The position numbers and the translations under genes were made by a program. A stretch of 32,502 bases of DNA from Candidatus Aminicenantota bacterium (GTDB lineage Bacteria; Acidobacteriota; Aminicenantia; Aminicenantales; CALLJL01): contig JAOAFQ010000101.1 of the NCBI GenBank assembly GCA_026416195.1, positions 1 through 32,502 on the forward strand, given 5' to 3'. Below, in pieces: positions 1-32,502 of this stretch; within the stretch, counting starts at the first letter, position 1; every line of letters starts with the position of its first letter. The notes under the pieces were generated by a model. It was not told the DNA's origin. It worked only from the letters and a program-made list of their open reading frames with translations, and searched no databases.

Positions 1-1741
1 ACTCAGGAGAGGTTGTCTTCCGGACCCAATTAGCCGCCTCGACGAAATTCTTGGAATAAAGGCGAATTTCAGGTCGTTTTATTCGGGAAATGGTATAAAA
101 AACTGTGTTGGGTAAGGATAAGAGACCTATTAAAGTTAAAATAATCACTCTCTTTAAAGCTTTCTGGTGATTTAAGGTTTCTTTTAGATATAAAAGGAAG
201 AAGAGACTTAGGCCAATCAGCCCGGCATAAAAAACATAAATATTCAAAAGATGACGCGTTAGTCTTCCAAGATATAAATTAAATAAGAAAAAATAAGCAA
301 TAGATAAAAAGGAAAAAGAAGCCAAAAAACTTTTAAACCCAGAAGAATCAAAGATTGATTTTAGAGCTCGAGGCCAAGCTAGAATATTAAAACCAAAGGC
401 CCCGATCAAAAAAATTAATGTTGCAGCAAGACCTATTAAATAAGAGGAGGGTTCTTGGGCCTTGCCCATCATGAGCTTAGACCAGGTTTCTTGCCAAGAA
501 GTTAAACGAAGTTCTCTAAGAACGTGAATTATCCAGTCAATAGGTTTTAGACTAAACCGATAGCCCATGATGTCTTGGCTGGATAAAACAGCTGTTAGGA
601 AAAGTGGTAGAGAGAAAAATCCAGTCAGCATCGTAAGAGGAATGAGCTGCTTTTTTCTATTTTGGATTATTTGAATGCTCGTAGACAAAAGAAGACTTAA
701 GGCGACAGGAATAATTAAAAACACTTTAAATTCAAAAAGCGTAGCTAAAAAAAGGCTTGTGGCTACAAGCCATCCGACCTTTGCCTCTCTTTCATACCAT
801 AAAAAGGAATTTAGAGCAGCCAATAAAATGACTAAAGCCGGAAGGAAGGAATTGAGACTGATCAAATCATGGAAATAAAAATTGAAAAAGATATTTCCAG
901 TAAAGGGAGCTTTGAAGAGCCAACAAAAAAGATAAGCCAGGCCGCCAGAGCCGAAGATCACATAGAAACTTCCAAATAAAGTTAAATTGTCAGAATTAAG
1001 AAAATTTTTAAGAAAAATAGAAAGATTCAAGAATAGAAGAAGAGCTAAAAATGTCAGGCCGAATCGATGGCAGACATCAAAAACATCGAGGTGGCCATAA
1101 CGGATAAATAGAGAGAAGAAAAGGTCCATTCCATAGTGATAACTGAGACGGTAACCTGAAGCAAAGGGCAGTTGGGGCGGAAGAGAATGGCTTAATTCAT
1201 GGATGACAGCGATACGGAGAAAGCCGTCATAAAACCTCATTCTTAGAGCGACTTCTCCTGTAGGGAGAAAGCGACCCATCAAAAAATTATCTAAGAGCAA
1301 GATGATAAAAAATGATAAAAAAAGGGCCGACACCCCGATGAGAAAAACTTGGGATAGCTTAGCTGAAGAAAAGCTTAGAGGTTTGCGAAAGACTAATCGT
1401 AGGCACCAGAGAAAAGCGAAAAGAAGCCATAAGAAAAACAAAGCCTCGATTCGAAGCCATCGACTAAATTTAGCGACAATAATCGAGGCAGCGAAGCCTA
1501 AACTGATGGCCAAACTCATGGTTTGGAGGGATGAAGTCGTAATCTTTAGCCAACTAAAAATGGTTAAACCAGGAAATACCACTATTAAGAGGATGAGGCC
1601 AAAAAAGATAAGAGAATGAAGATAGGAAACACCATAAGCTTTGTAAATTAACAAGAGCAAAAACAGAGGGGAAAAAAATAAAGCAATCTTTAGGTTTTGA
1701 CTTGATCTCATTTGCTTGATCGGAGGAAGGTAAGCTCTCAT
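1..1741 (-). CDS. Polytopic membrane protein, GT-C/family 39-like glycosyltransferase candidate; 3' end truncated by the left window edge
   Basis: Manual reverse-strand translation from ATG at 1741 (MRAYLPPIKQMRSSQNLKIALFFSPLFLLLLIYKAYGVSYLHSLIFFG...) stays open to base 1 (~580 codons, many hydrophobic segments; loop ...RFYDGFLRIAVIHELSHSLPPQLPFASGYRLSYHYGMDLFF...). Absent from the ORF track, presumably because it has no stop inside the window. Confidence 0.75.
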   Translation of the reverse strand, partial: MRAYLPPIKQMRSSQNLKIALFFSPLFLLLLIYKAYGVSYLHSLIFFGLILLIVVFPGLTIFSWLKITTSSLQTMSLAISLGFAASIIVAKFSRWLRIEALFFLWLLFAFLWCLRLVFRKPLSFSSAKLSQVFLIGVSALFLSFFIILLLDNFLMGRFLPTGEVALRMRFYDGFLRIAVIHELSHSLPPQLPFASGYRLSYHYGMDLFFSLFIRYGHLDVFDVCHRFGLTFLALLLFLNLSIFLKNFLNSDNLTLFGSFYVIFGSGGLAYLFCWLFKAPFTGNIFFNFYFHDLISLNSFLPALVILLAALNSFLWYEREAKVGWLVATSLFLATLFEFKVFLIIPVALSLLLSTSIQIIQNRKKQLIPLTMLTGFFSLPLFLTAVLSSQDIMGYRFSLKPIDWIIHVLRELRLTSWQETWSKLMMGKAQEPSSYLIGLAATLIFLIGAFGFNILAWPRALKSIFDSSGFKSFLASFSFLSIAYFFLFNLYLGRLTRHLLNIYVFYAGLIGLSLFFLLYLKETLNHQKALKRVIILTLIGLLSLPNTVFYTISRIKRPEIRLYSKNFVEAANWVRKTTSPE

Positions 1742-1900
1742 AATTCCTTAATTGAACTTGTTTTAATTTAACCAAATATTTCTTAAAATTTAAAGACGCA
1801 ACTATTGCTGTTTCTTGGCTCATTTTAATAAAATAAATCGATTTATAAAATCTAGAAGGATTTTTTATTGGTAAAAAATAAACCATAGGGAGTAAATATT

Positions 1901-2857
1901 ATGAAAAAAAGAAAGAAAAGCCACGGTTGGCTCCTTTTCAAAATGATTTTGATGGTAACTCTAGCAATTACCTGTTCCAAACAGCCCGGCTCGAACCCAA
2001 AGGCGAATGATGAACTTAAAGATTTTGACCTTAAGGAAAAAAGAGCTAAAGTTAATGAGACGGTAATTAACCAAAAAAAAGACGTAATTTCAAATATAAA
2101 AGCAGGCAAAAATCAGTATATTTCAGAAAAATATGGCTTTGCTTTTAATTATAATCAGCTTATGATAAATGACAAACCGTCTGGCCACGATGTCATTGAA
2201 TTAAAACATCTAAGTGGAGACAGAGCGGTTATTTCTATAAGAAAACCTGAACCTATAGAGGGAAGTCCAGAAGATTATATTAGAGAAGCCCACAAAGGCC
2301 TGGGTCAAAAGCTTTATACTCGAAAAGAATTTAAACTTGGGAAATATCCAGCTCTTCTCGCCGAATTCAGTCAGGAGGTGATGAAGATTAAAATGAGGGT
2401 AATTGAGCTGACTGCAGTTAAAGACGGTTACTTCTATTCGCTCGTTGTCACCATGGATGATAGATATGTTGATGATGTCCGCCAGGAATTCGATGTTGTC
2501 GTCAACTCCTTTCGTCTCCTTGACACCCAAGTTTCTCTTGAGGAACGGTGGAAAGATGAGTTACCAAAAGATTTTCCCCATGAAGTCCTTCCTCTTTATG
2601 CGGTCGAGCAGATTTATTATGTTTCTGGTAAGTCACTAGCTACAAGTCGACGGCTAACTGTTATTTATGATTCTAAAGAGAGTCGAGAAAACTTAATAAA
2701 CTATTATGAAAGCGTGATGCAAGAAGCTGAACGACTGCCAGCCCAAGGTTCGGCTATAATTAGGGGCATTAAGTCAGGGTATATTATCGAAATTGAGATA
2801 GAATCTTTTGCTTATCTTAAAAAAAGTAGAGTTACCATAAGGATTGCTCTTAAATAA
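1901..2857 (+). CDS. Predicted lipoprotein of unknown function
   Basis: 318 aa ORF; N-terminus MKKRKKSHGWLLFKMILMVTLAITCSK has a lipobox-like Cys; upstream agggag RBS-like sequence. The segment EKYGFAFNYNQLMINDKPSGHDVIELKH... looks PsbP/DcrB-like (weak). Confidence 0.75.
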   Translation: MKKRKKSHGWLLFKMILMVTLAITCSKQPGSNPKANDELKDFDLKEKRAKVNETVINQKKDVISNIKAGKNQYISEKYGFAFNYNQLMINDKPSGHDVIELKHLSGDRAVISIRKPEPIEGSPEDYIREAHKGLGQKLYTRKEFKLGKYPALLAEFSQEVMKIKMRVIELTAVKDGYFYSLVVTMDDRYVDDVRQEFDVVVNSFRLLDTQVSLEERWKDELPKDFPHEVLPLYAVEQIYYVSGKSLATSRRLTVIYDSKESRENLINYYESVMQEAERLPAQGSAIIRGIKSGYIIEIEIESFAYLKKSRVTIRIALK

Positions 2858-2876
2858 AGAAAATGGCGAGGCCTAT

Positions 2877-4031
2877 TTAACGGCTCACCATGGAAGCCCT
2901 TAGTTTGTTCATAAACCAGGACCAAAGTTTTTGATGAAATTCTATACTGGGAGGTGATTTTTCTAAAATAGAGCGAGGACTCATTAGCTGCTGATCATCA
3001 GGCCGGAAGCGATAGCGAGCTTCTTTATCCCAAAGAAGGGGAAATTCTGGATGGAATTGAAGGGCTAGAACATTAGGAAAGAATTCGTGTTCTAAAGCTT
3101 CGACCACTTGCCCATCCACTGAAGTAGCAATTATTTTTAATCCTTTGCCAAGCTTTTTAGCTTGCTGATGGTGAGCACTTAGAACGCGTGGCTTTTGGTC
3201 AGGCTTGAAACCTAATTCTCGGCAAAACTTACCTTCAGGAAGAAGCTTGATAGGATGAAGTTCGTAGGCGAAATAATTATTTTTTGAATCGGGATAGAGA
3301 CGATGGTAGGGATTAGTATGCCAAGCTGATTCACCTAAAGCAATTAATTCCTCTATGGTTTTCAAGCCATATATTTCCCAAGTAATATCCTGAGTAAGGG
3401 AACCGCCAGTGGCGACATTGATGCTTTGCCCACCAAGGCAGATACCGAGGATGGGGTAATCTGGTTTCGAAGTCAAAAAGGGCTTGAAATTTTCGTTTTG
3501 ATAACCGCCGAGAAGATGAAACAGAAATGAAAGTTCTAAATAGTGCCGCCAGGGATCTTCGATCTGAGTTAAAAGTGATGTTTTTTCGCCATAAAGAAAG
3601 GGAGGGATATCAGGCCCTCCAAAGAAGATCATCCCGTGAGATTTCTCAAAAATTTTCTTAAACTCTTTTGTCCAAGAGTTTTGGCGAAAGAGATCTTTTT
3701 GGTCGATTTCGGCTTCAATTCGATGAAAATGAAAATTAGATAAATGTTTTTCTTTTATAAACCGGATGGATTCACCATATCGGGTCTTTTCTAAGGAATG
3801 AAAAACACCGATGACGATGATTTCCTTCAAATTGATAAAGCCATTATCTTCTAAAGATAAAAGAGCTCGCAAAGTACCTACGGAAGGATAAAAGATGACT
3901 AAATGAAGTTGATTCTTTATCTCTTCGTTTGAAGCTTTGTCAAAATATCTTTCAATAGGTTGGGAAAATAAACCATGAATTAGAAAGAAAAACAAGAGAG
4001 AAAAGATTATTAGGCTCTGTTTTCGTCTCAT
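2877..4031 (-). CDS. Exported class I glutamine amidotransferase-like (peptidase C26-like) protein
   Basis: 384 aa; signal peptide (MRRKQSLIIFSLLFFFLIHGLFSQ); nucleophile elbow GICLGGQS; C-terminal LALQFHPEFP His/Glu motif. Confidence 0.75.
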   Translation of the reverse strand: MRRKQSLIIFSLLFFFLIHGLFSQPIERYFDKASNEEIKNQLHLVIFYPSVGTLRALLSLEDNGFINLKEIIVIGVFHSLEKTRYGESIRFIKEKHLSNFHFHRIEAEIDQKDLFRQNSWTKEFKKIFEKSHGMIFFGGPDIPPFLYGEKTSLLTQIEDPWRHYLELSFLFHLLGGYQNENFKPFLTSKPDYPILGICLGGQSINVATGGSLTQDITWEIYGLKTIEELIALGESAWHTNPYHRLYPDSKNNYFAYELHPIKLLPEGKFCRELGFKPDQKPRVLSAHHQQAKKLGKGLKIIATSVDGQVVEALEHEFFPNVLALQFHPEFPLLWDKEARYRFRPDDQQLMSPRSILEKSPPSIEFHQKLWSWFMNKLRASMVSR

Positions 4032-4117
4032 CCCTTCACTCCTTTGGTCAGATTTTTTCTTTTAAAGATTTCTAAATTTTTTCCCAAGTCCCCAAGTTTA
4101 AACGACAGTTTATTAAT

Positions 4118-5830
4118 TCAAGAGAAAAGCAGCGACCGAGCCGCTTGAGTTAACATAACGTTGGCTAAATCAATCTTATAGGCGTTTTCGCTCATAGGTC
4201 GGGCTTCCTTTAAAGCCTCAAAAGCGGCCGCCGCTAAGATCGAAACTACGGCAAAGTTCCAGCTGCCTCTTTCCGTGAGTTTAATATAAGGCAACGGAAT
4301 TTCTTTTTTGCCTTCTTTAAAAGGAATCTTTGCCTTAGCTTCAAGACCAATTAGGACAGGGGCGAAGTCGCTTGGATGAACGAGGTGGCATAGACCTTCA
4401 CCGAAAATCGCATGATAATTATTACTGCCCTGGATAGCAAAGCAACGAGGGCCACCCTTTTTGCGACAGGGGAATAGAGGATCGCGAAAATACCAGCCGC
4501 GAGGTTGCTGACAGAGATTGCCACCAATTGTTCCAACATTTCTAAGTTGAGGAGAACCGACCGATTGAGCTATCAGTTTCAAACCGATACCTTGACTTTC
4601 AGCCGTTAACCGATTGGCCATGCGGCCGACTTCATGGGTAGCTACTACCTTTATCACTCTTATCTTTCCTGTTTCGATCTCGGCTTCGACCTCAGCGAAG
4701 TGAGCTCCAAAGGGGTTTAAGGCGAAATTGGCCGGCAGGTCGTTCCTTTCTCTGTAAAATAAAGCTAGACCAATTGAGGGTGTTGTTTGGCTCTCGCCAG
4801 AAAAAAGGGCCCAGGGATAATCGGTATCGCCAATGCGGATGTAGATATCTCTAGGATCAAGCCCAAGAGTCTCGGCATTAATGGCAGCAATAAATGTTCT
4901 AGTTCCAGCCCTGATATCTTGATTTTCGCAGAGAGCCTTAACTCTCCCCTCAGGATGTAACTTTAAGTCTGCTAAGGTTTCTGGAACTTCAGTTTCCCAC
5001 CAAATTTGGGTAGCCATACCTATTTCCTGACGAATGTTACCTTTGGCCTGGCCCGGGGTTTGATTTCTTTTTGACCAACCAATAGCTTCTTCGCCCAGAC
5101 GATAGCACTCTGTAAGTCCCTTATATGAATAAGGCAGCCCCCTATTAAGAACCCGAACTAACTGGTCTCTAACCCTAAAAATTGCTTGAGTGGAATCCCA
5201 GACAGTGAGCCGACCATCTTGCCCATAAGCCAGACTAGCATGGGTTTCAGTTAGATAATGAACCTCAATAGTTGTGAGATATGTTTTCTCTAAAATTACC
5301 TCGGCCTGGGTTTCGCCCTTTATAATATTTCCCCTTGTATCTTCAGGAAGTTTTTGAACATTAGGTGAAGCAAGAACCTGCGGGGCTTCCTGTTCCTTAG
5401 CCTTGCTTTCCGAAACCGCGGATGGGAGGAGCTTATATTCTGCGTTAATTAAATTCAAAGCTTCTTTGGCTTTATCGATGGTAGCGATCGCGGCCACTGG
5501 CTCTCTAATATATCTTATTTTTCCTGTGGTTAGTTTAATTGCCGCTTTTTCGCATGGGTAATTTAAAGCAACCGAAAAGTTAAGGCTGATAACTTCATTG
5601 GCCGGATAGGGCGAGCGAAGAATTTTTCCATAAAGCATGTCTCAGAAATGAAAATCTTGGGTATAAGGGGCCTTTCCAGAGACAATTAGGCAGCCATAAC
5701 CTCTTGGAATTTTCTTTCCGACATATCGAAAGTCAGCTGAAAGTAACTGTTGCTCCTGAGCTTGGCCTTCTTGTTTAGCTACTGCTTCCAGATAAGTGAA
5801 GCCATCAAATTCAAGATAATGATTTTTCAT
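4118..5830 (-). pseudogene. Degraded xanthine dehydrogenase/CO-dehydrogenase-like molybdenum subunit fused in frame to a truncated FAD subunit; in-frame TGA at 5642-5644
   Basis: ORFs 5642..5830 and 4118..5638 are collinear in one frame: ...RYVGKKIPRGYGCLIVSGKAPYTQDFHF*DMLYGKILRSPYP... (large-subunit N-terminus), then ...LTVWDSTQAIFRVRDQLVRVLNRGLPY|SYKGLTECYRLGEEAIGW (central part absent), then ...FGAHFAEVEAEIETGKIRVIKVVATHEVGRMANRLTAESQ|GIGLKLIAQSVGSPQLRNVGTIGGNLCQQPRGWYFRDPLFPC (FAD subunit). Confidence 0.8.
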
Positions 5831-6404
5831 AGCCGCTCTCTTTTTTGAAAAGCCAAAGCTTTGACGTGGTCAAGATTTTAAGTTGGTTGCTGCAGCGACA
5901 GAGATTGCCACTAAGACCTGTCTTTATTTCTTCTAGAGAGGGTGAAGCTTTCTGATGAAGCCAAGCTAGGGTGGCCATAATAAAGCCTGGGGTGCAAAAA
6001 CCACATTGATAACCATCATGATCAATAAAGGCTTGCTGGATGGGGTGAAGCTTTTCTCCCTCAGCTAAACCTTCAATTGTTAAAACTTTTTTACCTTCGA
6101 CAAGGACAGTCCACCCTCCGCATGAACCGTGGTTACAAATGCGCTTAGTTGCAGCAAGATGCAATTTTTTCCGAAGCAAATCCAAAAGGATGTCTTGAGG
6201 ATCGACTTCGAGGGTAATTTTTTGGCCATTAAGAATCTTATATTGAAGAACCTCTCCTTCTTGAGTGGTTAGACAAGTTGAAGCCGTTTTGACTATAGGG
6301 GCGGTAACTGCTGTTTCCCCTGCCTCTTCCCTAACCTCCTTAAAGAACTCACGACGAGAAATTCCCTTTATGTTTTTCTGATTATCCGCCATTAACTCCC
6401 TCAA
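5811..6404 (-). CDS. Xanthine dehydrogenase-like [2Fe-2S] subunit with degenerate proximal cluster motif (probable decaying gene)
   Basis: 197 aa; Tat-like SRREFFKEV near N-terminus; distal cluster YQCGFCTPGFIMA...LSGNLCRC intact; proximal motif reads CNHGSCGGWTVLVEGKKVLTIEGL (third Cys replaced by Trp and fourth-Cys segment absent). Confidence 0.75.
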   Translation of the reverse strand: MRELMADNQKNIKGISRREFFKEVREEAGETAVTAPIVKTASTCLTTQEGEVLQYKILNGQKITLEVDPQDILLDLLRKKLHLAATKRICNHGSCGGWTVLVEGKKVLTIEGLAEGEKLHPIQQAFIDHDGYQCGFCTPGFIMATLAWLHQKASPSLEEIKTGLSGNLCRCSNQLKILTTSKLWLFKKESGYEKSLS

Positions 6405-6412
6405 ATTTATGG

Positions 6413-7078
6413 TTAAGCCCTAAAAATGATTAGGATGCCAATTCCGGCTAAAAAAGAAAAAGGCGCTAAAGCTCTTTTTATCCAGGGATTTGAATAAATA
6501 AGGCCTCCTTTTTCTTCCAAAATAAGAAGATTTCGGCCGAGAAAAAGCCCAGCTGGAAAGGTCAAGGCTGAAAGAGAAATGGCCAGGTGAGCATAGTACA
6601 AAGAAAGAGGATAATTTGTTCCTGGAACCACACAAGCAGAAATTCCAGTGACGTATTTAACAAGGGGAAAAAGATTGACTGCGGCAAGAGCCATGAATGC
6701 CCCGGACATGAGCTGACTTCCAAAGTTTTGTTGCCAGCTTTGGCTGAAGAAAGTTATAATTATCCAGAAAGCAAGGCCTTCCATCAGAAAAGCAAATAGA
6801 GGATTGGCGACCGCTCCATGCTGAATTGGAAGGGATAATAAAAGAGCATCAACTAACTTAAATAGGCTAGCTAAAACGACCATTAAGAGGATGGTTAAAC
6901 GAGAACGGTTATAACTAAAGGCAATAGCGAGAAAGAAAAAAGCCAGTCCGGTCATAATTGAACCAGAGATGGAACTGGCACACTGTCGCAAGTAAATTCC
7001 CAAAAAGCATTCAGAAATTCCCCAAATAGTCCCTAGAAGGACAACAAAAGGCCAGCGATTAGAGGGGCTAGAGTGCAT
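6413..7078 (-). CDS. Polytopic integral membrane protein of unknown function
   Basis: 221 aa ORF with about six hydrophobic segments (WPFVVLLGTIWGISECFLGIYL..., MTGLAFFFLAIAF..., etc.). Confidence 0.65.
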   Translation of the reverse strand: MHSSPSNRWPFVVLLGTIWGISECFLGIYLRQCASSISGSIMTGLAFFFLAIAFSYNRSRLTILLMVVLASLFKLVDALLLSLPIQHGAVANPLFAFLMEGLAFWIIITFFSQSWQQNFGSQLMSGAFMALAAVNLFPLVKYVTGISACVVPGTNYPLSLYYAHLAISLSALTFPAGLFLGRNLLILEEKGGLIYSNPWIKRALAPFSFLAGIGILIIFRA

Positions 7079-7283
7079 CCTTCCCTCCTGTATTTCTGTT
7101 TAATTCTTTGCCGATTATAGAATTAAACCATCATCTTTGCAACCTATGGCCTCTATCAGAAGTTAAGCTCACCTTTTCAAGAGTTTATTTGACTCGAAAA
7201 TGTCTTATTATTCGGTAGCTAAATTTGTGAAAAAGAAAAAAATGGGGAATAATTATTATAGGCTTAGGAAAAAGTAAAGGCGA

Positions 7284-7553
7284 ATGAAGGAATATTTTTT
7301 TCGGAAAGTTGTAAACTTACTTGGACCGAATGAACCAATAGAGGTAATTTGTTATTGTGGCTACAAAGAAGAAGAAACGCCTCGCGAAATTATTATCAAA
7401 GATCATAAATTTCGAGTGGAAAATGTCCTCGAAAGAAGAAGAGAGAGGCGAGGTCGAAAAATAATAGATGTTTTTATCTGCTTAATTGACGACGTCATTG
7501 TTTGGCTGGAAAGACCTGAAGGTGGCAATTGGAAAGTAAAAAAAGTTAATTAA
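7284..7553 (+). CDS. Small conserved-looking protein (EVICYCGYKEEETP... family), function unknown
   Basis: 89 aa ORF; IEVICYCGYKEEETPREIIIKDHKFRVENVLER...VFICLIDDVIVWLERPEGGNWKV resembles small proteins with the pattern V(E/I)CYSGYRxxExP; recognised from memory, not searched. Confidence 0.55.
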   Translation: MKEYFFRKVVNLLGPNEPIEVICYCGYKEEETPREIIIKDHKFRVENVLERRRERRGRKIIDVFICLIDDVIVWLERPEGGNWKVKKVN

Positions 7554-7732
7554 TTTTTTATCCATAAAATTGATGGGATTATGAAATTTAAATAAAATTT
7601 TTTTTATGCTCTCATCCTCTGGATAATCTGATTAAGAGGAAAAATCTTGCTATAATTTAAAGTAATATCATGATTCTAAAGGAAGAAAAGGGTTAACATA
7701 ATTTTTATAGATTTGAGTAACAAGATTGGAAA

Positions 7733-10700
7733 ATGGGCCTTGATTTTATTTTAAATCTTCCGGCTTGGCAAGAGTTAGAAAAAACGATCAAGTCAGAGGA
7801 AAGGAAGATTTGTCTGTCTGGAATTAGTGAATCAGCTCTCCCCTTTTTCCTTGCTAATTTAGTTGCTAGGTTAAATCGTCCAGTAATTTTTATTGAGCCC
7901 CAAAAAAAGCCTCTTGCCGATTTGGCCGAGGAGGTGAATTATTATTTAGCCTGGTTAAAATTCAACGGAAGAGCTGAAATTTTCCCTCCATTGAGTGAGG
8001 ACCTTTATGGGGATATTCCCCCTTCTCTGGAGATTATCTCAACTCGGCTTCGTCTCTTAAACCTAATTCGTCGTCGGGCCCCTGATTTGCTTATAACCAA
8101 CTTGCCTGCTCTTTTGAAACCTGTACCCAATGCTACCTGCCTAGCCGATCTTTTTCTCGAACTTGAATTAGATCAGCCAATAGATCGAGATTGGCTTATC
8201 CAAAAGTTGCGTCTCTTTGGTTATGTTGAGGTGGATCTAGTAGCTTCAGCTGGTGAGTTTGCTTGGCGGGGTGGCATAATTGATGTTTTTTCTCCTTGGA
8301 ATATCTGCCCATATCGGCTTGAACTAGGGGCCGAAAAAATAGTTTCTCTTAGGGAATTTGATTTAGCTTCTCAGCGGTCTTTGAAGAAGATTAATTACAT
8401 CACTCTCCCAGCTTTACGCGAATGGCCCTTAGACCCAGAATTCTTTGAGGCGTGGAAGCAAGGGGCTCAAAAAATCTGGCCAGACTTAAATTTTAGACTA
8501 ATGGAAAATCACCTTTTTTCTCCAGAGATTAAGGTTTCACACTTTTATTTAGCCTTACTTATTAAGGAAAAATTCGGGTCCCTTTTAGATTTAATCCCTG
8601 GGGCTTTGATTATTTTGAATGAGCCAGGGCAGATAGAAAGAGAGTGGCAAGAGTGGTTTGAGGAAACTCAAAAAGAATATCAATCTCGACTTAGAGAAAA
8701 AGCCCAGCCAGCTTTATCTCCCGAAGAAATCTTTTCAAGCGAAAAGCTTAACCTAATAAAAAGACGAGCTCTGATCATTCAGAACTTTGAAGCTGAGGAT
8801 GATCGGAAGTCAATATCTTTTTCTTTTCAAGCTGTACCTCGCTTTCCCAATCAAATTCCCTTTATGTTGGAATATCTAAAAAAGCTTCAGGAGGAAAGAG
8901 AGTTCTGTTTTCTTTGCCTTAGTCAACCGAGCTTAAGAGAGAGAATGGCTGCCTTGTTGGCTGAGAAAAATATTCCTGCCCGAATAAGTGATGATATTTA
9001 TGATTGGCCCCGTCAAGGTGAAATTGTCCTCTGGTCAGCTAATATTAGCCATGGTTTCTCGTACCCCTCAGCCCGATTCTATCTTTTCGGAGAAAGAGAT
9101 ATCTTGACCGAGGAGAAAGTTCTAGTTAGTCGACCAGGCCGACGACCAACGATTTCTTATTTTCAGGACTTAAAGACAGGTGATTATGTGGTTCATAATG
9201 ATTATGGCCTAGGTCTTTTTGTTGGTTTAGTTCGCTTACAAATTGAAGGGATCAATCGGGAATTTATGGAAATCCATTATCGAGATGGCGATAAGCTTTA
9301 TGTGCCCGTTGAAGATTTAAAACTTGTCCAAAGATATACTCCAGTTGGGCCTAATTTGCCTCCTTTGGATAAATTAGGTACTCAATCGTGGGCGAAAACG
9401 AAAGAGAAAACAAGAAAGGCGGTAGAAAAGCTGGCTCGAGATCTTCTTGAACTTTATGCTCGTCGTAAAGCTACACCCGGATATAGTTTTAGCCCTGGGG
9501 GTCTCTGGGAAGAAGAGTTTGAAAAGACTTTTCCCTATGAAGAAACAGAAGATCAATTAAAATCAATAGAAGAAGTGAAAAGGGACATGGAATCGCCTTC
9601 TCCTATGGATCGTCTTTTATGTGGAGATGTAGGTTTTGGCAAAACAGAAGTAGCCATGAGAGCCGCCTTTAGGGCAGTTATGGATGGCAAGCAAGTAGCT
9701 GTCTTATGTCCGACAACAGTTCTTGCTAGCCAACACCTTAAGACTTTCAGGCAACGAATGGCTCTTTTTCCTATAAGAATTGAAGCGCTTACCAGGCTTC
9801 AAAGTAAAAGCGAACAAGCCAGAATTTTGACTGATTTGAAAAAGGGACTAGTGGATATTGTTATTGGAACTCACCGTCTCCTTTCTAAAGATGTAGAATT
9901 TCATGACTTAGGGTTGTTGATAATTGATGAGGAACAGCGTTTTGGCGTTCGACAAAAGGAGAAAATAAAAAAAATGAAAACTTCAATTGATGTCTTGACC
10001 ATGACGGCCACGCCCATTCCTCGGACTTTGAATATGTCTCTTTGTGGTCTAATGGACATCAGCTTGATTGAAACACCGCCAAAGGACAGACTAGCCATTC
10101 ATACAGTGGTGACCACTTTTAATACCCGATTGGTTGCTTCTGCAATCAGACAAGAACTTGCCCGCGGTGGTCAGGTTTATTATGTCCATAATCAAATTGG
10201 AGACATCGAGGAGGTAGCTCAAATGATCTGTCGGCTTGTTCCTGAAGCTAAACCAGTGATCATTCATGGGCAAATGTCCAGCCGACAGCTAGAACAACGG
10301 ATGATAGATTTTATTAATCAAAAATATAATGTTTTGGTTTCGACGACCATCATTGAGAATGGGATTGATATCCCTCTGGTCAATACTTTAATTGTTGATC
10401 GGGCCGATCTTTTTGGCTTAAGCCAGCTTTACCAGCTCCGAGGGCGAGTAGGTCGATCTTCACGTCAAGCCTATGCCTATTTTCTTGTGCCTCCTTTTTA
10501 TGAACTTACGCCTCAGGCTAGAGAAAGATTAAAGGCATTGAAGGAATTTAGCGAACTTGGTTCTGGGTTTCGTTTGGCTGCTCGAGATTTGGAAATTAGA
10601 GGTGCAGGTAATTTATTAGGCCATCAACAACACGGCCTTATTGAAGCCGTTGGTTTTGACTATTTTATGCAACTGCTTGATCAAGCAGTTCGTCGAATTA

Positions 10701-11152
10701 AGGGAGAAGTGATTGAAGAGACTAAGTGCGAGATAAATCTAAGAGTTGATGTGCGGATTCCTGAAGATTATATTCCCCAGATGAACCTTCGTCTTAATTT
10801 TTATAAAAGAATCTCATCTCTTGAAAGCTTAGAAGAAATGGACAAGTTAAGGGAAGAAATGGAAGACCGTTTTGGTCCGATACCCTCGGCCGTCCAGAAT
10901 CTTATCATTTATGGGGGAATTAAATACTTGGCCGAAAAACTGAAGCTCAAATCCTTGGATCGGATAGGAAATCGTTTGCTCCTTAATTGCTCCTGTCCAA
11001 CTGATGAACAATTAAAAAAACTTTTGCTCATCTTGAAGAAAAAAGGCGGTTCTTTATCTCCTCAAGGAATAGCTACTATACCTCTCAAAGAGGCCGAGAA
11101 TAATCGTCTGCTGATGGAAACTTTTAGCCTCTTGAGAGAGTTAATGTCTTAG
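7733..11152 (+). CDS. mfd: Transcription-repair coupling factor Mfd
   Basis: 1139 aa; RID/CarD-like region (LKTGDYVVHNDYGLGLFVGL), Walker A LLCGDVGFGKTEVAMRAAF, DEEQRFGV, TMTATPIPRTL, QLRGRVGRS. Confidence 0.98.
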   Translation: MGLDFILNLPAWQELEKTIKSEERKICLSGISESALPFFLANLVARLNRPVIFIEPQKKPLADLAEEVNYYLAWLKFNGRAEIFPPLSEDLYGDIPPSLEIISTRLRLLNLIRRRAPDLLITNLPALLKPVPNATCLADLFLELELDQPIDRDWLIQKLRLFGYVEVDLVASAGEFAWRGGIIDVFSPWNICPYRLELGAEKIVSLREFDLASQRSLKKINYITLPALREWPLDPEFFEAWKQGAQKIWPDLNFRLMENHLFSPEIKVSHFYLALLIKEKFGSLLDLIPGALIILNEPGQIEREWQEWFEETQKEYQSRLREKAQPALSPEEIFSSEKLNLIKRRALIIQNFEAEDDRKSISFSFQAVPRFPNQIPFMLEYLKKLQEEREFCFLCLSQPSLRERMAALLAEKNIPARISDDIYDWPRQGEIVLWSANISHGFSYPSARFYLFGERDILTEEKVLVSRPGRRPTISYFQDLKTGDYVVHNDYGLGLFVGLVRLQIEGINREFMEIHYRDGDKLYVPVEDLKLVQRYTPVGPNLPPLDKLGTQSWAKTKEKTRKAVEKLARDLLELYARRKATPGYSFSPGGLWEEEFEKTFPYEETEDQLKSIEEVKRDMESPSPMDRLLCGDVGFGKTEVAMRAAFRAVMDGKQVAVLCPTTVLASQHLKTFRQRMALFPIRIEALTRLQSKSEQARILTDLKKGLVDIVIGTHRLLSKDVEFHDLGLLIIDEEQRFGVRQKEKIKKMKTSIDVLTMTATPIPRTLNMSLCGLMDISLIETPPKDRLAIHTVVTTFNTRLVASAIRQELARGGQVYYVHNQIGDIEEVAQMICRLVPEAKPVIIHGQMSSRQLEQRMIDFINQKYNVLVSTTIIENGIDIPLVNTLIVDRADLFGLSQLYQLRGRVGRSSRQAYAYFLVPPFYELTPQARERLKALKEFSELGSGFRLAARDLEIRGAGNLLGHQQHGLIEAVGFDYFMQLLDQAVRRIKGEVIEETKCEINLRVDVRIPEDYIPQMNLRLNFYKRISSLESLEEMDKLREEMEDRFGPIPSAVQNLIIYGGIKYLAEKLKLKSLDRIGNRLLLNCSCPTDEQLKKLLLILKKKGGSLSPQGIATIPLKEAENNRLLMETFSLLRELMS

Positions 11153-11169
11153 ATTATAATAGATTAAAA

Positions 11170-12156
11170 TTGAGTACGATCAAATCTGGAGAAAAGATAA
11201 AAATTAAAAAGAATATAATCAAATATCTTTTACCTATTATTTTAGTGATTCTTGTGATTTCTTTCGCCTGTCATAAAATCAAGAAAGAAGCTAAAATCGA
11301 TAATAAAGAAGGCTTAGGAAAAGACCGAATTATCTTGATCCTCGAGGGCAAAAATTATAGTGAGAATGATTTTTTTCAGTATGTGGAAAAGCAGCTGGGC
11401 AAGAAGGCGACGGATCTTACCTCGCCAGTTCTTAGCCGGCTAGTAGATCAATTTATTGAGGAAAGACTTTGGCTTGAGGCGGCTCGGCAGGAGGGAATAT
11501 TAATTTCTGAAGAAGAGAAAGAAGCCTATAGGAAAAGCCAATTAGATTTGACTCAAAACAATCCTTTAAGTCCCGAGGCTGAAAGCTACTTTATAGAGAG
11601 ATTGATGATAGAAAAGTATATTCAAGCTCTTACTACTGGAATCGAAATTTCTGATGAAGAAATTAGAATTTACTATAATCAAAACAAGAGAGAATTTTTA
11701 CTTCCAGAAAGAGTCCGGGTAAGTCAGATTATAGTAAGTAATGAGGCTGAGGCAATTCACCTTCAAAATCAGCTTAAAACTGGCGATGAAGCTCTCTTCA
11801 GGAAGCTGGCTCAGAAAATATCGATTGGGCCTGAGGCCTCCCGTGGGGGGGAACTGGGGATATTTAAAGCTAATGAGCTGCCTAAAGAGATCGAAAAAGT
11901 AATTTTTTCTTTAAGAGAAGGAGAAATTAGCCCAGTGGTTGAATCGCCATATGGATTTCATATTTTTCGTCTCGATAGTCGCCTCGAGCCTCGTCTTTTA
12001 TCTTTAGAAGAAGCAGCAGATAAAATTAGAGCTAAGCTATTACGGGAAAAGATAGATCGGCTAATGAAAAAACATTTAGAAGATTTGAAAGCTAAATTCA
12101 ATTGGCAGTTTTTTCCCGATCGTCTTTCATTTCATTACGAAAAGGAAAACTCATGA
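11170..12156 (+). CDS. Parvulin-type (PpiC) peptidylprolyl isomerase, predicted lipoprotein
   Basis: 328 aa; TTG start; hydrophobic N-terminus with SFACHK lipobox-like Cys; rotamase core ERVRVSQIIVSNEAEA...GPEASRGGELGIFKANELPKEIEKVIFSLREGEISPVVESPYGFHIFRLDSR. Confidence 0.9.
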   Translation: MSTIKSGEKIKIKKNIIKYLLPIILVILVISFACHKIKKEAKIDNKEGLGKDRIILILEGKNYSENDFFQYVEKQLGKKATDLTSPVLSRLVDQFIEERLWLEAARQEGILISEEEKEAYRKSQLDLTQNNPLSPEAESYFIERLMIEKYIQALTTGIEISDEEIRIYYNQNKREFLLPERVRVSQIIVSNEAEAIHLQNQLKTGDEALFRKLAQKISIGPEASRGGELGIFKANELPKEIEKVIFSLREGEISPVVESPYGFHIFRLDSRLEPRLLSLEEAADKIRAKLLREKIDRLMKKHLEDLKAKFNWQFFPDRLSFHYEKENS

Positions 12157-13121
12157 AAAAATTTGCTAGAAATTTGGTTTGGCTCTTACTTTTATCGGGG
12201 GTAGTTTTCAGCCAAAGTCATGTTGTTGAAGAAATTGTAGCTATTGTTAATGATGAAATTATAACTCTTTCTCAATACAAACAACATTATGAATCAATGA
12301 TCCAAATGTTAAGAGCCCAGTACCAAGGTTCAGAATATTATGACCAAGTGGAACAGCTAAAAAAACAGCTGCTTGACATGATCATTAATGAAATGCTTCT
12401 CCTCCAACTGGCCAAAGAAAAACAGATTAATGTGAGCGAGCAAGTTAAGGTCTATGTCGAAAACATAATAAAAGAAAATCGTCTTGAATCCGAAGCTGAG
12501 CTTAGACGGGAACTGGCTCGTCAAAACATTGATTACAATGATTTTGTTCGTCAGATTGAAGAAAACCTTCTCAAACAAGCAGTGATTTCGACTGAAGTCG
12601 ATAGAACAATTGTTTTAGAAGAGTCAGAGTTAATTAAATATTACCAAGACCATCCAGAAGAGTTTACCGAGCCTGAGGAAATAACTCTTAAAGCAATTTT
12701 TTTATCTTCGGAAAACCATTCAGAGCAAGAATTGGAAGTCAAAAAGAAAGAGATTGATGAAAAACTGGCCGCAGGGGAAGAATTTGATGAAGTGGCAGCT
12801 CTTCTTTCTGATCCGCCTCTTAAAGAGCTAAAAGGAAATCTTGGCACTTTTAAAAAGGGAGAGCTTGAAAGTTCTTTACAAGCGGCGACCAATGATTTAA
12901 GGGTTGGAGAAATTTCTCCTTGGTTAAAGGCTAAAAATGGTTGGTATCGGCTTAAACTTGAAGAAAGAAAGGAAAGTCGTTTAAAAACTTTTGAGGAAGT
13001 CCGACGGTTAATTGAGGAAAAGATTTTTATGGACAAAAGGCAAAAGAAGATTGAAGAATTTATCAAAAATCTAAGAGACAAGAGCTATATTAAAATTCTT
13101 AAACCAAATCCTCTCGGCTAA
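12153..13121 (+). CDS. SurA-like periplasmic peptidylprolyl isomerase/chaperone
   Basis: True start likely ATG 12153 (ATGA overlap with upstream CDS) giving signal peptide MKKFARNLVWLLLLSGVVFSQ, then VVEEIVAIVNDEIITLSQ (SurA N-terminal signature) and a divergent PPIase domain (LKGNLGTFKKGEL...GEISPWLKAKNGWYRLKLEER). Confidence 0.88.
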   Translation: MKKFARNLVWLLLLSGVVFSQSHVVEEIVAIVNDEIITLSQYKQHYESMIQMLRAQYQGSEYYDQVEQLKKQLLDMIINEMLLLQLAKEKQINVSEQVKVYVENIIKENRLESEAELRRELARQNIDYNDFVRQIEENLLKQAVISTEVDRTIVLEESELIKYYQDHPEEFTEPEEITLKAIFLSSENHSEQELEVKKKEIDEKLAAGEEFDEVAALLSDPPLKELKGNLGTFKKGELESSLQAATNDLRVGEISPWLKAKNGWYRLKLEERKESRLKTFEEVRRLIEEKIFMDKRQKKIEEFIKNLRDKSYIKILKPNPLG

Positions 13122-13213
13122 TATTTTGACTAAACCAAATCTATTAATCGTTTAGAATAAAAGCAGACCAAAACTTAAAATTAATGGTGATCAAGCACGA
13201 CAAGAAATCCAAT

Positions 13214-13765
13214 TTAAGTTCTCCCAACAGCAGCAGCTATGGCTGTTGTCCATAAGCCTTTTTGGCCAGTTGTGGTTTGGGTAATATTAGTTGTTTTAAC
13301 CTCCAGAGTGTCTGAAATCTTGAAGACATTTTCTTTGCCCGTCCAAATTTTGCCAGTATCAAAATCTTTGCCTAGGGTCGTGGCTAACATATAAGCAGCC
13401 AGCCTTTCAGCGTATTTTCCCGCTTCTTCCTCATCCTGACCGAAACTATGGTGTTCAGAAAGATAACCATAAAGGTGAGCATCATTGGGAATAGCCAGAC
13501 CAACGGAAGCTGAGATCAGGCGATGACCTTCATCGGTTGAAATTTCACTCATGACCAGAAAAACGATCTGACCAGGACGAAGCAGTTTTAATCCCTCCTC
13601 CTTTGAGATCAATTGGCAATGTGGCGGGAAAATACTTGATGTTTTAACTAAATTAAAAGGAGCGATACCGGCATCTCTCAGGGCTTGTTCAAAGCTGGCC
13701 AATTTTTCCGGATGTTGTCCCCGACCCTTAGTCAGAAAAACCCATTTTGGCACAATTGCTTCCAT
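13214..13765 (-). CDS. pdaD: Pyruvoyl-dependent arginine decarboxylase
   Basis: 183 aa; VPKWVFLTKGRGQHPEKLASFEQALRDAGIAPFNLVKTSSIFPPHC, EEGLKLLRPGQIVFLVMSEIST, SVGLAIPNDAHLYGYLSEHHSFGQ; Ser-Ser self-cleavage site present. Confidence 0.93.
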   Translation of the reverse strand: MEAIVPKWVFLTKGRGQHPEKLASFEQALRDAGIAPFNLVKTSSIFPPHCQLISKEEGLKLLRPGQIVFLVMSEISTDEGHRLISASVGLAIPNDAHLYGYLSEHHSFGQDEEEAGKYAERLAAYMLATTLGKDFDTGKIWTGKENVFKISDTLEVKTTNITQTTTGQKGLWTTAIAAAVGRT

Positions 13766-13867
13766 TGTTCTTCTATCCTTCTGGTTTTATTAAAATTCTG
13801 CAGTTTTATGAGTAATCGCTTGATAATTTTTATCTTTTTTCCCAAGGGCTTTTACTCTAATACCAAT

Positions 13868-14446
13868 TTATTTTTCTTTCTTTTGTTTAGGCTCATCTTC
13901 TTTTTTTACTTCCCCCATGCCGACTGGCTCAGGCTCTTTGAAATCGATAGTTTTCGAAATATCCCACTCACCCAAAGGCACATGAATTGAACCTTTAGAT
14001 TGAACAAAAAGCTTTACAACCACAGGTTTCCAGTAAGGATTATCTTTGAAGGTAGCTAAGCTTTTGCCTTCAACCCCGTAATTGCTTTTCATCGTAATTA
14101 CTTCGCTGACCTGACCTGGCATAATTGGCTCTTTTCTGATAGCAGCCAAGAAAGCATCCCCTAAATTTTCGGTTTCACCTTTAAATTTAAAGATAGCATT
14201 AAAATTGAGGTAATTGATTGGTTTGGATGAGACATTTTTAACTCTAAAGGAAATACAAGGTACAAGAATAAGTTTTGGTGGCCAAGGTTGATAGGCTTTA
14301 GCTACCCATTTAGTTTCCATATCAACAATCTCTATCGAAGAACGCAGTTCTTCAGGACTGGGTGCTTGCACGCAATGAGTGATAAATATCCCTGAAGCTA
14401 AGAAGAGAAGAGAATATTTTAAATTTTTACTCATCTTCGCCTCCAT
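13868..14446 (-). CDS. Predicted lipoprotein of unknown function
   Basis: Start likely ATG at 14434 (MSKNLKYSLLFLASGIFITHCVQ) or 14446; lipobox-like Cys; Lys/Glu-rich C-terminus. Confidence 0.65.
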   Translation of the reverse strand: MEAKMSKNLKYSLLFLASGIFITHCVQAPSPEELRSSIEIVDMETKWVAKAYQPWPPKLILVPCISFRVKNVSSKPINYLNFNAIFKFKGETENLGDAFLAAIRKEPIMPGQVSEVITMKSNYGVEGKSLATFKDNPYWKPVVVKLFVQSKGSIHVPLGEWDISKTIDFKEPEPVGMGEVKKEDEPKQKKEK

Positions 14447-14630
14447 TTTCGTAAAAAATTAATATATAGCAATCAACAAAATTATGCAATTAACCTTTCA
14501 CCAGACTATTTTACGTTATTATTGAGCAATTTATCTTTAACCATCAAACCAAGATAACTTAGTTAAAAGGACCTAATAGAATGGGGATTTTTATATTTGA
14601 CCTGGGGATTAAACAGACTCTATAATTTAA

Positions 14631-15815
14631 TTAGTTCCTACTCTTAATAAGATGAGAAATGGGAACGATTTTTATTCCTGCATTTTCCATCATCTCAATA
14701 ACCTCGGGGAGGATTTCTAACGTCGTAGGGTAGGGATGACAGATCGCAATTGCTTGACCTTTTTGTTCACATAGTCGAATCAGAAGCTTAGCTTGCTTTA
14801 AAATGGATTGTCGGTTAACTTCCGAATCAAGAAAAATGTCCCGCTGGCCACAGTCAAGGCCTAGTTCTTTAGCTAATTTATAAGCGATTGATTTGTCAGT
14901 TGTTCGGCTATCAATGAAAAAAAGGCCGCGAGATTTGATCTCCAAAAGGATGATTTCCATTATTTCTTTTTTTTGAGTTATAAGTGAGCCCATATGATTA
15001 TTCACGCCCCTTATTTCAGGAAGAGCCTCAAAGCATTCTTTGAGAGTTGTTAGCACCTGTTCTTGACTCATTCGAGAGTTAATCTCAATTAAAGACTTCC
15101 CCCCATTATTGTCAGAATTAATTGATTCAAGCGGAAGGTGGAGCATTATCTCGAGACCATGATTTAAGGCCATTTTAGCTGTCTCTTGAGCAAAGGGAGA
15201 GAAGGGAATAATAGCTACATTAACAGGGCGAGAAAGATTGACTATTGCTTTAATTGCCTCTAGATTTTCCCCTAGATCATCGATGATCAGGGAAGCCATT
15301 TTCTCAATAGGTTTTTTTTTAGAAATTTCGGAGGGAAGAAATTCAGAAGGCGGAAGAGGTTTTGGCTGAATAGGTCTAATCAAATTGAATTTGATTGTTG
15401 CTTTTTGGCCTAATTTAGCTTGAAGTTGCCATTCTAAAAGCCTGGTGGTTGGGCCTTCTTCATGAAGCCTTATTTTATATTGAAAGCCCGATTGAATAAG
15501 CTTATCCTTAATTTTTTTAACCAAATTCTCATAGGTTTCTTCTGGCATTTCAATGGAGACCATTGGAGTGGGTTTGTCAATAATTTCAATGATTTTATAG
15601 GAAGCTTCGGTCTGTTGTTGGAGAAAGGGAAGAAATTCTCGATCGATCCAAGAAAATAAAGAAGCTTTTTTACTTAAAAAGAAGAAAAAAAGGAAAGATT
15701 GATTTGTTTCTTTTTTTAATTGAAGATAATCAAGCCCCGCCCAGGAAATTAGAATGATAATTATAAAAATAAAAATTGGAAGAAATAACCCTGAAATTTT
15801 CCTTCCAGGCCTCAA
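14631..15815 (-). CDS. Divergent polysaccharide deacetylase (YibQ-like)
   Basis: 394 aa; MASLIIDDLGENLEAIKAIVNLSRPVNVAIIPFSPFAQETAKMALNHGLEIMLHLPLES...GVNNHMGSLIT...LFFIDSRTT; 4-bp overlap with upstream gene. Confidence 0.9.
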   Translation of the reverse strand: MRPGRKISGLFLPIFIFIIIILISWAGLDYLQLKKETNQSFLFFFFLSKKASLFSWIDREFLPFLQQQTEASYKIIEIIDKPTPMVSIEMPEETYENLVKKIKDKLIQSGFQYKIRLHEEGPTTRLLEWQLQAKLGQKATIKFNLIRPIQPKPLPPSEFLPSEISKKKPIEKMASLIIDDLGENLEAIKAIVNLSRPVNVAIIPFSPFAQETAKMALNHGLEIMLHLPLESINSDNNGGKSLIEINSRMSQEQVLTTLKECFEALPEIRGVNNHMGSLITQKKEIMEIILLEIKSRGLFFIDSRTTDKSIAYKLAKELGLDCGQRDIFLDSEVNRQSILKQAKLLIRLCEQKGQAIAICHPYPTTLEILPEVIEMMENAGIKIVPISHLIKSRN

Positions 15816-16996
15816 GGGAGACTCTGCAGTTGAAGAGTCTTTTGAAGATAAACCGAGGAATTATTTTCATCAGGATTAAGTTTTATATTTGGCTCAATGC
15901 CTTTATTCCAAAGAAGTTTGTCTGGATAGATTCCCCCGATGGCGGTTGTTAAAAAGAACGAACTCCCATCACGTAACAAAAAGAATTCTCTTTTAGCGAC
16001 AAGGCCTGGAGTCGAGTAGCCAATGACTGGAGCCTTCTTCTTTTCCTGAAGGACACCAGCCACCAATTCAGCCAAATCTTGGGTAGCCGAACTTACCCAA
16101 ACGACAAGGTTAAGGTCAGGCACAGAAGGATTTTGAGGACAACCAAAAACTTGCGTTTCGTCGTTTCGGCCACGATAAATTATGATTTTTTCCCCATTAA
16201 TAAATTGGTTAAGAAATCGAATGGCTTCATCTAATTGGCCTTCCTGTGCTGCTCTTAAGTCAATGATAAATGGCTCCTTAGATCGTCCAAGACGGGGAAT
16301 TATTTTCTTGATAAAATCGTTAGTCAGAGGTGAGAAAAAACCGTAAATCTCCAGCCAACCACTAGTGCCCGGTTGAGAACGGAAAGTGTAAGGGTTGGCC
16401 AAGATTCTTTCTCTTTCAAGGGAAATTATTTGGGTTTTTTCTCCGCGTAAAGTCTTAAGAGTAAGCGATGATTTTTGTTTGCTTCTCAAAAGAAGGCGGA
16501 TTTCGGTCAGGCTTAAAGCCGAAGTAGATTCTCCGTTGATTTCAGTAATATAATCCCCTACTTTTATATCTTGCTTTTGGGCCTGAGAATCAGGTATAAA
16601 GCCAACAATCATGGGGAAAAAGCCATATCTTTTCATTACGAGAATGCCCACATCATAAAGAACGCTTTCTTTTTGTTGTTCGAGGTAAAGGGCTGTAGCC
16701 TTTTGGTTTAAATAGCCTGAAAAGGGATCAAGGGAATTCACGAGCCCTCGTAGAGCCCCATCCATTGTTTCTAGGGGATTTTTTTCTTCAATATATTCAC
16801 TCCGAATAAGACGAAAGACGGATAAGAGAGGCTCGAAAGGTCTTTCAGCAGCCTGAGCCGGCCTGAGGTTGGTTATTCCATAATAAAAAAGCAAAGATAT
16901 GTATAAACCAGCTAACAACAATAAAACTAAATTTTGTTTTTTCATAGGAAAAATTAATTTATTAAAAAATAATTTTATCATTTTTTTCGTAGCCAT
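15812..16996 (-). CDS. S41 family (CtpA-like) PDZ protein, catalytic dyad apparently lost
   Basis: 394 aa; N-terminal TM, S41 N-terminal helices (VFRLIRSEYIEEKNPLETMDGALRGLVNSLDPFSGYL), PDZ (VGDYITEINGESTSALSLTEIRLLLRS), S41 core (PFIIDLRAAQEGQLDEAIRFLNQFI...WVSSATQDLAELVAGVLQEKKKAPVIGYSTPGLVAK). Confidence 0.88.
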   Translation of the reverse strand: MATKKMIKLFFNKLIFPMKKQNLVLLLLAGLYISLLFYYGITNLRPAQAAERPFEPLLSVFRLIRSEYIEEKNPLETMDGALRGLVNSLDPFSGYLNQKATALYLEQQKESVLYDVGILVMKRYGFFPMIVGFIPDSQAQKQDIKVGDYITEINGESTSALSLTEIRLLLRSKQKSSLTLKTLRGEKTQIISLERERILANPYTFRSQPGTSGWLEIYGFFSPLTNDFIKKIIPRLGRSKEPFIIDLRAAQEGQLDEAIRFLNQFINGEKIIIYRGRNDETQVFGCPQNPSVPDLNLVVWVSSATQDLAELVAGVLQEKKKAPVIGYSTPGLVAKREFFLLRDGSSFFLTTAIGGIYPDKLLWNKGIEPNIKLNPDENNSSVYLQKTLQLQSLP

Positions 16997-18174
16997 TGCA
17001 AGGGGTCGAGAGCTTTGGTTTTGTAGCGAATTTCGAAATAGAGACAGATTCCCTTCATTGACTCTGAATCGCCGGCGATAGCGATGGGTTGTCCTTCTTT
17101 AACCCAATCGCCTTTTTTGACCAGGAATTCAGCACAGTGACCGTAGAGGGAGAAATAATTAAGGCCATGGTCGAGAATTAACAATTCACCATAGCCACGG
17201 AAGCTATCAGCATAAACAACTTTACCTGCGTGAATAGCCCTTACCGTTCGGTCTGGTCCTGTTGGGGCTATTTCTATGCCATTATTATACGTAATGGTAT
17301 TAAACCGAGGATGCCTCTGAAGTCCAAAGGACGTAATAATTTTGCCTAAAATTGGCCAGGGAAGCTTTCCTTTCCTTTCATAAAAGGGAACAAAAGGGAA
17401 AGGAAGAGTTATTTCCTGTTTGATTATTTTATCAATAAGATTCTTAAGTTGGTCAGCCCGTTCTTGATATTCCTTAAGAATTTGCTCATAGATTTGACGA
17501 TTTTGCTGAATCTTAGCTGAAAATTGCTTAAGACTTTTTTCTTTTTCCTCAAGTTCTTTTTTTCTTTTAAGAGCCTCTTCAAAAAGCTTTTTTAAGTCTT
17601 CTTGTTTGGATAGTAATTGGCTGGATAACTCTTTTAAGTGAGCTTCAGCTTTCAAATATTCGTTAAGGATACTGGTTTGGTGTTTAAGTAGGAGCTGAAG
17701 GCGCTGGCTCTCAGCCACAATTGCTAAGAGATTATTTGCTTGAAAGAAAAAGCGAAGCCAGTCCAGATATCCGTATTTATATAGAGAAACAAAAACTTTT
17801 TCCATTTGTTTTTTCTGATAATTTATTTGCTGTTTGAGAGTATCTATTTCTCTTTTTAGAGAAGCGATTTCCCGATCGAGTTTTTGACGTTCAGTAGCAT
17901 TTAAATTGATTTGCTTAAGAAGAAGTTTTTTTTCAAGAGTTAGCTGGCTAAGTTGCGCTAAGATTGTAGTTTCCTTACTTTTTTCTTCTTTGATTCTCAA
18001 TTCTAAGAGCCTAATTTCAGCCCGAATTTTCTGAAGACGTTCTTCTAGCCCGGAAACGTCCTGAGCTAATATTGTTTCTTTTATTGTGATAAAAGTTAAA
18101 AAAGAAATGAGAAAGAGAAGAACTTTTAGAAAGGGGTTGACCTTCATCAAAAAAAGCTTTCGATCCAAGATCAT
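16978..18174 (-). CDS. EnvC-like murein hydrolase activator (coiled coil + degenerate LytM/M23 domain)
   Basis: 398 aa; signal peptide, long coiled coil, C-terminal LytM fold (RTVRAIHAGKVVYADSFRGYGELLILDHGLNYFSLYGHCAEFLVKKGDWVKEGQPIAIAGDS) without HxH. Confidence 0.9.
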   Translation of the reverse strand: MILDRKLFLMKVNPFLKVLLFLISFLTFITIKETILAQDVSGLEERLQKIRAEIRLLELRIKEEKSKETTILAQLSQLTLEKKLLLKQINLNATERQKLDREIASLKREIDTLKQQINYQKKQMEKVFVSLYKYGYLDWLRFFFQANNLLAIVAESQRLQLLLKHQTSILNEYLKAEAHLKELSSQLLSKQEDLKKLFEEALKRKKELEEKEKSLKQFSAKIQQNRQIYEQILKEYQERADQLKNLIDKIIKQEITLPFPFVPFYERKGKLPWPILGKIITSFGLQRHPRFNTITYNNGIEIAPTGPDRTVRAIHAGKVVYADSFRGYGELLILDHGLNYFSLYGHCAEFLVKKGDWVKEGQPIAIAGDSESMKGICLYFEIRYKTKALDPLQWLRKK

Positions 18175-19133
18175 TTTCTCAAGATATAAATTATCCCCCC
18201 GATTAACCCTAAGATAAGGACAAAGCCGACATCAATTAAAGAAAAGGAAAAAGAAGCTTGAGCTGGAATCGAGTAGAAGGAAAAAATTTCAATATAGGCT
18301 CCTTCTCTTAAACCAAGACCATTGATAGTTATGGGAATGAGCTGAATAAAATGAACAACTGGAATAACCATAAAATAATCTAAGAAAGGAACTGAGAGTC
18401 TTAAAGACTGGCCGATGAGGAAGTAATAGATAATGACGTTCAATTGAAGGGCAAGGGCTAACAACATCGCCAGGATAAAAGCTCGTTTCTGGTAACGATA
18501 ATTAATTATAGTTTGCCGGAAATCAACAACTTTTTCTAAGAGCAAATTAATTTTTTTTCTTTTTAAAAGAAATTTCAGAAAGTAAGGCCAGGGAAAAATA
18601 ATAAAAGCTAGAATAAGAGCGAAGCCGACCGCTCCAAAAGCAAGGGCTATCCAAATGAAAGGGGATTGATTAGCCAATTCAACACGGATAAGAGCGACGA
18701 TTAAAGCGAAAAGAAAAAGGATAAATAGGCCGGTTAATCTTTCCACAATGATAATGGCTGAGGATTTGACTAGAGTTCGAGAATAACGAGTTCCATCCCA
18801 AATGCGAACAATGTCACCTCCAAAACGAGTCGGTAAAAAATTATTGAAAAAAGTACCTACTAGGTAAGATTGGATTAGGAAAAGGAGGGGAACATTATCG
18901 CCCTGAGCTCTAGTTAAAATTTGCCACCGAAAAGCACTGATCAGAAGGCCAATCGCGTGTAAAGAAAAAGCGATAATTAACCAGCGCCAATTAACTAGAC
19001 GAATAATTTGGTAGACCTGGCCGAGATTTGTTTGGCTGGTCAAAATATAGGCTAAAATAGCTAGACTGATAATTAATTTAAGCAGAGTTAACCAGAGATT
19101 TCTTGCTTTGGGCTGTCGACCAAAATTTCTCAT
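18171..19133 (-). CDS. Lysylphosphatidylglycerol synthase TM-region / UPF0104-like flippase family membrane protein
   Basis: 320 aa polytopic; LPTRFGGDIVRIWDGTRYSRTLVKSSAIIIVERLTGL and ITINGLGLREGAYIEIF motifs typical of the family. Confidence 0.88.
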   Translation of the reverse strand: MRNFGRQPKARNLWLTLLKLIISLAILAYILTSQTNLGQVYQIIRLVNWRWLIIAFSLHAIGLLISAFRWQILTRAQGDNVPLLFLIQSYLVGTFFNNFLPTRFGGDIVRIWDGTRYSRTLVKSSAIIIVERLTGLFILFLFALIVALIRVELANQSPFIWIALAFGAVGFALILAFIIFPWPYFLKFLLKRKKINLLLEKVVDFRQTIINYRYQKRAFILAMLLALALQLNVIIYYFLIGQSLRLSVPFLDYFMVIPVVHFIQLIPITINGLGLREGAYIEIFSFYSIPAQASFSFSLIDVGFVLILGLIGGIIYILRK

Positions 19134-19214
19134 TGAGGATATTTATTTTTTATCATAAATTTAGTAGTGGTAAAAGTGAAAGGATTAAGCCAAAAGATAA
19201 AGGCTTAATAGTTC

Positions 19215-20660
19215 ATGAGCTATTATCAAAATAAAGGCCCGACGACTGAGTCGGAAACAGCCTATAAAAAAATAAGGATTTCAGATTCAAAATGGTTGGC
19301 TCAAAATGAGCAGGTTCGATTAGCTATTGATATTTTAAATTTTGCGCTGGATGCCGTTAATCCAGAGAATTTAATAAAAAAAAGTTTGAAAAGGAAGGGG
19401 TTTAAACTTGAAATCCAGGCGACATTAGGAAGAAAAATCATTGATTTAGAAGCCTTTCATCAAATTTTTATGGTCGCAATCGGAAAAGCTGCCCCGTTAA
19501 TGGCTAAAGCTTTCCTTGAAATATTAGGCGATAGAGTGGATAAAGGCATTGTAGTTTGCTATCCTCGAGGAGATTTCTCTTGGCCTGGAATTGAAAAATT
19601 AGAAGCCCCCCACCCATTTCCTGATGAAAGAAGCATAATGGCGGCTGAAAAAATATTGGCCTTAAAGAGGGAAGTTAAAGAAAGAGCTCTAATTTTTTTC
19701 CTGATTTCAGGTGGAGCCTCAGCTCAGATAGTCAAACCGATTAGGCCAGTTACTCTTAATCAGAAGGTAGAGTTAATAAAAGCTTTGATGCAAGCTGGAG
19801 CTGATATTAAAGAACTCAATGTTGTGAGGAAACATCTTTCAGAAATAAAGGGGGGTAAACTGGGGAAATTTTTCAGTCCAGCCACAATTATTAATATTTT
19901 CATTTCAGATGTGGTTGATGACGATCTAGAAACAATTGCCTCAGCGCCTACGACCTGGGATAATTCGACCTTCATGGATTCCAAAAAAATAATCATGAAA
20001 TATAAGCTTTGGGAAAAAAGCCCCGATTCAATTAAAGAAATTATCGAAAAAGGCATCCAAGGTGAAATTGAAGAAACCAGAAAAATTGGAGAGATCAATC
20101 ATGAAAAGCTCCTAAATTTTGTTGTTGGCAATGTTGAGGTAGCGGCTAGAGCTGCCTCAGCGATAGCTAGTCAAATGGGATTTTTGCCTTTGATTTTAAC
20201 CCTTAGGGAAAGGGGGGAAGCCAGGAATAAAGCCGTACTTTGGGCTAGCCTAATTAAAAATTTATCTTTATCTCCTCAGCTTAAGTCAAATTCTTATGCT
20301 CTTATTTCTGGAGGAGAATTGACCGTAACCGTGAAGGGCCAAGGTAAAGGGGGAAGAAATACAGAATTTTGTCTAGCCTTATTAAAAGAATTAATAAAAG
20401 AACAGATTAGTGAAGATATTAGATGGTGCGGAGCAAGTTTGGCAACTGATGGACACGATGGACCAACCGAGGCTGCCGGCGCTTTAATTTTTCCAGAAAT
20501 CATCCAAGAAGTGATCAGCAAATGTCTGGATATTAAGGACTATTTAGAAAGTAACGATTCTTTGACATTTTTTGAAAAAATTGGAAGCTCAATAATAACT
20601 GGGCCAACTGGGACTAATGTAATGGATCTGCGTCTTTTTCTTTTTCAAAAAAACGCTTAA
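19215..20660 (+). CDS. Glycerate 2-kinase (DUF4147/MOFRL family)
   Basis: 481 aa; MVAIGKAAPLMAKA, VCYPRGDF...EAPHPFPDERS, FLISGGASAQIVKP, LNVVRKHLSEIKGGKL, ALISGGELTVTVKGQGKGGRNTEFCLAL, SLATDGHDGPTEAAGAL. Confidence 0.95.
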   Translation: MSYYQNKGPTTESETAYKKIRISDSKWLAQNEQVRLAIDILNFALDAVNPENLIKKSLKRKGFKLEIQATLGRKIIDLEAFHQIFMVAIGKAAPLMAKAFLEILGDRVDKGIVVCYPRGDFSWPGIEKLEAPHPFPDERSIMAAEKILALKREVKERALIFFLISGGASAQIVKPIRPVTLNQKVELIKALMQAGADIKELNVVRKHLSEIKGGKLGKFFSPATIINIFISDVVDDDLETIASAPTTWDNSTFMDSKKIIMKYKLWEKSPDSIKEIIEKGIQGEIEETRKIGEINHEKLLNFVVGNVEVAARAASAIASQMGFLPLILTLRERGEARNKAVLWASLIKNLSLSPQLKSNSYALISGGELTVTVKGQGKGGRNTEFCLALLKELIKEQISEDIRWCGASLATDGHDGPTEAAGALIFPEIIQEVISKCLDIKDYLESNDSLTFFEKIGSSIITGPTGTNVMDLRLFLFQKNA

Positions 20661-20670
20661 GGGTAAAATC

Positions 20671-20743
20671 GATAATTGAAGAAACAAGTTAATTGCTAAG
20701 AAATATGAAGAAAGAATATAGATAATCGAAGAAAATAGTTAAT
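20671..20743. repeat. Imperfect direct repeat, two ~23-nt copies with 50-bp period
   Basis: gataattgaagaaacaagttaat (20671-20693) and gataatcgaagaaaatagttaat (20721-20743), between glycerate kinase and FprA. Confidence 0.6.
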
Positions 20744-20786
20744 ATGGAAAGAAAAAATAAAAGAAAAAATAAATGAAGGAGGTAAA

Positions 20787-21998
20787 ATGAAGCCTATTGA
20801 AATAAGACCTGGAATTTATTGGGTAGGAGTCAATGATCAAACCACCGATTTGTTTGAGGGTCTATGGCCGGTAAGAAAAGAAGGGGTCTCTTATAATTCA
20901 TATTTAATTTTAGATGAAAAGAAAGTTATTATCGACCTGATAAAGCCGATAAAAACAGAAGAATATCTTATTGGTCTTGAATCAATAATTCCTTTAAAAG
21001 AAATTGATTACATTATTCTTAATCATCTTGAGCCTGATCACGCAGGTCTTTTGATGACCTTTTCTCAGCTTGCGCCTCAAGCTAAGTTCCTAGGCACTGC
21101 TAAAGCTTCAGAACTGATTTCAAAATTTTTAAAAGTAAAAGAGGAAAATCGCTTCCAAATAGTTAAAGACGGGGAAATTCTTCATTTAGGTGAGAAGAGC
21201 TTACAGTTTTTTTCTACTCCCTTTGTTCATTGGCCTGAGACAATGATGACCTATGAAAAAAGCACGAAGATTCTTTTTTCTTGCGATGCCTTTGGAGGAT
21301 TTGGGGCCATTCACGGACGAATATTTAATGATGAAATTGACTCCTTGGAATTCTATGAGCAGGAAGCTCTAAGATATTATGTTAATATCGTGGCCAATTA
21401 TAGTCAGAGGGTAATTTCGGCCATTGATAAACTGACAACCTTGCCTGTTGAGATAATTGCTCCTTCCCACGGTCTTATTTGGCGAAAAAGCCCTGAACGA
21501 ATTGTAGGACTTTATAAAAAATGGGCAAGCTATGCTTCTGGACCTGTTGAGAAAGGGATAACTTTGATCTATGGTTCTATGTATGGTTTCACGGAATCTC
21601 TAACCGATGCTGTGGCTAAGGGGATAGCAAGGACTGGAATCAAATATTGTTTGTTTGATGGAGCGAGAACCCATGTAAGTTATATTTTGCCTTCCCTATG
21701 GACTATGGAAGGCGTAATTATTGGAGCGCCGACTTATGAGGTTAAATTATTCCCCCCTGTAGCGGCGATTCTAGAGATGGCTCGTCATAAAAGAATTTTT
21801 GGTCGTAAAGCTGGCTATTTTGGAAGTTACGGTTGGAGCGGCGGCGCCCTTAAAGACTTCAAGGGATTAGCCGATGAACTTAAATGGAAAGTAACCCATA
21901 CTCTTGAGGTCCAAGGAATGCCAGATAAGGACGACCTTGCTCGAGCCGAAGAATGGGGTGAGCAATTTGCTTCCTCACTAATTAAGACTTGCAGTTAA
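20787..21998 (+). CDS. FprA-family A-type flavoprotein (flavodiiron protein)
   Basis: 403 aa; diiron motif NHLEPDHAG, STPFVHWPETM, SCDAFGGFG, SHGLIWR; flavodoxin domain IYGSMYGFTESLTDAVAKGI; RBS ggaggt upstream. Confidence 0.95.
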   Translation: MKPIEIRPGIYWVGVNDQTTDLFEGLWPVRKEGVSYNSYLILDEKKVIIDLIKPIKTEEYLIGLESIIPLKEIDYIILNHLEPDHAGLLMTFSQLAPQAKFLGTAKASELISKFLKVKEENRFQIVKDGEILHLGEKSLQFFSTPFVHWPETMMTYEKSTKILFSCDAFGGFGAIHGRIFNDEIDSLEFYEQEALRYYVNIVANYSQRVISAIDKLTTLPVEIIAPSHGLIWRKSPERIVGLYKKWASYASGPVEKGITLIYGSMYGFTESLTDAVAKGIARTGIKYCLFDGARTHVSYILPSLWTMEGVIIGAPTYEVKLFPPVAAILEMARHKRIFGRKAGYFGSYGWSGGALKDFKGLADELKWKVTHTLEVQGMPDKDDLARAEEWGEQFASSLIKTCS

Positions 21999-22100
21999 TC
22001 TATGATGTTTTAATTGAAAAATTTGCTTTAAAAAAGTTTACAACGATAGAAGCAATTAAGCAAAAAATATACTATTTTTGGCCAAACTATTGAATATCGA

Positions 22101-23072
22101 ATGCAAAAGGCCAGCAACAATATTTTTAATCTTTTATTGATTAGATGGGGAGGACTAGGTGATCTTTTAATAACAGTACCATCCATAAATCTGATTAGAA
22201 ATCATTTCCATCAAGCTAGGATTACGTTGCTTGCTAGGTGGGCATATGGTTGCTTTTTAAAGGAAGCTGGGTTGGTGGATTCAATAATTCCTCTTGAAGA
22301 TAGACAGTCTCTTTTTATTTTTCGAAATGATCAGAGTCAGGCCGAGCATAATCTTGAAGAAATTGATCTTTTAGTTATTTGGCTTAATAAGCCTTTGGTG
22401 GGGAGCGAAGAAATCATCCCAAAAATGTGGAGAAAAAAATCTCAGGTAATAATAGGAACAAAGGAAAATAAACTATCTTTATCCAGATATTTCTTAATGA
22501 AGACTGCAGAAATTTTAGAAATTAACATTGAACAGAATATCATAGAAGAATTAGATGAGGAAAAGCTTGCCAGTTTGTCCATTAAAAAAGAATGGTTAGA
22601 AGAAGCTGAAAATTTTTTCCTTAGCTTAAAAGGGTGTCCTTATGCTGTTATTCATCCCGGTAGTGGGGGGCATGCCAAAAGATGGCCTTTGGAGAACTTT
22701 CTTAAGCTTGTTAATATTTTTGCTGATATGAAGATAAATGGGGTGTTTATTACAGGTCCAGCAGAAGAAAGTTATTGTCCAACTCTTTCAGCTGTTAATT
22801 GGCCTATAGGTTGGTTTTGGATCAATCAGCCATCATTGACTGTTATTGCGGCTCTTCTAGCTAAAAGCACCTTTTACATTGGCAATGATTCTGGAATAAC
22901 CCATTTGGCGGCCCTTTGTGGTTGTCCTGGCCTTGCTTTTTATAAAAAGGAAAATATTCCCTTATGGTTACCTTATTCCCGAAGAATCAAGGTAATAGAA
23001 GCATTGGATGTTGGTGAAATCGGAGTGGAACTTGTTTGTCAGGAAATTAAAAAAATCTTTGAAGAAAGGTAA
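22101..23072 (+). CDS. Glycosyltransferase family 9 (ADP-heptose:LPS heptosyltransferase-like)
   Basis: 323 aa; LLIRWGGLGDLLITVPSINLIRNHF, YAVIHPGSGGHAKRWPLENF, YIGNDSGITHLAALCGCPGLAFY. Confidence 0.9.
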   Translation: MQKASNNIFNLLLIRWGGLGDLLITVPSINLIRNHFHQARITLLARWAYGCFLKEAGLVDSIIPLEDRQSLFIFRNDQSQAEHNLEEIDLLVIWLNKPLVGSEEIIPKMWRKKSQVIIGTKENKLSLSRYFLMKTAEILEINIEQNIIEELDEEKLASLSIKKEWLEEAENFFLSLKGCPYAVIHPGSGGHAKRWPLENFLKLVNIFADMKINGVFITGPAEESYCPTLSAVNWPIGWFWINQPSLTVIAALLAKSTFYIGNDSGITHLAALCGCPGLAFYKKENIPLWLPYSRRIKVIEALDVGEIGVELVCQEIKKIFEER

Positions 23073-23331
23073 AAAGAGAAAAATGGAATGTGGAAATTAA
23101 TAATTCAGGATGGCTTGGATATCCCCCCTTTTGATTAAATTTAGGACATGACACAATTATGTGCAGGTTGCTATATTTCTTTTATTATTAATAAGATAGA
23201 ATAGAAATTAACAGGATTTTCACATAATTTTTAACAGATTGCCTTTGGGAAAGATTATATAAGATTAAAAAGTGGTTTGATGTTAATTTTTTTTGTGATA
23301 AAATTTATTTTCTTTAGAAGGGGATATATTT

Positions 23332-23796
23332 ATGAGCCGAGATAAATGGAAAAAAGTTTTGGAGGATTGTTTTGAGAAGCTCAGCTTAATTAAAAAATGT
23401 CAAGAAGAAACAAGGGAAAATTTCGCTCAGTTTTGTGAGTTTATTGCTGAGCCTGCTTTTGAGACTTTGGGAGAGGCCCTAAAAGACTATGGTTTAAGAA
23501 CTTGGTATAAGAAAGAGAGTTCTAACCTAATTAGATTTGAGATGTCATTCCCCAGATCTAAGGAAATTCAATTTTCCTATGGAATATATCTTCCCCCAAA
23601 CTCTATCCAAATGAAATTAAAATTGATTCTCCGGGGGCGACGGACGAAAGATTCCCCTATGAAAGAATGGGTTGAACCCTTTTTTGAAAGTCTCCAGCCG
23701 GGAAATATCCTCAGCTTATCAAAAGAAGAACTTATGGAAGATCTTCTTATCCATTATCGAGATTTTATGATCGAAGCCTTAACCTCATCTGATTAA
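23332..23796 (+). CDS. Hypothetical protein, 154 aa
   Basis: ORF with upstream aggggata RBS-like sequence; no motif recognised. Confidence 0.6.
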   Translation: MSRDKWKKVLEDCFEKLSLIKKCQEETRENFAQFCEFIAEPAFETLGEALKDYGLRTWYKKESSNLIRFEMSFPRSKEIQFSYGIYLPPNSIQMKLKLILRGRRTKDSPMKEWVEPFFESLQPGNILSLSKEELMEDLLIHYRDFMIEALTSSD

Positions 23797-23873
23797 AATT
23801 CAAAAGATTGGATTAGGGGGATAAAAATTATCTTTGATAAGAAATTACTCATTTTGAGAAAAATCCCCGTAAA

Positions 23874-23898
23874 GTTAAGTTTAATTATAATGCTTAAC
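23874..23898. promoter_or_regulatory. Candidate operator: inverted repeat gttaag-N13-cttaac upstream of TPR-CHAT gene
   Basis: gttaagtttaattataatgcttaac; perfect 6-bp arms, 33 nt upstream of ATG 23932. Confidence 0.3.
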
Positions 23899-23931
23899 GA
23901 AAAAGTCACCTATAAAGTGTGATATGTAACT

Positions 23932-26850
23932 ATGCGGCCTTATGGCTCATTTAAAAGGTTTATTATCATCCTTTTATCAATTTTTTTGGAGTCTTTTTCA
24001 GATATAAGAGCAGGCTTCGAAATATATCCAATCGTGGTAGGGGAAGAGGATTATGTCTATGTCCTTCAAGAAGCTCAAAAGAATCGAAGTCAGGGAAACT
24101 ATGAAGAAGCAGTTTTGCATTTTGATAAGGCAATCAATTTTATTAAAAGTAGGGCTCTAACAGAAAAATTATCCGGGAGAGAAGGATTATTAGAAGCAAT
24201 TGAGGGAAAAGGTCTCGTTTTGTGGAATTTAGGACAAATGAAGGAGGCGGCAGAATGCTTTAAAGAGGGAATGCTATTGGCTCGTCAGTGGAAGATGGCC
24301 ATATCAATGTCTTTCTTTGAGGGTTGCCTTGAGGTTTACGAGCTTTATCAAGATGGAAAGAATAAGCGGGGAAAGATGGATTATAGAGGAGCTATAAATA
24401 GTTTTGAAAAGGCCTTATTTATGGCTCGAAAATTGAGAAGTCCTGAGCTGGAATTGAAATGCCTTAGACAGGCTAGTCTAGTTTTTTTTGATCAGAACGA
24501 ATTAGAAAAATTTCGAATTCTAAATGAAAGAGGATTGAGAATAGCCCGTTTATTGAGTCACAAACTTGAGGAAGGCCGTTTCCTCAACAACATTGCCCTA
24601 TATCACTTGGAAAAAAGAGATTTAATAAATTCTTTTGCGATTTTAAATCGATCATCAATATTAATTGATGAAAAGGGGACGAATCAAGATAAAGCTGATT
24701 GCCTTTATAATTTAGGTTTAAGCATCTCGTTGGTAGGATTTTTTGATAGAGCAATAAAATATTTTAAAGAGGCAATGATACTAGACGAAAAAGAAGGGAA
24801 AATTGAAAATATTATTCTAGACCTTAATAATATTGGTTTATGTTTGTTAAAAAAAGGAGAGCTAAATAATGATGAGTCGATAATTAAAGAATCCCTTTCA
24901 TATTTTCATAAGGGGCTAAAATTATCAGAGAAAAATACAAATGTCAAAATGAGAATTATGATACTAAATAATTTAGCTATTGCCTTTAATTCATTAGGAA
25001 AAAGGAACAAGGCACAAAGCTTTTTGAATGAAGCCTTATCATTAAGCAAAAAATCTAAGGATACATATAGTTTGATAACAGTAAATGATACAGCAGGAAG
25101 TATTCATGCTGATAATGAGCCAAAATTAGCGCTAGAATATTTATTTGAAGCATTGTCTCACTTGTCAAAATTGAGGGAATTTCCTGAAGAGTGGATTATA
25201 CATTACAACATAGGACGAGCATATGAAAATATAAATAGGAATGAACAAGCATTACGTTATTATAATAGATCGATAGAACTTATTGATAGCTTAAGAAAAA
25301 GAATTAGCTACGATTTTTACCAAGTTGGCTTTCTTAGAAATAAAGAAGTAGTATTTGATGCTTTAATCCGTTTGAAAAAGAAAATGCACGATCAAATAAA
25401 TAATAGTAAAAGTAAAATAGAAGTATTTGAAGCAATTGAAAAAACAAAAGGGAAATCGTTCCTTTTTTTATTAAATAGCTTAAATTTAAGTTTGAACAAT
25501 AAAAAAGAAGATATTCAAGATACTGAAGATGATATAGAAAAAAGAAAGGGCGGCCTATTTTTACATGATTCCTTAATGTCAAGCGAAAAAAAACAATTTA
25601 AACAAATAAGAGAAGAAGATATTAAATTAATAAAAATTGCAGAGAAAAAGTATCAGTCATTAAATAATATAGAAAAGATTGTAAATGCTAAAATTTTAAC
25701 TATTGAAGAAATTCAATCAAGTTTATTGGACGAGAAAAGCGCAATATTTGAGTATTATATTGGGCATTGGGGATCCATAGGAATATTGATAACGAAGAGG
25801 GATTTCCATATTATAAATTTGCCAACAAAGGAAGAAATAGAAAAGTTGATAATCGGATATTCTAAATTGATATCAAATCAGCCATTAAAAAAATTTGCTG
25901 GGGAAAAAGCTGCAGAAAGAATATATTTAGAAATAATAAAGCCATTAGAAGAAAGACTTCCTAACAAAATTGAAAATTTAATTATAATTCCGGATGGATA
26001 TATTTATTATCTTCCGTTTGAAGCATTAATGACTAAAATAGATGGTAAATTAGAATATTTAGTAAAGAAATATAACATGATATATGCACCATCTGTATCA
26101 TCGTTATTTGTTATAAAGAAAGAAAATAAAGAAAACGAAGTTTTACATAAAGAGGTATTAGCGATTGGATATCCAAAATATAAAAATATTTTAGCGATAG
26201 ATATTGGAAAAAATGAAAATAAATTAAAAGAAAATATGTATATTTTTCAAAATGAGATTAGGTTTAAACCTTTGCCATATTCAAGAAAGGAAATAAAATA
26301 TATAAAAAATATCTTCGGTAGAGATAAAATTGATGTCTTAATGAGGGAAAAGGCAAAAGAAAGCATTTTAAAAAATATGAATATAATAAATTACAAAATA
26401 ATACATTTTGCATGTCATGGCTATATTGATGAAAGTTTTCCATTTAGGTCTTCTCTTATATTAACGCCAGAACCAGACAAGGGAGAAGATGGGTTTCTTC
26501 AAGCTCATGAGATATCAGAACTAGTGTTTAATGCAAAACTTGTTGTTCTTTCTGCTTGTCAATCAGCGAGAGGCCCCCTTGAAAAAGCTGAGGGAATATT
26601 AGGTTTAAATAGAGTATTCTTTACTAGCGGAGCTAAGGCTGTAATTTCTTCACTACGGCAAGTAAATGATCGTTCAAGCGCTGACCTTATGGGCAGGTTT
26701 TACAAACATCTAAGAAGAGGAATAACAATTGCTGAAGCCTTAAGAGAAGCGAAAATTGATATGTTAAAAACAAAGTTTAATCACCCTTTTTATTGGGCTG
26801 GATTTATACTCAGCGGAGACGGATTTTCAATTCTTTTTGGCCAGAATTAA
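23932..26850 (+). CDS. TPR-CHAT domain protein with predicted signal peptide (caspase-like protease)
   Basis: 972 aa; N-terminal hydrophobic MRPYGSFKRFIIILLSIFLESFSDIRAGF; many TPRs; CHAT core YKIIHFACHGYIDESFPFRSSLILTPEPDKGEDGFLQAHEISELVFNAKLVVLSACQSARG...GLNRVFFTSGAKAVISSLRQVNDRSSADLMGRFY (His and Cys present). Confidence 0.93.
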   Translation: MRPYGSFKRFIIILLSIFLESFSDIRAGFEIYPIVVGEEDYVYVLQEAQKNRSQGNYEEAVLHFDKAINFIKSRALTEKLSGREGLLEAIEGKGLVLWNLGQMKEAAECFKEGMLLARQWKMAISMSFFEGCLEVYELYQDGKNKRGKMDYRGAINSFEKALFMARKLRSPELELKCLRQASLVFFDQNELEKFRILNERGLRIARLLSHKLEEGRFLNNIALYHLEKRDLINSFAILNRSSILIDEKGTNQDKADCLYNLGLSISLVGFFDRAIKYFKEAMILDEKEGKIENIILDLNNIGLCLLKKGELNNDESIIKESLSYFHKGLKLSEKNTNVKMRIMILNNLAIAFNSLGKRNKAQSFLNEALSLSKKSKDTYSLITVNDTAGSIHADNEPKLALEYLFEALSHLSKLREFPEEWIIHYNIGRAYENINRNEQALRYYNRSIELIDSLRKRISYDFYQVGFLRNKEVVFDALIRLKKKMHDQINNSKSKIEVFEAIEKTKGKSFLFLLNSLNLSLNNKKEDIQDTEDDIEKRKGGLFLHDSLMSSEKKQFKQIREEDIKLIKIAEKKYQSLNNIEKIVNAKILTIEEIQSSLLDEKSAIFEYYIGHWGSIGILITKRDFHIINLPTKEEIEKLIIGYSKLISNQPLKKFAGEKAAERIYLEIIKPLEERLPNKIENLIIIPDGYIYYLPFEALMTKIDGKLEYLVKKYNMIYAPSVSSLFVIKKENKENEVLHKEVLAIGYPKYKNILAIDIGKNENKLKENMYIFQNEIRFKPLPYSRKEIKYIKNIFGRDKIDVLMREKAKESILKNMNIINYKIIHFACHGYIDESFPFRSSLILTPEPDKGEDGFLQAHEISELVFNAKLVVLSACQSARGPLEKAEGILGLNRVFFTSGAKAVISSLRQVNDRSSADLMGRFYKHLRRGITIAEALREAKIDMLKTKFNHPFYWAGFILSGDGFSILFGQN

Positions 26851-27547
26851 TTTTGGTTAATGGCAGTTCGCCCATCCAACTAAATATTATGTTACCTTCA
26901 GAATTTTCAGCTTCGAAACTTATTAAAAGCTGGTGGCCAGACTCAATCTGTTCACAAATGTCGGATGGTAGTCTAATTTGGCATTCATAAGTGATGTTGT
27001 TCCAAACCGAATTTAAAGAAGAGTCAAAAATATGAATTACATATGACTTTGCTTGAACTATTTGATCCCACTTTAAAAGATAAGGACAAGCTTCAGTAGG
27101 AGTAGCGTCATATACTAGTGAAAGATAGGTTGCAGCTTCAAAACTTCTCGTTATAGAATCTTTTGACATATTTACATATCTTACTGAAAAAAATAAAACA
27201 AAGCTAAAAAATAAAGTAAAGGTCAAATAAGGAACAAATTTTAAAAAGCGGACATTGAAAAAACATTCTGGTTTTTCCTTATCTAATTCATCATTAATAA
27301 CTTGGTGACGAAGGAGTGAGTCTATAAAATTATCTTCCTCTCTTATCAATTCTTTAAAGAAATAGAAAAGTCGAAGGCAATTATTGCATTCAACTATATG
27401 ATCAATAATTCTTCTTGTCTTTTTACTTGGAAATCTTATTGCTTCTATTATTTTCTCCGGAGTTGGGCAAGGCGTGTTGGGAATTATATTAATTGATTCT
27501 ATATATTTAGAAAATAAATGTTTTATGTCTCTAGTTCTTAGGTTCAT
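26810..27547 (-). CDS. Predicted transmembrane anti-sigma factor (zinc-finger-like N-terminus, one TM, Fn3-like C-terminus)
   Basis: 245 aa; CPTPEKIIEAIRF...RRIIDHIVECNNC (H-x3-C-x2-C), TM FVPYLTFTLFFSFVLFFSVRYV, C-terminal beta-rich LLKWDQIVQAKSYVIHIFDSSLNSVWNN...GHQLLISFEAENSEGN; overlaps sigma gene by 17 bp. Confidence 0.75.
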   Translation of the reverse strand: MNLRTRDIKHLFSKYIESINIIPNTPCPTPEKIIEAIRFPSKKTRRIIDHIVECNNCLRLFYFFKELIREEDNFIDSLLRHQVINDELDKEKPECFFNVRFLKFVPYLTFTLFFSFVLFFSVRYVNMSKDSITRSFEAATYLSLVYDATPTEACPYLLKWDQIVQAKSYVIHIFDSSLNSVWNNITYECQIRLPSDICEQIESGHQLLISFEAENSEGNIIFSWMGELPLTKINSGQKELKIRLR

Positions 27548-28070
27548 AGTAAATACTCTTTTCTTTTAAAATTTTTTTAAGATCATTAAGACCGCGATAA
27601 AGAAGATTTCTAGCTTTATTCTTACTCCAAGAATAATATCGAGCTATCTCATCTATATTCATATTTAATAAAAATAACTTTACAGCCTTCTTTCTAGAGT
27701 CTATAAGGCAGTTTAGGGCAGATACGATTAGTTCTTGAATTTTTTCTTCTGAAGGAAGTTCAGAATAGCAAGAAAGATTTTTTTCGGCAATCGTTCGCAT
27801 ATTCGTTTGATTTAATGAAGTTTCTTCTCTTTTCCATTTTCGGAGGTGGTCAATAACTGTTGATTCAATTATCTTTCTTATGTAAGACGTTTGATAATCA
27901 ATATTTTTCTCATTCATTAAGAGTTTCCAGAGCTTAATTCTTATTTCTTGGGCAACGTCATCTGGATCGATGCCATATCGTTGAAGGTCATATTTATGTA
28001 TTTGGATCCTAATAAAATGCGAAAAAGAGGCGAGAAGCTTTTCAAGATGATCTTCTTTGAATTTTGCCAC
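27531..28070 (-). CDS. ECF-like RNA polymerase sigma factor
   Basis: 179 aa; DPDDVAQEIRIKLWKLL (region 2), YIRKIIESTVIDHLRKWKREE, region 4 ALNCLIDSRKKAVKLFLLNMNIDEIARYYSWSKNKARNLLYRGLNDLKKIL. Confidence 0.88.
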   Translation of the reverse strand: MAKFKEDHLEKLLASFSHFIRIQIHKYDLQRYGIDPDDVAQEIRIKLWKLLMNEKNIDYQTSYIRKIIESTVIDHLRKWKREETSLNQTNMRTIAEKNLSCYSELPSEEKIQELIVSALNCLIDSRKKAVKLFLLNMNIDEIARYYSWSKNKARNLLYRGLNDLKKILKEKSIYYEPKN

Positions 28071-28164
28071 TTTCTAAATATCTAAATTAATAAAAATAAA
28101 TAGTCAAATATAAGTTCATAAATTATAACGTGCTTAAAAATAATATTTCTCATTATGAAATTAA

Positions 28165-29172
28165 ATGAGATTAAACATTTGTGAGGTCGTCATAAGTGTG
28201 ATAGAAAGACCTACAATGAACGATTGGCGAGAAGAAATAACATTAAATATCGAAGGAATAAAAATTATTGGCCAAGAATTGAATAGGGATAAGACGGAGA
28301 AATTGCTAATTCGAATTGCAAAAAGTAATAAAAATATTCTTATTCTTGGTGAAACTGGAACAGGCAAGGATGTTTTAGCGAAAAAAATTCATGACTGGAG
28401 TGATAAAAGAAATGACCCATTTGTTGCTATAAATTGTGCAAGTATTCCTCATGAGCTATTTGAAGCAGAACTTTTCGGCTTTTCAAAGGGATCATTTACA
28501 GGTGCTTATAATGAAAAGATAGGTCTTTTAGAAGCAGCTCAAAACGGCACTATCTTTCTAGATGAAATAGGTGAGTTATCTCTTTTTCATCAAGCCAAAT
28601 TGCTTAGAGTAGTAGAAAATAAAATCTTTCGAAGGATAGGTGAAACAAAAGAGAGACTATGTAAAGCAAGATTTATATTTGCCACAAATAAAGATTTAGT
28701 AGCTGCAGTAAAATCTGGTAGCTTTCGACAAGATTTATATTATCGGATAAGTATTGTTCAAATATATATTTCGCCATTAAGATTTAATCTTAATATAATT
28801 CCAAGTCTAATTAAATCAATATTAGATAGGGAAAATGAAAATCAAAACCAGAATAAAGTAATAACAAAAGAAGCTATACGAAAACTTATGAGTTATGATT
28901 ACCCCGGTAATATAAGAGAACTGATAAATATAATTGAAAGAGCATTCCTATTATCAGATGATGACATGATAAAACCAGATGATATCCATTTCGATAATAT
29001 TATTCATAAGGGTACAAATCATAAAGCCAAAAATGGCCTATCTGTTGATAGATTAAGAGAAGTATTAGAAGCCTGCCGATGGAACAAAAGTGAAGCGGCA
29101 AAAAGGATTGGGACAAGCAGAAGGCACTTATATAGATTAATACAAAAATATAAAATTGATTGTGTCATTTAA
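28165..29172 (+). CDS. Sigma54-dependent enhancer-binding protein (AAA+ + Fis HTH, no receiver domain)
   Basis: 335 aa (start could be ATG 28216); Walker A GETGTGKDVLAKKIH, GSFTGA loop, Walker B GTIFLDEIGEL, C-terminal HTH LEACRWNKSEAAKRIGTSRRHLYRLIQKYKI. Confidence 0.95.
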   Translation: MRLNICEVVISVIERPTMNDWREEITLNIEGIKIIGQELNRDKTEKLLIRIAKSNKNILILGETGTGKDVLAKKIHDWSDKRNDPFVAINCASIPHELFEAELFGFSKGSFTGAYNEKIGLLEAAQNGTIFLDEIGELSLFHQAKLLRVVENKIFRRIGETKERLCKARFIFATNKDLVAAVKSGSFRQDLYYRISIVQIYISPLRFNLNIIPSLIKSILDRENENQNQNKVITKEAIRKLMSYDYPGNIRELINIIERAFLLSDDDMIKPDDIHFDNIIHKGTNHKAKNGLSVDRLREVLEACRWNKSEAAKRIGTSRRHLYRLIQKYKIDCVI

Positions 29173-29188
29173 AAATTAGCAATTGTTA

Positions 29189-29218
29189 TTGACAAAAAAG
29201 AAACTCGTCCATTATTAT
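29189..29218 (+). promoter_or_regulatory. Candidate sigma70-like promoter upstream of GT2 gene
   Basis: TTGACA (29189-29194), 18-nt spacer, TATTAT (29213-29218). Confidence 0.35.
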
Positions 29219-29262
29219 AATAAAAGAAAGAATAACTCAAAATTAAACACGGTTGCTGCGGA

Positions 29263-30648
29263 ATGTGGGGAAAAGGTTTTTTTGAATATGAAATAAACAA
29301 TAGAACCTCAGGGATTTTCGTTTTTTATCCGCTTTTAAAAGAAAAAAGAGATGTAACTGCAATTATAATTATTGTTGTTTCAGTCTCAATCATTATTATC
29401 TTGACAATTAAATTGGATATTATCCCTCAATGGGTTGACCTTATGAACAAGAACATATTAACAAAAGTAACTCTTTATTTGATAGCAGTTTTATGTAGTT
29501 TGCTAATTATAGGATTATTGTTCAGGACGATTTTATGGCTAAGATATCGACCTTTAACCGAAAGCGATTTAGAAAACATAGAATGGCCTTTTATTTCAAT
29601 AATTTTGCCATCATATAATGAATCTGAAATGATAGAGAAGGCAGTGGAATCCGTTTTTATGGCGGATTATCCAAAAGAGAAAATTGAAGTCATAATTGTA
29701 GACGACGGCTCTAATGATGGGACAAGCGAAAAATTGAAGTACTTAAAAAAAAAGTATGCCAGTTTATTAAAGATAATTCATTTTAAAATAAATCTAGGCA
29801 AAAGGAGAGCGCTTTACTCTGGCTTAAAAATTGCAAAAGGTGACATCATCATAACAATTGATTCAGATAGTATAATCGATAAAGATGCATTGAAAAATCT
29901 TATTGTTCCTATGATATTAGATACTAAAGTGGGGGCGGTAGCAGGTCGTGTGGCTGTGCTTAATGAAAAACAGAATCTTTTAACGAAAATGTTATCTGTA
30001 AATTACTCGATTTCATTTGATTTTGGACGAGCTTATCAAAGTGTGTTTGGGGGTGTGACAGTATGTCCAGGAGCATTGACTGCCTATAGGAAAAATGCAA
30101 TTAAATCAATTTTGAAAGATTGGGTTAACCAAGAATTTATGGGAAAAGCATGTACCCACGGTGAAGATAGGCACATGACTAGTCTAATATTAAAAAATGG
30201 GTATATAACTAAGTATCAATCAAATGCATTGATTTATACGTGTGTACCATCTAATATGATTCAATTAAATAGAATGTATATAAGATGGACAAGAAGTTAT
30301 ATAAGAGAGTCAATATTATATTTAAAATATTTGTTATTTGATATAAAAAGCAAAAGGCGCTTTATTTATTGGTGTGATTTTATATTATCAAATGTTATCT
30401 ATCCATTTCATATATTGTTGTCAGTTATATTAATTTATTCTGTTTTATATGAGCCTATATTCTTAATTAAACAGATAATATTTCTATTATGTATTTCGTT
30501 AATATTATCCCTTTATTATTTATGGAATCATAAAAATTTAAATTTTATTTTTGGAATCCCTTATAATATGATGTTATTATTATTCTTCTGGTGGATATTT
30601 CCATACTGCCTGTTAACCATAAATGAGCCGTCATGGTTGACTAGATAA
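29263..30648 (+). CDS. Membrane processive glycosyltransferase family 2 (hyaluronan synthase/NodC/chitin synthase-like)
   Basis: 461 aa; N-terminal TMs, ISIILPSYNESEMIEKAVESVF, VDDGSNDGTSEKL, TIDSDSIID, THGEDRHMTSLILKNGYITKYQS, MYIRWTRSYIRES, C-terminal TMs. Confidence 0.9.
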   Translation: MWGKGFFEYEINNRTSGIFVFYPLLKEKRDVTAIIIIVVSVSIIIILTIKLDIIPQWVDLMNKNILTKVTLYLIAVLCSLLIIGLLFRTILWLRYRPLTESDLENIEWPFISIILPSYNESEMIEKAVESVFMADYPKEKIEVIIVDDGSNDGTSEKLKYLKKKYASLLKIIHFKINLGKRRALYSGLKIAKGDIIITIDSDSIIDKDALKNLIVPMILDTKVGAVAGRVAVLNEKQNLLTKMLSVNYSISFDFGRAYQSVFGGVTVCPGALTAYRKNAIKSILKDWVNQEFMGKACTHGEDRHMTSLILKNGYITKYQSNALIYTCVPSNMIQLNRMYIRWTRSYIRESILYLKYLLFDIKSKRRFIYWCDFILSNVIYPFHILLSVILIYSVLYEPIFLIKQIIFLLCISLILSLYYLWNHKNLNFIFGIPYNMMLLLFFWWIFPYCLLTINEPSWLTR

Positions 30649-30658
30649 AAGATAAAAA

Positions 30659-32502
30659 TCAATGAGATTTGCCATTCTTAATTTTTATAAAAATAGAAAG
30701 GATAAGAGCTAAGATTATAGCGGAAGTAAAGAATAAAGGATAAAAATTATTCCTAATTATAGTTATCTGAGTATTACCATATGCAATAAAGGCTGCCCAA
30801 TAAAATGGGTGCGATAAAATTTTTGATCTTATTAATTCTAATTTTGCTTTTTGTAAAGCAATTTCTACAGAAAAACGTTTTTTTAAATAAAAATAGAATC
30901 TTTGCATTAATTGAGATGTAGCTTGGTCATTGACTGACCAAAGACTCAAGATAAGAGATGAAGCCCCAGCATAAAAGAAAGCTCGATTTAGTCCTTCTAT
31001 TCCTTCACCTCTGATTAAAGCGCCTTTTCCTGTTTGACAAGCAGATAGAGTGACAAGGTCAGCATTGAGCCTTAAATTGAAAATTTCTCTTACTTGTAGC
31101 AATCCATCTTCTTGAGGATCTTGATCTAATTTAAGGATAATAGAAGAGCGAGCTGGTTTTTTATCATCTATGATGCAGTGCGTGGCAAAATGAATTATTT
31201 TATATTGGGTTAAATCAATTTCTTTAACTCTTTCTTCAGCAGCTTCTTCTGCTACCAAAACTTTTTTCTTTTCTAATGGAAAGTATGATGAAATTCTTTC
31301 CACTTCTTGAGTACTGAAGCGGAGACTATCCAAAGTTACATCAACTCCAGGTTCATAAAAACTTTTCAAGACAACCTGCGAGTTCTTTGACGAATTATTT
31401 CCATTAACTTCAAGCAAAGGATTACCTATAGCGAGCAAATATTTTTTTGCTCTTTTACCATTATCATTTCTTCTTTCTATAATTTCTTTAATTGAAGTTA
31501 AAGATGGAGCATAAGAAATTGTAAAATTCTCTATGAGCCATTTATTTCTTCCATTTTTTAAAATAGAAATTGATTCAAAAGGCAAATAATGAAGGATGTC
31601 GTCCGGGATGATAATAATCCTTTTTATCCCTGAGAAGTGGCGTAAAGCGGGATCAATTAGTGTTAGATATAATTCATATCCATTATTGAAGTCGTTGGAT
31701 TCAGGATCGCTTATTTTTATTAAATAGTTTCGTACTAGCCTTTTAATTTCTTCCGTTGGGGGGAGAGGAATAACCTTAAAGTGATCTTTAGTTAATGCAA
31801 AAACATAACTAGCTTCAGATGACATTAAATATGATAAAACTAAAGTTTTTTTGGAAATGAGTTTTTTCTGTGCTTCATCTAAAGTAATAAACTGAGGATA
31901 TTGGAGATTTGCGTAGGCTGGATTATTTTTTCGCATTTCTCTTCTAATATTTTCTAGTTCTTGCTCAACTTCCTCTAGTTTATTATAAAGTTGCTGTTTT
32001 TGATTTTCAGTAAGTTCTGGATTTAATAATTTAGTGTAGAGATTTGATATTTCGTTCATCAATTCAACTTCATAATATCTTAATTTTTGGCTTATTCCTT
32101 CTTCAAATGATATTTTAGAAAGCTCAATTGAATCTAAAAAGGATCTGGCTCTTGCCTTTTCAGAAAATAATAAAGCATCTCTTAAATAAGATATTTTATT
32201 TTCTCTCAATCCTATTTTAACTAAAATATCTATTAGTTTATAATATGAATCTAATCTTTTGTTTGTGCTTAAAAATGAGTACTTATATTCTTCTAAAACA
32301 AGTTTAGATCGAATATTTTCGATTATATTAATTGAATTTTTTAAATTTTCAATTGCTGAATAATAATCTCCTTTTTTTATATATGTGTTAGCAAGTTCTA
32401 AGTATGCTTCCCATAAAATTTGACCATTTCTTAATTTAGAGCCAAGTTCTAAAGACATTTTATAGGAATCAATTGCTTTCTCATAATTTCCAAGGTTAAA
32501 AT
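30659..32502 (-). CDS. TPR-CHAT domain protein with C-terminal TM helix; 5' end truncated by the right window edge
   Basis: Frame stays open upstream of Met 32458 to the edge (FNLGNYEKAIDSYKMSLELGSK..., a TPR), so the gene extends beyond the window. CHAT core YKIIHFATHCIIDDKKPARSSIILKLDQDPQEDGLLQVREIFNLRLNADLVTLSACQTGKG; C-terminal TM FYPLFFTSAIILALILSIFIKIKNGKSH. Confidence 0.93.
   Translation of the reverse strand, partial: FNLGNYEKAIDSYKMSLELGSKLRNGQILWEAYLELANTYIKKGDYYSAIENLKNSINIIENIRSKLVLEEYKYSFLSTNKRLDSYYKLIDILVKIGLRENKISYLRDALLFSEKARARSFLDSIELSKISFEEGISQKLRYYEVELMNEISNLYTKLLNPELTENQKQQLYNKLEEVEQELENIRREMRKNNPAYANLQYPQFITLDEAQKKLISKKTLVLSYLMSSEASYVFALTKDHFKVIPLPPTEEIKRLVRNYLIKISDPESNDFNNGYELYLTLIDPALRHFSGIKRIIIIPDDILHYLPFESISILKNGRNKWLIENFTISYAPSLTSIKEIIERRNDNGKRAKKYLLAIGNPLLEVNGNNSSKNSQVVLKSFYEPGVDVTLDSLRFSTQEVERISSYFPLEKKKVLVAEEAAEERVKEIDLTQYKIIHFATHCIIDDKKPARSSIILKLDQDPQEDGLLQVREIFNLRLNADLVTLSACQTGKGALIRGEGIEGLNRAFFYAGASSLILSLWSVNDQATSQLMQRFYFYLKKRFSVEIALQKAKLELIRSKILSHPFYWAAFIAYGNTQITIIRNNFYPLFFTSAIILALILSIFIKIKNGKSH

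Follow-up and report, generated by a model that had tools for sequence, protein, structure and literature searches.

Gene content of the cassette

The window analyzed, a stretch of 32,502 nt from an uncultured Aminicenantes bacterium, is an entire contig (C166). Within it, a 972-aa TPR-CHAT gene, termed CHAT-B (23932-26850, + strand), faces a coupled pair of anti-sigma and ECF sigma factor genes (26810-28070, - strand). The convergent 3' ends of CHAT-B and the anti-sigma gene share 41 nt, while the anti-sigma and sigma genes overlap by 17 nt. A first-pass annotation had described such a convergent, coupled pair encoding a transmembrane anti-sigma and an ECF-like sigma; these overlaps, a single predicted transmembrane helix, and the sigma profile matches given below bear this out. 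The features of the cassette are as follows.

23855-23884, + strand: ECF-type promoter-like site, TGAGAAAAATCCCCGTAAAGTTAAGTTTAA, lying 48 nt upstream of the CHAT-B ATG
23932-26850, + strand: CHAT-B, TPR-CHAT protein of 972 aa, predicted to be exported
23932-24012, + strand: predicted N-terminal signal sequence of CHAT-B, MRPYGSFKRFIIILLSIFLESFSDIRA, residues about 1-27 (hydropathy; helix 6-26 in the AF2 model)
24043-25449, + strand: TPR superhelix, residues about 38-506 (TPR profiles, E < 1e-18; AF2 model)
25906-26820, + strand: CHAT domain (PF12770) with predicted catalytic His829 (26416-26418) and Cys876 (26557-26559)
26810-27547, - strand: ZAS-type transmembrane anti-sigma factor, 245 aa
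26813-27127, - strand: predicted extracytoplasmic FN3/Ig-like domain of the anti-sigma (model; weak structural matches)
27146-27148, - strand: Arg134 in the disordered juxtamembrane linker (ITR/S), candidate scissile bond
27158-27244, - strand: predicted transmembrane helix, residues 102-130, the only one in the anti-sigma
27377-27469, - strand: core of the CHCC zinc-binding anti-sigma domain, C27/H50/C54/C57 (invariant in 39 relatives; weak profile match to DdvA domain 8rlz)
27531-28070, - strand: ECF sigma factor, 179 aa, GTG start
28124-28152, - strand: ECF-type promoter-like site upstream of the sigma gene, TGAGAAATATTATTTTTAAGCACGTTATA

The PF12770 match of CHAT-B (E = 4e-69; 233.6 bits against a curated cutoff of 24) and the invariance of H825, H829, and C876 in all relatives aligned uphold the initial identification of a TPR-CHAT gene from its HFACHG and LSACQS motifs. 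By sequence, CHAT-B is a member of the CHAT peptidase family with a complete His/Cys dyad and predicted activity. The H/H/C residues are likewise kept in every covered CHAT at the relatives' loci, which argues for catalysis. Signal sequences were predicted for 15/16 CHAT-A (the paralogue described below) and 26/33 CHAT-B proteins versus 1/49 sigmas; thus, the CHAT proteins should meet the extracytoplasmic side of the anti-sigma. The best PDB match to the CHAT-B model was the transmembrane anti-sigma factor DdvA, followed by the Csx29-type TPR and CHAT fold, with whole-chain TM-scores of only 0.3 to 0.5 to either. The sole PDB sequence match to the CHAT domain of CHAT-B was also a DdvA chain, named as a CHAT domain-containing protein.

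The sigma factor matched Sigma70_r2 (PF04542; E = 1.5e-6, above the cutoff) and, just above its cutoff, the ECF superfamily model TIGR02937 (43.1 versus 42.9 bits); its match to PF08281 (E = 0.0017) fell below the cutoff. Judged from these profiles, it has regions 2 and 4 without region 3 and is of the ECF type. A Pfam search of the anti-sigma gave no match, and a fold search returned weak Ig/FN3-type matches only. A single-sequence scan of the genome's contigs for the anti-sigma found nothing, because the divergence within this family defeats pattern-based searching.

The anti-sigma linker (residues 131-136) has a pLDDT of <50 in the predicted structure, and its Arg, present in 45/51 relatives, is the sole conserved linker column. 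Terriglobia homologues carry R[GS] at the linker in 35/38 cases, and the Aminicenantales carry an R[GSAT] dipeptide in 36/45, a modest excess over the 26 obtained by shuffling. An Aminicenantes anti-sigma paralogue located away from CHAT genes conserves the linker Arg as well, and one copy of this paralogue (L135) sits in a genome where no CHAT was found. Thus, this residue may be kept for a structural role.

Conservation and promoter motifs

The cassette arrangement is not a chance effect, because it is conserved across the order (Aminicenantales) and occurs in other phyla. Trios of sigma, anti-sigma, and CHAT were also found in Bryobacterales, Chloracidobacterium, Bacteroidales, and Cyclobacteriaceae, often co-oriented. 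Convergence with an anti-sigma gene is specific to one type of CHAT, occurring for 40/56 CHATs without a C-terminal transmembrane segment versus 0/35 with one. The cassette anti-sigma was present in 36/46 Aminicenantales genomes with CHAT versus 1/13 without; the loci behind these counts were in part retrieved by their proximity to CHAT genes. In Terriglobia, CHAT was present in 32/32 genomes with the anti-sigma versus 10/20 without; the Fisher tests of co-occurrence ignore phylogeny. The first-pass annotation had specified beforehand that a lack of co-conservation between CHAT and the pair in related genomes would count against a CHAT-driven sigma switch; the linkage proved to be strongly conserved, so this outcome did not occur. 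No fusion of the zinc motif to CHAT was found among 191 CHAT ORFs. Some HMM matches to the anti-sigma from other phyla (L179 and L209) were left out of the counts as apparent false positives.

The motif TGAGAA-N16/17-[CG]RTCT precedes both the sigma gene and CHAT-B. Among relatives, the -35 sequence GTGAGAA was the most enriched 7-mer ahead of sigma (16/49) and CHAT-B (11/33) genes versus 3/413 other genes, a test that avoids the bias of our first promoter regular expression, which was tuned after the CHAT-B sites had been seen. The presence of the motif upstream of both sigma and protease implies feedback: the sigma factor probably controls CHAT-B as well, and CHAT-B and the anti-sigma are apparently switched on together in many relatives. 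In genome-wide searches of G000 and G001, the motif gave no more matches than a reversed-pattern control (8 versus 10 in G000); thus, for this organism, our regulon claim stops at the cassette. The promoter site does occur at a remotely located GAF-NtrC gene in G048/G038.

A proposed extracytoplasmic switch and its alternatives

The observed gene order, conservation, dyad and zinc ligands, predicted topology, promoter motif, and co-occurrence are consistent with a split DdvA-like extracytoplasmic switch in which the CHAT protease would trigger anti-sigma proteolysis, a reading to which we assign a probability of roughly 0.5. From these observations we infer the cleavage, its site and direction, the RseP step, and the signal. 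The zinc domain of the anti-sigma would hold the sigma factor at the membrane, with the FN3-like domain and linker outside the cytoplasm, where CHAT-B would also be exported. Once the CHAT-B TPRs sense some cue, or the anti-sigma itself, the caspase-like His829/Cys876 site would become active and make the site-1 cut in the flexible linker, close to Arg134. An RseP-type intramembrane protease could subsequently release the sigma factor; an M50 protease is encoded in the genome, although RseP-type proteases also occur in all control genomes and are therefore non-specific. The targets of the freed sigma would include its own operon, CHAT-B in many relatives (positive feedback), and an NtrC-type sigma-54 activator gene in some lineages. 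In its most specific form, the proposal would make the exported TPR-CHAT a dedicated site-1 protease of the transmembrane zinc anti-sigma, cutting at the conserved linker Arg and induced by freed sigma, and thereby a widespread, CRISPR-independent, two-protein, trans-acting relative of DdvA in Acidobacteriota and probably Bacteroidota. We hold this form tentatively, at somewhat short of even odds.

CHAT-B might instead be an output of the system, with the sigma factor freed by another site-1 protease and inducing an exported CHAT protease whose substrates are envelope or foreign proteins. The ECF promoter motif does place CHAT-B in the sigma regulon, and sigma genes commonly adjoin their main target. 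However, the conserved convergent neighbor is the anti-sigma and not the sigma alone, and DdvA, which the CHAT-B model matched best, has its TPR-CHAT in the regulatory arm; we consider a pure output role unlikely. CHAT-B could also regulate without cutting, by binding the FN3-like domain of the anti-sigma and signaling through conformational change. TPRs are binding modules and form a superhelix in the model, and the solved periplasmic CHAT of DdvA reportedly has an incomplete His-Cys site, with cleavage not demonstrated there. Retention of the H/H/C residues in every covered CHAT speaks against this alternative, which we regard as rather improbable.

A shared neighborhood alone (a defense island or envelope locus), with CHAT-B acting on unrelated targets such as glycosyltransferase products or phage proteins, would fit the 28/92 CHAT genes across the order that have no sigma or anti-sigma nearby and the 32/48 CHAT loci of other groups that lack the pair. 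It accords poorly with the strict orientation, partner specificity, co-occurrence, and common promoter and is very unlikely. Membership in a known defense system was rejected, as the PADLOC matches corresponded to generic TPRs and, for the NtrC-type gene, to the AAA-HTH half of RtcR models.

Judged from the structural model, DdvA, and not only Craspase, is the nearest precedent for the proposed protease-controlled switch. The DdvS/DdvA system of Myxococcus xanthus (PDB entries 8rot, 8rw5, and 8rlz) likewise combines an ECF sigma with a zinc-type transmembrane anti-sigma and places a TPR-CHAT on the extracytoplasmic side (here by predicted signal sequence and model). In DdvA, however, the TPR-CHAT lies inside the anti-sigma chain, whereas here the two are encoded by separate convergent genes. 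The H/H/C set is complete here, the anti-sigma carries an FN3-like domain of its own, and CHAT occurs as two paralogues. RseA/DegS/RseP signaling shares the single-pass anti-sigma with an extracytoplasmic domain, a periplasmic linker as the candidate place of the site-1 cut, and an M50 protease in the genome, but its site-1 enzyme is a PDZ trypsin-like serine protease, whereas the candidate here is a cysteine protease of caspase fold that carries TPRs.

Craspase (type III-E CRISPR) comprises Csx29 (a TPR-CHAT), Csx30, and CASP-sigma (PMC10028731) and had served as the initial model for the locus. The TPR and CHAT fold stands, as does the proposed tie between a protease and relief of sigma inhibition. 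The compartment does not: Csx29 is cytosolic, whereas CHAT-B and CHAT-A homologues are predicted to be exported. Any cut would thus be extracytoplasmic, as in RseA/DegS or DdvA signaling, and the putative substrate is a transmembrane zinc anti-sigma. The expected lack of an RNA guide held up. ORF and profile searches found no Cas genes within the window, no Cas7-11, crRNA, or Csx30 accompanies the cassette, and the RAMP matches in the genome are separate frames of 272 to 406 aa on other contigs (C223 and C96), none fused.

Few CHAT proteins have a known substrate, although they rank among the commonest caspase relatives in bacteria. The cassette supplies a specific candidate substrate and cleavage site, predicts the compartment, and carries a regulon signature, all of which can be tested in culturable Acidobacteriota or Bacteroidota. 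If true, the proposal would link Craspase and DdvA with classical anti-sigma proteolysis, and it suggests that CHAT proteins need no RNA guide to control sigma factors.

Neighboring genes and the second CHAT paralogue

A genome-wide search of the 2.88-Mb, 94% complete assembly found two TPR-CHAT genes only, CHAT-B and CHAT-A. The first-pass annotation had overlooked CHAT-A, along with the NtrC-type and GT2 genes, the CHAT-B signal sequence, and the common promoter motif. CHAT-A lies beyond the cassette with the following neighbors.

28165-29172, + strand: NtrC-type sigma-54 activator with AAA+ and Fis-type HTH domains (profile search)
29263-30648, + strand: processive GT2 glycosyltransferase, NodC/PgaC-like, convergent with CHAT-A
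30659-32500, - strand: CHAT-A, second TPR-CHAT protein, with its 5' end beyond the contig end
30680-30736, - strand: predicted C-terminal transmembrane segment of CHAT-A, followed by a cationic tail

The NtrC-type gene recurs in the cassettes of some relatives, and the promoter motif lies ahead of 3/6 of these. No sigma-54 promoters were found ahead of CHAT-A or the GT2 gene. The two CHAT paralogues each have a different partner: CHATs with a C-terminal membrane anchor face a NodC/PgaC-like glycosyltransferase in 17/35 cases.

Gene content of the cassette

A TPR-CHAT gene converging on a translationally coupled anti-sigma/ECF sigma pair, as described in the first-pass annotation, was borne out by open reading frames (ORFs), Pfam, and NCBIfam. 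That observation is confirmed and extended here by a second TPR-CHAT gene, an NtrC-type activator, and a NodC/PgaC-like GT2, all absent from the annotation. The features are as follows.

23855-23884, forward strand: ECF-type motif before CHAT-B (motif match)
23932-26850, forward strand: TPR-CHAT gene (CHAT-B), 972 aa (Pfam CHAT, E = 4e-69; TPR repeats)
26810-27547, reverse strand: anti-sigma gene (ORF), convergent with CHAT-B
27531-28070, reverse strand: ECF sigma gene (Pfam Sigma70_r2, E = 1.5e-6; NCBIfam, ECF superfamily)
28152-28124, reverse strand: ECF-type motif before sigma (motif match)
28165-29172, forward strand: NtrC-type activator gene (profile match)
29263-30648, forward strand: GT2 gene, NodC/PgaC-like (profile match)
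30659-32500, reverse strand: second TPR-CHAT gene (CHAT-A), 5' end lost at the contig end

The start of the anti-sigma gene overlaps the end of the sigma gene by 17 nt, and a Pfam search of the window returned no match for the anti-sigma. Only two CHAT genes occur in the whole 2.88-Mb assembly, both in the window; the named relatives are Candidatus Aminicenantes MAGs. Elsewhere, at 4118-6404, lie xanthine-dehydrogenase-like genes in an unusual, possibly rearranged layout: a single 506-aa ORF combines partial domains for MoCo and FAD binding and adjoins a 2Fe-2S subunit.

Conservation and a shared promoter motif

Cassette loci were mapped across 59 Aminicenantales genomes, with the gene order CHAT-A> <GT2 <NtrC (in some) sigma> anti-sigma> <CHAT-B. 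CHAT proteins lacking a C-terminal transmembrane (TM) segment were convergent with the anti-sigma in 40/56 cases and never with GT2; those possessing one were convergent with GT2 in 17/35 and never with the anti-sigma. CHAT-A and the GT2 (29263-32500) form a separate conserved convergent pair, which suggests a link to envelope polysaccharide synthesis. Cassette-type anti-sigmas were found in 36/46 CHAT-containing genomes versus 1/13 without CHAT (P = 6e-6, a value that ignores phylogeny and includes many anti-sigma loci fetched because they lie near CHAT), and in the sole CHAT-less genome that has one the contig stops at the anti-sigma. Among Terriglobia, CHAT was present in all 32 genomes with a related anti-sigma and absent from 10 of the 20 without it; it lay within the fetched region at 22/38 anti-sigma loci. 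Sigma/anti-sigma/CHAT trios also occur in Bacteroidales (L172), Chloracidobacterium (L184), Bryobacterales (L188, L191, and L193), and Cyclobacteriaceae (L196). At Bryobacterales-type loci (L188, L189, L191, L193, L204, and L207), an ORF of ∼410 to 470 aa follows CHAT, which was an S41 (CtpA-like) PDZ peptidase in both cases tested (L188 and L193).

Upstream of the sigma genes, the bipartite motif TGAGAA-N16/17-[CG][AG]TCT[AT] stands out. Its layout, -35 and -10 elements separated by a spacer of fixed length, is the one produced by autoregulation of an ECF sigma factor. In an unbiased test, GTGAGAA was the most enriched 7-mer 5' of both sigma (16/49) and CHAT-B (11/33), compared with 3/413 other genes; the full motif preceded 13/33 CHAT-B genes versus 9/419 others. 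We infer that the cassette sigma uses this motif. In the window's own genome outside the cassette, matches were not in excess of control. The motif was also seen on NtrC-type sigma-54 activator genes in 3/6 cassette copies and on a remote GAF-NtrC gene in two genomes (G048 and G038; L230 and L237), a possible sigma cascade.

Topology and anti-sigma anatomy

By hydropathy, CHAT-B homologues have predicted N-terminal signal sequences, and CHAT-A homologues combine a signal sequence with a C-terminal TM segment and cationic tail; given the positive-inside rule, this tail predicts that the CHAT domain lies outside. Under a simple hydropathy rule, N-terminal hydrophobic segments were present in 15/16 CHAT-A and 26/33 CHAT-B proteins, compared with 1/49 sigmas; among the other long ORFs, 76/187 had one. 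Some CHAT-B proteins without one are short frames, probably truncated or mis-started. On a contig labeled Pelagibacteraceae, perhaps wrongly, an ECF sigma gene is divergent from a TPR-CHAT gene with a predicted exported product (L217).

C27, H50, C54, and C57 of the anti-sigma are invariant in 39 relatives, giving the CHCC arrangement known from zinc anti-sigma domains. The model places a TM helix at residues 102 to 130, a disordered stretch at 131 to 136 (pLDDT < 50), and a beta domain from 141 with weak Ig/FN3-type matches at best (Foldseek and profile searches). Between TM helix and beta domain, one column is conserved, with Arg in 45/51 sequences (R134 here, within the disordered stretch). 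The equivalent region of a divergent Terriglobia family has Arg in 37/38 sequences, with G or S as the next residue in 35, and R[GSA] recurs there in CHAT-neighboring anti-sigmas of Chloracidobacterium, Bacteroidales, and Calditrichota. In Cyclobacteriaceae, the anti-sigma convergent with CHAT (L196:8064-8840) has TPRs in place of the FN3-like domain.

Mechanism and known systems

The likeliest mechanism, to which we assign a probability of about one-half, is that CHAT-B would cut the anti-sigma linker. CHAT-B as an output of sigma also fits, its probable place inside the sigma regulon being compatible with such a role. The linker Arg may be structural, because it is also kept in an anti-sigma paralogue that is not adjacent to CHAT (L134, i.e., G000:C64, and L137 to L140). 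That CHAT-less sigma/anti-sigma pair adjoins UvrA-like, DNA polymerase III delta', and PSP1 genes. The interpretation in the first-pass annotation, that the CHAT protein could cleave the anti-sigma with its TPRs as sensor and with no RNA guide, holds in outline, but its compartment does not, given the predicted signal sequences.

In Craspase, Csx30, an inhibitor of CASP-sigma, is cut by the CHAT protein Csx29 (PMC10028731). Cas7-11 was looked for at the window system and not found, and the predicted CHAT compartment differs; the system is therefore not a Craspase, although by analogy it may work by similar logic. The CHAT-B model (pLDDT 83.7, pTM 0.81) most closely resembled DdvA of Myxococcus xanthus (8rw5 and 8rot, described as a transmembrane anti-sigma factor), followed by Csx29 chains and separase. 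DdvS, the partner sigma of DdvA, controls an antiphage island (review citing the DdvS/DdvA papers). Against PDB sequences, the sole match to the CHAT domain (E = 7e-6) was again the chain of DdvA, which carries the name CHAT domain-containing protein, and the DdvA anti-sigma domain gave a weak profile match to the window anti-sigma. The DdvA CHAT domain reportedly lies in the periplasm and lacks a complete active site; autoproteolysis followed by RseP has reportedly been proposed. The most fitting view of the window system is therefore a variant of the DdvA type of CHAT-linked anti-sigma control that, unlike DdvA, is split into separate proteins and apparently has a complete catalytic site.
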